A DNA stretch of 64,000 nucleotides from Diploptera punctata (Eukaryota; Arthropoda; Insecta; Blattodea; Blaberidae), in the NCBI GenBank assembly GCA_030220185.1, contig JASPKZ010009649.1, positions 1 to 64,000 on the forward strand, in the 5' to 3' direction. Of the stretch, positions 1 to 64,000 are shown in pieces; the stretch's first letter is position 1; every line of letters starts with the position of its first letter. A program made the translations under genes and the position numbers. The notes under the pieces are model-generated. The model had not been told where the DNA came from. It saw only the letters and a program-made list of their open reading frames with translations, and searched no databases.

Positions 1-110
1 GTTTTCTCCCCACTCCAAACTTTGAACATTAATTGTTTCGCTTGTTGTATTGTCAATCAAACAGTAGCCTGTGCACGGAATAGTTGTAAAAATAGTGTTA
101 AAGTGAGAAT

Positions 111-345
111 ATGCTTTCAAAAAAACGCAAAGTTGATTCCGAGTGTAGGTAGTTTAACGAATCCTGGACCAGCAAGTACTTTGTGAAGGAGCATGGAAAC
201 TAAGTGTTATATGTTATTTGTAACGATGTTATTGCAGTTGTGAAAGAATATAACATTAAAAGACATTACCAAACAAAGCATAGCCATTTTGATAAATTTA
301 ATGGAGATGATCGATCGTTTGTTACCTTTAAGAAGCCAGCTCCAC
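111..345 (+). pseudogene. Degraded hAT-type transposase 5' end with BED-like zinc finger
   Basis: Reading from the ATG at 111, one frame gives MLSKKRKVD, a stop, FNESWTSKYFVKEHGN, a second stop, then VICND and KEYNIKRHYQTKH. This is the N-terminal pattern of insect and vertebrate hAT transposase-like proteins often annotated as GTF2IRD2- or ZBED-like. The first cysteine of the finger appears lost (Y in its place) and two in-frame stops occur within 35 codons, so it is non-functional. Coding similarity fades after about 345 and the rest of the element is absent. Family assignment is from recognised motifs only. Confidence 0.6.
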
Positions 346-460
346 TCATCACATTAGGTAAATATATTCACTTTTGTACCAATTTTTTTTACAATTTTAA
401 TTGGAGCATGTTGTTACAAATGTTTTACATTCTTCTGTATGATAATGTAATTTTATTTTA

Positions 461-461
<1 letters not shown>

Positions 462-504
<43 letters not shown>
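462..504. repeat. (TAA)n microsatellite
   Basis: About fourteen uninterrupted TAA units separate the hAT remnant from the LINE-derived segment that follows. Confidence 0.95.
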
Positions 505-850
505 CCCTCCATGGTATCTTTACCTTGTCGTGGTGGAGTGGCTTGCGTGCTTAAATGATCCTGAGAGCTATGCCGGCGGTTGCATTGCTGCCGATAGGAT
601 TACCCATGCCGGACTGGTCGAAGGTGATAAGCCAGACGAAAAAAGTACCTTGGTCTAAAGAGTGACGATCTTTCACCGTAAAAATACAACCGTCAAGAAA
701 TGCGGACATGGGTTCATCTGGGGTAAAATTTTCCGGAGGTCAAATAGTCCCCCATTCGGTTTCTCCGGGCGGGGACTACTTCAGGGAACCCATGCCAAAG
801 GCTCAAACACAGGGACATGTTCCTAGGAACATGGAATGTTAGGGCCAGTG

Positions 851-881
<31 letters not shown>
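505..881 (+). mobile_element. Short RTE-like LINE derivative: 5' end fused to 3' tail
   Basis: The segment opens with a non-coding leader and reaches GTWNVRA at about 826-846, the start of the endonuclease domain in RTE-like LINEs often annotated as craniofacial development protein 2-like. Instead of continuing, the frame runs at once into CCAGTGAG and about seven GTAA repeats. CCAGTGAG-type sequence followed by a simple repeat is also the 3' end of the LINE fragments at 25740-26100 and 38275-38525. The copy thus looks like an internally deleted element keeping only both ends. Confidence 0.55.
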
Positions 882-883
<2 letters not shown>

Positions 884-943
884 TAATAATAATAATAATA
901 ATAATAATATAGTAGTAGTAATAATAATAATAATAATAATAAT
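882..943. repeat. (TAA)n/(TAG)n microsatellite, left half
   Basis: TAA and TAG units continue from the LINE tail and resume at 1269 on the other side of a SINE, so one microsatellite appears to have been split by the SINE. Confidence 0.9.
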
Positions 944-1266
944 GGGGGCACGCCGTAGCGTAGTGGTTAAGGCACTGAGCTACAAGCCGGAGGGTCGAGG
1001 GTTCAAGTCCCGTTGGGGTCAGGATTTTTAAACTGACCAAAACCCTCTGGCGGCACTATGGCCCTGGGGTCGACTCAGCCTCTAACTGAAATGAGTACCA
1101 GACGCTTGTTCTGGGGTAAAGGCGGCTGTCACGCAGGGCTGACAACCCGGCTGACATAAAGTGCCGATTGTCTAGAAAAAGTGGGAGCCTTAACCTCCTA
1201 CTACCCCAAGGGCCTCCTGAGGCCTGTTGTGGGATCACTTTACTTTACTTTACTTTTACTTAATTA

Positions 1267-1268
<2 letters not shown>
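944..1268 (+). mobile_element. tRNA-derived SINE, family A, copy 1
   Basis: The head begins GGGGGCACGCCG and contains an A-box-like TAGCGTAGTGG and a B-box-like GGGTTCAAGTCCC, the internal RNA polymerase III promoter of tRNA-derived SINEs. A GC-richer body of about 200 bp follows, ending in a short (CTTTA)n tail. The sequence is nearly identical to copy 2 at 11443-11813. It lies inside a TAA microsatellite, so its target duplication cannot be distinguished from the repeat. Confidence 0.85.
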
Positions 1269-1301
<33 letters not shown>

Positions 1302-1319
1302 GTAGTAGTAGTAGTAGTA

Positions 1320-1391
<72 letters not shown>

Positions 1392-1392
1392 G
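1269..1392. repeat. (TAA)n/(TAG)n microsatellite, right half
   Basis: About 120 bp of TAA and TAG units ending in an imperfect GAAGCAGCAGTAGC stretch. Long Ile/Val-rich reading frames across it on both strands are artefacts of the repeat. Confidence 0.95.
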
Positions 1393-1750
1393 AAGCAGCA
1401 GTAGCAACAATAATAGTAACGAAATTTATGTTCCGGACCGCGATCAATTGCACAATCAATTATTGGCCCGACCCATTAAAATGTTTGGGCGGCCCTGATA
1501 TTGATAGAAGGGGTAACAAGATTAGAAGAGAAAAGTCAAGTTGAATGGATGAGAATGGTATAAGATGAAGAATGCTTTTGTCCAAACCACGACCCCTAGA
1601 ATGGGGACATGGAACAAGATGTAGAATATACTGCACAAATTCATTATGAAAAAGTGATTACAACCTAAATGAACTAATTAAAACTAACAAAAATGAGAAG
1701 GTAGATGAAGGCAAGAATTCGCTAGTGCAGATTGTGAAAAAATATACATA
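1393..1750. other. Unassigned AT-rich sequence
   Basis: No open frame, RNA gene or recognised element is visible. A short phrase, CCCCTAGAATGGGGAC, recurs near 54130 and hints at a dispersed repeat. Confidence 0.5.
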
Positions 1751-1866
1751 GGAAACTAACTCAATGGCACTATCAAACCCATAGGTTCATGGCCTCATAG
1801 ACATAACCTCCTCTCCACATATCACTATCTCAAATTAGCAGTTCTCCTGAATTACATAACATCGGT
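1751..1866 (-). mobile_element. RTE-like LINE 3'-terminal fragment
   Basis: The text around CCCATAGGTTCATGGCC matches the 3' end of the minus-strand LINE fragment at 5146-5805 and the reverse complement of the plus-strand copies at 25740-26100, 38275-38525 and 49210-49440. Only about 110 bp remain. Confidence 0.6.
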
Positions 1867-1870
1867 TGAG

Positions 1871-1920
1871 ATATTACTGAAGATGAAACCGCCTAGGTTT
1901 TGAGACTGGTTTAATTAAAA
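1871..1920 (+). ncRNA. Hammerhead ribozyme-like core at a PLE terminus
   Basis: CTGAAGA (1877-1883) is followed by one T, a 6-bp stem II of GAAACC/GGTTTT (1885-1890 with 1896-1901), then GAGAC, which differs by one base from the GAAAC core. A 2-bp stem III (AC/GT) precedes T at 1911. Stem I is ATTA (1873-1876) with TAAT (1912-1915), four perfect pairs. A decayed copy of the PLE hairpin follows to about 1995. One core base is changed, so this copy may be inactive. Confidence 0.5.
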
Positions 1921-2250
1921 TATTGGATATGATGTGAAATATAAAGAATTTTAATTTAAATCTTAAATTAACCTCTTAGTGATTTTTCCTATAAAAGTTC
2001 AATCCTGAAATAATATTTTCCAATCGTCCCTGTATAATCTACTTCCCTCAAAACAAAAAGAAATTTAAACATTGAAATGAAAGAACACCTTATAAATATA
2101 TAAAAATTAGGAAGTAGATAAATCAGCACTAAGCAGTCCACACTTGGTAACAAAACAGAATCAAACTGAAGGCAAAATTATTAAATCATCAAATCCAAAG
2201 AACTGACAGTTTGGGAGAAAATTTACATCCAGAAGTATAAGGATCCATCC

Positions 2251-2608
2251 ATCCATAGTAATTCTGCCCAAAGGCAGGTCCTTGACTGCAATCATAGCAT
2301 TTTCATGCTATGCTTGCAGCTTTACTAGGGAATTGTAGGTGTGGTAGCATCCCGTTGCTTTCCACACCGGTGAAGGATGATAATGATGATGATAATGATA
2401 AGAGTGATGATGATGATGGCCATATGATTTTGGGGACCGTTTGGGCCTTAAAGGTTTCCTGACGTTTGTCTTACAGGTGAGAAAAAAACCCCGATAAAAA
2501 CCTCACCCAGAAAAAACTGCCCCGACTGTGGAATCAAACCCGGGCCTGCTGCGTAACGAAGCAGCACGCTACCTCCCTTCGAGACCTTCAGCGGTGGACA
2601 AGTATAAG
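2251..2608 (-). mobile_element. tRNA-derived SINE, family C, copy 1
   Basis: On the minus strand the head carries GGTAGCGTGCTGC and a B-box-like GGGTTTGATTCC, followed by a body with TGTAAGACAAACGTCAGG, an (ATC)n stretch and a GGAT-repeat tail at 2251-2266. Further copies lie at 34441-34642 (-) and 49488-49792 (-). Confidence 0.75.
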
Positions 2609-2625
2609 ATTAAGGTCATGAATTT

Positions 2626-3246
2626 TCAAATTCCTGGTAAAGATGTTTGATTTGGAAGCTCATAGGTCAACCTAAATTGTGAAGATACATTAGGAAGTAA
2701 CGTTAAGAGGTTCTTCTTAATAAATAAGTTGATTTGATTCAAAACACCTCGTTTTAACTTCACCTTGTCCATACTCACGATATGTTGTCGGCACTGGATA
2801 TCAATTCCTACTCCATCTTTTTGTGGTCCAAAGAACTTACATACCAAATCAGATTGTGATAAGATATGCATAGAAAAATAAAAAAGAGAAATTTAACCAT
2901 TAGAACTAAGGAATACATAAGAAATGTAAAAAAAAAAAGTAGAAAAATCTGCAGTAGCTGCTCACAATTGATCAAAAAAACGTAAAATCGATGTAAACAC
3001 CAAATTATTAAAACAGAAAATTCAAATGAATTCACTATTTGGGAGAAAATGTACATCCAGAAGAACAAGATGCTTTGAAATTCCTGGAGAGAAAGATTCG
3101 ATACGCAAGTTCTTTGGACCACAAAAAGAGGAAGTAGAAGTCGACATTCCAGGATTGACAACGTAATAATCATCTCTCTGGACAAGGTGAAGATAAAACA
3201 GGCGTTTTGAAAAGTGTCCTAAAGAAAAGAAATCAACTAATATGAG
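2626..3246. mobile_element. Penelope-like element, inverted pair of 3' ends
   Basis: The plus-strand half (about 2925-3230) contains KSAVAAH, then FEIPGEKDSIRKFFGPQKEEV, the C-terminal end of a PLE GIY-YIG domain and its tail. The left half reads the same tail (FFGPQKDGVGIDIQ) on the minus strand. Both halves point their 3' ends outward. Each has a GTGAAG core, one extra base and a 5-bp stem II (AAAAC/GTTTT), and the right one ends in TATGAGGTAAGT. The same family occurs at 54440-55030. Confidence 0.65.
3175..3222 (+). ncRNA. Hammerhead-like motif, PLE family K
   Basis: GGACA and TGTCC could form stem I around a core reading GTGAAGA (C3 replaced by G), T, stem II AAAAC/GTTTT with a four-base loop, then GAAAA. 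The mirror copy at about 2747-2790 (-) keeps stem II. The altered C3 and ill-defined stem III make activity unlikely here. Confidence 0.35.
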
Positions 3247-3345
3247 GTAAGTTGACTATGACTCAACTTAATGATTAACCTACAGGATTACCAACCTATA
3301 ATTCAACAGTCTGATGACAGAATGCAAGCATTCTGAAACATTATA

Positions 3346-3685
3346 TTTGTAGAGAAAAATTATACGCTCAGACTGGAGCTCGAACCCAGGAACTTTAACA
3401 CTCTAGGCTAATGCTTAACCGAGTGAGCTATTTGAGTGAGCTCCAATCTAAACGCCAATTTTTCTCTTATATACGCTGTTAATTCCTGCGTACCAAATGC
3501 TATGAAACCTTTGCTTCTATCTTACAAATGGTGGCTTCTTTATTACGAAGACATTTAATTGGGAATTTTAAATTACATTATAAAGCCTGGGTTCGAGCCC
3601 CAGTCTGAGCATAATAATTTTCTCTTCAAATATAATTTATCCATTACTGAATTGTATGAAATGATTAATAAAAACATTTTAAAAA
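3346..3685. mobile_element. tRNA-headed SINE, family B, inverted copy
   Basis: The left part (-) is a tRNA-like head flanked by the family's AGAGAAAAATTATACGCTCAGAC edge and upstream region. At about 3590 it switches to plus orientation, re-entering at the B box (GGGTTCGAGCCCC) and running through CTCTTCAAATATAAT to ATTAATAAAAACAT. Short end on the left, long end on the right. A 7-bp AAACATT on both sides may be the target duplication. Sequence differs more from other copies, so this is an older insertion. Confidence 0.6.
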
Positions 3686-3689
3686 TACA

Positions 3690-4565
3690 ATAAGAGGTTT
3701 TATTTAATAATCAAGATATTTGGTTCGCTTATTCTGACCTGGTTGTTTTTGTTGAACATATGTTTCAAGGCTTCTTAACCCCCATCATCAGCGATCACAG
3801 ACTGATTTTTCTCAAGTTGTCATCCCTGATTCTTGACTCCTGCTCTCTCTGTCTGTGGTCCAATGAACTTGATAATTCTTATTGGCAGTAGAGGGCGAGT
3901 TCTCCCTTTAGCCCTCGTACAACCTAAACTTCAGAGCCGGAGAATTGGCGGCTCGGGTATAAGACAACATTTTATTTTACGAGAAATTGAGAATTAGAAT
4001 GAAAATTGAAAATTATTCATATCTGGTTCAAATAATGGCTACCAGTATCTCAATGATGGGGCATAATATATATAAAGTTGGAGATTAAATAATGGATCAG
4101 CTGTGATTAAAATCCTATGTTGTGTGCAATAATGTTACTACATTAACCAACTCTGGCTGTAATTTAATTTTATTAATGCACAAAACACTAGCGTATTTGT
4201 ATCTTCACTGGTCAAATTTAGATAAGCATTCTAGAATATTGTAATATCTCAATTGAATTATGGTCGATGCTTCAAAAAGCTCCTTATTCAGAAAAGATTA
4301 TAAATATGAGATACACAGCTCATCACTTTGTCCATTCCATAATTGTCTTATTGTGTTACATACTTAAAGAAGAGTATAAAATCTTGAAAATAATAATTAT
4401 AATTAACTTGGCACCAGGTATTAGCGAATGAATTATCTGGGGATATAATTTTCATAATAAAAACATTGACTCGTCAATAACACAATGATCTACACGCAAA
4501 GAAGAGGTTTTAATCTTAAATTCTCAATTTTGATAACAATCTTAAAATTATCACTGACTTTAGGT
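3690..4565. other. Unassigned AT-rich sequence
   Basis: No coding frame with recognisable similarity, RNA gene or clear repeat boundary is visible on either strand. Confidence 0.5.
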
Positions 4566-5140
4566 TTACTTAAAGCTGCGTATACACTTGTGCACCGCAA
4601 ACACACGCGGCACGTGCGCCGTTCGTCTTGTGTTCGTCGAAATTATTAATTTCAACGAACCTCCTGCGATCCATAGGAAACCCACAAACCTTCAATAGAC
4701 ATTTTTCAGAGCAGCTGTAACCAACCATGTCTCTATCGCGTTTGTTGCAAAACACAGAATCTCTGATAGGACTGATGGCATTTACGTTTTTATTTAATAA
4801 TAATGTTATATTTAAAGATTTGGCGCTAAAAGTCTGTACTCGATGAGCCAGTGCTATAGATGACATCAAAAAAGTTTTAATGGCGCTTAGTCGGTTCATG
4901 CATAATGCCACCCAATTGTATTTACGAATTATAATAATAAAACAATGAAAAAAAAATATATATATTACAACTTACCTTTTCCTGTACCTTGGTTGCCTTT
5001 TAGTTTAATTTACTCAAGCCGCCGGCAGGAAGAAAGTAAAGAAATCACCTTCTTCTTGCATATAGTCGGAAATATATCCATCTTATCTCCTATTGCCCTC
5101 CAGGCATCTCCTTTCAAGTTCTTTTTTTAAATGGTCCTTC
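4566..5140. other. Unassigned; possible decayed DNA-transposon ends
   Basis: A 113-codon minus-strand frame (4570-4911) resembles no family I recognise. The GC-rich phrase GTGCGCC with AAGTGTATAC near 4580-4620 resembles GTGCGCGGCGCGCAAGTGTATAC-type sequence near 16640, suggesting a dispersed element with conserved ends, but its termini cannot be defined. Confidence 0.3.
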
Positions 5141-5145
5141 TACTT

Positions 5146-5812
5146 ACTTACTTACTCACTGGCATTATCGAACCCATAGGTTCATGGCCGCGCGGACATA
5201 AGTTCTCCATACATCCCTATCCTGAGATAATGATTTTCAATCATTCTCTGTATAATCTAATTCCCTCAAATCATAGTTAATGTTATTCTCTCACCTCTTC
5301 TTGGTCTACCAACTAGGCGTTTCCCTCTGGCTTTCCTACAAGAAGCTTCCATGGAAGTCTTTCATTCCCCATACGCCCAACATGTCCTGCCCATCGCAGT
5401 CTAGAATACCTAACTGTTCTTATTATATCTGGCTTCCTATAGATACCATGTAATTCATTTTTATGAAGTCTTCTCCATTCACCTGTCTGTTCATCTCTCT
5501 TTAGTCCAAAAATTTTCGTAAGTACTTTATTCTCAAATACTCGTTATCTCCTTTCCTCCCTTAAAGTAAGAGTCCATATTTCGCATCCATATAATATAAA
5601 TGGTAGAATAATAGCTTTATATATTTTCAGTTTAATGTTTTTTGAAAGGAGTTGGGACATCAAAAGTCTCTGTAATACATAATAGCATGCATTTTCAGAA
5701 TTGAGCCTATGTTTAAATTCTTTGTGCATCTCATTCCTATTTGTGATTATTGTTCCTAGGTATTTGAATTCAGCCACTTCCTCAAATTTTCCCTCATTTG
5801 TCATTAGCTACC
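5146..5812 (-). pseudogene. RTE-like LINE, C-terminal reverse transcriptase region and 3' end
   Basis: On the minus strand 5804-5544 reads VAEFKYLGTIITNRNEM, later LKIYKAIILPFILYGCEIWTLT, the conserved C-terminal extension of endonuclease-reverse transcriptases of RTE-like insect LINEs. Downstream, with frame breaks, come WAGHVGRM-like and GRPRRGENNI-like segments and the standard 3' end. The catalytic palm is missing, so it is a 5'-truncated dead copy. Confidence 0.75.
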
Positions 5813-6066
5813 CATTTCCATTATATTGTCCTAGATAGCATGGGGCTTTCCTTTAACTTATTTGTACTTAAATAAATACACAGTTGTATGTAAAATTTTC
5901 CTTTTCACTTTATTTCCTTCTCCACAATTATCACTAAATCTTCAAACACAATTTGATTTAACAACTATTCTTCTTTTAAATTTTACAAGATTATGTTGCG
6001 AGGCGGACTACCAGTCTGACGAGGCATCCGACGACTGTAGTGAGGACGTGGGTGTCGTCCTTCCGA

Positions 6067-6067
<1 letters not shown>

Positions 6068-6137
<70 letters not shown>
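6068..6137. repeat. (CT)n/(GA)n microsatellite in the Gypsy element
   Basis: About 34 CT units replace the region where pol sequence is expected, marking the internal deletion point. Confidence 0.95.
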
Positions 6138-6139
<2 letters not shown>

Positions 6140-6860
6140 GGACTTGCTCGTTCATTAACCTTCTGCCCATCCTGTATGCGTGGTCGCCGGGTTTGACCAC
6201 GCCCACCTCTGAAGTTAGGATGGACGAAGCGATGACGAGGTCCCCCATGACCTCCATCTCCTCTATGATCTTCCTTCAACTCGCCCCCTCCTTTGGCTGG
6301 ATGTCGTTTGAGGGGCGGATGCCGGGGCTGCATGTTGTAACAGCTGCCGGTCTCAAAGCGACGACGACGTCTGTAGCGACGAGGCTGGCCTCCATCCCGA
6401 ACTTGCTTGACCTCCTCGGCTTCCCTTTTTCTGCTCTCGACATGGAGTAGGATCTCATTACTTCCAAAGCGGAGTACTCGTCTGATGTCAACCGTAGCGT
6501 CATACATCCTCAGAGCGTCCAAGGCCTAAGATGAGGTCCTCGGTAACTCCGGCACGAACGCCCACATTCGCAGCTCGCACCTTCCCAGGACCAACTCCAG
6601 GAGAACCTCCTCCACAGGCATACTGTCCCCGGACGCCGTGCTCAGCTCGAACTTCCGTAGCGGCGTCCTCTCAGCCAACCCTTTTGTTACTTCAGGTCGC
6701 ACGATGGTCAGGGACGCTTCCGTATCGACGAGTACTTGGCAGGGCCGTCCATCAGCAGTAAGTCCTTCGTCGTCCATGTCGTTCACCGCATTCACTACGA
6801 AGCGAGGAGATGATGATGACGACGTCGGCGCCGGTGGCTCCCTCCTCACACCGGATCATC
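6140..6860 (-). pseudogene. Retroviral-type aspartic protease of the Gypsy element
   Basis: The minus-strand frame 6849-6526 carries the protease core in the order expected of Gypsy elements: a short lead, the active-site loop, then a second conserved segment leading into 6522-6136. The active-site loop reads DTEAS where the catalytic consensus is DT/SGAS, so the glycine is replaced. Together with the missing pol this indicates a dead copy. Confidence 0.65.
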
Positions 6861-6879
6861 GTTGGTTTACGGGCCTTTG

Positions 6880-8013
6880 TCTCCAATCCCGCATCAAATG
6901 ACCAATTCGTCGACAATTCCAGCAGGTCGGTCTTCCATGCCTCCGACGCTCGGGTGGTGGTAAGCGTCGCTCATCGGCGTCGATTGTAGTCAGTCGTCTC
7001 ACTCGTGGCGACGCCTCCCGGTCGAGGTAGCGTGTGCTCTCCTTTGCCGCCTCGAGTCGTAATGCCGCATTCAGTGCTCCATTAATGGCTTGATGTTCCG
7101 CCAGCAGCAGGTGTTGTTTAATTTCACGGTCCCTCAGACCAGAGACGAAAGCGGATGCCGCCTCTCCATCGAACCTTGTGGGCTAGTTGTTCAATGACAA
7201 TGGCGTATTCTTGTAGTGACTCCCCGACGCGCTGGACACGGGCTTTCAGCTGGGCGCGGTAGGCTGCACTGAGGTGATGATTGCCGTAACGGTTATCTAA
7301 GGCGTCCAATACGTCCTCGGCGCGACATTCTCCTGGAAGGCTTCTTAGAATTTCTGCAGCAGATCCCTGTAAGGAGGCGATTAATTGGATCGTCCTTTCT
7401 TCAGTTGTCCAACCATTGTGTGTTGAGATGGTGTTAAATTACCGTTTAAATATCCCATGATGTGGAACCGTCGTACTTGAGACTCTTAATTACATGTCGA
7501 CTTGGGGCGTCAGTCGGTTGTCGAACTTAGGTCCTGGTCGTAAAATAATTTTGTAAATTTTCCACTGCACGCCGAACTTCAGATGTTATAAACTGATGAT
7601 AATTCTTTTCTTGTTTTTCAAACTTGTCTTCCCATTGTTCTTGAATACTGCTCAAAATTGTGACATGTTGAGTTAATTTTAATTCAAATTCTTCTCTAAT
7701 ATTGTGTATTTTGCCCTCTTGTTTATACAATTGTCTTCAATTTTTGAAATGTCTCTTTTTAATTCGTCTTTCAAATGTTTTATTTTATCTTGTAATTTTT
7801 CATTTTATATACTGATCTGTTTTTGTATTTTTGTGTTAGATGTTTGAATCCGAGTAAATAATTCGTGCTTTGAATCCTCATTTTGTTTCTTTATTTGTTC
7901 AGTTTGTTTCTGCATTTGTTCATTTTGTTTTTTTTTATTTCTTCTCTTGTATCTTCATTTTGCTTTTGCATATGTTGTAATAATTCTTTAAACATTTCTT
8001 GATCGTTTTCCAT
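6880..8013 (-). pseudogene. Gag of the Gypsy element
   Basis: Translation would start at the ATG at 8013-8011 (MENDQEMFKELL) just inside the primer-binding site. The N-terminal part is rich in Q, N, E and K with coiled-coil periodicity (to about 7527); the middle (around 7380-7124) resembles Gypsy capsid, with RYGNHHLSAAYRAQLKAR; one zinc knuckle (CWNC with a downstream H) lies near 6925-6900. Several frame breaks interrupt it. Confidence 0.6.
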
Positions 8014-8126
8014 TTTTTTAATTACTTACTAATGTAGTTATACTTCTCAACGATAGATGGCAATCCTTCCGATGATGCGGCGCTCTACTTTACCGACTTC
8101 TCCGACGTTATCGGCGGGAACGTAAT

Positions 8127-8143
8127 CTCACCTCTGAACACCA
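8127..8143 (-). other. Primer-binding site of the Gypsy element
   Basis: Two bases inside the right LTR, the minus strand reads TGGTGTTCAGAGGTGAG, complementary to a tRNA 3' end finishing in CCA. The tRNA species is not assigned. Confidence 0.6.
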
Positions 8144-8380
8144 GATGTCCTAGATAGCACGGGGTTTTCCTTTAACTTATTTGGACTTTAAATTTTACAA
8201 GATTATCACTTATAATACAGTTGCAGACACAATCCTTCCTCACTGTCTAGCTTCCAATTTAACTTCTCGCCATCCTCTTTCTGAGTGCGGCCGCTCACGG
8301 ACTAATTATAGCAAACTGACTTGCCGGTCGACGACGAAGTATGGGACACCGAAATGTCCCTGACAATATAGGGACTTATT

Positions 8381-8850
8381 GTTTTGCCCTCTTTGTCCAT
8401 GGATATATATATAATATGTGGAGCTTTATAATTAATGAATTTTCAATACGATGGCTGTATCAAGCTTCCATAGTCTTTCCACCGGAGAAATCTGTGCTCT
8501 GATGTTCGCTGTTATCCTGAAGACGCACTGATGAACGTTGATTCAAGAGTACGCCGTCCTGGTTGTTGGAGTTCCATCGGCAAGCCGCGCTTAGAGGATT
8601 TAATAATTTAGATTAAATTAGGATGATGCTGGAGATCCGAGTAGAAGTCGCTCTGTGCAGAAGAAAAAAAATAAAAAAGGCTCTTTTCAGAGCTGCTGAT
8701 TATGCGAAATTTTGAATTTGGAAATTTATTTAAATTGGAATTTTAAAATTAATAATTAAGTAAATTTAGATGGGATTGTAAGTTTACTGATGGACTCTAG
8801 GGAACCACTCCGACATATGTGTTAACGCTAGGGAAACCCACCGAAAACCC
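8381..8850. other. Unassigned sequence
   Basis: No gene or defined repeat is recognised between the Gypsy LTR and the next open frame. Confidence 0.45.
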
Positions 8851-9475
8851 TAGCAGAGTGGCTTGAAGTTAATGAAATTATCGAAAAATCAGCTTCTTCG
8901 GTTCTTTATGGTAAACCGGCGAAATAATCATTTGACTTTAGCGGATGAACTCATCAGTCTGGTCCGAGCGCCTTTCCGTTCGAAGCTTGTATTTATTTTC
9001 GCTTCTGTTAAGCGAAATAAATACCACTATTTCGTCCGGAAAGTGCTGGAGTTGCTCGTTCACTTGATCGATGAGATCGTTGAACATTTGAGACTTATAT
9101 GTCTGGATACTTTTGTGTTTTTGACCGAAATGTTTGCTTTACGTTGTGTGGATTTATCAGTTTCCATATTTCTGGAAGCTGATTGGTCCGCTGTCGGTCT
9201 ACCGCTGGAAGAGGGGGAAGGGGGACTGGCAGTGATGCTGCATTCTGATTCTGATTCTTCTTGGATGGATGGTAGAAAAATCAACTTAGAACTGCAAGCG
9301 CCAGGAAGATTTTTGAAATCAGCTTCTTCTCAACGTTGTCCGGCAGTGCTTCTAGCCAACGCGACTGTGACTGCTGACAGGTGCACTGGCTGCTCGCTTC
9401 CTACTTGATCTTCAAATTGAAATCTTCTAAAAGAGCATATAAATCAGCTTTTTCAAGCTAATAACAACGAGGTCA
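8851..9475 (-). other. Possible LINE ORF1 N-terminal fragment
   Basis: A 181-codon frame exists on the plus strand (8863-9408), but the minus strand gives a more protein-like Ser/Thr/Pro-rich stretch (TASPPSPSSSGRPTADQSAS near 9245-9185) reminiscent of N-termini of Jockey-type ORF1 proteins. Stops interrupt it. I do not assign a function to either strand. Confidence 0.25.
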
Positions 9476-9624
9476 ACAGACAGTACGGCTACACTTCCTC
9501 ACTTATACCTCCCTTAACACGGTGCACGGCATCTCCTCCTCCTCATTCCCGTCAATCCCCAGGCCTTACTCGAACCCGGGGTAAGGACAGGGAACCTCCA
9601 GCCCTGTCTTCCCGTCATTGAAAG

Positions 9625-10870
9625 ATGACGAAGTTTCAATCCAAAGAAGACCTAGAAAACCTAAAAGATCCTCCTCACGGACCAGACATTACACCAACGA
9701 ATTCGGAACCAGAACTTGAAAACACAAACAAACATAGAAACATCTGACTCTAAAACAGATCACGAAAATATGGAACAAGACTCAAAAGAAGCAGTAAATA
9801 GCACACATGATACAGATTTCACAATGCCTAAGCGTACAAATAAACTAACAACACTAAAAGAAAAGATTACTCCAACTGACACTAAAAACAGATTCAAACC
9901 TCTGACAGAAATAAATACTGAAAATGAAGTAGCTAATAATAACACAGTAATAAATAACAGGCCCAGATTCAGAAAACCTCCACCCATCATTGCAGCCATT
10001 AAGTCACAAATGCTCGCACATTGGAAACAATAGCAGGACAAAAGTTATGAAAGTATAAACTATGACATACTCTAATAATACCCTAAAAATACAAACTATA
10101 GATAATAAAACATTTGAACAAGTCATAGATAGACTTCATTCAAATAATTTCAAATACTACACATATGCTAAAGGAGAAAATCCAACACTTAAAGTCACTC
10201 TCAAAGGACTGCCAGCAGACTCCCTACCAGCGACATAGTTACATACTTACAACATCAAGCCTTCCCTATAATTGCAATAAGACAACTAACCAAACAAGCC
10301 TTTCAATGTGGAGAAAGAAAAAAGACTCTCATTCCAGTCTGGATACTGACATTCAAAAGGACAGAACATCTCGATGAAAAATTAGATCAACTAAGTCACA
10401 TCTGTTACATTAGACTAGAAAAATACATAGGCTTAACTGGAGTCACACAATGCTACAGATGCCAGGGCTTCGGGCACATAGCTCAGTTCTGTTCCAGAAC
10501 TGAGAGATGTGTCCGTTGCTCAGGACTGCATAGACTATCTGCTTGCACAAATAACAACATAGTTAAATGCATCAACTGCAAAGGAGAACATGCTGCAAGT
10601 TACAGAGTCTGCCCTGTATACAAAAGACACGTAGCAAGACCACAACAATCCTCTAATACACGAACAACTAAAGCATCAATACCTGAACAAGTTACTAAAA
10701 ATACATCCAGACCACCACAAGATAACTTAAGGCCTACTGCTATTAGCAGATCTACTCAGAACACTCCAATTGAAAGTCTTGCAATAGACAGAACAAATTT
10801 CCCCCCTCTAATTAGAAATAACACATTAGCAGATGCAGTGAGAAACTCAAGTAATAATAATAACAACTAA
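9625..10870 (+). pseudogene. Jockey-type LINE ORF1 (gag-like, CCHC fingers)
   Basis: ATG at 9625 opens MTKFQSKEDLENLKD; the frame breaks near 9715 and continues in another. The N-terminal half is polar and Thr/Lys/Asn-rich. Around 10450-10640 three cysteine clusters of the CCHC type are readable: CYRCQGFGHIAQFC, CVRCSGLHRLSAC and CINCKGEHAASYRVC. In this family ORF1 binds the element RNA. The end is Asn-rich, with a TAA near 10868. Frameshifts near 9715, 10030 and 10370 disable it. Confidence 0.75.
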
Positions 10871-10961
10871 ATAGAAGCCTTAATCACACTAATTAAAAAA
10901 GTGATAGAAAACCCTCAATTATTAAATACTATAATTTCTCTTCATACTGCACTAACCCAAA

Positions 10962-13900
10962 ATGGACCTTAAACCAAATAACAAAATAAAACCTTTGCTA
11001 ATTTTAGAATGGAATGCCAACGTAATAAGAAATGAAACTCTTGAATTTACTAACTTATTAACTAGACTAAACATAGACGTTGTCTTAATATCTGAGACAA
11101 AACTAAAGAAACACATCACTTGGAGAATTCCAAACTATGACATTTACAGAACTGACAAAGACAACAGACAAGGCGGTACGGCGGTAGTTGTTAAATCTAC
11201 TATTCACCATTCACCAACTACTATACATGGACTAACTAATATACAAATAACAGCAATAGACATATACTCACATAACATTACAACAACTATAGGAGCTGTA
11301 TACTTTCCACCAGGAAATATTTTAACAACTAGAGAACTAGATATACTTACTAGACATACTAACAACTTTATATTTGGAGGAGACTTTAATGCAATAAGTC
11401 CAACATGGAACTCACGAATTACAAATGCTAAAGGCAGAACTCGGGGGCACGCCGTAGCGTAGTGGTTAAGGCACTGAGCTACAAGCCGGAGGGTCGAGGG
11501 TTCAAGTCCCGTTGGGGTCAGGAATTTTAAACTGACCCAAACCCTCTGGCGGCACTATGGCCCTGGGGTCGACTCAGCCTCAAACGGAAATGAGTACCAG
11601 ACGCTTGTTCTGGGGTAAAGGCGGCCGTCACGCAGGGCTGACAACCCGGCTGACATAAAGTGCCGATTGTCTAGATAAAGTGGGAGCCTTAACCTCCTAC
11701 TACCCCAAGGGCCACCCCGAGGCCTGTTGTGGGATCACTTTACTTTACTTTACTTTACTTTACTTTACTTTACTTTACTTTACTTTACTTTACTTTACTT
11801 TACTTTACTTTAACTAAAGGCAGAACTCTCTTACAACACTCACTAGACAACTACTATCAAATCACAGGACCTTTACAACCTACATTCTACAGCTATCAGG
11901 GACATAGACCGGACGTCCTAGATATTTTTATTACAAAACCTAGACCTATCATAAACTACATAGATGTTCTAGATGAATTAAATTCTGACCATAGTCCAGT
12001 AATAATGGAAATTAACATACATCCCATTAGATCAGAGACTAGAAATAACATAACTAGAACAACAAAACTGGGCTTCATACAGACAAAAATTAAATGACAG
12101 TCTAACTCCAAATATTACAATAAATACTACTACAGAATTAGACATAGTCACTAAAACTTTTCAAGATACGCTCCTACAAATCTACAATAACTCTAATACC
12201 ACTAGTATGACAAGAAAACAAGACACACATAACATTCCAGGACTAACTGCACTATTATTACAGAAAAGACAAATCAGAAGAAAATGGCAACGTCTAAGAA
12301 CACACGAAGACTAGCACCAACTAAATATAATCACTAAAAGAATCAAATTATTAATACAGAATCACAAAATAGAACATCTAAATAAAGAACTAAAGACTGC
12401 AGTTGAAACTGACACTACCTGGAAAATAATCAAAAAATTTATACATAGACAAACAACAAGAAACAGACCATTACATGGAAGAAACGGACTACTAATCGAC
12501 GACCAAGACAAAGCAAATGCTTTTGCAGATACTTAGAAGACCAATTCAGATCTAGAATAAGAAACAACACGTATGAATATTTTCAAGGAAAAATCAGAAG
12601 ACAAACAAGAACATACTTAAACGCACCTGCGACATTTCACATACCAATTGCTACTACTAACCAAATTAAGAAAATCATCAAATCTCTAAATAATAATAAA
12701 GCCCCAGGACAAGACAGACTAACTACAATTTCACTTAAACAACTTCCTAGGAAAGGTCTAGAACATTTGACTAAAATTCTAAATACTGCACTAAAATTAC
12801 ATTATTTCCCAGCCCCTTTCAAACAAGCTCATATCACTACCATTCTCAAATCCGGCAAAAATCCACTATTTCCTCAAAACTACAGATCTATTAGCTTACT
12901 TGATCATATAGGTAAAATACTAGAAAGACTAATACTTAAAAGACTAATACATAACTCTCAATTTGCTTTCAGATCTGAACACTCAACTACACTACAACTA
13001 ACTAGACTCATGGACGACATCACGACTGGATTTTTACAAATAAAATACACAACTGCAGTCTTTTTTGACATAGAAAAAGCTTTTGACTCCGTTTGGCACA
13101 CAGGTCTAATTTCTAAATTAATACAGTATAAAATTCTAGACAGCTACATTAAACCAATTCATTCCTTCTTAAACAAACGTACATTTAGAATAATTTGTAA
13201 CAGACAGAAAATAATTGGCACCCAATCAAAGCTGGTGTTCCCCAAGGATCTGTACTGGCACCTACACTATACAACATTTACACAGCAGACCTCCCAACTT
13301 CATTACACACCAAAATAGCACAGGAAGCAGACGACACAGCTATATACTGTACACATAATGACATTCATCATACTACAAGAAAAATTCAAACACACATAAA
13401 CAAGATCAGCAACTGGTTCTCCAAATGGAGAATCAGACTAAATGCTGAGAAAACACAAGCAATTGTATTCACAAGAAGAAGACCAAATCCAACTCCACTA
13501 TATATAAATAACACAAACTTAGAATACAAAGATTCAGTAAAATATTTAGGAACCATTTTACACAAAAAACAAACATTCAATCAACACATCAAACAACTGA
13601 AAACTAAAACATTAACTAGAATATCTCACATCTTCCCTATACTTACATCACACACATTCACAATAAAACATAAAACAAACCTATACAAAGCACTCATCAG
13701 ACCACTCATGACATACGCCAGTCCCGCCTGGGGACACGCAGCTGGTACACACACATCAAAAATCTTCAAATTGTTCAGAATAAAGCTTTAAGAATTATAT
13801 TACACGCAGATCGTCGAACCCAGATTTCTCTACTACATGACATTACAGAATTATCTTACATAATAGACCACATTAAACACCTAGCATGCAAACAGAAAGA

Positions 13901-14057
13901 CACATTTGAAACACATAACAACAGACTAGTACAAGCCATAGGAAATACACACTACAGAAACACCTATGCACATTACAATTTAATATTACAACCACCCACT
14001 AAACCATACTTTAAGATTTTAATATCGGGATACATAAGCTTCTTACTCATGATTTAA
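10962..14057 (+). pseudogene. Jockey-type LINE ORF2 (endonuclease and reverse transcriptase)
   Basis: The N-terminal endonuclease reads LILEWNAN, ISETKL, GGTAVVV and FGGDFNA, breaks at the SINE (11443-11813), and resumes with HRPDVLDIFI and LNSDHSPVIMEI. The reverse transcriptase includes NYRSISLLDHIGKILERLI, FFDIEKAFDSVW, AGVPQGSVLAP-like sequence across a frameshift near 13235, and the catalytic box as EADDTA where Y/FADD is normal. The C-terminal segment has ALRIILHADRRTQI. Frame breaks near 12095, 12310, 12535 and 13240 and the altered box mark it as dead. Confidence 0.8.
11443..11813 (+). mobile_element. tRNA-derived SINE, family A, copy 2, with target duplication
   Basis: About 290 bp are nearly identical to copy 1 (944-1268), including the A-box-like TAGCGTAGTGG and the B-box GGGTTCAAGTCCC, followed by about seventeen CTTTA repeats. 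A perfect 15-bp direct repeat, CTAAAGGCAGAACTC, flanks it at 11428-11442 and 11814-11828. It sits inside the endonuclease domain of the Jockey-type LINE, whose reading frame resumes on the other side. Confidence 0.95.
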
Positions 14058-14254
14058 AATTTATCGTCGTAAACAAATAACACATAAACAAGAAAATAAT
14101 TTATATATATATGTACAAGAAAAATGCAGAGAGAGGATCACTCTCTTTTGCTAAAAATATCAATTACAAAACACTTCATTACAAGCACTATAAATATTGG
14201 GTCAAGACCTTTAAATAATAGGTCAGTTCCATACATTTAACACAAATTATTTGC

Positions 14255-15400
14255 AAGTGGAGCAGCTGGCTCTACTGATACACTGCTGTTTGGTACTGGA
14301 ACAGGCGATGCTGCCTGTTCCTTCTGTCCGGACTCGGTGGTCCTGTTTAATCGGCGAAAGGGCTCGATTTTAACTTTAAAAAAAACATAGTTTCTTTATT
14401 TTTAGCGCATCTGGGGATTTCTTTCCATCCGCCAAGGTTGCCAAGAACATTGGCATCGGGTTCTTGGTCTTACCGGAGGTCATGTTGACTACCTTAAAGA
14501 CCTCGAACCCTAGATCTTTGAGATCATCCTGGACAATGGATGGATCCACACTTGGGTCTATGTCTTTTATAACGATGCGAAATGACGATCGTGTCTTTAC
14601 TTGATCCTCGCCGTTGACGTGCGGGATCGCGTGCTGGGCAAGCAGCTGCTTGTACTTGTTTAGCGCTGGAATTGAATCCAGTCGCACTCTTATGCCAGAT
14701 GGTGTATAAGTGCAAGTGAATGCATTGTATCCAGCTGTTTTGAACTCCGCGTTCACAGCTGCCAACAACGACGAGGATTCTCGGCGTATTAGCAACATCG
14801 GAGGTCTTTTATTTACGCTTGTACGCTTATTCTTGGTCGCCCGATTCTCCGGCGCTCCGCCGCCAGAGGGCGGCGTGGAGAGGGGCGCATTTAGGGGATT
14901 TTTTTATTGGGCTGACTGCGATAGCCGCTGCTACCAATTTAGGATCCATCAGAGTGAAATTTTGTCTGCGCCGTGTTCTAGGCGCGATTGGGGAGTCTGT
15001 AGACTCCATCGTAGACGGTAAGGGAATCTGTCAGACGGTTTAGCTCTTGGACCTACAGGTCCGACGCGCTGCGCTTGGGAGCAGGGCGCTGGCTGATGGT
15101 CGCGAGGACTCGGTGGGCTTCCAGCCGGATGCTGGCAGAGAAGTCCGCTGCGAGGCAGATTCTCGCTGGGCTGTCTTATCTTTCGCTCTTTTATACAAGC
15201 GGGGGCAAAGCTCTCGAAATGGTTTCGCGCAATTTCAGCGCCCAGAATCCTCTAGACGTGTTTACCTTTTACGGATAACTCACAATAAACATTTTTGTCT
15301 TTCATTGATGCCAAGAGATCGGGATAAGTAGATTCCCGGGCAAGCGTGCTCTGCCATAACCGTTCATCCGATTGAGATGTTTTTTTTAATGTCCAGGGAT
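14255..15400 (-). pseudogene. Jockey-type LINE ORF1 fragment
   Basis: Two minus-strand frames join: 15009-14827 (MESTDSPIAPRTRRRQ, LVAAAIAVSP) and 14798-14376 (MLLIRRESSSLLAAVN, later FRIVIKDIDPSVDPSIVQDD and LGFEVFKVVNM). The latter is the domain that precedes the CCHC fingers in Jockey ORF1 proteins. The fingers and all of ORF2 are missing. GC content is higher than in the flanks. Confidence 0.6.
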
Positions 15401-15778
15401 AACATAGGCTATAAGAGAGTTGTAACATTTCACCCCTAAAATTACCCTTTGTAGTGAAAAACGTGAAATAAAGTCCCTATTTTGACGCTTAAATGGCTTA
15501 CCCTGCCTAAATCACAACAAATATATCAAATGAATGTACACAGAATCGGTTGTCTATGACGTGGATCCTTCTCCAAGGGATAGGGAGGGGCCACTAGAAA
15601 CGTCTGGCAACACGTTCCAGACAATTCAAGCAGCTCTTCGGGTCACTAACTCGCTAGGGGCGACTCACCTGCGCAATTCAAACGCCCCTTACACGACATG
15701 TAACAGTATAATGTATTTCTTTGTGTGACTATATATTTAGTTTTATTGATATTTACTTCCAGTCCTAATTTCTTAGTG

Positions 15779-16275
15779 TTACTCAATAGTGTGTGCGTGT
15801 TGTCCGTCGCTATCGGCATAAACTAACAGCTTATTAATATCATTGAGTTGTAGGCCTTCTTCATCCTCTAAAGATTTGATGGCATGCTCTACTACAATAC
15901 TAAATAATCCTTGCTTCAACTGATTCTGGAGTTCAAAAGTATCCGAAAACCGTTTTCCTACACGCACCCTACTCTCTGTGCCATTTAGACACATTCGTAT
16001 AAGTCTAACTTTTAAGGAATTCCGAACTCCAGCAGGATACTATATAACTTCTCCCTCTTAATTGGACCGTATGATTTTTTGAAGTCTACGTATAGTTGAT
16101 GTACAGAACCATTATATTCCCTCTTTCTTTTCTAAAATCTGTTGTAGACCTGTTTTCTTCTAAATCCACATTGATGATCTCCTAGAATGTTATCAATATA
16201 GGGAGTAAGTCTGCTTACTAATATATTTGTCAGAATTTTGTACGAAGTTGAAAGTAATGAGATGCCCCTGTAGTT
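15779..16275 (-). pseudogene. RTE-like LINE reverse transcriptase fragment
   Basis: The minus strand reads GISLLSTSYKILTNILVSRL, then GDHQCGFRR, a decayed stretch, VRLIRMCLNGTESRVRVGK and NQLKQG, and finally LLVYADSDG. These are reverse transcriptase motifs of RTE-like insect LINEs in order. The catalytic YADD is YADS and the segment after KQG is shortened, so it is dead. Confidence 0.75.
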
Positions 16276-16995
16276 GTGTTAATTATATTAAATTGGCAAA
16301 GCACTAATTTCATTTAAGTAATTTCTACTCGTTCGTTTTCTTTTGTTTTATAAAAAATATTAAATAAAATAAACTAATTGATGTATCCTACAGGATACAT
16401 TGCGAATTTAAGGGTTAACATGTCTCCTTCTGACCACTCCGTAATAATTCATAAAATAAAACGTACAGGTGCGTGCGGAAAACAACGAACCTCTCAAGCT
16501 CCCGTCAAAATCTGAACAGCGAACCATCAAAGTGTTCGTGGAAAAAAAAAAAAAACGAAAATGAGTGGATCGTTGTGCGCCGCATGTGCGCGGCGCGCGC
16601 CCACCTTAAAACCCCGTACAAATCTCACGAACATGGTGAACGTGCGCGGCGCGCAAGTGTATACCTACCTAAAAACTCATATAGACGTCCAGACCTAAAT
16701 ATCACAAAATTTGTATATCAAACATAAATTGTTTATAGACAAAGACGTCATGTTTAAACTGAATGAAACAACCAATAACCATGGATGCAGTCGGTTTTGC
16801 TCCTAGTCCGCTTTATTGCTCGTTCTCTATAATATAACTGGAAAGCGCGCTAACGTGCAAAGGAGTTTAAGTCATTAGTTTTTGCTATAGTCACAAAGCG
16901 ATTTGTTATTGTTTCTGCATTTATTGATATGGTATTTTTCACAGTGTTCTCCGCATAGTGAGCATATGCAGTGGTCGTTGGCGTAGTGGTAGGAC
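16276..16995. other. Unassigned sequence
   Basis: An 84-codon frame (16473-16727) resembles no known protein. A CpG-rich patch at 16570-16660 (CGCGGCGCGCGCCC) shares phrases with 4580-4620 and may be an old DNA-transposon end. Confidence 0.35.
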
Positions 16996-18560
16996 GTGTT
17001 TCTACATATTTTATGATGTCCAGGTCCGGTCTATCATGGCGTCAGTGCCGTAGAAGTCCGATGGGATTTCTTCTCTCTTCTTTCGCCTCTCTAGAATGTG
17101 TTTTTCTGTTCGTGGTAATGTTAGTACTGTCCTCAGATCTTCTATGAGAAAAGTCTCTCTTGCTAGTTGGTAAGTCAGGCGCGAACGTGTGTATTTTCAG
17201 ATGCCCATTATGGTCTTTAGAAATTTCGCGTTGATTCCTCCTATGATGTAAATATCTTGTTTTGATAGTTTTTCCCAGATAAGGTGGAGTCCGTATGTTA
17301 CTACTGGCAAGATTTTGGTTCTGAATAGGCACATAGCTGTTTTAGTGATAATTTCTTGATGTATTGTATGTCACATATTGCTTACATGGCGGTCACTATT
17401 CTCTCTTTTATGTGGAGTCTGAAAGTTAGTGTTATTTGCAGAGTAATTCCGAGGTATTTGAAAGAGTTTACAATTTCGACTACCTTCCTCATATTGTAGG
17501 TTGTCATCTTCTGCTACTCGTCCACCTTTCTTGAAGACCATTTGTAGAGTTTTGGTTTTCGTTTTGGATCATTCACTAGGTTGAAATTTTCTTCCTTCAG
17601 GAATGCGAGAGTGGTTCTGCATTTTATGTCTGGTTTATCAATTCTGCAGTTCATGTCTCCCGCTAATAATATATTTTCTTTCGGGTTGGTTATATTTCGG
17701 AGTGAGTTAGTTAGTACCTCCATTATGTCTTCTACCTCCTTGTTGGGACGTATGTATGTGCCTATTAATGTGAATGTGTTTGTTTTCGCGATTATCAGAT
17801 TTTCATCTTTGTATATAGTTTTCATTGGTCCTATCCATGGTTTGTAGAATACGGACACCCCTCCTGCTGGTCTTCCTTCCGTTTTTTCTTGCTAGTGTGT
17901 GTATAGCGTAGTACCTGGTTTGTCGATGCTTTCTGTTAGAAACGTTTCCGTGAGTATTAGTATGTCTGTATTGTCTAATATATTTGATGGGGCTAGTTTA
18001 ATTAGTCATTTTAAGCCTTCGGCGTTCTATAAGAGTATTTTAATGAGATTAATGAGGGATGCACCCTCGTAATTTCTTCTTCCTTGAATGGGAAAGCGAA
18101 ATCGCCTCACGATTACCCCCGTATGCCAAGTTTGGGTTGGATGTTAATTCTTTATATCCGAGAGGAAGGTCGACTTTGAACGCTTTTGTCTTCCCTCTTG
18201 TGATGATTTCTTCACATGTGATGTCCCCTTGGATTCCATTTTTATGTAAGTAATTTATTACTTTTTTCTGATGCGGTTCCTTGTTGTAGTCTACCTACGA
18301 ATAGCCACGCTGTTTTTTCTTCTGCCTGTAGATCGGTTTCGTCCTTTTTTGTACCGATCAGGGTTTTGTTTATATGTCGTGTGTGTTGTCTGTCTGTTCC
18401 CCGTAGGCGGTTTGTCTCATCTTCCTCCATATTAATTCCTGCGTGTCTTATTGTACGGTCTTCTTGGGTCCTATCGGTGTCTCCTGTTTCTGGTAGTGGT
18501 GGAAATTTTTCTCTTGTGGTTGCGTTGACTTTGGTCCAGATTGCTGCGGAACCCCATAGA
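16996..18560 (-). pseudogene. LINE with ORF1 end, endonuclease and RT C-terminus, internally deleted
   Basis: Read on the minus strand: an ORF1 end with AWLFVGRL (18430-18242); an apurinic-type endonuclease (17858-17514) with LIGTYIRPNKE, ILLAGDMNCRIDKPD and LVNDPKRKPKLYKW; and an RT C-terminal extension at about 17335-17010 with ILPVVTYGLHLIWEKL, ARETFLIEDLRTVLTLP and a final FYGTDAMI. The whole polymerase palm between endonuclease and C-terminus is absent. Several stops lie in the remaining parts. A non-LTR element is certain; the clade is not. Confidence 0.7.
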
Positions 18561-18846
18561 GAACGGTCACCACGTGGTCTTCAGTGGCTGCTGCAAACAA
18601 AGAAGACGAAGTGCTTGTGGCAGTATATTTAAAGTGTTGTTCAGTGTGCTTACGTGATTACAAATTACGCCCCAAAAGTGTGGGCCCAAAAGGGCCAAGT
18701 GAAAAAGACACCGTTCCCGTGTATTCGGTGTTAAATTTTAGCTGGTATACGTACAAATTCAAATCAGTGATAGTGTGCTGTGAAATTACACGCTGGTAAG
18801 TCGTGTACTTGCCTATAGTATATAAGTGTCTGAACTAAGTCTTGCA

Positions 18847-20720
18847 ATGGCAAGCAACATTCCAAGCATGAGTAATTTGCATGAGGAAAATATGGATATT
18901 GACGAGGGCCGCCGGAAAGTAGATGAAATCTGGGGAGATGTTCTGAGAGATTTTGAATGTTTAATAGACAATAAAGGCTTGCATCCTAAATCAAAATACC
19001 TCAAAACAGCCACTGAAATTAGAGGTCTTCTAATACTCATTATGAACTTCCTAGACATCTATCCAGATTTTGCTATTTCGCAACTGGCTGAAGATCTTGC
19101 CTATCAATGTAGAAACCAATTGATGAATTAAACGTTGCAACTAGAGATCTAGATTATTATCTAGAAACCGTAGAAAACATAGTGAAAGATATGTATCTAG
19201 AAATTCAAAATGAATGTATGTCAAAACGACGCAAAAATGTACCTACGAAAATCAAAGAAATTCCAAAACCCACGGCAATTCAAATCAACTCAAATGTCGA
19301 CAAGGAATTCCCTGAATTAACTAATAATTCCAAACCAAAAAACATCATTAAACGTAAAAATAAAGACTATCCTAAAGACCCAAAAGTGCCAAGGCAAACT
19401 TCAGCCAGTGCTGATACCTCACCCCTTGAGCTGTACAATAAATTCTCTATATTACCAAGCGATGAGGAAATTTCTGGGCCCTCCATGCACATTATACCAA
19501 GCGAGGAGAAAAAAATACACAAAGAAAACAAATATTGGTGGCTCTAACAACAAAAAAGAGAAACCAACCACAGGTAAGGATGTAACACAAGTATCATCAG
19601 CTACAGAAACACACGAGGAAAATGGCCTCTCACATAGAGAGAAACCATCCTCACACACCACAACAACAGATAACACACGTGAAGAGCCACCAAGATCTGA
19701 ACCTTCTAGTGTAAAAATCAACAATAATATCCCAAAGAAAGAAACCAGGCCACCGCCTGTAACACTCATAGGTAACACTGACCTAGTCAAAATTTACAGG
19801 GCACTAAAAATGTTAGTGAAAAAAGACCTTAAAGTTGTTAGTACACATGGAGGTCTAAGATATTACACTAGCACACAGGAAGACCACAGTGTAGTAATAA
19901 AGTACTTTGACTCGATTGGAAGGCAATACTACACCTTCCAATTGAAAAAAGACCTTCCCCTAAGGGTCATGCTCAAACGGCTGCCCTCGAATGTAGATAC
20001 AGAGGATATAAAAACCGAATTAACTGAATTGGACTTTGAAGTTAAAGGCATCAAGCAAGTGACAAAAAAACTAGAGGACGGGTCCATATATAAGTACCCA
20101 TTGTACATTGTTGAACTTGCCAACAATGAAAGATCCAAAGAGATCTATCATCTGGAAAAACTTTACTGCACTGTGGTCTCATTTGAACCATATAGACCAC
20201 GCTCTGGCCTGAAGCAATGCTTTAAATGCCAGAAATTTTACCATACCTTTGCAGGGTGCAACCTGACTCCTAGATGCGTTATATGCGCCAAGGACATAGT
20301 CACAAACAATGCCCAGTTCGTGAGGAAGCACGAATCGACACTAGCAAACTCAAATGTGCAAATTGCGGAGAATCAGGACACCCTGCATCCTTCAGGAAAT
20401 GCCTTAAATTTGAAGAGGCTCAACAGGCCTACCTCAGAAATAGGGAACCAAAACAAAATAAGACAGTAACTGCACGCACTTTTACTAGTAAGAAAATCAA
20501 CCCCCAAACCTCCTTCAGTGCTGCAGTAAACTCTGGCAAAAATCAAGCCCCGAAAACCAGCATACAAGAACGCATTGCTTCAGTTCAGGCACCAGCGGTC
20601 ACTCCTAATTTACAAAGCTTGGTACAAAGCGTCACACCCATGCTAAGTACTATTAAAAATCCCATGGAACGAATGATGTTCCTCAGCCAAATGTGGTCGA
20701 TATGTTTTAACGATGTATAG
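18847..20720 (+). pseudogene. Jockey-type LINE ORF1 with CCHC fingers
   Basis: I start at ATG 18847 (MASNIPSMSN) rather than an upstream in-frame GTG. The N-terminal 95 codons are acidic and helical. After frame breaks near 19130 and 19545 the frame continues to a domain with VKIYRALKMLVKKDLKVVST and LKRLPSNVDTEDIKTEL, typical of the region before the fingers. Fingers follow: CFKCQKFYHTFAGC, then, across a break near 20290, HSHKQC and CANCGESGHPASFRKC. The protein would bind element RNA. About three frame breaks separate it from an intact ORF. Confidence 0.8.
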
Positions 20721-23404
20721 ACACGCTCAGGGACAATTTCTTAATGTCATGGCATTTAATGCCAATGGTATTGCCTCACAGGTCCATGAATTGGAAATTG
20801 TACTTCATACACACAACATAGACATACTTTTAATCAGCGAGACGCATCTGAAACCAAAGGATAAATTCCGACTCGCTGATTACTACACTTATCGCACAGA
20901 TCGCCTAAATGCCCCCCTTGGTGGCACTGCAATCTGCATCCGAAAATCCATATCCCACAGACACATTTCTGTCCCAGGCTTCACTTCATAGAAGCCACTG
21001 GCATTATACTTCCAATCACACAACACATGAATATATTCATAGCTTCCATATATAAATCTCCACTTAGGCCCCTCACTCGACATGACATGCGCATACTTGC
21101 ATCGATCTCGCCCCGGTACCTACTGGCAGGCGATTTCAATGCAAAGCATCGCGCATGGAACTGTAGAGTACCCAATGCTTCGGGTGTGGTATTACAACAC
21201 TTCTGTAATACCCACAACATCGAAATCTCAGCACCAAGGGAACACACCTTCTTTAGAAACACTCAACAAGGCTTATGCTCCGACATTCTAGATATCGCAC
21301 TTTTGAAAAACATTACCATCTCCCCTCACATAGATACACTGCCTGGTGAGCTAAACTCAGACCACGTCCCTATCATGTTTAAGCTCACTACTAGATTCAT
21401 ACTTCAGCCCCCGTTCCGATCTCACACAATGAATACAGACTGGAATCGTTATTCAAGACTCCTTTCACAGTGGATTAATCCTCGATTAAGAGTAAACTCC
21501 ACTGAAGAACTTGAGACTTCTATAAATGACTTCCAGGCTTCTATTCATACAGCCCTCGACATAACTACAAGAAACAACACTACACGTCCAAATCAAACAG
21601 ATCAAACACTTCTTGACTACCTAGAGCATAAGCGACGAGCCCTCAAACAGTACAGACTCTATGGACACCCACAAATGAAACAGGAGTACAATTACTATGC
21701 TCGACTGGTCAAAGAAAGACTGCGAGATCACAAAATTACGCAATGGGAAAATGCCCTATCCAATTTCAATGCTCAAAAAACTCCGCCTTGGGAGATTATA
21801 AAAAGAATTAAATTAAACCGCGGACCTTCTAAACCGACTGCAATTGAGAACAATGGAACTTGGGCTTATCATCCTTATGATCAAGCACAAGTTCTCGCGG
21901 AAAATTTCGCAAATCGATTCAGACCACAAGAGTTAACGTCGCCAGTTCATGAAGCTGAAGTCAATAATAGAGTAGACACCTTCCTAGCTGCTCCCTACAC
22001 AAATGAAAGACCTGACATCCACCTCGCTGACCTACGCATTCACGTCCAGGCCCTTCGCACTTCAAGTGCACCTGGACATGATCGTATAAGTAACCTAGCC
22101 TTAAAGCATCTCCCGCGCAAAGCGCTACTTCGACTCCTTACTATCCTTAAATACTGTATCCAATTTAATCACTTCCCTGCAACTTGGAAGATGGCTAAAG
22201 TTATTGTGCTACCGAAACCAGGAAAAAATCCAAGTAATCCAGACAATTTGCGTCCAATAAGCCTTCTACCAGTTCTGGGAAAAATCCTAGAAAAACTACT
22301 TTTGGCCAAACTAAAAATTGAAGTCTCAAACAAAGAACTATTACCCAACCATCAATTTGGATTTCGAAATTCACACAGCACACCGCTGCAACTGGCGAGG
22401 CTTATAGACCAAATAGTCACTGGTTTCAACGCCAAGCGTAGTACAATAGCAGTCTTCCTCGACATTGAGAAAGCTTTTGACACAACTTGGATAAACGGAT
22501 TGATATATAAGCTGATACAATTCCAAATTAATCCAAATTTAGTCAAAATAATCTCCACTTATCTGAGAAATAGAACCTTCTATGTCTCTGTGAGTGGAAA
22601 TAAATCTGATACGAAGCCCATACGGGCAGGAGTTCCACAAGGAGCTGTCCTTTCACCCTTATTGTACTCCCTATATGTCTCTGACCTACCTTCACCTCCA
22701 TCACTCCAAATAGCTTCCTTTGCTGATGACACTTGTCTATTCATGCAATCCAAACTTAAATCCATTCCTCACAGACTTGCAACATTCCAGCGAGCAATAA
22801 CCATAATATATGAATGGTTTTGCTCCTGGAACATTAAACTAAATGCTGGGAAAACGCAAGTCGTCCTGTTTTCCAAATCGAACTTTCCATGTCCAATCCA
22901 GCTCACTATGGGTGTACAACCTCTGCCAGTAGAAACTTCTGTCAGATATTTAGGCCTAATATTGGATAAAAGGCTTACTTTAGAGCCCATGTTGATCATA
23001 TAATAACCAGAGCCCATCAAGGCATAGCGATATTATATCCGTTTTTCAAGTCGCCGTCACTGTCCCGTAGGATCAAGCTCACATTATATGTGGCTGTGAT
23101 CCGTAGTATGCTATTGTACGGCTGTGAATCTCTGAGTATCCTTGCGAAATGCCACAAGAAGAAACTACAGATACTGCAAAACAAGTGTCTAAAAATCGTA
23201 CTTTCGGCCCCGCGTTACACAAGGATAACAGAGATGCACGAGGCCACGAAGGTGCCATATATTGATACTATCATATCAGAAAGGGTCACCACCATGTTTC
23301 AAAACATAAATGATCATGAAAACCCAATAGTACGCAATATAGGACACCTTCCACAATGGCGTACTACACATAGAAACATATTCGACCAAATAAATAATCC
23401 ATAG
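20713..23404 (+). CDS. Jockey-type LINE ORF2: endonuclease and reverse transcriptase
   Basis: ATG at 20713 overlaps the ORF1 stop by eight bases. Residues 1-230: endonuclease with FNANGI, LISETHL, GGTAICI, LLAGDFNAKHRAWNC and ELNSDHVPIMF. Middle: reverse transcriptase with LRPISLLPVLGKILEKLL, FLDIEKAFDTTW, AGVPQGAVLSPLLYSLY and the catalytic FADD (SFADDTCLF). C-terminus: LYGCESLSILAKCHKKK and NIGHLPQW. Breaks are a one-base shift near 20990 and a one-base deletion near 22985 in a CCC run. Catalytic residues look intact, so the copy died recently or the breaks are sequence errors. Confidence 0.85.
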
Positions 23405-23604
23405 TACTTAGCATGTAGCAACCAAGGTCAGAATGATGAGCGCAGAGTGGCGTGGCTCATTCCGGGTCCTGAATCGAGCCAAGCTCTTCAGCGACACGGT
23501 TTCCGATGCCCCAATCAAGCGAGATCTATTCGCCTTGGCAACAATATCCATATAAATCTCACACTACTCAAACAATAAAATAAATCCCCATAAAATCGCC
23601 GTGT

Positions 23605-24603
23605 AGGCTAGGGTATACCAGCTGAACCCAATACAGAATACCCCACGCGAATTCGCCGACAAGGGACAAACACAAGTCCCAGGAAAGGCACACTGGACAG
23701 CGCCAATAGCTGTCACAAAGTGATGATGACTTTGGTTTGTATCACTTTTTATCTTTGGATTGTGCTTTGGTTAATTGTCTTGTATATTTTCTCTTCTATG
23801 GTTGCATCCATAGAGAAACTTCGAATAGAGGGGAAACTGAGTACAGTGACATCTAAAAAATTTCGGTCGTTTACGATGAACTACAATGAGCAAACTACAA
23901 TGGTAGCGCTGTTTCGTAGTAACAGAATATGTAACTAAATAAAACAAATGCAAGGCACACGGCGTCGTTCACGGCGTGTTTAACGGTGTTCACTCGGGAT
24001 TATGGGAAGTTAGCCATTTTGTAAATTTAAATTTTTAACTGCTATCCTTTCGTTCTATGTAGACGGTACTGTAAATTATCGAAAGTTAAAATCATTACTT
24101 AGATTTTATTTTACTCTAATTTGTAAGTAAATTCAAGCTTGTTTACATTTTTAATGTGAATCTATTTTCAAAGATAAACCTACTAGAAGTGATAAAATTC
24201 TAAGATTTGTTAGGTTAGGAAGAGTGATGTTAGTGTACAGCCATTTCTAATAAACATTTTAAAAATGTGACTTTATAATGGACAGATGTACGACATGGCT
24301 AAGGTTATTTAATAAATATTGTATAAAATATGTATGTGAGAATAAGGGGGTAGGTCAATTGTACATATTTATTAAAAGAGCTCATAATGCACGTTTTAAA
24401 ATTTTAATAAACGAAAATAAATTAACATGTTTTATTTATTTCCATTCTTCCTTTCTGTTAAAATTAAAGAAAATCTGTAGGTCTGAGAGACTGGGTATAC
24501 ATAATTCCACAATTTAAGATTAATTAATACGTTATTTATTCCTATAAAAGTTAAATTCCATGATTATTCATCAGATGGCGTTATATAATTATAATTCATA
24601 ATT
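23605..24603. other. Unassigned sequence
   Basis: Part of 23605-23720 may be the LINE's 3' untranslated region. From 23730 to 24600 several short frames occur, none recognisable; composition is AT-rich and no repeat boundary is clear. Confidence 0.4.
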
Positions 24604-25035
24604 TTACCACCAGGCGGTGCTGAATTTCATATTAGTACCAGAAAAAAATCGAAAAAATTTAGATGTATTTAGTTGTTCTACACTAGCGCCGCTTATGGCA
24701 TGTACGCGAAACTTGCCTACTTTCTTCTCTGGTACTCTGTGGGTTGCATCGAGCTTGTTTGTGATGTAGTCCGTCATGAGATCTACCTTTTGTGTTAGTT
24801 CTTCCATTTTTGGATTCTTTGTCATCATGGTTTCTATTTTTATCATCAACTGCTGGATTAGATCTCCTTGTTGTTTTGTTGCTTGTATGGTCACTTACAG
24901 CTTCTGCATATCCATGTTAGGTTGCAGTTATTTTTCCCCATGATGTCAAACTCTCCTTGCTTGAGTCCTGCGCAGTCTTTGTGGTACCAGAGGTCGCATA
25001 CTCCATCATATTGGATTGCAGGAGTTCCGTCTTCG
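24604..25035 (-). pseudogene. LINE ORF1 N-terminal part: PHD finger and coiled coil
   Basis: On the minus strand about 25020-24900 reads VCDLWYHKDC, then FDIMGKNNC and TWICRSC, the second half of a PHD-type zinc finger (C, H-x2-C, then W-x-C-x2-C). After a stop, 24894-24604 gives a helical segment IQQLMIKIETMMTKNPKMEE with coiled-coil periodicity. PHD plus coiled coil is an ORF1 layout found in several non-LTR elements. The rest of the LINE is missing. Confidence 0.6.
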
Positions 25036-25735
25036 AAATCCTGATAATATGACCCCGATTTCCCTTCTCGTTGGTTTTTGTTTTCTTTGCCAGATGCTGT
25101 CTTTGGTTTTACGTCACTTCCGGTTTGTGGTCGGCATGTGGTTATCTTCCTTTAATTTCTCTGTTTCTATGTATAAGCTATTTTACACTCGGGTATCTAT
25201 GTACCTTAGGTATTTACTTTTTTTACCTGTGTGTAGATAAATATATTAAACGCGCATTTCCACGATAACACTCGTCTTGTTAATAATAGATATACTAAAA
25301 TACATGGATCAACTGCTAAAATATACACGCACTGTACTTGCACCTGTACTCACACCGGAAGCTTCTTTTAATTTTCCCCGTTCTTTACGCCGCTGAATTA
25401 TACGCTGCAGAAAAACGTTCTCTATGGCAGAGTTTGTAACTTGTAGCAGAGATAACCCGCTTGAAGTGCTTCGTTCTCTATGCTTTGGTCCTCTTTGTCA
25501 TAGACTCTTTGTCCGCTGAATGCGCCCATTGCAAATTTTAGTTTAATTTAAACTCAGCATCCAATCTGGTCAAATCAACATATATATTTCTCTCAGGTAA
25601 TTATTAACATACACAAAGAAATTAAACATAGGCACATTTCAGGAAATGTATGCTATTATGCATTACAGGGACCTTTGTCCCAACCACAAAATATTAAAGG
25701 AGTTGGGACTCTTTTCAAGAACTCAAAATATATAA
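25036..25735. other. Unassigned, probably LINE leader sequence
   Basis: The region directly upstream of the PHD fragment (on the minus strand) includes short repeats of CTCTATGG and TTCTTTACG. It has no recognisable coding sequence. Confidence 0.3.
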
Positions 25736-26105
25736 AACAGATATTCTTCTAGTTATATGAATGCGAAACACTCTTACTTTAGAAGAGGAAAGAAGATTAC
25801 GAGTATTTGAGAATCAAGTTCTTAGGAATGTTTTTGGGCCAAAAATAGATGGGCAGGTGAATGGAGATAACTACATAATAGTGAGTTACACGATATGTAT
25901 AGGAAGCCAGATATAATAGTAGACTGCGATGGGCAAGACATGTGGCACGTATGGGGGATGAAAGAATAAAGAGGGAGAATATTATCAATGATTTGAGGAA
26001 GTAGATTATACAAGGGATGATTGGAAAACATTAACTCAGGTTAGGGATGCTATTTCCGCGTGGCCATGAACCTACGGGTGTCAATAGAGCCAGTGAGTTA
26101 ATTAT
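25736..26105 (+). pseudogene. RTE-like LINE 3' end
   Basis: Broken frames read RIFENQVLRNVFGPK, RRLRWARHVARMGDER and RKINREQ-like text, then DLRK and the standard 3' end with CATGAACCTACGGG and GCCAGTGAGTTAA. Truncated at the 5' side within the C-terminal extension. Confidence 0.7.
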
Positions 26106-26147
26106 TGAACCTTCCTATGTTGGTAGCATACAAACCCCTGACTGAAG

Positions 26148-27370
26148 TTTCCATTAAACTCGGTAAGAACAGGGTTTTATTTTCAAATATTTGCCTCCAT
26201 TTAAAATAAATTTAAGGCTCATATTTCCATTAAACGCAGTCTGAATTTTTTCTAAGTCCGAGGCGGACCACATGCATGCACCAACAGGGTTTTATTTTCA
26301 AATTATTTCTTACCATTTACAACAAATTTAAAATGTTTTCTAACTATTATTGGAATATATTTTTCGGATAATCTTGCCATTAAGCACAGCGAGAATTTTT
26401 TGTAAGTCCCAGGCAGACACCACGCGCATGCGCTAACAAATGCGAAGCGGTTTACTCTATGGAATATCGCAATGCAGCCAACATTATATTATTTAAAAAA
26501 CCAACCTAAAGCTAACCTAATGCAATTTAAGCACTCTAACCTGTGAAAGAATGCAACGTCCAAAAATAAATAGTACTCAAATTCTGAAGTACATACCCTA
26601 TGTTAGCTGCACTGTTGTATAGAATGTTGTTAAAAATCAATATGGCTGCCACATCTTCATGTTACGTATATAGTTATATATCATAGAAAAATAGGCTGAT
26701 GCTTCTATTAAGCACAGTGAGAAATTTTTTTGATTTTAAAGAATATTCTATACAACAGTGCAGCCAACATAGGTTATGTACTTCAGAATTTGAGAATTTA
26801 CTATTTATTTTTGGGAATTGCATTCTTTCACAGGTTATAGTGCTTAAATTGCATTAGGTTTGATAAATAGCATGTAAAACGTTGGCTGCATCGCGATATT
26901 CTATAGAATAAACCGCTTCGCGTTTGTTGGTACATGCGTCTGGTGTCTGCCTGGGACTTAGAAAAATTCTCACTGCACTTAATGGAAAGATTATCCAAAA
27001 AATAGTTTCAGATAATCGCTAGAAAAAATGTAAAATTTGTTTAAATAGTGGGATATAATTTGAACATAAAACCCTGTTGGTGAATGTGCGTGGTGTCTGC
27101 CTCGGACTTATAAAAATTTCTCACTGCGCTTAATGGAAACATCACCCGAACTTACTATTTATTTTTTGGTGTTGCATTCTATCATAGGTTAGAGTGCTTA
27201 ATTTGCATTAGGTTAGCTTTTATGTTCGTTAAATATTGTGTATATGCTGGTTCATTGCGTGATTTCATAGAGTAAACTGCTTTGGATTTGCGTATGGTGT
27301 CTGCCTGGGACTTAGAAAAATTTGTCACTGTGTTTAATGGAAACCTTATCCCCAGAAACATCCAGGTTTT
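26148..27370. mobile_element. Fold-back element with nested terminal repeats
   Basis: Arms at about 26355-26640 and 26730-27015 are inverted copies (for example AAGCGGTTTACTCTATGGAATATC against its reverse complement around 26890-26920) around a spacer of about 90 bp. The terminal phrase AAGTCCCAGGCAGACACC recurs in both orientations outside the main arms (near 26260, 27100 and 27300), each next to CCATTAA. No open frame. This looks like a non-autonomous element with long inverted repeats that has inserted into its own kind. Confidence 0.65.
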
Positions 27371-27750
27371 ACCCAACAACTTCGGAGACAATGACAGATC
27401 AGTCAGGTTGGACAGCTTTCTGGGAATTCCCAAATAGGATGTTACATTGAATTGCGAGGCGAAATCTAATGGATTCATGGTCATGGGCCAATTTTGGGGT
27501 CACAAGGGTTAGAGTACCCATGTTTCCTAAAAGCTCCTCACTATGCAGTCTGTTGCTAGTCTCACAACGGCAACAGGACTCATCTTCAGTTGGCGGATGA
27601 GAGATGGTCAATGAAGTTGCGAGGAATGGGTAATGTTTAACAGTCTTCCCAGCTAAGTCCATTGAACTCGTAGACCAATTGTGTGGAGTTTTGTGTTTGT
27701 GGGCAAACAACCCAGGGAGTAGTGGAACATCAATTTTCAATTTAGGTAAC
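27371..27750. other. Unassigned; possible old PLE-type terminal sequence
   Basis: On the minus strand 27605-27540 contains ACTGAAGATGAGTCC and GTGAGACTAGC, loosely like a hammerhead core, with no clear stem. No gene is supported. Confidence 0.3.
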
Positions 27751-27751
27751 A

Positions 27752-28065
27752 TTTTTTATCACTTACCTCATGTTATTTTTTTTTAACTAGTTTTGGAACT
27801 TTACACTTCAGTCCATCTTCAGTAATTTCGTGACCATTGTTCTGTCATCTTGAAGAGACACCTTTTGCACCCCCTGTTGTTAGACTTCAAAATCAGATAA
27901 TTTTCCCCGGGAATTTCAAAGTTCATTCAGTTCTCCTTTTCATTTTTTCAAATGTAGATTTTTTCCCAAACTTTGAGTTCTTTCATACATGATCCGAAGA
28001 AGATCTTATCTAAAAGAGGGTTAAATTGTTAAAACAAATAGAAGAACCAAAAGAACTCATAAACT
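27752..28065. mobile_element. Penelope-like element fragments, family A
   Basis: The left part (-) carries the end of a GIY-YIG protein (phrases matching ELTVWEKIYIQK and FEIPGE) followed by a hammerhead-like core and CATGAGGTAAGTG at 27752-27775. Near 28020 a plus-strand piece reads LLKQIEEPKEL. The pair is the remains of an inverted copy like 44106-45653. Confidence 0.6.
27782..27829 (-). ncRNA. Hammerhead-like motif, PLE family A, decayed
   Basis: CTGAAGA, T, then GGAC and GTTCC as the remains of stem II, AAAAC in place of GAAAC, and ACTAGT as stem III with loop. The parallel copy at 60265-60317 (-) keeps a better stem II. Confidence 0.4.
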
Positions 28066-28235
28066 TTATTGTAATCTTTTCTCTTCTCATAAGGTAAGAG
28101 TCCATGCTATGCATCCATATACTGGGAGAATAACAGTTAATGGTTGATATTCAAAGAATGATTGGGAAGCATCTCAGGATAGAGAAGTATGGAGAGAGCT
28201 TATGTTTGCAAAGCCACAAACCTATGAGTCTTATA
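28066..28235 (+). mobile_element. LINE 3'-end fragment
   Basis: NDWEASQDREVWRELM-like text followed by AAACCTATGAGTCT matches the 3' ends of the RTE-like fragments elsewhere in the window. It forms the target into which the Tc1-type element inserted. Confidence 0.5.
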
Positions 28236-29734
28236 CACTGCTCAAAAAACTTAGGGGATATTGTAGAATAACCTATTAAGACTATGTTTTTAGGAACAGT
28301 ATTAGATGCAATCACTTTCTATTACTCCAAAAGAATGTCAACAAGAGTTTGAAGTCATTGCGTAACCTCTGTACCACACCAGATGTCAAAGAGATCCTGA
28401 TTAGGAATATGGCAAACAAACAAAGCAACATTAACATGGGTGAAAATGTTTCTTTAGTATGGTCTCCTCGAACGGCCAGCACTGCCTCACACCTGTATGG
28501 CATTGATGCAATGAGGTTAGCAATGAGTTCTTGGGGGATACGTGGCCACTCTTCCATAAGAGCAATGTGCAGCTCTGGAACAGTTGTGGGAGGTGCTGGT
28601 CTGCCTGCAATGCACCTGCCTAATGCATCCCACACATGCTCAATCGGATTTATGTCCGGGGAGGAAGCTGGCCATTGCATACGCTCGATACCCTCCACTT
28701 CCAGCGTGTCGTCCACCAAGTCAGCTCTGTGGGGTCGTGCATTATCGTCCATAAAAAGAAAAGAATCACCTGTGGCATCAGCATAAGGCACGAAAAGGTT
28801 GGAGAATCTCATCTCTATACTTTACCGCAGTCAAAGTACCACCTTGGATAACATAGAGGTCCGTACGTCCACCACTATTGACTCCTGCCTACACCATCAA
28901 TCCACTGCCACCATATGGGGATCTTTCACGTACAAAAGCTGGATTGTTTCGTGTCCCTTTTTCTCTCCAGATGAATACACGCCGACTATCACATTCCATG
29001 TTGAATTGCGACTCATCAGAAAAAAGAACTGATCTCCATTCAGCATGCCTCCAGCCACGATGTTCCTCCGCCCAGTTTCTGCGATCTCTACGGTGTTGTG
29101 GAGTTAACCTGGTACACACCATGGGCCTACGGACATAGAGACCACTTCCATGCAGTCGATTAGGGACAGTTTGAGTTGACACCCTGCGTCCTGTTGTTGT
29201 TTGAAGTGTATTTCGCAGTTGAGTTGCATTCTGCTGTCTATTCCGACGGGCTGTTAACAAGAGGTAACGGTCATCCCTTGCTGTTGTTGCCCTTGGTCGA
29301 CCTTGTCCGGCTCTTCTGTGAATAGTATGTTCTTTGAAAATGATTCCAAAGACTGGAAATCACGCTTTGAGACACCCCAATGGCTTGTGCCACCTCTTGT
29401 TGTGTCTGTCCAGCTTCCATCCTTCCTATGGCCCTCCAAGCCATTGGTTCAGGTAAATCACGTTGTCGAAGCATCACTGTCCCTAAGGCAAGTCATTCAC
29501 TAACTGAAAACTGGACTGGATTTAAAAACAGCAACAAAACATTCACCCCCACACCACCCTTTCACATCAACAGTACAGACACTGCCCTCTGGTGTGGTAC
29601 CGAGGTTACGTAACAACTTCAAGCTCTTATTTACATTATCTTGGAGTAATAGAAAGTGATGGCATCTAATACTATTCCAAAAAACATAGTCTTAATAGGT
29701 TATTCTACAATATCCCCTAATTTTTTTGAGTATA
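28236..29734 (-). mobile_element. Tc1-type DNA transposon with long terminal inverted repeats
   Basis: Inverted repeats of about 110 bp (28243-28356 and 29617-29732) differ at only some positions and start CTCAAAAAA with TTAGGGGATATTG. A TA dinucleotide abuts each end, as expected for Tc1/mariner targets; the outermost bases differ slightly between ends (TACACTG against TATA). A transposase of the DD34E class lies between them on the minus strand. Size of 1.5 kb is typical. Confidence 0.85.
28430..29477 (-). pseudogene. Tc1-type transposase (DD34E), frameshifted
   Basis: The N-terminal DNA-binding part (29477-29271) reads RAIGRMEAGQTQQEVAQAIG with helix-turn-helix spacing; a second helix-turn-helix lies at 29260-29170 (RNTLQTTTGRRVSTQTVPNR). 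The catalytic part shows FSDESQF (first D), FMDDNARPHRA (second D) and SPDINPIEHVWDALGR (E), with 34 residues between second D and E. Two or three frame breaks (near 29265, 28888 and 28815) interrupt it. Cut-and-paste transposase, nuclear; inactive as written. Confidence 0.82.
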
Positions 29735-29800
29735 GTTTAGTCAAACTATAGTTTTTACACGCTTTATATTAGCTTGACCTGTATCTATCTATGTAATGGA

Positions 29801-30097
29801 ATCTTTCAACATGATTTTCACCCACTTAAAATCATTGGACCAACTTGAAACTTTGTATACTTGTAAAGGACCAATGACAATACAATAATTTCTTTTTTTT
29901 TTCCTAGAATCCTGGCCAGAATCGTCAGAAAATCAAAAAAAGTGTTTGTGTAATTATCTTTCAACACGATTTTCACCCACTTAAAATCATTGGATCGACT
30001 TGAAACTTTGTATACTTGTAAAGGACCAATGACAATACAATAATTTCATAAATGTTTCTAAAATTCTGGCCAGAATCAACAGAAAATCAAAATAATA
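29801..30097. repeat. Tandem dimer of a 155-bp unit
   Basis: Two adjacent units start ATCTTTCAAC at 29801 and 29956 and share long phrases such as GATTTTCACCCACTTAAAAT and CCAATGACAATACAATAATT. No coding sequence. The dimer directly precedes the tRNA-Tyr-like sequence, possibly as the body of one composite retroposon. Confidence 0.85.
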
Positions 30098-30143
30098 AAA
30101 ACCGATATAATAGGTTGCTGACTTATCAACTTCTTACTCAATC

Positions 30144-30235
30144 GTTGTAAGAGCTCAGTTGGTAGAGCGGTGGACTGTAGTGGTATATAATTTCAGTCAT
30201 CCATAGGTTGCTGGTTCAAATTTGGCCCACCAAAG
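30144..30235 (+). pseudogene. tRNA-Tyr(GTA)-like sequence with intron, decayed
   Basis: GAGCTCAGTTGGTAGAGCGG forms the D-arm region, GGACTGTAG carries a GTA anticodon in the usual insect tRNA-Tyr context, an 18-bp insert (30181-30198) stands where tRNA-Tyr introns lie, and ATCCATAGGTTGCTGGTTCAAAT supplies the anticodon 3' half and T arm. A T8 run follows at about 30240. The acceptor stem (GTTGTAA against CCACCAA) pairs at only about three positions, so this is a pseudogene or tRNA-derived retroposon, not a working tRNA. Confidence 0.7.
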
Positions 30236-30319
30236 GAATTTTTTTTAGGAGAGTATTACTTTTAGCTCATATTACAATAGTATCGAATTTAAAGATATTT
30301 ACATTTTTATCTTATTCTG

Positions 30320-31378
30320 TAAAATATTAAAATTAAAAAATAATAGTTTAAAAAAAACTAAAACAACACGCTTTGTTAGAAAATCGAACTAAAAAATGAA
30401 AAATAATTTTAATTTCCAACATGCTTGGGATAAGATTAAAGTAGTCAACAAAAAAATCATCTCCAACATATCTAGAATAAAACTTTTACCATCAAAAGCG
30501 TGGGGTGCTCTATGTCAATTAATATTTATATCACATCCAAAAATTTACAAAAGTTGTAATTCTATGTGACTCCAAAGCAGCCATTCTCGCTATAACACGA
30601 GACCCAAAAGCATCAAAATTATTGAATGTCACAAAATGATAAAACAGTTATCCCATCTACATAAAAAAGTTGTACTTCAATGAATTCCGGCCCATTGTGG
30701 AGCGACAGGCATTGAAATAGCCGATTTTCTGGCCAAGAACGGTAGCAAAATTGTTTCAAACCCAACTTCTACTCCAATTTCCTTTCACTCTATCAAAAGA
30801 ATTATCTCAAATAAATATATCAATAAACTTAGAGAAGAATACACCACCAAAACATCTGGAAAGGAATGGGAAAATCTACAAGCTACATTACTACATTACA
30901 AAGAAAATCTGCAGTAGCAATATTCAGACTGTTAACGGGACATGACTGCTTGAATAAACACCTACACAGAATTGGCATAACAGATACACCTAAATGCCCT
31001 TTTTGCAATTTAAATGAAGATATGGAAAGAAACCATCTCCTCCGTTGTCCAGCTTTTGTAGAGAGAGACCAGCCGTTCTGCTAAATAGTGGAGTGCAAGA
31101 GAGCGAATGATTTCATTATCAAGTGCTCGACATTAGATACCAACCAACCATATATTTGATAATAAACAGATATTGGTAAAAGTAGAGTCTGTAAGAAGAA
31201 AATGCAAAAAACCATAAAAAGCACCCCATGCTTTTGATGGTAAAATTATTTCTTTTTGTTGACCACTTAATTTAATCGCAAGCGTGTTGGAAATTATAAT
31301 AATTTTTTTTTAGTAGTTCGGTTTTCTAATAAAGCGTGTTGTTTTAGTTTTTTTAAAACTATTATTTATTTTTTAGTT
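30320..31378. mobile_element. Fold-back structure enclosing a LINE RNase H fragment
   Basis: Left arm about 30325-30525 and right arm about 31210-31378 are inverted copies: AACAACACGCTTTGTTAGAAAA is matched by TTCTAATAAAGCGTGTTGTT, and CAAAAGCGTGGGGTGC by GCACCCCATGCTTTTG. Between them lies a LINE C-terminal fragment. Arms diverge by substitutions and indels. No target duplication was recognised. Confidence 0.7.
30545..31180 (+). pseudogene. LINE RNase H and C-terminal cysteine domain fragment
   Basis: Broken frames read IPAHCGATGIEIADFLAK, the C-terminal motif of an RNase H domain as found in R1/I-type LINEs, then TTKTSGKEWENLQ, LLTGHDCLNKHLHRIG and CPFCNLNEDMERNHLLRCP, a CCHC-like motif at the C-terminus of such polymerases. 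Upstream domains are absent. A second copy of the last part lies at 58005-58345. Confidence 0.7.
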
Positions 31379-31418
31379 TGAATATTTTTTTATAGATAAA
31401 ATAAAGTGTATGACATGT

Positions 31419-31841
31419 CATATTTAAAGAGAAAAATTATACGCTCAGACCGGGACCCTTGGTTTTCTAGTCCAAGTGCTCTACCATTTGAGCTACCTGA
31501 GCAAGTACCGATCTAAACGCAAATCTTTCTCTATATACATTGTAATTTCCGCCCACCAAATGCTTTGAAGCCTTTGCTTCTATCTTTGCAAATGGCGGCT
31601 CCTATATTAAGAAGACATATTTGGGAATTATACATTACATTATAAATGCAATGGCTATTTTCGATGTTTTTATTATTAATTTCATACATCTCAATGATGG
31701 ATAAATCATATTTAAAGAGAAAAATTATACGCTCAGACCGGGACTTGAACTCGGGACCCTTGGTTTTCTAGTCCAAGTGCTCTACCATTTGAGCTACCTG
31801 AGCAAGTACTGATCTAAACGCAAATCTTTCTCTATATACGT
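31419..31841 (-). mobile_element. tRNA-headed SINE, family B, direct tandem dimer upstream of the F-box gene
   Basis: Two tRNA-like heads in the same orientation repeat with a period of 288 bp (unit edges CATATTTAAAGAG at 31419 and 31707). Each head on the minus strand folds as a tRNA: acceptor GCTCAGG/TCTGAGC, D stem GCTC/GAGC, anticodon stem CTTGG/CCAAG with an oversized loop, and B box GGTTCAAGTCC. A perfect 12-bp repeat TGTATGACATGT flanks it at 31407-31418 and 31842-31853. The insertion ends about 50 bp before the F-box ATG. Confidence 0.85.
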
Positions 31842-31892
31842 TGTATGACATGTGTTGCAGGAACATCAAGGTGAGCTGTTTGATGTGAAGTC

Positions 31893-32870
31893 ATGAGTTC
31901 CTGCACAATTGATGATTTACCATTAGAAGTCCTTCTAATAATCTATTCTTACATTAACACTCATGACCTCTTTACATCGTTGTCACACGTATGTAAGAAG
32001 TGGAGATATCTCATTTGGGAAGATGCTTCTGTTTGGAAGAATCGATGGTTTGAAATTTTCCACAACACACAATGTCCACACCTAAAAACTTATCCTCCCA
32101 TAAATGCTTTAAAGTGTCGCCACTATGAAAGAAATACTGTAGATATATTTTCAAATTTATATAACCAAGGTATAAAATTAAGAAAATTGGAGCTGTTCAA
32201 TAACGAGGCTGATACAAATGAAGCCTTTACATTTTTAACAACAAAATTTAAAAACATAGAACATCTTAGGTTTTGTGCACATTATAATTTTGAATTTGAT
32301 TTAATTTGCAAATTTTCTAACTTAAAAGTTCTGATAATGTGGAATTGCTCTAACTTGTTGGGTCGTCACCTCAGAGCTATAGCAGATGGATGCAAAGAGC
32401 TTTCTGCATTGACCATGGGTTGGAGCAGAAGTTTGATTGATGATGACATTGAATATTTTCTTCAGAAGAAACATGAACACTTAGAAATTCTAGAAATTGA
32501 TGGACATGATTTAACAGAAAGAGCATTTACAGAAATTTCAAAGTGTGAAAAAATTGTTAAGTTTTCTTTACAAGACGCAAGTCACATAAATTTAAACACA
32601 GTGTGTTCGCTCATCAAATTGCCTAAATTAAAGTATTTGACTCTAAAACAATGTGCTATACCTGAACAAGAATTAGTTAATGCTTTCAGAAATGTAGAAG
32701 CTTGCAAAAATTTGACAGAGGTGAATCTTAGAGATTATTACTATAATTTTGATGCTATTTTTGATCAAATACATTTTTTGTGCCCTAAAATTAAAATTAT
32801 TAGTGGAATTGGTATAAATAGCCGTATCGATAATTTTATTGATACATTCAAAGACATGATTGCCAGCTAA
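31893..32870 (+). CDS. F-box/leucine-rich-repeat protein, intronless
   Basis: A 325-codon open frame with no breaks. Residues 5-52 form an F-box (IDDLPLEVLLIIYSYINTHD, then LSHVCKKWRYLIWEDASVW), which recruits substrates to SCF ubiquitin ligases through Skp1. From about residue 95 onward leucine-rich segments recur (KLRKLELFNN, NLKVLIMWNC, HLEILEIDG, KLKYLTLKQC, NLTEVNLRDY), the usual substrate-binding part of FBXL proteins. ATG at 31893 is the first in frame. A possible splice acceptor (TTGCAG, ending 31860) lies just upstream, so a 5' exon may exist. AT-rich codons match the host. Substrate and exact orthologue are not identified. Confidence 0.85.
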   Translation: MSSCTIDDLPLEVLLIIYSYINTHDLFTSLSHVCKKWRYLIWEDASVWKNRWFEIFHNTQCPHLKTYPPINALKCRHYERNTVDIFSNLYNQGIKLRKLELFNNEADTNEAFTFLTTKFKNIEHLRFCAHYNFEFDLICKFSNLKVLIMWNCSNLLGRHLRAIADGCKELSALTMGWSRSLIDDDIEYFLQKKHEHLEILEIDGHDLTERAFTEISKCEKIVKFSLQDASHINLNTVCSLIKLPKLKYLTLKQCAIPEQELVNAFRNVEACKNLTEVNLRDYYYNFDAIFDQIHFLCPKIKIISGIGINSRIDNFIDTFKDMIAS

Positions 32871-32934
32871 TTAAACTTGTAATGACAAAAGTAACCTAAA
32901 TACATTTTTTGTGATATTATCATTGTTATGAATT

Positions 32935-33275
32935 AGTTATTTTGACTCACCTCATTTTTTTATATTTTGCAGACTATAGTTTTGATGCATCTATGCAACA
33001 TTGTCAATGCATTCTAACTGTTGTGTTTGCAGTTGTCATCCTATAGGGTGATTTTCACTTTTTTTAACTTCCTAATTAGATTTTTTTCCCTTTCCCCAGA
33101 AATTTCAAAATTCATAGTTTTCTCCTTATTGTTTTGGATGTAAATTTTTGTGACAGAGAAGTCCAGATCGAGTTCCCAAAGCCATGCTTTGTTATTGTCC
33201 AACAGGAAAGAGATCTCTGGGCCATCCAAGGAAGCACTGGATACAAAATTCATTGGTGAGATCATAACAGGCCTA
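32935..33275 (-). mobile_element. Penelope-like element 3' end after the F-box gene
   Basis: On the minus strand 33265-33041 reads ELDLDFSVTKIYIQNNKEKT and MNFEISGEREKNLI, the C-terminal end of a PLE GIY-YIG protein. It is followed by a hammerhead-like tail with TTGCA/TGCAA able to pair around CAAAACTATAGTC (a GUC triplet) at about 32975-33005, then AATGAGGTGAGTC. The element begins about 65 bp after the F-box stop codon. Confidence 0.65.
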
Positions 33276-33454
33276 AAACTTGTATGGATAAAGATTTAAT
33301 GTAATAAATATAACTATAGCTGTGTGGAATCCCTTCACATCTTAACGTAAAAGCCATTCAATGTGTATTTGTGAATGATGATTCATTGCATTGGATGTGG
33401 GACCAAGAGAGTGACCAAGAGAGTAAGGTAAAGGGAGGATTTGTGCTTGGATGG

Positions 33455-33545
33455 GAAGGAAGTTGAATTAGCTCAGTGGTCGGTGCATCAGCAAGTATAG
33501 GTTCAGGGTTTCATTCCTGGTTCAGGCATATATTTTTCTCATCAA
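33455..33545 (+). mobile_element. tRNA-like SINE fragment
   Basis: TTAGCTCAGTGGTCGGTGCA and GGTTCAGGGTTTCATTCC resemble A and B boxes and the sequence ends in ATATATTTTTCTCATC, as in the family B edge. Only the head is present. Confidence 0.5.
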
Positions 33546-33559
33546 GTTTTTTGAGACTG

Positions 33560-34310
33560 GGAACATCTTACCTCAAATTAATGGGCAAGTCTGGGCATGC
33601 TGATGATGATATAGAAGATTATATCAAATCAATTTATAATTTACAAAAAATAGGTGCCAAATTTAATATGGAAATATCAATTAACAAAACTAAAATTATG
33701 GCATTTCATGGGAAGGACCCCATACAAAGTAAAATCTGTCTCCAGAATAAAATTTTAGAGAGATCTAATCAATTTAAATATCTTGGATATTATCTCTCTA
33801 TCTGGGATGAAAAGGATATCCCTGAAAAAGTTACTAGTTATAATAAAAGTTTAGGAATTATTAATCAAGTTATGAAACCATCCCTTGTACAAAAAAACAC
33901 CAGATTACGTTTATATAACACTTTGGCTAGACCAGTGTTGACCTATGGTAGTGAAGCATGGACACTAAGAAAAACAACATGAAAGCAGAATAACGGCTTG
34001 TGAAATGAGATTCATGCGCAGAACAGCAGGTTACACCAGATGGGATCGGAAAAGGAACACAGATATCTTAAAAGAATTGAAGACTACGCCAATTTTGGAA
34101 TATATTAAACAGTACCAACTAAATTGGAAACGCCATCTTGAAAGAATGAGTTCAAATCGGATCCCCAAAGCTGTTTATAATTATATACCAAGAGGACGAA
34201 GATCACTGGGCCGTCCTATGAAACGCTGGAGGGAAAATTTTCTATAGGATCGTAACAGGCCTTGGCTTAATACTTGGAAGGAAGAAGAAGAAGAAGATAT
34301 CAAAACATGT
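33560..34310 (+). pseudogene. LINE reverse transcriptase C-terminal region, copy 1
   Basis: Reads GAKFNMEISINKTKIMAFHG, NQFKYLGYYLS, LVQKNTRLRLYNTLARPVLT, YGSEAWTL, then across a frame break MRFMRRTAGYTRWDRKRNTD, YQLNWKRHLERM and GRRSLGRPMKRW. This is the C-terminal extension of an RTE-like LINE polymerase. Copies of the same family lie at 47945-48590 and 50260-51315. Confidence 0.8.
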
Positions 34311-34440
34311 TTGAAAAAAACTTGATTAAAAGAACCTCAATTTTTTTTTTCAATGCCACCTATTTGTCATTCGACATTTCAGGTATTCTCTCCTGGTATT
34401 GTAACCCACTTCTGAGGTTGGAGCACCTGGAGAGGCCTTA

Positions 34441-34642
34441 AACCTAAACTTAATCTAATGAGGTGAATATATTGATGATAATGATGGCCAGATGATGTTC
34501 GGAGAGCCTTAAAGTATCCTGACATTTGTCTTACAGGTGAGGAAAAACCTCACCCAGGAAACTTGTCCTGAGCGAGGATCGAACCCAGGCCTGCTGCGTG
34601 ACAAGGCAGCACGCTACCTTGAGTCCACAGCGGTGGACACCT
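34441..34642 (-). mobile_element. tRNA-derived SINE, family C, copy 2 (truncated)
   Basis: Contains the minus-strand head with GGTAGCGTGCTGCCTTG, B-box-like GGGTTCGATCC and the TGTAAGACAAATGTCAGG body, ending in TCATTATCATC. The tail side is shortened relative to 2251-2608. Confidence 0.7.
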
Positions 34643-34679
34643 CAAAATATTACTTCCTAAAATAAACTAATACTTTTTT

Positions 34680-35230
34680 CTCTTTACCATTGATTAAAAT
34701 AGTTTAGTTGTGTTTATTAATTTACTTATTCCGATCATAGCAATAGCTTTAGCTTCTAAGTTTTAACGTAATAAACTTTCCTATATTTGACAATGAATTC
34801 CCAAATATGTTTATAAGAAATGGATGTACACTAACTTGACCCTTCATAACCTAATTATATAAATTGCATACATATTAAATATTATTATTGAATCATCAAA
34901 TTGTATATATAATACAAAAAAGTATATATAATATTCAAATATTATTCAATAAACCACAAGCTAACTTATCCCATCGCAACCTAACAAAGTAAAGTTAGAA
35001 AAATCCATTACATTTTTATTACCCCAATGAGGTAAGATAAATATATATATATATTACCTCATAATGTTACTTCCTAAAAAGTTCAAAGATCCATTTCTTA
35101 AAATAGGTTTGGGAGAATTAATTGCAAAAATAACGATATTGATTTCTTCCATCTACCAAGAATTGATAAGCATTTGTGCATGCACACTGCAATTCTGTAG
35201 AAATTATAAAAAATGAAGAAATAATTATCA
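34680..35230. other. Unassigned AT-rich sequence with one PLE hairpin
   Basis: No gene is seen. At 35028-35085 AATGAGGTAAGATAA, an (AT)n run and ATTACCTCATAATGTTACTTCC form the PLE terminal hairpin, so a small PLE end lies here. Confidence 0.5.
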
Positions 35231-35235
35231 CACTA

Positions 35236-35753
35236 GGGCACTCAATAAGTAATGGCAACACTGTTGTAAATCAGCGATCCTAGTGGTGACCATTGTAATC
35301 TTGTAGTATGTTGTTGAAGTCTTTGTTGTATAAATCTGCAATATTGAAAGTTTCAAAATAGCAATATTTTATGAATACATTCGCTGTTTCTCGCATTTAG
35401 TAACTAATACCGCCCTAAAAATATATTCAGTAGAATTTGTTTAGAAGGTGGAATTGGGAAGTACTCGAACATCCATCAAATTCACCAGACAGGAGCCCTT
35501 GTGACTATAATTTATTCACAAAGATCAAAGAACCTCTACGAGGTATTCAATTTCAATCAAGAGTTGATATCCAGAAAGGTCTATATCGATCAGTTGAGAG
35601 AGATGCCCAGAAATTGTGCTGCAGATGGAGTGTACCATTTTCCAAGGAATTAGCAATGTATAATTGACTTGGTAGGAGACTATATATGAAGTTTGTAATG
35701 TCAAAAGTAACCTAAGTAATTTTTTGTTGTCATTGCTTATTGAATGCCCTATA
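35236..35753 (+). mobile_element. Mariner element with internal deletion
   Basis: Terminal inverted repeats of about 26 bp (TAGGGCACTCAATAAGTAATG at the left, TAGGGCATTCAATAAGCAATG on the minus strand at the right) bound a 518-bp element. Frame 35437-35667 reads WEVLEHPSNSPDRSPCDYNL and IKEPLRG, the last catalytic segment (DD34D type) of a mariner transposase. The N-terminal two thirds are missing. Confidence 0.8.
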
Positions 35754-35769
35754 TTTTGCATACATACAT

Positions 35770-35880
35770 AAAATACTTAATGTAAAAAAAATCAACACTT
35801 AAACTGGGAACTGAACCCTGGAGCTCTGATTCTGTATGTCAGTGTGTAACCTATTACACCATTCAAGACCAAATACGAGG
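35770..35880 (-). mobile_element. tRNA-like SINE head, divergent subtype
   Basis: Minus strand reads GGTGTAATAGGTTACACACTG and GGGTTCAGTTCCC, a tRNA-like A/B box pair. Similar heads occur at 57365-57450 and 57905-58010. Confidence 0.55.
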
Positions 35881-36676
35881 GCGGATCGGAAAGTAATGGA
35901 CAATAATTTTTTCTGCCTTGGTATTGCAGCTAGAATGTTGAAATTTCACAGAGATATAGTTTGAAGTTTTCACTACACATGGTATTTTTTTCTCATGTGC
36001 ACCTCTTGCGAGAGAAGCTTGAACTATGCAACAAAGATGACGCGCATGCTACAGTCGTCCACAGGGCAGATCGGAAAGTAACGCACAATAATTTTTTTTT
36101 TAAAAAGTTTAATAGTAAAAAAAAAGAAAAAAATCACAAATGAACTTACATCTTTTACCTACTTTTCGACATAGTCACCAACTTTCTCAACACATTTTTC
36201 CCATCGTGTTACCAGTTTCAATATGCCCTGTTCGTACAAGTCCGTTTGGTTGGAGTGTAGCCATCTGCACACTGCTGATTTCACTTCCACATCTGTCTCA
36301 AAGCGTTTGCCGGCCAGGAATCACTAAGGTTCACGCATCCCTCTTGGAAGAATGTGCACCACCTGGAGACATTGCTACGGTCCATACAATCATCCCCATA
36401 CACGCCACGCATGTCCCTGTGAATTTCACTGGGTTTATGCCCTTTGGCCCACAAAAATCGAACAACACTTCTCTGTTCCTCACAGGTGGACGACTGTAGC
36501 ATGCGCGCCATCTTTGTTGCATAGTTCAAGCTTCTCTCGCAAGAGGTGCACCTGAGAAAAAAATACCATCTGTAGTGAAAACTTCAAACTATATCTCTGT
36601 GAAATTTCAACATTCTAGCTGCAATACCAAGGCAGAAAAAATTATTGTGCGTTATTTTCCGATCCACCCTCGTACA
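35876..36676. mobile_element. Mariner-type element with nested inverted ends
   Basis: The inner element runs from GCAGATCGGAAAGTAACGCAC at about 36066 to the matching inverted repeat at 36640-36676. Its minus-strand frame 36529-36281 reads MARMLQSSTCEEQRSVVRFL and NVSRWCTFFQEG, the N-terminal helix-turn-helix of a mariner transposase. Outside it, 35876-36060 repeats the right-hand 180 bp (inverted repeat plus start of the frame) in inverse orientation, producing a larger fold-back. The catalytic domain is absent. Confidence 0.7.
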
Positions 36677-36679
36677 ACA

Positions 36680-37155
36680 ACCACCAATCTTTCTTTTGAC
36701 TTATACGTTTCTCTTAACAAAGCCATCAGATTACATCAATTCTAAGTAATTTTATTACTTTCAAGTAGTAAAGCTTAGTATTTTTAATAAATCTTTAAAA
36801 TAGTAGGAAATGTTAGAACAATGGAAAAAGAATACATAGCACAACAGTGTCATAAGAATATTGTGTGGTAAAGAACAGCCTTAATATCTTAATATGCAGG
36901 CTGTCTTTAAAGTCACTATCCATTTCCATTTTAAACACTACTTTGAGGTGAGATGTTAAAGCATTTTCTCCAACTCATTCATTAATGTAAATACCTCATA
37001 GTGTTACCTCCCACTTTGATTAAATTTAAGCATACTGGCAATGTGTGTGATAAGGCACAGCAGTTTCAAATTGCCAGTGATATTCCGAACGCATCATCTC
37101 AAGGTCTCTGTAGAGTACAGTGTGAAAAATTCTGTTTCACTCTATGAAACAGTCC
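36680..37155. other. Unassigned AT-rich sequence with one PLE hairpin
   Basis: Nothing coding. At 36950-37012 TTTGAGGTGAGATG and ATACCTCATAGTGTTACC form the PLE terminal hairpin in plus orientation. Confidence 0.5.
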
Positions 37156-37159
37156 TTAT

Positions 37160-37500
37160 CATGATCTTGAAGAAGATTTTCGGGCTGTAGGCCGTGGTCG
37201 TGAGGCTTGTAGTTCCCCGACGTTTCGCCAGAGACTGCGTCTGGCATCCTCAAGGGTTGTCTTGAGACTGGCAATTCTGTCCGCTGTCTGTCTTATTTAT
37301 ACGTTCACCGCGATGTGTTCGTAAGTTGTGTCTGCCTTCTGATTGGTCAGCGTTAGGGACTTCCATTGCTCCAATGAGATTGCTGTTTGATGGTCTAGTC
37401 GACTGTATGTTATATCTGTCTTCTGATTGGTCAGCGGTAGGGACATCCATTGAGATTGCTGTTTGATAGTCTAGTCGATTGTGCTTGTCCTTATCATGTC
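37160..37500 (-). mobile_element. PLE-type or retrozyme-type terminal repeat with TATA-like box and hammerhead
   Basis: On the minus strand two imperfect copies of an 80-bp unit (CTGACCAATCAGAAG...) lead to a TATAAATA-like box near 37300-37292 and then to the hammerhead at 37256-37214. This order, promoter then ribozyme, is that of PLE pseudo-LTRs. No protein is attached, so it could be a solo terminal repeat or a non-autonomous element. Confidence 0.55.
37214..37256 (-). ncRNA. Hammerhead ribozyme, near-canonical, loopless stem III
   Basis: Minus strand: CCC of stem I, UUGAGGA (C3 changed to U), one U, stem II GCCAGA/UCUGGC (six perfect pairs, loop of seven), GAAAC, then GUC directly, then GGG closing stem I. 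Stem III is only AC/GU without a loop, the form described for PLE hammerheads thought to act as dimers. All other core bases are present. Confidence 0.65.
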
Positions 37501-37810
37501 TGCTTGATTTACAGAATCAGCAGGTTTTTTATGGTTTAAATGTTAAGGTCTACATTTCGTTTTACAGCTGAAAGATGGAGGAGTATGTGTTTTCACCTAG
37601 ATGGCAGTCATGTAGAAAGGCAGTAAAATATGTGTAAAACTTCACAATAACATTGATGTTTCAATCATTGAAATGTTTAGTGATTTTAGAGACACCTTGT
37701 ATATTTAGGATGTAATACTTTCATTGTATTTTATCTTGTTCATCATTACATATTCATTATGAGCAGATTTTATATACAGTAGTTCAAGTTTTATATATGT
37801 AATTAATTTA
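37501..37810. other. Unassigned sequence
   Basis: No gene or repeat boundary recognised. Confidence 0.5.
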
Positions 37811-37813
37811 TTA

Positions 37814-38060
37814 TGAAGGTGAATCTGGAAGTAATGAAAAATGTTTTTCCTAAATTGCTGTTATGGGCGAGGATGTTGAAATTTATAAATTAATGAGTCA
37901 TTTTTTACATCTTACGTCATATTTTATGTTTTCTCGAGTCATATTGTTGGTTGAAAATGAAAGGGATGTCCTTTTGAAAACTGCAGTTCCCGTGTTAAGA
38001 AAATATGAGGTAAGATGTAAAAAAACTCATTATGATAAAATACAATGTTTCCTACCTCTC

Positions 38061-38105
<45 letters not shown>

Positions 38106-38275
38106 AACATTTGATTTTATCATAAATTAAACCTCGTAGTGATTAATTCCTATAAAAGTTCAATGACTCATTAATTTATGAATTAAGAACCTCATAATGT
38201 TATCCCATATTTAACTATGCATGTTGAAATTTAACTGAGATATATTTTGAAGTTTTCACTACAAACCCAATTCTT
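37814..38275. mobile_element. Mariner end split by a PLE inverted dimer
   Basis: 37814-37885 and 38221-38275 together match the left end of the mariner at 35876 (GGAAGTAATG, ATGTTGAAATTT, TTTGAAGTTTTCACTACA). Between them lies a 335-bp PLE insertion (37886-38220) flanked by the perfect 13-bp repeat ATGTTGAAATTTA. The insertion starts with a short minus-strand terminus, switches to a plus-strand end with CTGCAGTTCCCGTG and ATGAGGTAAGATG, contains a nested (TA)n-bearing piece, and ends in AACCTCATAATGTTATC. Confidence 0.8.
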
Positions 38276-38509
38276 TTTATATGACATCCAGGTCATGTGA
38301 CATGAATGGGGAATGAAAGAGGGACATGGAAACTCGTGTAGGAAAAGCACCCTAGGCAGGCCAAGAATGAAGTGAGAGGATAACATTAACTATGATTTGA
38401 AAGGAGTAGATTATACAGGGGATGATTGAAAAACAATAGCTCAGGATAGGGATGTATGGAGAGATGTCTGATTTGACCATGAATCTATGGGTTCAAAAGT
38501 GCCAGTGAG
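38276..38509 (+). mobile_element. RTE-like LINE 3' end
   Basis: Text CATCCAGGTCATGTGACATG, GGCCAAGAATGAAGTGAGAGG and CATGAATCTATGGGTTC ending GCCAGTGAG matches the other LINE 3' ends here (25736-26105, 49210-49440). The tail continues into the PLE target duplication. Confidence 0.65.
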
Positions 38510-38522
38510 TTAGTTATTAAAC

Positions 38523-38928
38523 GCATTGTTAAATATAGGGAATAACATTATGAGGTCAATTAATGAATGAGTCACTTCTTATCTTACCTCATACTTTGTG
38601 TTTTCTTAAACACGGAACTGCAGTTTTCAAGAGGACATCCCTCTCAATTGTGCCAAAACTGAATTGACAGTTTGAGAGAAGATATGTATTTAGAAGAACA
38701 AATGAATTTCGAAATTCCCGATGAACAGGACCTGATCTAAAAGTTCCTCAAATAAACACCAGATGGCAAAATTATAGATGGAGATTCCAACGAAAATCTG
38801 GTAGTCATAATATCGGTTGAAAATGGAAGGGATGTTTCTCTTGAAAACTGCAGTTCCCATGTTTAAGAAAACATAAAAGAACCACATAATGTTATTTACC
38901 ATATATAACTGTGAACATTATGAGGTTC
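38523..38928. mobile_element. PLE inverted dimer with 13-bp target duplication
   Basis: TTAGTTATTAAAC stands on both sides (38510-38522 and 38929-38941). The left third is a minus-strand PLE terminus (long type, GGAATAACATTATGAGGTC, then TTACCTCATAC). The right part is plus-strand: broken GIY-YIG C-terminal text, GGTTGAAAATGGAAGGG, CTGCAGTTCCCATG and a terminus with CATAATGTTATTT. It inserted into the tail of a LINE 3' end. Confidence 0.8.
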
Positions 38929-39047
38929 TTAGTTATTAAACTTTTTAAAAATATATATTGTGTGTTACACTCTGATTTACCTCTTAAAATAATCAAATTT
39001 AACAATATGAAATAAAGTTATGTACATTGCAAGTGCAAGTGTTTTAA

Positions 39048-40348
39048 CCCATTGGAGACTTTTAACGAGTCTCCCTCGTGAAGGGTAGAAAGTCCAAACA
39101 CCTCAAGCACGAGCTACACTCGTGTTAAAACTCTCCACTATAAGATGTTGGCTCTATCTTTACTGATTAAAATATATGTTAGCCATCTGCAAAATTTGTT
39201 GCTGGTTTATATAAAGCGTATATGTAGTCCTAGTATATTGTATAGTTTATTATACTCGTAGATATAATTTATAGAATAATATATTTTAGGTATTTATTAC
39301 GTAAAAATATATATATTGTTTCAATGTTTTTTTTTTTTTTTTCGAATATCATGGTTGTAAATGTAACTTTTTTAGAAACACATTCAGTTCAAACTCTCTA
39401 AACGGAATAAAACGGCGCCATTTGGATTAACATATTAGAAATTGTACTCTTCAGGATATGATTCAAATAAGCACTGGGCAAGATGCACATGAAATGCAGA
39501 TTTTACAGCAAATGAGAGTGTAGTCCTAGAATTAGCAAACCCGTTTGTAGAGAAAGGTTACACATTATAATTGTGTTCTCGTAATTTATTTTTAGAGCTG
39601 AGTCAGACGAGAGATTATTAGGGACAGTAAAATCTAACAGAAGAAATATGCCTATGGATTTAGTGAACATCAAATTGGAAAGAAAAAAAAGGAGAGGTAA
39701 CATAATCTAGTCGGAGACTTCTAGCGTAGAAGTGGAAAGGTAGGGACGACATTTATTTATTATCATCCAAACACGAAAATGCCGACATGACTGACACCAG
39801 TAAGAAGCTATGGAAGAATAAAGACGGAGAACAAGAAGAAAAAATCATAAATGCTAAATGTATTCTAGAATACAATAAAGGCATGGCAGGAGAAGATGAC
39901 ATGACAAGGTTGTGGCTTTTTTCCAGTAATGATGAGATTTTTAAAGTGCTATAGAAAAATAGCTTTTTACGTTATCAACAATTTCAGAAGATATATAGCA
40001 AGAACTTTCTATGATTTGATAATGCTTTTATATGTTTTATATGTTTAGTTTAATTAATTTTTACAATATGCAGTATTATATATTTTGATTTGTGTTTACT
40101 TTAAAAATAATGACCGAGAAATTTTAGTAAAAGATTGTTTTTGAAATATTAATCAACTTTCATAGAAGTACAAAATACTGCAAGAAAAACAGGGGTAAAC
40201 AAACTATCTGAAATCCATTTGTGATAGAACGCAGTATGCATGGTCTGGGTATTCTGATTTAAAATCCAATGCAGCCGGAGTAGCGCTGGGGAGATTTAAA
40301 TGGGTTTCCAGTGAACTTATCTGGCGCTTTAAACGTGTCTTCAATGGG
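39048..40348 (+). mobile_element. piggyBac element, copy 1, internally deleted
   Basis: TTAA flanks both ends (39044-39047 and 40349-40352). Terminal repeats start CCCATTGGAGAC on the left and CCCATTGAAGAC on the right (minus strand). Inside, broken plus-strand frames read ESVVLELANPFVEKGY, NADMTDTSKK and CILEYNKGMAGEDDM, the C-terminal half of a piggyBac transposase. The N-terminal half is missing and many stops occur. Confidence 0.85.
39394..40010 (+). pseudogene. piggyBac transposase, C-terminal half
   Basis: Recognised by order and spacing of ANPFVEKGY, IKLERKKRRG-like text, YLLSSKHENADMTDT and CILEYNKGMAGEDDM (the last lies around the third catalytic acid). In-frame stops and shifts abolish function. 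Confidence 0.7.
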
Positions 40349-40726
40349 TTAAGAGTTGATTTTGAAATTCCAGCCTGTCTCACCCTTAAAAGAGCTCATC
40401 TGTTAAATCTTATTTTGATTCCATGTAACATAATGTCATTAATAGCAGTTTCTTATATATATAATTTGGGGATTGCAAAGAACGTGTCTATGTACAATTG
40501 AAGTAAAACAAAAATGCACAAATTATTAAAGCAGTATGTCAGTAGTTACCAGAGGGATATACCGGTATATACACATGTAATAAGAATCAAATGAATTGTG
40601 AATTCTTCTTACCTCATACATCTATGTTTTTTAACACAGAACTGCAGTATCAAACCCTTCTAATCCAAAATTATACGGTCTAAGAATTAAACTAATGTTT
40701 TTATTACCTCACCTCTTATCCTTCTT

Positions 40727-40770
40727 CTTCTAGACTGCAGTTTTGGAGCTTATCTCCATCATCAGTAGCC
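40727..40770 (-). ncRNA. Hammerhead ribozyme at the 3' end of the best PLE copy
   Basis: Minus strand: CUA (stem I), CUGAUGA, one U, stem II GGAG/CUCC, AAAAC (the conserved G12 reads A), stem III AC/GU around UGCA, C17 giving a GUC triplet, then UAG closing stem I with CUA. Fold and cleavage triplet are canonical; the G12 change would be expected to weaken cleavage strongly. Confidence 0.55.
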
Positions 40771-40919
40771 TCTGGTCAACTGGTGTTATGTCGTTTCTTG
40801 GCAGACTGATGAACCTCTGGATCAGGTCAAAATTTGCAGTAGTTTCGAAATTAATGAGTTTATCTTTCTTGTTTTTCTGGATGTGGATTTTTTCCCAGAC
40901 TGAGTTCTTTTTGTTTATC

Positions 40920-42189
40920 TGTGTATTTGATTAGGCTAGCTTTTGTATCGATTAAATGTTTTTCAGACCAAGTATGGGCTGCTACAGCTGACTTGTCCAC
41001 TTCACCCTTTTTTACATTTCTAAGGTGTTCTTTCAAAACTAGTTTTTAAATTTATTTTTCGTATATAGATTTTGTCACAATCTTTACATTTGATCTGATA
41101 TATTCTTTAATTGTTTTCATTTTTGTTGGTTTTAATTATCTTGTTTAGGCTGTATTCATTCTTTGGAGCCAATCAAATGTTAAACTTATTGAAAATTTCC
41201 TGGAACTTGTGTTTTAAAGGATGGTAAGTGACTTTTTTGAATCTTATGTTCTCTTCTGTTTGTTTTTTAAGTGTGCTTTCATTGATTAGTTTTTGCCTTT
41301 TAAACTTGTTTATTTTCTTTTGTACCATGTTTTCTTCATAACCATTTTCTATTGCTACTTTAATTATGTATTCTTTTTCTTCATATTTTTCTCTGTTCAG
41401 GGGTACATTCACCAATCTGTGTGTTAAGACTACTGAATACAGCTTCTTTGTGAGCGAAATGGTTGAATCCTGATGACAATGTAGTTATCTTTGTGTGTGT
41501 TCTTTCTGTATATTCCAAATTCTATCTCTTTTTTTTTTTCTCCGTTTCTAGTTAGGTTTAGATCCAAAAATGAAATTTGTCTGTCAGTTTCAGTTTCCAT
41601 AGTCAATTTTACAGTTTTGCTCTGAAGGTTCAGGAGTTTTAAGGCATCTTCTATTTGTTTATGATTAACAATAGCTATTATATCAACATATCTGCGCCAA
41701 AATTTGAAAATTAAAGGGTGTCCACTTTGTTATTTTCTGTTCAAAACTACCCGTAAATAAATTGGCCAGAAAGGGAGATAGAGGGTTCCCCATAGAAAGT
41801 CCAAAATTTTGTTTGTAGTATTTCCCATTATATGTGAAAAACATTTGTTCGATGCACAATTTTGTCAAAATGATGTATTCTTCTGTCTTTTCCTTTTCTA
41901 AATTATTCATTAACCATTTTTCCAGAATTTCAATGGTGGTTTCTCTTGGGACACTGGAAAACAATGAAACTACATCAAAAGAAACTAACCTGTCAGTTGG
42001 TTCTAATTGTGTGTTCTTGAAATTCTCTATCAATTCTAATGAGTTGTCGATTGAAAGGTTCTCAAACCCTGCCATATTCTTGTATTCGCTGCATAACCAT
42101 CTAGATATTTGGTATGTAGGAGACCCTATGCAGTTGATAATGGGTCTCATTTTGTTTCCTACCTTATGTGTTTTTGGGAGGCCATGCAC
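40920..42189 (-). pseudogene. PLE protein: reverse transcriptase and GIY-YIG endonuclease
   Basis: 42189-41683 carries GLPKTHKVGNKMRPIINCIG, LVSFDVVSLFSSVP and LSMGNPLSPFLANLFTGSFE, the fingers and palm of a PLE reverse transcriptase. 41415-41173 is the linker (PLNREKYEEKEYIIKVAIEN, ...KINKFKRQKLINESTLKK). 41150-40930 has RIYQIKCKDCDKIYIRK, the GIY-YIG core (second motif YIR for YIG), then KSTSRK text. It would reverse-transcribe RNA at a nicked target. Breaks near 41680, 41430 and 41080 inactivate it. Confidence 0.8.
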
Positions 42190-42276
42190 ATTAGGGTTTT
42201 TAGGGTTGGGAACCTTTAGGTAAATTTTTTTTTGTTTGGTTAGAATTTTGTTTATGCATCAAAGAGGTGGACAATA

Positions 42277-42402
42277 AATCATACTTGAAGAGAAAAATTA
42301 TACGCTCAGACCGGGACTTGAACCCGGTCTGAGCGTATAATTTTTCTCTTCAAATATGATTTATCCATCATTGAGATGTATGAAATTAATAATAAAAACA
42401 TC
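42277..42402. mobile_element. tRNA-headed SINE fold-back, 126 bp
   Basis: Flanked by the perfect 13-bp repeat GAGGTGGACAATA (42264-42276 and 42403-42415). The left arm is the minus-strand SINE edge from TCATACTTGAAGAG to the B box; it switches directly at CCCGG to the plus-strand edge (TCTGAGCGTATAATT) and runs to the long end AATAATAAAAACATC. The tRNA anticodon half is missing: only the part 3' of the B box is present, twice, in inverse orientation. Confidence 0.9.
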
Positions 42403-42415
42403 GAGGTGGACAATA

Positions 42416-42510
42416 CCTTAAAGAACATAAACAAAATTCTTACTTTTAATCGTAAATTTTATAAACAGATTTCTGGATTGGCAATGGGAACTCCACTTTC
42501 TCCATTTTAA
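42416..42510 (+). mobile_element. PLE reverse transcriptase fragment
   Basis: Plus strand reads NRKFYKQISGLAMGTPLSPF, the motif equivalent to MGNPLSPF in the PLE at 40560-42263 but in the opposite orientation. Confidence 0.65.
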
Positions 42511-43395
42511 AGCAGAATTTTAATATTATAATAAATATGATAGTTAATAATTTTGTATTTTAAAATTCTTTTAATATTTAAATATAACTTAAATAAATAA
42601 ATATCTCTAAATAATTCATTGATAGTTATTGTTGAATAAAAATGTCTCAGTAACAATGTACTACATAACAGTTTTTGTAAATAATGCTTTTAAAAATTGT
42701 TTTATGTCATTGTTGTCAAAATTATAAATCCTTCTATTATAACTGTAATAAGAACACCTGTATAACTCTGTATTCTTAAATGAAAGTAAACTAAACTCTG
42801 ATTGGAGGTTAAAAAATAAATTTTCTTATTTAACATATCAATTTAAACCTTATATTTAAAGACTATTAAGCAATAGAATTTAAAAATAACATGATGGTCT
42901 TAAAATTATAAAAGAATTACACTAGTCATTCTGCATACAACTTTCAACAAAGATAGAAGCAAGAAGAGATCTGATAAAATGTAATATTTAGTACAAGAAA
43001 AATAATTGATACAAGATAAGAAAAGAATTTAATTTTAATTGACGGCGAAGAATAATACCACCTACATTTACTTGATCTGCTGAGAAATTAAGAAGTGAAC
43101 AAATTTACCATTATTTCTACAAGAAACTTTTTTTTTAGTAATTTTGAAGTATTTTCCTATCCAGTGTACCAACTTCCGACCCTAAGTAGAGAATCCGGCT
43201 CTACCGAAAATTAAACCCAATCTGAACCAGTAATTCTTTTTGGGACATCAATCCTCCTTCAAAATGTTACTACAACATTGGGCATGAAGAGAATTACTGC
43301 TTCAAAATGTCACCACAACGTGGGACAAAGCTAGCTACTTAATCAATTTATGGGTTATCTTGAGTCTCACATCAACAATGCTTACCCTTCGATTT
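42511..43395. other. Unassigned AT-rich sequence
   Basis: No coding or RNA feature. Two copies of an imperfect phrase around TTCAAAATGT(T/C)AC(T/C)ACAAC (43258-43320) are the only repetition noticed. Confidence 0.5.
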
Positions 43396-43644
43396 TTAAC
43401 CCATTGGATACTTTTAATGTGTCTCACTTATGAGCAGGTAGAAAATCCAAACAGCTCCACCATGACCTACACTCGTGTTAAAACCCTCCACTGAAAATAG
43501 TTAGTTCTTTCTTTAGTAATTAAAATTTTGTTCACTATTTGTTGCAGATTTATTAAAGCATATATGTAGGCCTAGTATATTGTATAGTTTATTATAGTTA
43601 TAATTTATGGAATAGGTAGTATATTTTTGTAGATTTCATTTTGA

Positions 43645-43955
43645 GAATTTTCCTCATCATTGAGGGGTTTCTCCAACCAATCTTAGAATTAACATGAATT
43701 TAAAAAATAATAAATAAATATAAATGACTACAGACTTATAGACTATCATTTTGCAACAAACATTCACAATTTTTCCCTTAATTAAAGTCCTCCATTGTTC
43801 TCTGTCCTCTGTGTCTTCATCTGTTACACCAAATTTCCTCATTGAATTTTGAATGTTGTTCTTGGTCTTCCTTTTCTGTTCCTTCTTTCAATTTTCCATG
43901 CATAGATGGCCTTTGGTAGTCTTCCATCCTGCATTATTCTTATGTGTAGATTCAA
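43645..43955 (-). mobile_element. LINE C-terminal fragment inside piggyBac copy 2
   Basis: Minus strand gives MRKFGVTDEDTEDREQWRTL and GKIVNVC, the last segment of an RTE-like polymerase extension. Confidence 0.55.
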
Positions 43956-44179
43956 TTTTTTTTTTAACTTCATGGTTGTAAATTTTACGTTTTTAGAAAT
44001 AGCCCTCGATGAAGTGAAGACCTATTTTGCACTATGTATCCTAATAAGTCAAGTTAGAAAACCTAAAATAAAATTGTTCTGGAGCAAAAGAATTACTTAT
44101 TTTAGGAATTCTCACTATGAGGTATATTCATTAAGGTAGAATATTTTTATCACTCACCTCATATTGTTGTTCTTATTTG

Positions 44180-44227
44180 ATTATAAATTAGTTTCGGAAC
44201 ATAGTTTCTGTTCCATCCTCAGTATCG
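44180..44227 (-). ncRNA. Hammerhead ribozyme, PLE family A, left arm
   Basis: Minus strand: AUA, CUGAGGA, one U, stem II GGAACA/UGUUCC (six perfect pairs, loop GAAACUA), GAAAC. Stem III is damaged (ACUAAU for ACUAGU). Catalytic core bases are all canonical. ATGAGGTGAGT follows about 30 nt further. Confidence 0.6.
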
Positions 44228-44912
44228 TCACGACCGTCGTCTTGAAGAGCTGTCCTTCTCTCCTTCCATTGGCTGACTGAAAAACCTCGAAACCAGGCCA
44301 TTCTCACCGGGAATTTCAAAGTTCATTAATTTCTTCTTTTCGCTCTTTTGAATGTAGATCTTTTCCCAAACAGTAAGTTCTTTTGGTTTTTCTATTTGTT
44401 TTAATAATTTAGCTTCTTTCTCGATAAGATGTTTTTCAGACCATGCATGGGCAGCCACTGCAGATTTTTCTACTTCCCCTTTCTTGACATTCCTGAGATG
44501 TTCTTTCACTCTAGTTTTCAAATTTCTCTTAGTTTTTCCTATGTAGAATTTCTCACATTCTTCACATTTAATTTGATAAATCCTTGATTTGTTTTCTTCT
44601 TTAATTTTCTCATTCTTATTAGGTCTAATCAGTCTACTGATGCTGTAGTCATTTTTTGGGTGCTAACCTTATGTTGAAATCTTTAAAAAATGTTTGAAAC
44701 TTGTGGTGTTTTAATGGATGATATGTGAATTTTTTAAATTTTACATTATCTTCTTTAACTTTTAGAAGAGTGCTTTGATTAATAAATTTTTGTCTTTTGA
44801 ACTTATTTATTTTTTTTAGTATCATTTTTATTGCAAAACCATTTTTTGTGGCTACGTTGATTATGTGTTCTTTTTCTTTTTCATAATTTTCTTTGTTCAT
44901 TGGTATGTTCAC
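44228..44912 (-). pseudogene. PLE GIY-YIG endonuclease, left arm
   Basis: 44912-44649 encodes the linker (MNIPMNKENYEKEKEHIINV, KINKFKRQKFINQSTLLKVK). After a break, 44600-44228 gives IYQIKCEECEKFYIGKTKRN, KEHLRNVKKGEVEKSAVAAH, ELTVWEKIYIQK and MNFEIPGENGL: GIY-YIG core, helix and tail. The domain nicks target DNA in PLEs. The reverse transcriptase is absent, so the copy is 5'-truncated. Confidence 0.8.
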
Positions 44913-44913
44913 T

Positions 44914-45596
44914 AATCAACGTAGCCACGAAAAATGGTTTTGCAATAAAAATGATACTCAAAAAAATAAACAAGTTCAAAAGACAAAAATTTATTAATCA
45001 AAGCACTCTTCTAAAAGTTAAAGAAGATAATGTAAAATTTAAAAAATTCACATATCATCCATTAAAACACCACAAGTTTCAAACATTTTTTAAAGATTTC
45101 AACATAAGGTTAGCACCCAAAAAATGACTACAGCATCAGTAGACTGATTAGACCTAATAAGAATGAGAAAATTAAAGAAGAAAACAAATCAGGGATTTAT
45201 CAAATTAAATGTGAAGAATGTAAGAAATTCTACATAGGAAAAACTAAGAGAAATTTGAAAACTAGAGTGAAAGAACATCTCAGGAATGTCAAGAAAGGGG
45301 AAGTAGAAAAATCTGCAGTGGCTGCCCATGCATGGTCTGAAAAACATCTTATCGAGAAAGAAGCTAAATTATTAAAACAAATAGAAAAACCAAAAGAACT
45401 TACTGTTTGGAAAAAGATCTACATTCAAAAGAGCGAAAAGAAGAAATTAATGAACTTTGAAATTCCCGGTGAGAATGATCTGGTTTCGAGGTTTTTCAAT
45501 CAGCCAATGGAAGGAGAAAAGGACAGCTCTTCAAGACGACAGAACAACGGTCGTGACGATACTGAGGATGGAACAGAAACTAAGTTCCAAAACTAG
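44914..45596 (+). pseudogene. PLE GIY-YIG endonuclease, right arm
   Basis: Same protein as the left arm in opposite orientation: KINKFKRQKFINQSTLLKVK at 44955-45030, a break near 45125, GIYQIKCEECKKFYIGKTKR at about 45195-45260, KEHLRNVKKGEVEKSAVAAH, and DDTEDGTETKFQN at the end. The frame's last 15 codons overlap the hammerhead core. Confidence 0.8.
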
Positions 45597-45605
45597 TTTA
45601 TAATC
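45558..45605 (+). ncRNA. Hammerhead ribozyme, PLE family A, right arm
   Basis: AUA, CUGAGGA, U, stem II GGAAC/GUUCC, AAAAC (G12 to A), stem III AC/GU around UA, then U and UAU pairing with AUA as stem I. Compared with the left arm, core and stem III defects are complementary: each arm keeps what the other lost. Confidence 0.5.
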
Positions 45606-45780
45606 AAATAAGAAGAACAATATGAGGTGAGTGATAAAAAATATTCTACCTTAATTTTAGAAATGTCCATTTACAGCAAAACTTATGCCCTTCAAAAGAT
45701 CCTTCCTAATTTCGAGGTTTCTTCACTTCAATGACAATGAATCTGTAATTAGAGGTGACAGAATTTACTAAATTGGACCC

Positions 45781-46440
45781 GTGGTAGAGTATTTGAATAC
45801 ATTTCCAATTGAGGACATTTCACTTGATGAATCTCTTATGAAATTTCAAGGTAGACTAGCTTACATTCAATTCAATCCCTGTAAATGGGTGTGGTTTAGA
45901 ATCAAATATATTACAAACTGTGCGAGTCTTCTTCGGGATATGATTCAAATATACACAGAACAAGATGCACAAAGAAAATTCATATTTTACTGCAAATGAG
46001 AGTGTAGTCCTGGAATTAGCAAATTCGTTCATAGAGAAAGATTACACTTTATAATTAGACAACTTGTGGTCTTCTCCTGATTTATATTTAGAACTCAATA
46101 GATGAGAGACATAATAGGGACAGTCAAATCTAACAGAAGAAATATGCTGATGGATTTAGTGAATATCAAATTAAAAAAAAAAAAAAAAAAAGGTAACAAC
46201 ATGATCTAGTCGGGGACTTCTAGCATTGAAGTGGAAAGATAGGAAATACTTTTATTTATTATCACCCAAACACGAAAATGCCGACCTAACTGACACTGGT
46301 AAGAAGCGATGGAAGAATAAAGGTGGAGAACAAGAAGAAAAAGTCAAAGGCTAAATGTATTCTAAAATGCAATAAAGGTATGGGAGGAGAAGATCGACAT
46401 GACAAGGTTTATGGCTTGTTTTTCAGTAATGAGGAAGGCT
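45781..46440 (+). pseudogene. piggyBac transposase, middle and C-terminal part
   Basis: 45781-45999 reads FPIEDISLDESLMKFQGRLA, the segment around the first catalytic acid of piggyBac transposases. Later broken frames give NADLTDTGKK and CILKCNKGMGGEDRHD. Premature stops and missing parts make it inactive. Confidence 0.75.
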
Positions 46441-46449
46441 ACAGAAAAA

Positions 46450-46540
46450 CATGAATCCTATGAGGTGAGTTGTTTAAACAGTATGTTCTCCGATGAATTT
46501 TAATGATTATACCTCATAATGTTTACTTCCCAACATTAAT
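46450..46540 (+). mobile_element. Minimal PLE terminus insertion, 91 bp, monomeric
   Basis: Flanked by the perfect 10-bp repeat TACAGAAAAA (46440-46449 and 46541-46550). It begins CATGAATCC, just 3' of where the family B hammerhead ends, and contains TATGAGGTGAGT (46459-46470), ACCTCATA (46511-46518) and the long end finishing AACATTAAT. It lies inside piggyBac copy 2. Confidence 0.85.
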
Positions 46541-47055
46541 TACAGAAAAATTGCTTTTTACATTATTGATAATTTGAGAAGAGATATAGCAAGAACTTTC
46601 TTTGATTTGATAATGTATAGGTCTATGCTTTTATATGTTTAGTTTCATTTATTTTTATAATATACAGTATTATATTGTTTTTGTTATTTTTTTCCGTTCC
46701 TGTTAGAACATATTGTGTTTACATTAAATTCGCTGACCGAGAAATGTTAGTAAAAGATGTTTTTTTTAAATGTTTGTCAACTTTCACAGCCTTGAAAATA
46801 ACAAAAGATAACAGTACACCTTGCACAAAAGAGGGTTGTAGGCAGACCACATTCCTTTGCTATTCTTAAAAGTACAAAATACCACATGAAAAAAACAGGG
46901 GTAAACAAACTATCTGAAAAGTATGTGGTGGAACGCAGTACGCATAGCCTGTGTATTCTAATTTAAAATCCAGTGCAGCTGGAGTAGAGCTGAGGAGATT
47001 TAAATGGGTTCCAGTGAACATACTAGGTGCTTTAAATGAGTCTTTTTTGGATTAA

Positions 47056-47950
47056 GTGTTGGTATAGATATGTAGATGATATTTTCTTTGTAATAGATTC
47101 AAAATACATTGAAGATGCATTAAAATTGCTTAATCTTCAAGACGAATCGGTGAAATTCACAACTGAATAGAACAAAATCCCATTTCTAGACTTGTACCTA
47201 ATAAGAAATGAGCAACTACAAACAATTGAATTTAATATTTGTAGGAAAGGCACTCATACTGATAACTACTAAAATCTTCAGGTTTTAATCATATTTCACA
47301 TAAACATTATACAGATTAATAAATATTATCATATTGTACACATAGCTAACTTTAATGGTTTTGGTGAAGACATAATAAAGAATAAATTAAAGAAATTCAA
47401 ACAGCAAAAAAAGTTTACATGAATACACCACTCTGCAACATAATTCAAAGAAAGATGAAAAATTCAAGAAATTTACTTACCATCCAGAAGTTCATAACAA
47501 ATTTCAAAAGATTTAAAAAAACGACTAATTCAGCTTGGGAATCTTTCTTAACTAAAAAAAAAGTTAACATCCCAGACAATAAAAAAATCTGGAATTTATA
47601 AAATTAATTGCAAAGTTGTGTTTTTTTGAGAGAATGTTGCACAAATAGCAACGAAACCAGTCTACATAAAAAATCAAGAAATATGAGGTGAGTCAAAAAA
47701 CACAACCCAAATATAATTAAAATAAACCTCATAGTGTTATTTCCACCCACATATTCAATAAATTGCAAAGATTTCAATAAAGTATGTATAGGAAAAACAA
47801 AAAGGAATTTAGACACTCGAAAAAAGAAAACTTTAGAAATATAAAAAATGGTGAAATTGAAAAATCAGAAATAGCAGCACATAGTTTATTAGAGAATTGA
47901 AAAAGCAAAACTTTTGAAACATCTATGCAAACCTTTGGAATTAACAATTA
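47056..47950 (+). pseudogene. PLE reverse transcriptase C-terminal part and GIY-YIG remnant
   Basis: Starts WYRYVDDIFFVIDSK, containing the intact catalytic YVDD box of PLE reverse transcriptases, then NKIPFLDLYLIRNEQ and thumb-like text to about 47600. At 47626-47750 a PLE terminus (TATGAGGTGAGT at 47682, ACCTCATA at 47726) intervenes, then GIY-YIG text resumes (KVCIGKTKRNLDTR) to 47945. Stops and shifts are frequent. The fragment begins directly at the right end of piggyBac copy 2. Confidence 0.75.
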
Positions 47951-48590
47951 GGAATTATTAATCAAGTTATGAAACCATCCCTTGTACAAAAAAAACACCA
48001 GATTACGTTTATATAACACTTTGGCTAGACCAGTGTTGACCTATGGTAGTGAAGCACGGACACTAAAAAGACAACATGAAAGCAGAATAACGGCTTGTGA
48101 AATGAGATTCATGCGCAGAACAGCGGGTTACACCAGATGGGATCGGAAAAGGAACACCGATCTTAAAAGAATTGAAGACTACGCCAATTTTGGAATGTAT
48201 TAAACAGTACCAACTAATACTAAATTAATGTTGGGAAGTAAACATTATGAGGTATAATCATTCAAATTCATCGGAGAACATATTGTTTAAACAACTCACC
48301 TCATAGGATTCATGCTTCCATGATATCGCGATTTCATGGAAGCATGAATCCTATGAGGTGAGTTGTTTAAACAATATGTTCTCCGATGAATTTTAATAAG
48401 TACCAACTAAATTGGAAACACCATCTTGAAAGAATGAGTTCAAATCGGATCCGCAAAGCTGTTTATAATTATATACCAAGAGGACGAAGATCACTGGGCC
48501 CATTCTATGAAACGCTGGAGGGAAAATTTTCTATAGGATCGTAACAGGCCTTGGCCTAATACTTGGAAGGAAGAAGAAGAAGGGAAAAGA
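47945..48590 (+). pseudogene. LINE reverse transcriptase C-terminal region, copy 2, split by a PLE
   Basis: 47945-48217 and 48399-48590 are nearly identical to 33860-34290 (RLRLYNTLARPVLTYGSEAR, MRFMRRTAGYTRWDRKRNTD). The gap is the PLE fold-back 48218-48398 with a duplicated AGTACCAACTAA. Removing it would rejoin the LINE sequence. Confidence 0.85.
48218..48398. mobile_element. PLE terminal fold-back, 181 bp, with 12-bp target duplication
   Basis: AGTACCAACTAA flanks it at 48206-48217 and 48399-48410. Arms are near-perfect inverted copies of the family B terminus (TATGAGGTGAGTTGTTTAAAC), joined in the middle at CCATGATATCGCGATTTCATGG. The left terminus is long (AATGTTGGGAAGTAAACATT), the right short (GATGAATTTTAAT). 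Confidence 0.92.
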
Positions 48591-48850
48591 TATATATTCA
48601 AAAAACCATACTAGAACCATGAATTTTGAGTTTCCAGATGAACCAAATTTGATTATAAAGTTCTTCAAATCAAACCAAATGGCAGTTTAGAAAATTACTG
48701 GCTTAAAGAAAATTGGCAGTTGTGACAAAGGGCTGATGATGGGAATGATGTTTCCCGATACTGCAGTTCTGTGTTAAAAAACATAGATGTATGAGGTAAG
48801 AAGAATTCACAATTCATCTGATTCTTATTAAGAAAACGTCAATGTAAAAA
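48591..48850 (+). mobile_element. PLE 3' fragment, family F
   Basis: Broken frame with MNFEFPDEPNLIIKFF-like text (C-terminus of a GIY-YIG protein), a hammerhead-like core at 48725-48774 and the terminus ATGTATGAGGTAAGAAG at 48788. A sister copy lies at 55930-56330. Confidence 0.65.
48725..48774 (+). ncRNA. Hammerhead-like motif, PLE family F
   Basis: CUGAUGA (48733-48739), U, stem II GGGAA/UUCCC (48741-48745 with 48752-48756), GAUAC for GAAAC, stem III AC/GU around UGCA, then U. GACAAAG upstream can pair with CUGUGUU downstream with one mismatch, but two unpaired Gs intervene. One core base is altered. Confidence 0.42.
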
Positions 48851-49209
48851 TTCCCAACATTATTATATGAATGTACACATATATTGATTTATTAAAAAAT
48901 TGTGAATAATGACTTACAAGGAAACTGTCAACCATTGCATGTCCAAACCTAGCCTCCCAGAAGAGAGTTGTGATTGTACCAAGGCCATGTCCAAAAAATT
49001 AGCTTCCATTTTTAACTGCAAGGCACAGAAATGTATGCCAGAATTCAGCAATTGCAACCCACTGTATGGAACACATGGACTCCCTACATGTGTAAGAATG
49101 GATTGACGTGAGGCAGGACAGCAAGTAGTGAGGGATATCCAACACAGGAATTATAATACGTTCCTATAGTTTAAATGAAATATTTGGAGCTGGATTTTAA
49201 TGCGTTGCA

Positions 49210-49440
49210 ATTAAAAGTGGCAGATAAATGCAGAAGACTTACATAACAGTGAACTATATGGTCATTGTAGGAAGCCAGATATAACAACAGTTAAATCTCA
49301 TAGACAGTGATGGGCAGGACATGTGGCACGAAATGGGAAGCTTCTTGTAGGAAAACTAGAGGGAAAACATCCAGTTTTCCAAGAATGAGGTGGGAGAATA
49401 ACATTGACAATGATTTGAGGGAAGTAGATTATACAGGTTT
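49210..49440 (+). mobile_element. RTE-like LINE 3' end
   Basis: Text GGAAGCCAGATATAACAACAG, GATGGGCAGGACATGTGGCA and GATTTGAGGGAAGTAGATTA matches the other LINE 3' ends (25850-26040, 38300-38440). The tail is replaced by PLE sequence at 49437. Confidence 0.65.
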
Positions 49441-49487
49441 TAATAATCCTACTGAAGCTGTATTCGTTCTTTGGTGCCAATCTTATG

Positions 49488-49792
49488 TTCCATCCATAGT
49501 AATTCTGCCCAAAGGCAGGTCCTTTGCTGCAATCATAACATTTTCATGCTATGCTTGCAGCTTTACTAGGGAATTGTTGGTGTGGTAGCTTCCCGTTGCT
49601 TTCCACACCAGTGAAGGATGATGATGATGATGATGGCCATATGATTTCGGGGACCATTTGGGCCTTAAAGTTTTCCTGACATTTGTCTTACAGGTGAGGA
49701 AAAACCCCGATAAAAACCTCACCCAGAAAAACTGCCCTGACCGGGCCCGCTGCGTTACAAGGCAGCACGCTACCTCGAGACCACAGCGGGGT
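49488..49792 (-). mobile_element. tRNA-derived SINE, family C, copy 3
   Basis: Near-identical to 2251-2608 over AGTAATTCTGCCCAAAGGCA, TTTTCATGCTATGCTTGCAG and the (ATG)n stretch; the head end has lost part of the B box. Confidence 0.75.
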
Positions 49793-49919
49793 TGGGAAAC
49801 TTTAATTTCTTTTTTTAATTTGTGATGCTTCAATGGATGGTAAGTGAATTTCTTGAATTTTATGTTTTCTTCTGTTTTTTTTATAAGTGTATTTTCATTA
49901 ATTAATTTCTGTCTTTTGT

Positions 49920-50149
49920 CGATGTTTTTATTATTAATTTCATACATCTCAATGATGGATAAATCATATTTAAAGAGAAAAATTATACGCTCAGACCGGG
50001 ACTTGAACCCGGGACGTATATAGAGAAAGATTTGCGTTTAGATCGGTACTTGCTCAGGTAGCTCAAATGGTAGAGCACTTGGACTAGAAAACCAAGGGTC
50101 CCGGGTTCAAGTCCCGGTCTGAGCGTATAATTTTTCTCTTTAAATATGG
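49920..50149. mobile_element. tRNA-headed SINE fold-back, 230 bp
   Basis: Perfect 13-bp repeats TTCTGTCTTTTGT at 49907-49919 and 50150-50162. The left part is the long end and edge on the minus strand up to the B box (GGGACTTGAACCCGGGAC); the right part is a plus-strand copy with upstream region, complete tRNA-like head (acceptor, D, anticodon and T arms) and the short end CTCTTTAAATATGG. Confidence 0.92.
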
Positions 50150-50260
50150 TTCTGTCTTTTGTACTTATTTACTTTCTTGTGTATCATATTTTCTTCAAAA
50201 CTGTTTTCTATTGCTAATTAATTTGTATTCTTTGCTCATAGGTATATTTACTAATCTAGC

Positions 50261-51315
50261 AGATTATACTATGTTATCTGTCAGGATAACCTTCATTTTC
50301 GCAGATGATGTAATGATATGGGGACTTTCAAAAAACATCGGAAAACAGTTTCAGAAGAATATGCTTTAAAAATAAATATTAAGAAAACGGCAATAATGAA
50401 AATATGTAGAAAGCAGAACAATTATTGGAATATTAAGCTATCAGGCATAAATCTACAAAAAGTGGAAAAATTGACATATTAGAAATGGTGATAAATGCAA
50501 ATCCGAGGCTTGGTTTGAGACTTGAAAGCAAATGTAAATTTTTTTCGCCCAATGGGTTGCTGGCCTAGAGGGTATTATTGTGGGATTCCCACTAATGTAG
50601 CATTTCCTCTACATTAAGGTGATGTGGTTATACCGTCAGTACTTGGTCCTCAGAGCCTCATTTGTAATAGCAGGTTGCACCACGAGCAGGTTGAGGATGA
50701 AATTTGGATAGGAGAGTGATCAAATGCACGTCACTATCCCTTGCAACCCTATACCTAGCAAAATTGTTTTGGATGATGAAATTTTAGAATGAGTAAATGA
50801 ATTTAATTATTTGGGTTATAATTTAACATTTCAAGATGAAGCTGATATATCAAAGAAAATCACAAATTTCACAAAAACAACGGGGATAATTAACAGTATA
50901 ATAAAACCATCTTTAGTACAGAAGAACACAAGATTGTAAGGTTCTCGCAAGACCAGTATTAAGGTATGATAGTGAAGCATGGACAATACAAAGAGGTGAA
51001 AGCTGAATAATAGCAAATGATATGAGATTTATGCGCCGTACAGCAGGTTATACAAAGTGGGACCATAAAAGAAATGAGGAAATTATGGAAGAGCTGGATG
51101 TAGAACCCATTCTTCACCATATACAAAACTGCCAGAACAACTGGAAAGCCCATCTTCAACGAATGCCATCTCATAGAATTCCAAAAGCCATGCTTCGTTA
51201 CTGCCCCCAAGCAAAAGATCGCTGGGATGTCCACAAAAACGCTGGATGGAAAACTCCTCTTTGAGACCGTAACAGTCCACACGGCCTAATACTTGCATGG
51301 ATGATGATGATGATA
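50261..51315 (+). pseudogene. LINE reverse transcriptase fragment, copy 3
   Basis: Begins near the catalytic box (TFIFADDVMIWG at about 50295) and continues with frame breaks through FNYLGYNL, SLVQKNTRL and MRFMRRTAGYTKWDHKRNEE to LQRMPSHRIPKAMLRY. Same family as 33560-34310 but more divergent. An unrelated stretch interrupts it around 50530-50740. Confidence 0.72.
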
Positions 51316-51334
51316 AATGCAAATGGGAAAATAC

Positions 51335-51805
51335 AGACAAATCAATAGAAGAATAGAGAAAAGTCTATGAATAAAGTTATACCCACCAAGAGTAAAATGG
51401 CAATGTATAAACCGTATTTCAAACCAGTTCTAACATGTTGCTGAGACTTGGGCATATACAAAGAATCCAAGCTACAGAAATTAAATTCTTACATGGAATG
51501 GTACATAAAACAAGGAGAGATAAAATAAGGAATGACAAAATCAGGGATACATTAAGCGTAGAAAAATTAACTGACATAGAAAAAAATGGTTTGCACATTT
51601 TAAAAAAATCGAAAAGGAAAGACTACCACAAAGACTGTTATGTCTCAAGATACAAGGAAAACAACCACGAGAAAGACGGATTAACCAAGTGAAGAAAAGT
51701 CTATAAGAGAGAGGATACGACTGGGAAGAACTAAAAAGAAGCAAAGCATAGATAGAAATGGTTGAAGGCATATTTGGAATCTACCTTCAAAAAGGATACG
51801 ATAAG
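51335..51805 (+). pseudogene. LINE polymerase C-terminal fragment, second family
   Basis: Reads IQATEIKFLHGMVHKTRRDK, IRNDKIRDTLSVEKLTDIEK and later RINQVKKSL-like and KHR-K-W-like text, the C-terminal tail of another RTE-like polymerase with an EMKFLRGIVGKTRRD-type motif. Stops interrupt it. Confidence 0.7.
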
Positions 51806-51984
51806 AGGTTGATAATGAGGATATGAGTCTAAATTCAAACTCATATTTATAGCGATACAGCCATGTCATGCTTCTTGTAATTCTTTTATATACGAAGTTA
51901 ATGTAAATAATGAAGAGAATGGAAGAAAGTCCCCCGCGTGTAATCTGAAAGTTTGCAATTTCTAGAAATATTTTAATACTGAAA

Positions 51985-51990
51985 TTTATT
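51985..51990 (-). promoter_or_regulatory. Candidate polyadenylation signal of Cdc20
   Basis: AATAAA on the minus strand, about 145-170 nt downstream of the possible Cdc20 stop codons, a usual 3'-UTR distance. Confidence 0.4.
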
Positions 51991-52130
51991 ACAAATTAAT
52001 AAAAGGTGAGTACATTTAAATTACAGAGTGTATCAAAGTGAGATGTAAAAATTAGAAAATCACCTAATGCACGTTAAAATTATTTATAAAAAGACACATA
52101 CATCTAATCATACAGTGTAATCCAATCTCG

Positions 52131-52324
52131 TTAACGAATTCCTTTGTAAAGTTTTAAAGTTGCACTTTCTTCTGTGGTTTCATTCTTTTTCTTCTTAGCC
52201 GGTCAGAAGCAAAACACTTCCAGAGTCTCAAAGTTTCATCTGCGCCTGCTGACAACACAGTGCTTCCATCTGGTGACATTGCAAGATGTAGCACTCTAGC
52301 TGTATGTCCCATTAACTCAGTGAC
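52131..52324 (-). CDS. fzy: Cdc20/fizzy, last coding exon (7th WD40 repeat and C-terminal tail)
   Basis: A splice acceptor (TTTTCAG) precedes 52324. The exon encodes [20 protein letters not shown] and [18 protein letters not shown], the last WD40 blade of Cdc20 (ADETLRLW is diagnostic), then DRLRRKR. In this frame a stop occurs at 52154. In the -1 frame after an A5 run the text is [19 protein letters not shown] and stop at 52131, ending in the Ile-Arg tail by which Cdc20 binds APC/C. One missing A in the run would join them. Cdc20 activates the anaphase-promoting complex in mitosis. Confidence 0.85.
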
Positions 52325-52489
52325 CTGAAAATTATCAAATAATGTAACAAATTGATTCAGTGTGTGAGTGTATTTGCTATAATATACGGCTTTAACTTTG
52401 TAATAAGTAAATTAATATACATAGACAAACCATCTGTAAAATAAACAAAGTTTTTTTTTTAAATTCAATATTGTAGGAAATTAAAAACT

Positions 52490-52645
52490 ATGAGGTTACT
52501 TATTTACTCACTCACTGGCACTACCAAACCCGTAGGTGCACGGACGTAAGCTCTCCATACATCCCTATTTTGTGCTAATGATTTCCAATCATTCCCTGTA
52601 TAATCTACTTTCCCTAAAATCATAGTTAATGTTATTCTCCCATTT
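52490..52645 (-). mobile_element. RTE-like LINE 3' end in a Cdc20 intron
   Basis: CTCACTGGCACTACCAAACC, CGTAAGCTCTCCATACATCC and ATTCCCTGTATAATCTAC match 5150-5275. Confidence 0.65.
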
Positions 52646-53530
52646 TAAAATACAAAATTCATAAAGCAGGAGGAAAAATGAGACCAATAATCAATAACAT
52701 AGGATCTCCCACTTACAATATTTTTAAATGGTTAAGCCGGGAATTCAAAGAAATGGAAAAGTTTAAGATCTAACTATTGAAAATTCTCTTCAACTTGTAG
52801 AAAAATTAAATAAGATAGAAATAGAACCAGGAGATAGATTAGTTTCATTGACGTCATGGCATTGTTCACCAATGTACCAAAAGAAGAAATATTGGAAAAG
52901 TGGCTTATCAAAAACAAGTTCGACAAAGAAAGGAGAAAAGAATATTTAAAATTAACTGAACTATGCATCACCCAATTTTTTTTACATATAACAGGAGTTC
53001 CTATATACAAAAAATCTGAACTGTCAATGGAGAACCCATTATCCCCTTTTTTGGCTAATTTATTGATGAGTAATTTTTGAAAACAAAACAATCAAAGCAC
53101 ATCCTCTCATGTTCAAATTTTTGTGTGGATACGTAGACGATGTTGTTGCCATAGTTAAAGAAAACACATACAGAATATACAGAAGAAAACAATCAAATTC
53201 ACACTAGAAAAAATAAATAAACAATTACCATTTTTAGATCTGAAATTACACAGGAATGAAGAAAAGAAGAAAATAGAATTCAGAATTTACAGAAAAAAAA
53301 AACATACAGATAACTATATTAAATCAACAGGTTTCAATCATACTTCACACAAAATGGCAGTCATCAACAGCTTAGTACATAGATTGGTAAATATACCCAT
53401 GGACAAGAAAAATTACGAGTTAGAGGAAACACATAATTAAGGTTGCAAAAGAAAATGGGTTTCAGTGAAAAAATGGTACACAAAAAAATTGAGAAGTCCA
53501 AAAAACAAAAATTGAGGAATGAAAGCACTT
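52646..53530 (+). pseudogene. PLE reverse transcriptase fragment in a Cdc20 intron
   Basis: Broken frames read GGKMRPIINNIGSPTYNIFK, NVPKEEILEKWLIKN, LSMENPLSPFLANLLMSNFE, the catalytic CGYVDDVVAIVKEN and the thumb-like NHTSHKMAV/HRLVNIPMDKKNYE. Order and spacing match PLEs; frame breaks near 52790, 52855, 53085 and 53190. The catalytic YVDD is intact. Confidence 0.78.
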
Positions 53531-53534
53531 TTTT

Positions 53535-53608
53535 TAAGAGAAAAATTGTACGCTCAGACCGGGACCCTTGGTTCTCTAGACCAAGTGCTCTACCACCTGC
53601 AATTAAAA
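53535..53608 (-). mobile_element. tRNA-headed SINE fragment
   Basis: AGAGAAAAATTGTACGCTCA, a gap at the B box, then GGACCCTTGGTTCTCTAGAC and AGTGCTCTACCA: part of a family B head. Confidence 0.65.
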
Positions 53609-54285
53609 AAAAGTAATGTAATTGATACTTTACAACCTGTGGCCACACACAGTTGTAACCTGTGGTCCAATTTAACATGCATATTGCATTACTTCCCTAA
53701 CAATGGTACTTTGATTGTATGCAAATGACAATTTTGAAGGATTTTAATAAGAACAAATAATCTTCATTATGTGTATCCAGGTGTAGCTAATGACATGAAT
53801 CCATTGCATACTTATGCTTATTTCACTTTACAAGAATAAGTTGCAATGAGGCTACATTGATGTACATGCAGCTTATGAGGCATTTTTAGTTCCTTGTTTC
53901 TCTACTATGTTAATAACAAGGTTAACCCATCAAGGTGAGTGCCTACAAGGTTGTAAGAATTAGATCAATAGAGAGGTATGAAAGTAGGAAAATATCTAAG
54001 CCTCGAATGCTCTGATACCATCAGAGTTGAAAAAAAAAACAAGAATTAGCTAAGAGAGGCTATATACAGAAAAGATAAAGTAAGGAGAGCAAAACACAAG
54101 TGGAACCTTGTGGCCGCCATCCACAATCCCCTAGAATGGGGACCCTGAGGATAAGAACAAATTTGAAGGAAATTTTAAGATACAGTAGAAGAATTTTGTT
54201 TACACACAATTATGAAAAAAAATTTAAGATCATAACAACATAAATTAACTAGAAATAAATTTCTTAACGACATTATTTAATAAAA
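53609..54285. other. Unassigned intronic sequence
   Basis: No gene or defined element. CCCCTAGAATGGGGACCC near 54130 echoes 1595-1610. Confidence 0.45.
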
Positions 54286-54289
54286 CTTA

Positions 54290-55040
54290 TAACACCGAGC
54301 ATAATATAAATGAATCACATCTCACCTGACATGTTTCGGATGCCATTGGTTCTTTCCTCAGCTACACTCCAATTATAAAATTACAACAGGAAGTAACATT
54401 ATGTCAATATACACGTGTATCATCTTCTCTTTGTCTAGAGTGTTGAATATTACATTGTCGGCCCTGGATGTCAACTCTCACCCCATCTTTTGGTAGACCA
54501 AACAACTTGCAAATAAAATTTCAAAATTCATGATTCTATCCTTCTTCTGGATGTAAATCTCCAATTTAGAAATTCCTGGGGAAAGGGATTTGATTTGCAA
54601 GTTCTTTAAAAACACCATGGCATGACTGGCCTAGAAGGTCCTTGACCTACCATCCAGCTGCTGGTCTCACATCTATATATGTTAATCACAGAGTTAGACG
54701 CTTGTTCAGCCAGTGTAGGAGTGACGTATCTCCAGTATGCCAGCTGTTATAGCTGGAGCAGACTTATTGTAGTTATCCAAATGCCTCAAGGTATCGGTCC
54801 CGTACTGGCTCAAATTCTATGAGATAATTTTTTCCCCATGGAGACCCAAACCAGTGCAAATCCATAGCTCTGCGCTAAGGCTCTTGCCCTAACAACCCAG
54901 CAATGGTCCACCAAAAGATGGAGTGGCAGTCGATATCCAGGGCCGACAATGTAAAATTCAACAGTCTGGACAAGCTGATGATATATGTGTGCTTTGAAAC
55001 ATGTCCTAAAAGAACTCAACTTTCATGAGGTGTGACTCAC
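54290..55040. mobile_element. PLE inverted fragments, family K
   Basis: 54440-54560 (-) and 54895-55030 (+) carry the same tail as 2626-3246 (KDGVAVDIQGRQ against the reverse strand of CCCTGGATGTCAACTC). The right end has GGACAAGCTGATGAT and GAAACATGTCC, then CATGAGGTGTGACTC. At 54326-54366 (-) CTGAGGA, GAAAC and GTC also occur with weak stems. An unrelated 290-bp stretch (54600-54890) lies between. Confidence 0.55.
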
Positions 55041-55560
55041 ATTATTTATTACACTTCAATTGCATTGAAAACAAGAGGAACACTGCTTTTAACGACTCAA
55101 TTCAGTCACATTTTAGCTGAAGATAAAAGGAATGAATTCCAAAACATGTAAGAAGAGAAAAGCAGATATTTTATGAAGTGATGTGTGAAAATTTTTGATT
55201 CATGTATATAATATCCAACTTTGTTCACCTATATCCAGAGGCTAAATTATTGACTATTTAACTCATGCCCCAAATGGGAGTTAATGACCAATCACGTTTC
55301 AATGATTTCACCTCACACTTTACCGAATTATGCTCCTCTTTTTAATATTCTGAACAGGTCAGAGCATTATTTTGCAGTGATTGACCCACTAAGTCACTAG
55401 GTTTGAATGTACAAAATATTACACTAAGGTGCATTCATACAATATTGTGATCCTATTTGAAGTTTCCCATGCCAGATAGCAATAAATAACATTATATGAT
55501 CAAGTTGCACTGGATAAACAAATGAAACATAACCACATAATTCTCACCGTCAATTACATT
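55041..55560. other. Unassigned intronic sequence
   Basis: No gene or recognisable repeat; an (AT)n run follows at 55561-55586. Confidence 0.45.
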
Positions 55561-55773
55561 AAATATATATATATATATATATATATTTTAAAATAACTAT
55601 ATTTAAATAATGATTTGAGAGTAAACAGCTTAATTTTATTCGTAAATAGTCCTAACAAATGCCACTCTTGATTTCCAAATCTTCTAGATAAATCAACTCG
55701 TGACTTCGTGAATTTATCGATGATTTGTAAATCACTCGTCATATTACTTCTACTATAAATAATAAGTACTTAC

Positions 55774-55875
55774 CCTTGTCATTGATGGGTATTTCCAAAT
55801 TATCAGTTCATTGTTTGCATATCCATGGCCCGAGATAATTTCTTTGTATGTAGTTGACCACTGCAAGGCGCACAC
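55774..55875 (-). CDS. fzy: Cdc20/fizzy, internal exon (6th WD40 region)
   Basis: Exactly 34 codons between acceptor TGTGATAG and donor GTAAGT on the minus strand: VCALQWSTTYKEIISGHGYA then NNELIIWKYPSMTR. KE-ISGHG and IWKYP are hallmarks of Cdc20 rather than of the Cdh1 paralogue (which has LVSTHGY). The phase joins cleanly to both neighbouring exons. Confidence 0.92.
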
Positions 55876-55929
55876 CTATCACAAAAACAGTAATCATCTT
55901 TTCAATAAAATAATATTATTTTAAGGCTA

Positions 55930-56335
55930 CTTTAATAAAACAAATAGAAAAGCCTAAGGAGATCACTGTTTGGAAAAATATCCACATTCAAAATACAAGA
56001 AAAATTTTTTTTGAAATTCCTGGGGAAGTAGATTTGTTGGGAGGTTCATTGGTCCACCAATAGATAGAGTACGAAGCAGTATACTCAACATACAAAATAC
56101 AAAAAACATAAAATACAAAATACATAAAGTTTCCAGACGAACCTAATTTGATTACAAGTTCTTCAAAAGTACACCAGATGGCAGTTCAGAAAATTACGGG
56201 CATAATAAAAAATTGACAGTCGCGAAAACAGCTGGAGATGGGAATGATGTATTTCCTGACACTGCAGTTCTGTGTTAAAAAAATAGATGTATGAGGTAAG
56301 AAGAATTCAATATTCATTTGATTATTATACTCAAC
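55930..56335 (+). mobile_element. PLE 3' fragment, family F, second copy
   Basis: LIKQIEKPKEITVWKNIHIQ is the end of a GIY-YIG protein; FPDEPNLI matches 48620-48660. The hammerhead-like region at 56227-56276 has lost its CUGAUGA (CTGGAGA) but keeps ACTGCAGT. ATGTATGAGGTAAGAAG follows at 56286. Confidence 0.65.
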
Positions 56336-56470
56336 ATATATTTGCCCATTTAGTTCCTCAAGGCACGCCCCCAGTATTAATACCATTTTTGGTTTATATA
56401 TCACCATATATGAAAATCTGGGCTCTGGATGACAGAACATTGATCATATAGCTACTGTAAATGTAATCAC

Positions 56471-57271
56471 TAGAGACCGGATGTTAGGGAAAATGCCTAC
56501 AGTTATTTATTATAGATACTGTAAAAGTGACTTCATATAAGTTCATACCGACGACCCTAGAATTGTTTTCTATGAAGTTCATTTTGCCTTTAAATGCCTA
56601 TCCTATTTCAGCTTATATTGCCTATAAATGCCTATTTGCCATTTTTTTTTCAAATTAACTTAGTATTTCTTTGAAATCATTAAAATTGACAAACCTCATG
56701 ACACATATCATTTCATAGAAATTTTCAAATGTTCTTTTTATAAATTCTCTTAGAATATTTTAGAATAAGGGTGGCAATAAGCCAATAACCTAGCAGGTAG
56801 ATGGTTTCCTGCTCAATGCACTCCCGTTAGGCAAATATTGCATTCTTCCACCTCATGCACTCTCATTAAGCAAAATAGCCTAAGCTATGTCCCATTGTAT
56901 TATGCTCCGGCTCTAAGGCATGGAGAAAGTTCTATGGTACAGTATTCCTTCTTTTCAATACAAATATTTCTGAGTGACAAAGAGGGTAGATGGCTCAAAT
57001 TTCTTTCTCTGTCTCAAACCTGGTGCTGAAATCTTTAAGTGATTGGCAATATTATTTTTGATGTTGGTAACACTGAATTCAGTCTGTAGTCCTCATTCAC
57101 AGACAGGTATTTCAAAGACAAATTGGTGCGACGAACATAATGCTGTAAAAATTTATGTTGTAGTCCATTTTTTGTAAGAGTCTATTTTGATTTTTTAGTG
57201 CTAATATTAATGATTTTTAATGCCTTTTTGCCTGCCTATTTAGAATTTAAGAGCCTAACATCCGGACTCTA
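56471..57271. mobile_element. Non-autonomous hAT element with perfect 8-bp target duplication
   Basis: Terminal inverted repeats TAGAG(A)CCGGATGTTAGG (left) and TAGAGTCCGGATGTTAGG (right, minus strand) are bordered by GTAATCAC at 56463-56470 and 57272-57279. Eight-bp duplications and TAGAG/CAGAG-like ends are characteristic of hAT transposons. Inside, GCCTATAAATGCCTA-like subrepeats occur and no transposase is present, so it is a MITE of 801 bp. Confidence 0.88.
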
Positions 57272-57364
57272 GTAATCACTAAGGTTAAGAAACTGGTCTA
57301 AACAGATGATAGCATATGAGATGAGGTGTAAAGAATTTTATTTAAACTTCCTATACCTAATTTA

Positions 57365-57724
57365 AGAAAGAAAAATTAATGCTTGAACCAAGATTTGAAG
57401 CCTGGACCTCTCATTCTCCATAAGAATGTGCTGTCCATTACACCATTCAAACAACGGTACAAAACTATATTTGCAAAGAAAAAATATATGCCTAGACTGA
57501 GGTTTGAACCCAGGACCTTTAACTCTCTATGTCAATGCTCTATCCAAGTGAGCTTCCTAGGCCTGCAATCTAAATGTGTATTTTTCTCTTATACATAGTT
57601 AATTCCTATGAGCCGTTGCTACGATTGGGTTCAAACCCCAGTCTAGGCATATATTTTTCTTTTCAAATATAATTTGTCAATCATTAAGATGTTTAAAAAC
57701 AAATAATATGAACAATGATACAAA
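57365..57724. mobile_element. tRNA-headed SINE pair, one inserted into the other
   Basis: 57365-57463 is a divergent tRNA-like head (-). A 247-bp inverted copy (57464-57710) of a related type is inserted behind it with AACAACGGTACAAA and AACAATGATACAAA (12 of 14 identical) as target duplication. The insert starts with the short end on the minus strand, switches near 57617 to plus at the B box (GGGTTCAAACCCC) and ends with the long end. Confidence 0.75.
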
Positions 57725-57904
57725 CGTTAACATTTCTTTCAACTTATACAATTCTCATTCGTCCGAAGGCTGATAGCTGTCGCTACCATCACGTCAACTG
57801 ACATCTATTCAGTAGTATTTTTATTGAGAAATACTACTTTTTAGAGGTAAAGCTTCATGTTTTTATTTGAACTAACATTTTCCAATTTGGATAGAATCTA
57901 ATTT
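57725..57904. other. Unassigned sequence between SINE heads
   Basis: No feature recognised. Confidence 0.4.
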
Positions 57905-58004
57905 AAGAAAGAAATATTAATGTTTGAACCAGGATTTGAATCCTAGACTTCTTGTTCTCCTTACGAGTATGCTGTCCATTACCCATTCAAACAACGATAC
58001 CTAC
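57905..58004 (-). mobile_element. tRNA-like SINE head, divergent subtype
   Basis: Closely matches 57365-57463 (GAACCAGGATTTGAATCCTAGA, GTATGCTGTCCATTAC) and directly abuts a LINE fragment. Confidence 0.6.
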
Positions 58005-58345
58005 TTTGATATATCAATAAACTTAGAGAAGAATACACCACCAAAACATCTGGAAAGGAATGGGAAAATCTACAAGCTTATGACATTACTACATTACAAA
58101 GAAAATCTGCAGTAGCAACATTCAGACTGCTAAACAGGATATGACTGCCTGAATAAACACCAACACAGACTTGGCATAACAGATTCACCTAAATGCCCTT
58201 TTTGCAATTTAAATGAAGATATGGAAAGAAACCATCTCCTCCATAGTCCAGCTTTTGTAGAAGAGACCAGCCTCTCTGCTAAATATTGGGGTGCAAGAGA
58301 GCGAATGATTTCATTATCAAGTGCTCGACACTAGATACCAACCCA
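58005..58345 (+). pseudogene. LINE C-terminal cysteine-domain fragment, copy 2
   Basis: Near-identical to 30815-31140 (TTKTSGKEWENLQ, later CPFCNLNEDMERNH in broken frames). It lacks the RNase H part. Confidence 0.7.
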
Positions 58346-58775
58346 CCAACTTTGATCCTCCAGGCAGATGACATCTCCACTTGTTAAACTTCACATAAGC
58401 AACCGGCCTTCACTGGTGAAATGGAATCTAGCAACTGATGGTAAGTGCACTGTATACATATATAGCTGATTGAAATACTCCTTTTCAATCAATGCCCTTT
58501 GTTTCAATTCCAATAAAGAAACTGTCAACCATTGCTGCCAAAACCTATCTTGAAATTTCTGCCAGAGAAGTGTTGTGATGTACCAAGGCCATGTCCAAAA
58601 AAATTATCTGCTGTTTTAAAGTGCAACATTTAGAACATATTCTGCCGAACTGTACAACTATAAATTGTCATAGAAATGCTCTTATAAAGTCACTATTACC
58701 TCAAACCTTCGGTGAAACATATCAATTCATATTGTTTATTTTTTATTATTTCACTCACCTCATACTTCATAATTC

Positions 58776-58824
58776 ATAGCAGACCCTGGATTTCTTCACA
58801 TATTTTGTGACATTCTCAATGCTG
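58776..58824 (-). ncRNA. Hammerhead-like motif, PLE family H
   Basis: Minus strand: CAGCA pairs with UGCU, core UUGAGAA (two changes from CUGANGA), stem II UCACA/UGUGA, GAAA, a stem III of AUCC/GGGU and a GUC triplet. Architecture fits, core is damaged. Confidence 0.42.
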
Positions 58825-58894
58825 CGTCACGTTCAAACTGACGTCCAACGGCCTTCTATCCTGCAGACTGACCTCCGCGCCATCTGGTGGCGAC

Positions 58895-59270
58895 CGAAGA
58901 ATTTCCAAATCAGTCCTCTTTCTTTATAACCGGGTATTTCAAAATTCATAGTTGTATTTTCATTCTTGCATATGTAAATTTTTTCCAAATTGTGAGTTCC
59001 TTCGGTTTTTCCAATTGTTTAAGTAATTTTGTTTTGGTTTCTATTCTATGTTTTTCTGACCAGGCATGTGCAGCTATTGCAGATTTTTCGGTTTCTCCAT
59101 TTTTAACATTTCTGAGGTGTTCTTTTAATCTTGTATTTAGATTCCTTTTTGTTTTTCCTATGTATATCTTTTCACAATCTTTTACAATTAATTTGATAAA
59201 TTCCCGATTTTTTGCAGTCTTCAATCTTTTCATTTTTGTTGGTTTTTATTAAATTACCTAAGCTGTAATC
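58895..59270 (-). pseudogene. PLE GIY-YIG endonuclease in a Cdc20 intron
   Basis: 59233-58946 reads CEKIYIGKTKRNLNTRLKEH, LRNVKNGETEKSAIAAHAWS and KEL-TIWKKFTYARM. The first GIY motif is broken (REFIKLIVKDC). Confidence 0.75.
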
Positions 59271-59642
59271 ATTTTTTGGTGCTAATTTAATGTTGAAGTA
59301 TGAGGTGAGTGAAATAATAAAAAATAAACAATATTAAAAAACCTCATAGTGTTATTTCCTATCTACATAACTTAATATCAATTCATCTTATCCACGCCTA
59401 AGCTATGGACTATTGCAGAGCTTGTATATAGTTTACATAGGAAAAATCAACTCTTCAAGTAGTGTAACTATGCAATGGAATCATGTCATCAGTTATGGCT
59501 GGAAACATGTAATGAAGAAAGAAGAAAGTGCAAGGTACAGAAATTGAATTTTTAAATTTAAATTCATCGCACAATATTATTTTTTTTGAAAACTCACCTC
59601 ATACATTTCGTGATTTTATGAAGCCAGGGTGAAAAGCATGAA

Positions 59643-60113
59643 CCATATTTGAAGAGAAAAATTATACGCTCAGATTTGGACTTGAACCCTGGACCCTTGG
59701 TTCTCTAGACCAAGTGCTCCACCATCTGAGCTACCTGAGCAAGTACCGATCTAAACGCAAATTTTTCTCTATATACGTTGTAATTCCCGCCCACCAAATG
59801 CTATGAAGCCTTTGCTTCTATCTTTGCAAATGGCGGCTCCTTTATAAAGAAGACATATTTGGGAATTATACATTACATTATAAATGCCAGTACACTTTTT
59901 TCAATGTTTTTATTATTAATTTCATACATCTCAATGATGGATAAACCATATTTGGTTTCTAGACCGGTACTTGCTCAGGTAGCTCAGATGGTAGAGCACT
60001 TGGTCTAGAGAACCAAGGGTCCCGGGTTCAAGTCCCAGTCTGAGCGTATAATTTTTCTCTTCAAATATGGTTTATCCATCATTGAGATGTATGAAATTAA
60101 TAATGAAAACATT
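59643..60113. mobile_element. tRNA-headed SINE inverted dimer, 471 bp
   Basis: Perfect 12-bp repeats GAAAAGCATGAA at 59631-59642 and 60114-60125. The left unit (-) is complete: short end, tRNA-like head, upstream region with the hairpin GAAGCCTTTGCTTC, and the long-end phrase. The right unit (+) has a tRNA-like head and ends in the long end (TTATCCATCATTGAGATG through AATAATGAAAACATTG). Short end left, long end right. Confidence 0.92.
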
Positions 60114-60125
60114 GAAAAGCATGAA

Positions 60126-60209
60126 ATTTATCAGGTGAGTTAAAAAAATCTCCAATGAATTAAAATGATTATTACCTCATAATGTTTACTTCTGAACATT
60201 AATTTCAAT
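60126..60209 (+). mobile_element. PLE terminus, family B
   Basis: TCAGGTGAGTTAAAAAAATC and TTACCTCATAATGTTTACTTC ending AACATTAATTT: the long terminus of the family at 62305-62391. Confidence 0.7.
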
Positions 60210-60221
60210 ACAGAAATTGAA

Positions 60222-60479
60222 TTTAGGTAAAATTTTTTATTACTCACCTCATATCCTTCTTTTTTATTTTAAACTAGTTTTGGAACTTTACACTTCTGTT
60301 CCATCTTCAGTAATTTCGTGACCATTGTTCTGTCGTCTCTTCAAGAATTTACTGATGGAACTAAAGTGTAAAGTTCTGAAGCTAATTTAAAATTAGAAAA
60401 AAAATAACAATATGAGGCAAGTGATAAAAAGTGTTACCTAAATAAGTATACCCATAGTGTGGATTCCTAAAAAAAGGTA
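60222..60479. mobile_element. PLE inverted dimer, family A, 258 bp
   Basis: ACAGAAATTGAA (60210-60221) and ACAGAAATTCAA (60480-60491) are a 12-bp duplication with one mismatch. The left arm (-) holds a hammerhead-like motif and a short terminus; the right arm (+) a decayed copy and a long terminus (ATACCCATAGTGTGGATTCC). Confidence 0.8.
60265..60317 (-). ncRNA. Hammerhead-like motif, PLE family A
   Basis: UUA, CUGAAGA, U, stem II GGAAC/GUUCC with a large loop, AAAAC (G12 to A), stem III AC/GU around UA, U, then UAA pairing with UUA. Confidence 0.45.
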
Positions 60480-60689
60480 ACAGAAATTCAAGCCAGAATT
60501 CAGCAATGGCAGCCCACTGTATGGAGCAGATTTACACTTCCCAAAAAAAAAAAAAAAAAAAAAAAGAATGAGTCGGTAGAATATTTGAAGTCTCAGATAG
60601 ACGAAACTGCACGTGCGCGTACAGCTCAAGCCATGATACACACCCTACCGCATCAAGGCTTACTTAATTCTGTTCTCTTGTGGAGTGAA

Positions 60690-60950
60690 GGAAAGAACAC
60701 TATGAGGTTTGTTTTAATTATTATGAATTAAGAATTTAGACTCACCTCATATTTTCTTATTTTTCATGCAGACTAGTTTCTTCGCGCCTTCATGATATTG
60801 TCAATGCATCTTAACTCTTAAGAAAAAGATGCATTGACAATGTCATGATGGCGTGAACAAACTAATGTGCAAGAAATAAAATATGAGGTGAGTCTAAATT
60901 CTTAACTCATGATAACTGAGTGATTTGACGCTTAATTTTAGTGCCTTGCA
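60690..60950. mobile_element. PLE terminal fold-back, 260 bp
   Basis: Inverted arms meet near 60820 (AGATGCATTGACAAT and its complement). Both arms end in ATGAGGTGAGTCTAAATTC; the left one is long (AAACCTCATAGTG), the right short. A GUC triplet follows AAACUA in the left arm. No target duplication is clear. Confidence 0.75.
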
Positions 60951-61142
60951 GCAGTTGAAAAGGACAGATCATTCTTTTTTGGATGCTGCCTTTGTACACA
61001 CAATACTTCTGTGCAAGAAATTTGAAGGTAGGTTTCAGCATGCGATGGTTGATAATTCCATTGTAAGTAACAGATAAATACTTACTTAAAAATCATCGGA
61101 GAACATATTGTTTAAATAACTCACCTCATAGGATTCATGCTT

Positions 61143-61190
61143 CCATGATATCGCGATTTCAAACATAATCATGTTCATCGTCAGCCATAA
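61143..61190 (-). ncRNA. Hammerhead ribozyme, PLE family B, left arm
   Basis: Mirror of 62245-62292 with the same core, stem II and stem I; one extra T upstream of stem I is the only difference. Confidence 0.6.
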
Positions 61191-61311
61191 ACTCCGACTG
61201 TTGAAATTCTTCGGCCGTCAACTATTCTATTGTCGCCATCTTCAGTGCTGCTATCTATGGTTGAATTTATGAACTTCGAAATCAATGTAATTTCGTTAGG
61301 GATATCAAAAT

Positions 61312-61701
61312 TCATTGATCTATTTTTGTTTTTCTGAATGTATATTTTTTTTCCCAAACTGTCAATTCCAAAGGTTTCTCTACTTGTTTTAAAAGTTTAG
61401 CTTCTCTTCCAATTTTATGATGTTCTAATAAACTATGTGCAGCAATTGCAGATTTTTCAATTTCACAATTTTTAATATTTCTGAAATGTTCTTTTGTCCG
61501 AATTTCCAAATTCCTTTTTGTTTTTCCTATATAATAAACTTTATTGCAATCTTCACAATTTATTTGATAAATTCCAGATTTCTTACTGTCTGGAACTTTG
61601 ACTTTTTTATTGGTACTTAGAAGATTACCCAGACTAAATTTATTTATTGGTGCCAAAAAAATGTTGTATTTGTCAAAAAATTTTTGAAATTTCCTATGCA
61701 T
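61312..61701 (-). pseudogene. PLE GIY-YIG endonuclease, left arm
   Basis: 129-codon frame: linker end (MHRKFQKFFDKYNIFLAPIN), SGIYQINCEDCNKVYYIGK (one extra Y), KEHFRNIKNCEIEKSAIAAH and ELTVWEKKY. GIY and YIG motifs, the conserved R of KRNLEIR and the final E of the fold are recognisable. The frame shifts before the C-terminus. Confidence 0.8.
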
Positions 61702-61766
61702 TTCAGGATGGTAAGTAATTTTCTTGTATTTTTTCTTTTCTTTGCATAGGAAATTTCAAAAAATTT

Positions 61767-62276
61767 TTGACAAATACAACATTTTTTTGGCACCCAATAA
61801 ATAAATTTAGTCTGGGTAATCTTCTAAGTACCAATAAAAAAGTCAAAGTTCCAGACAGTAAGAAATCTGGAATTTATCAAATAAATTGTGAAGATTGCAA
61901 TAAAGTTTATATAGGAAAAACAAAAAGGAATTTGGAAATTCGGACAAAAGAACATTTCAGAAATATTAAAAATTGTGAAATTGAAAAATCTGCAATTGCT
62001 GCACATAGTTTATTAGAACATCATAAAATTGGAAGAGAAGCTAAACTTTTAAAAGTAGAGAAACCTTTGGAATTGACAGTTTGGGAAAAAATATACATTC
62101 AGAAAAACAGAAATAGATCAATGAATTTTGATATCCCTAACGAAATTACATTGATTTCGAAGTTCATAAATTCAACCATAGATAGCAGCACTGAAGATGG
62201 CGACAATAGAATAGTTGACGGCCGAAGAATTTCAACAGTCGGAGTTATGGCTGACGATGAACATGATTATGTTTGA
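61767..62276 (+). pseudogene. PLE GIY-YIG endonuclease, right arm
   Basis: 169-codon open frame with SGIYQINCEDCNKVYIGKTK, EIRTKEHFRNIKNCEIEKSA, ELTVWEKIYIQKNRNRS and a C-terminus ...GVMADDEHDYV. It is the longest uninterrupted GIY-YIG frame in the window, but lacks the reverse transcriptase. The last codons overlap the hammerhead core. Confidence 0.82.
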
Positions 62277-62292
62277 AATCGCGATATCATGG
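62245..62292 (+). ncRNA. Hammerhead ribozyme, PLE family B, best-supported copy
   Basis: Stem I UUAUGG (62245-62250) pairs with UCAUGG (62287-62292) over six positions including G-U pairs. Core CUGACGA (62251-62257), one extra U, stem II GAACAU/AUGUUU (62259-62264 with 62269-62274), GAAA (62275-62278), stem III AU/AU around CGCG, and A at 62286 as the cleavage base. All invariant core bases are present. The TATGAGGTGAGT hairpin begins 13 nt later at 62305. Confidence 0.65.
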
Positions 62293-62304
62293 AAGCATGA
62301 ATCC

Positions 62305-62364
62305 TATGAGGTGAGTTATTTAAACAATATGTTCTCCGATGATTTTTAATGATTATACCTCATA
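62305..62364 (+). other. Conserved PLE terminal hairpin, reference copy
   Basis: TATGAGGTGAGT (62305-62316) and ACCTCATA (62357-62364) can pair as an 8-bp stem across about 45 nt. The same pair occurs at 46459/46511, 47682/47726 and 59299/59341 and inverted at several places. GAG|GTRAGT also equals a strong 5' splice site consensus. The short type of terminus ends before ACCTCATA; the long type includes it. Confidence 0.75.
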
Positions 62365-62406
62365 ATGTTTACTTCCCAACATTAATTAAATATAAATACT
62401 TACTTA

Positions 62407-62445
62407 TTTTAGGAATTCTCACTATGAGGTATATTCTACCTGAAC
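62407..62445 (-). mobile_element. PLE terminus remnant, family A
   Basis: TTTTAGGAATTCTCACTATGAGGTATATTC equals the long left terminus of 44106-44135; it stands between two newer insertions. Confidence 0.6.
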
Positions 62446-62465
62446 TTAAGAGATAAATACATTAC

Positions 62466-62998
62466 CTAGTTAAATATGAGACATAACATTATGTGAATGA
62501 ATGAGTAATTTTCTATATCTGACCTCATAGTTTATGTTTTCTTAAACAAGGGAACTGCAGTTTCAACATGAAACATCCCTCCCATTTTCAACCAACATTA
62601 TGACTAATTTGGACACTCGCACAAAAGAACACTTTAGAAATATTAAAAATGGCAAAATTGAAAAACCAGCTATTGCAGCACATAGTTTGTTGGAGAGTTA
62701 TAAAATTGAAAAAGAGACCAAACTTCTAAAACATTTGGAAAAACCTTTAGAATTGACAGTTTGGGAGAAGAACAAACTTAGATCCATGAATTTCAAAATT
62801 CCTGATGAATGAAACCTGACTTCGAAATTCATTAAATCAACACCAGATGGCAATGTTATAGATGGACATTCCAACAAAAATCCGGTAGTCATAATGTCGA
62901 TTGAAAAATGGGAGGGATGTCCTCTTGAAAACAGCAGTTCCCATGTTTAAGAAAACAAACTATGAGGTAAGATATAAAAAATGACTCATTCATTCATG
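62466..62998. mobile_element. PLE inverted dimer next to a Cdc20 splice donor
   Basis: AAATACATTAC (62455-62465) and AAATAGATTAC (62999-63009) are an 11-bp duplication with one mismatch. Left arm (-): long terminus and tail. Right arm (+): GIY-YIG C-terminal half (KEHFRNIKNGKIEKPAIAAH, ELTVWEK), tail with CAGCAGTTCCCATG and a short terminus (TATGAGGTAAGATA). It ends 34 bp from the exon at 63033. Confidence 0.85.
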
Positions 62999-63032
62999 AA
63001 ATAGATTACAACATAAAAGTGATGCTACTCAC

Positions 63033-63180
63033 CTGGGACTTGGTATCGATGGTGCTGGTACAGACACCTGTGTTGCAGTTCCAGAATCTAATACACCTGT
63101 CAGCTGTTCCACCTCCACTCGCCAGCATGTGACTCTGGTAGGGTGACCAAGCAAGTGGCTTCACAGCCGCCTGGTGCTGA
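63033..63180 (-). CDS. fzy: Cdc20/fizzy, internal exon (5th WD40 region)
   Basis: 148 bp between acceptor TATTGCAG and donor GTGAGT on the minus strand. One base completes a split codon, then 49 codons: QHQAAVKPLAWSPYQSHMLA, SGGGTADRCIRFWNCNTG, VCTSTIDTKSQ. SGGGTxDRCIRFWN is the signature of Cdc20/Cdh1 activators; DTKSQ followed by VCALQWS in the next exon fits Cdc20. WD40 propeller residues bind D-box and KEN-box substrates. Upstream exons are outside the window. Confidence 0.93.
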
Positions 63181-63229
63181 CTGCAATACAAACACAACAC
63201 ACAATTTTATTATATTTTAAGAGAAAATT

Positions 63230-63430
63230 GTCATAGAAATACTGTAAGTCACTAATACCTCAAACCTTGGGTGAAACATTTCAATTCATCTTATCCACAC
63301 CTAAGCTATGGACTATTGCAGAGCTTGTATATAATTTACATAGAAAAATACACCAATCAACTCTTCAAGTTGTGTAACTATGCAATGGAATCATGTCATC
63401 AGCTATGGCTGGAAACATATAATGAAGAGA
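63230..63430. repeat. Dispersed repeat, unbroken copy of the 58731-59374 target
   Basis: CTCAAACCTTGGGTGAAACA, TATGGACTATTGCAGAGCTT and CTATGCAATGGAATCATGTC match 58690-58730 and 59380-59515. It shows the pre-insertion state of that target. Confidence 0.75.
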
Positions 63431-63439
63431 AAAATGATA

Positions 63440-63655
63440 GGTCTTCTTAATAAAGAAGCCACCATTTGTAAGATAGAAGCAAAGGTTTCATAGAATTTGA
63501 TGCACGGGAATTAATAGTGTATATAAGAGAAAAATTTGCATTTAGATTGGAACTTGCTCAGATAGCTCACTTGGTAGAGCATTTGCCTAGAGTGTGAAAG
63601 GTCCTGGGTTCAAGCCCCAATCTGAGTATATCATTTTTCTCTTCAAATATAATAA
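63440..63655 (+). mobile_element. tRNA-headed SINE, family B, monomer
   Basis: Upstream region (GCCACCATTTGTAAGATAGA), tRNA-like head with TAGCTCACTTGGTAGAGCAT and GGGTTCAAGCCCC, edge TTTTTCTCTTCAAATATAAT and an (AT)n stretch. The only copy here in simple plus orientation. Confidence 0.8.
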
Positions 63656-63779
63656 TATATATATATATCTTTATTTTGAACTTTTCACCAATACTTTTAC
63701 ATTAAATATCCCACTCTTCACAGATGATCAAGTTATAATTTACAGTTCAGGGAATGACTTACAAATAGGACTATATCGT

Positions 63780-63995
63780 TCGTTTTCAAGCAGAAGTCCA
63801 ATGAAAATCCGGTAGTCATAATGTCGGTTGAAAATGAGAGAGACGTTTTCTTTTGAAAACTAGTTTCCGTGTTTAAAGAAAACATGAAATATGAGGTAAG
63901 ATGAAAAGAAAGAAAGAAAGAAAGGGGGGAAAAAAACTCATTAATTTATGAATTAAGAACCTCGTAATGTTATTTCCCACATTTAACCCGTTGGG
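63780..63995 (+). mobile_element. PLE 3' terminus at the window edge
   Basis: GGTAGTCATAATGTCGGTTG, a decayed ribozyme-like stretch, GTTTCCGTGTTTAAAGAAAA, ATATGAGGTAAGATG, a (GAAA)n run and the long terminus AACCTCGTAATGTTATTTCC. Confidence 0.7.
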
Positions 63996-64000
63996 TGGGC

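What the first reader, a model, noticed from the sequence alone, without database searches (positions are those of the whole stretch)
59643..60113. A tRNA-headed SINE uses the same inverted-dimer, short-end/long-end architecture as the PLEs
Family B SINE insertions at 42277-42402, 49920-50149, 57464-57710 and 59643-60113 are inverted copies with 12-14 bp target duplications. In all four one end is short (CTCTTCAAATATGG type) and the other long (adds about 45 nt, TTATCCATCATTGAGATG to AATAAAAACAT). This is the PLE rule applied to an element with a tRNA promoter and no coding capacity. Tail sequences are not obviously shared with the PLEs. Inference: the SINE is mobilised by PLE machinery, which would be an unusual partnership for a tRNA-derived element.
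Basis: partly seen in the sequence, partly recalled or inferred. Interest (0 to 1): 0.88.

Follow-up and report, generated by a model that had tools for sequence, protein, structure and literature searches.

The report
SINE that rides Penelope retroelements
A short tRNA-bearing repeat in what is likely an insect genome sits mostly in back-to-back copies with one short and one long end, the same layout as the Penelope-like retroelements around it, so it is likely copied and inserted by their enzymes and not by the LINE enzymes that SINEs normally borrow.

Summary
The four named insertions are head-to-head composites of a tRNA-bearing unit; three have exact 13-bp duplications, the fourth 14 bp with two mismatches. 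In each, one end is short (S) and the other long (L), 37-44 nt apart. Across the copies sampled, 45 of 48 complete inverted composites are S/L: 33 of 36 (window and first sample), 11 of 11 (tRNA-only query), 1 of 1 (incidental). PLEs in the same loci follow the rule in 13 of 15 composites; the two exceptions have weak duplications. SINE and PLE insertions share duplication length (9-18 and 12-18 bp) and a two-sided target motif, AAN|duplication|NTT. A LINE-type SINE of the genome is monomeric and uses the motif less. Corrections: the element is not strictly tRNA-headed (about 160 nt lie upstream of the tRNA in a ~303-nt tandem unit), and no tail shared with a PLE could be shown. Best reading: a tRNA-promoter SINE inserted by PLE machinery, with cDNA started on both target strands at two internal RNA sites. 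Layout, end rule and motif are shown; partner protein and transcription are inferred. I found no PLE-mobilised SINE in the papers searched.

The parts
59630..59642 (.). left target-site duplication TGAAAAGCATGAA
59643..59955 (-). left arm: S end at 59643, tRNA 59666-59741, leader, and an internal long tail of a preceding unit (tandem piece); inner border approximate
59666..59741 (-). tRNA-like body (ARAGORN label tRNA-Ser AGA)
59956..60112 (+). right arm: tRNA, S site at about 60070, L end at 60112; inner border approximate
59972..60047 (+). tRNA-like body; Rfam tRNA match 59973-60046, 52.2 bits
60071..60112 (+). 42-nt tail between the S and L ends
60113..60125 (.). right target-site duplication
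42277..42402 (.). SINE B inverted dimer; S left, L right; duplications 42264-42276 and 42403-42415; both arms end at the T arm; PLE ORF pieces on both sides (by eye)
49920..50149 (.). SINE B inverted dimer; L left, S right; duplications 49907-49919 and 50150-50162
57464..57710 (.). older SINE B inverted dimer; S left, L right; 14-bp duplication with 2 mismatches
31419..31841 (-). SINE B direct tandem (about 1.4 units): internal long tail, terminal S end, duplication TGTATGACATGT
3343..3677 (.). older SINE B inverted dimer, S left, L right, no clear duplication
59552..60208 (.). small inverted PLE composite, 16-bp duplication TACAGAAATTGAATTT, S left (51 nt), L right (79 nt); the 59643 SINE lies inside it
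58731..59374 (.). inverted PLE composite, duplication ATATCAATTCAT, S left, L right (33 and 75 nt from anchor)
61089..62391 (.). inverted PLE composite with GIY-YIG ORF pieces, duplication ATAAATACTTACTTA, S left, L right (41 and 86 nt)
48218..48398 (.). inverted PLE composite, duplication AGTACCAACTAA, L left, S right
11443..11815 (+). control: LINE-type SINE A, monomer, (ACTTT)n tail, duplication AAAGGCAGAACTC at 11430 and 11816

Best explanation
Family B is a tRNA-bearing repeat without a long ORF whose copies are mostly head-to-head, often tandem, composites with one short and one long 3' end about 42 nt apart, the layout of the Penelope-like elements (PLEs) in the same genome, and it is likely inserted by a PLE reverse transcriptase/GIY-YIG endonuclease. 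Shown: the composites, the S/L rule, the duplications, the shared target motif, and tandem copies holding linker and leader sequence beyond the long end that is rarely seen at an outer end (L018, L066:1212). Inferred: (1) a transcript starting near the tRNA, often from a tandem source, is bound by PLE protein; (2) the enzyme cuts both target strands at sites of the form N^NTT about 13 bp apart, leaving 3' overhangs; (3) one target 3' end primes cDNA at internal RNA site S (within CAAATATGATT) and the other at site L (near AAAAACAT), about 42 nt further 3'; (4) the two cDNAs, both antisense and facing each other, join through short complementary stretches around the tRNA, giving head-to-head arms; (5) repair copies the overhangs into the duplications. 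If the second strand does not start its own cDNA, a single-arm copy, usually ending at S, results.
For: S/L rule: 33 of 36 complete inverted composites in the window and loci L003-L069 (with 57464), 11 of 11 in the tRNA-only sample, 1 of 1 incidental (L044). PLE composites: 13 of 13 with convincing duplications, 13 of 15 with the two weak rows kept. S-to-L distance: SINE 37-45 nt in five window copies; PLE 28-52 nt, 11 of 13 within 39-47. Target motif, rule-based sets: SINE first sample 65 of 104 positions versus null mean 34.6 (max 52 in 3000 draws), second sample 29 of 40 versus 13.0 (max 24), PLE 36 of 52 versus 17.2 (max 29). AA/TT edges: SINE B 37 of 72, PLE 14 of 26, SINE A 5 of 22; B versus A p 0.015, B versus PLE p 1.0. 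PLE end motifs near SINE insertions: 1.63 per kb within 60 bp versus 0.51 at 500-1499 bp. Published PLE biochemistry: internal initiation at two adjacent sites, both strands cut and extended, ATT preference, tail = stretch between the start sites (PMC11167929 parts 1-2 of 4). Controls: SINE A monomers, most with short (ACTTT)n tails; 0 of 41 long SINE A matches listed has an opposite-strand neighbour.
Against: No homology between the SINE tail and PLE ends beyond chance. The exact tail core outside its usual context was found 13 times; the 10 read were SINE B or another repeat, none a PLE. No SINE-PLE hybrid among 88 pairs. Exceptions to S/L: L066:1212 is L/L, L018 ends at a second CAAATATG inside the leader, L006:2831 cannot be called. 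PLE exceptions: L028 looks S/S and L016 26/54 nt (weak duplications); window 44110-45653 has arms of 32 and 53 nt, only 21 apart (weak duplication, p 0.012). A run of T (T5 in most window copies) follows the tRNA and should hinder pol III read-through. The in vitro study saw no start-site difference between strands, so it does not explain the one-each rule. SINE A matches the four-position motif at 25 of 48, so part of the motif reflects AT-rich targets; with the weak PLE rows kept, PLE versus SINE A edges give p 0.068.
Confidence: 0.83

Rival explanations
1. The SINE is mobilised by a LINE, and the inverted arms arise by twin priming or template jumping as in LINE-1 5' inversions.
For: ORFs that look like LINE reverse transcriptases by eye are in the window, and SINE A of the same genome looks LINE-mobilised.
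Against: In LINE inversions (general knowledge) only one outer end is a 3' end; here both are, without a simple-repeat tail, one S and one L in 45 of 48. In the SINE A listing 0 of 41 long matches has an opposite-strand neighbour. AA/TT edge use differs from SINE A (p 0.015).
Confidence: 0.06
2. A refinement, not an alternative: the mobilising enzyme is a PLE family outside the ATGAGGT-anchored group sampled here, one that does carry the family B tail.
For: Tail not shared with the PLEs sampled; only 30 PLE loci and two further stretches were read, out of 25370 first-look candidates.
Against: The tail core was not in a PLE in the 10 of 13 off-context places read. The target motif matches the sampled PLEs themselves.
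Confidence: 0.3
3. The palindromes are post-insertional: single insertions later duplicated head-to-head by DNA repair or replication.
For: Tandem arrays with a similar internal junction recur (junction 220/134 in L004, L007, L013, L014, L015).
Against: DNA duplication would not put one S and one L end inside one pair of target duplications at unrelated sites. The recurrent junction overlaps an inverted repeat in the unit itself.
Confidence: 0.03
4. The element is a terminal-inverted-repeat DNA transposon or foldback element that contains a tRNA gene.
For: Inverted arms and target duplications.
Against: Duplications vary from 9 to 18 bp; ends are unequal by rule; direct tandem and single-arm copies occur with the same S end.
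Confidence: 0.01

Closest known systems
Penelope/Poseidon PLEs (Anolis PAc, Drosophila virilis Penelope, Adineta Pen families)
   Same: Tandem and head-to-head inverted copies, optional 30-40 nt tail, short target duplications, ATT-type cleavage, internal reverse-transcription start at two sites (PMC11167929 parts 1-2 of 4 read; PMC3846280 passages read).
   Different: Family B has no long ORF, carries a tRNA-like promoter region, and shares no detectable end sequence with the PLEs sampled here.
NRPS gene mobilised between Penelope pLTRs in Adineta vaga
   Same: Non-PLE cargo moved in trans by PLE machinery in a PLE-type composite with an 8-bp duplication (PMC3846280 passages).
   Different: A single described event flanked by real pLTRs; family B is a multicopy family without PLE pLTRs.
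tRNA-derived SINEs with LINE partners (general knowledge; in-genome example SINE A)
   Same: tRNA-like body, no long ORF, short unit.
   Different: No simple-repeat or poly-A tail; head-to-head S/L composites; tandem units; about 160 nt upstream of the tRNA.
Retrozymes / hammerhead-bearing small retroelements
   Same: Small, non-coding, tandem units; a PLE link in animals is recalled, only listings were seen.
   Different: No hammerhead match in the window at Rfam gathering threshold or E up to 5.
Short nonautonomous Penelope elements of heliconiine butterflies
   Same: Non-coding elements filed under Penelope (PMC6685494 passages).
   Different: The passages seen give no structure or tRNA; not compared further.

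Membership tests
tRNA-derived SINE | tRNA-like region carrying the pol III promoter boxes | tested here: met
   ARAGORN and Rfam tRNA hits, up to 56 bits; boxes A and B read by eye
tRNA-derived SINE | no coding capacity, short unit | tested here: met
   303-nt unit; no ORF of 120 aa or more inside a window copy, one 132-aa frame runs out of the 49920 copy into its flank
tRNA-derived SINE | pol III transcription | not testable with these tools
   indirect only: a few arms begin 7 nt before the tRNA (L081 both arms, L085, L086, L087); larger clusters of arm starts lie elsewhere
tRNA-derived SINE | 3' tail shared with an autonomous partner | tested here: inconclusive
   no PLE match beyond chance; LINEs not compared
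LINE-mobilised SINE | monomers with poly-A or simple-repeat tail | tested here: not met
   0 of the 15 complete copies of the tRNA-only sample
Penelope-like element | single ORF with RT and GIY-YIG endonuclease | tested here: not met
   none in the unit; two PLEs of this genome have open frames of 838 and 843 codons
Penelope-like element | tandem and head-to-head inverted copies | tested here: met
Penelope-like element | optional tail of about 30-45 nt at one end only | tested here: met
   45 of 48 inverted composites S/L
Penelope-like element | hammerhead ribozyme in the terminal repeat | tested here: not met
   none in the window at E up to 5, in SINE or in PLE
PLE-type insertion site | ATT-like sites at both edges of the duplication | tested here: met
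   AAN|duplication|NTT in SINE and PLE
Retrozyme | self-cleaving hammerhead in repeats | tested here: not met

The most novel reading that the evidence does not exclude
A tRNA-promoter SINE family lives entirely on Penelope-like machinery, which would make it the first SINE class I know of whose partner is a PLE. It shows that the PLE enzyme makes two-strand, two-start insertions with a fixed asymmetry (one cDNA from S, one from L), recognising RNA shape and spacing and not a shared tail sequence.
Probability: 0.7. Interest if true: 0.87.

Novelty: new variant of a known kind. Interest (0 to 1): 0.82.

Why it matters
SINEs are generally taken to depend on LINEs. A multicopy SINE obeying the Penelope end rule would widen the set of enzymes that spread tRNA-derived repeats. 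It also offers a 300-nt natural substrate for the least understood retrotransposon class: its two start sites, their one-each use and the cDNA-joining step can be tested with short RNAs. The S/L rule over dozens of copies adds something the in vitro work did not show: the two strands do not seem to choose start sites independently.

Tried and rejected
Tail homology. SINE ends against 11 PLE ends gave best shuffle p values of 0.04-0.05 over 22 comparisons. With SINE pieces masked and 118 PLE-type ends, p was 0.24 (young tail), 0.17 (old tail) and 0.55 (S side). The best alignments do sit on the PLE anchor, but this is not significant and is not claimed. One search gave high scores only because SINE copies lay beside PLE anchors; discarded.

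Hammerhead: none in Rfam. The frame through the tail (LSIIEMYEINNKNIEK) as a PLE N-terminus: no homologue, and the two PLE ORFs read start differently. SINE-PLE hybrids: none in 88 pairs. Tail core outside its usual context: 13 places, 10 read, none a PLE. Exact SINE patterns in IMG/VR and in prokaryote genomes: no match. A genome-wide count of the S-site pattern did not complete, so I give no copy number beyond the 2454 first-look candidates.

Rows dropped: L001 (the window copy again), L002 (99% twin with the same duplication), L025 (same place as L008), composites cut by the locus end (L010, L013, L023:2983, L068:1958), single-orientation copies. L072, L077, L078, L084, L085 cut; L071, L073, L082, L087 single-orientation; L083 lies within 25 bases of the stretch end but has its duplication (16, one mismatch) and is counted. 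One search printed 22 rows; dropped: two L001 rows, two L002 twins, three rows whose 'duplication' was a tail motif or internal repeat (L038, window 60252/62306, L061), two weak rows (L016, L028). Motif sets: I picked 23 SINE copies by hand and trimmed some duplications; one search repeats the test with every S/L copy scoring 9 or more, untrimmed (26 and 10 SINE, 13 PLE). The SINE-first-sample and PLE numbers fell slightly and the ones are those given. L083 is left out of the motif set because its flank is too short. SINE A: 14 copies looked at, 12 with a duplication, one of them a duplicate locus (L111 of L102), 11 used for edges.

Full report
1. What was checked. The window is contig C9115 of a 3.12-Gb assembly in 10165 contigs. 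Its PLE endonuclease ORF is closest to proteins of the cockroach Diploptera punctata (58-71% identity in the best hits), so an insect is likely; the species is not given. The four named SINE B copies were re-read and their borders set by an automatic duplication search against a random-site null. The three young ones have exact 13-bp duplications; the old one has 14 bp with 2 mismatches. In unit orientation one end stops at CTCTTCAAATATGG or a few bases from it (S) and the other continues to about AAAAACAT (L); the differences are 42, 41, 44 and 37 nt. A fifth inverted copy (3343-3677) has 45 nt and no clear duplication.

2. The unit. The direct tandem copy 31419-31841 and the longer arm of 59643 show the repeat: linker, leader, tRNA-like body, GTATAATTTTTCTCTTCAAATATGG, 42-nt tail, then the linker of the next unit. 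A 303-nt reference was built from the two arms of 59643. The tRNA body scores up to 56 bits; the ARAGORN label tRNA-Ser rests on the anticodon. The leader end (AGAGAAAAATTTGCG...GGTACTTG) matches an inverted copy of the tRNA 3' half plus trailer (score 16; 0 of 1000 shuffles reach it), so the unit looks like the descendant of an earlier inverted dimer (inference).

3. Beyond the window. A 471-bp query gave 2454 first-look candidates, 40 scored, 30 loci; seven more SINE loci were fetched. Copies are head-to-head and often tandem: L010 and L013 show 11 and 12 unit matches in the fetched stretch, minus on the left and plus on the right. Of 36 complete, distinct inverted composites in these loci and the window, 33 have one S and one L end. 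The other three are L066:1212 (L/L, 99 bp, both ends running into the linker), L018 (left end at a second CAAATATG inside the leader, an S-like start) and L006:2831 (too old to call). That query was itself an inverted dimer, so I sampled again with a 101-bp tRNA-only query (138 first-look candidates, 40 scored, 47 matches) and fetched 20 places; arrays on C8344, C4811 and C434, places already sampled and C5130 were not taken. All 11 complete inverted composites there are S/L. One incidental copy in a PLE locus, L044, is S/L too. Total 45 of 48; by hand arithmetic a fair-coin choice per composite would give 45 or more with probability near 7e-11.

4. PLEs here. PLE 3' ends in the window carry ATGAGGTRAG, and long ends add ACCTCATARTG or close to it, its complement. 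A search for outward-facing anchor pairs with duplications printed 22 rows; after removing repeats, twins and motif artefacts 15 remain. In 13, one arm is short (28-51 nt from the anchor) and one long (69-87); the differences are 28-52 nt, 11 of 13 within 39-47. The two weak rows do not fit (L028 27/28, L016 26/54). Window 44110-45653, with a weak duplication, has arms only 21 nt apart. Two full PLEs with open frames of 838 and 843 codons were read (L061, L062); beyond their long end comes the ORF start, as in the published Anolis element.

5. Target sites. Oriented by S and L, both classes tend to read AA(C/G)|duplication|NTT. Hand-picked sets gave SINE 60 of 92 and PLE 38 of 52, and the second SINE sample 29 of 40. 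With every S/L copy above a fixed duplication score, untrimmed, the counts are 65 of 104 against a null mean of 34.6 (max 52 in 3000), 29 of 40 against 13.0 (max 24) and, for PLE, 36 of 52 against 17.2 (max 29); with the weak PLE rows, 39 of 60 against 19.8 (max 32). The control SINE A matches 25 of 48 (no null run for it), so AT-rich targets explain a part. On the stricter AA/TT edge count SINE B has 37 of 72, PLE 14 of 26, SINE A 5 of 22: B against A p 0.015, PLE against A p 0.028 (0.068 with the weak rows), B against PLE p 1.0. The symmetric NTT fits the 5'-ATT-3' preference on both strands reported for the Anolis PLE (PMC11167929, parts 1-2 of 4 read). If each 3' end primes directly, duplications require 3' overhangs (inference). 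PLE end motifs crowd near SINE insertions: 8 within 60 bp (1.63 per kb) against 33 at 500-1499 bp (0.51 per kb), over 41 insertions.

6. How it likely works. Published work shows that a PLE cuts and extends both strands and starts reverse transcription inside the RNA at two adjacent sites, the stretch between them being the 'tail'. Family B fits this, including tandem copies with sequence beyond L. Single-arm copies with a duplication end at S (31419, L066:643, L073, L087); the single-arm L ends L026 and L082 lack a convincing one. I read S as the first-strand and L as the second-strand start (inference from few cases). Arm junctions often fall at sequences with inverted complements around the tRNA (for example 134 with 220-253 in unit coordinates), as expected if two antisense cDNAs anneal (inference). 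A few arms start 7 nt before the tRNA, where a pol III transcript could begin, but this is a minor group among arm starts (6 of 133 in that bin; larger bins at 132 and 212-231), and the T run must be read through; transcription is untested.

7. What does not fit or is missing. No tail homology with PLEs, no PLE with the exact tail core in the 10 off-context places read of 13, no hybrid composite (88 pairs), no hammerhead. The published assay saw no strand difference in start site, so the one-each rule needs another cause, perhaps the predicted protein dimer. The partner family stays open.

8. Literature. Searches on nonautonomous Penelope elements and Penelope-mobilised SINEs listed no paper on a PLE-mobilised SINE family; apart from PMC11167929, PMC3846280, PMC6685494 and PMC5753468 (passages or parts) I saw titles and abstract starts only. 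The nearest cases are short nonautonomous Penelope elements in butterflies and one NRPS gene moved between Penelope pLTRs in a rotifer. The 2021 PLE survey cited in PMC11167929 was not held, and subscription papers and Repbase were not searched, so earlier description cannot be excluded.

Noticed in passing
C7004:932765-985709 (L002, L032) versus window: Contig C7004 carries 96-100% twins of the 59643 copy, of the PLE piece beside 42277 and of SINE A 11443, in reverse order; probably the other haplotype left in the assembly.
   Followed up: partly
window 42282-42356: The 42277 palindrome scores 41.5 bits to the microRNA family mir-965 (gathering score 43) on one strand and 39.1 on the other.
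   Followed up: no
window, for example 62306+, 59300+, 44162-: PLE ends carry ATGAGGTRAG, which looks like a splice donor, and long ends carry its complement ACCTCAT, so the two could pair around the short-end site.
   Followed up: partly
L094 and L095, tail at 1509 of the reverse strand: The SINE B tail is joined at nearly the same base to a different repeat, which by eye also occurs at window 49634-49822; looks like a chimeric element family.
   Followed up: partly
window 57357-57463, 57898-57990, 35773-35870: A further tRNA-like repeat family whose end (AATTTTTCTTTCTTAAATTAG) resembles the SINE B short end.
   Followed up: no
window 3343, 42277, 49920, 57464: In these inverted dimers one or both arms start at the 5' edge of the T arm, as if reverse transcription often stops there or the T-arm palindrome joins the cDNAs.
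   Followed up: partly
window 31893-32870 (+): Intact 325-aa ORF resembling an F-box/leucine-rich-repeat protein by eye.
   Followed up: no
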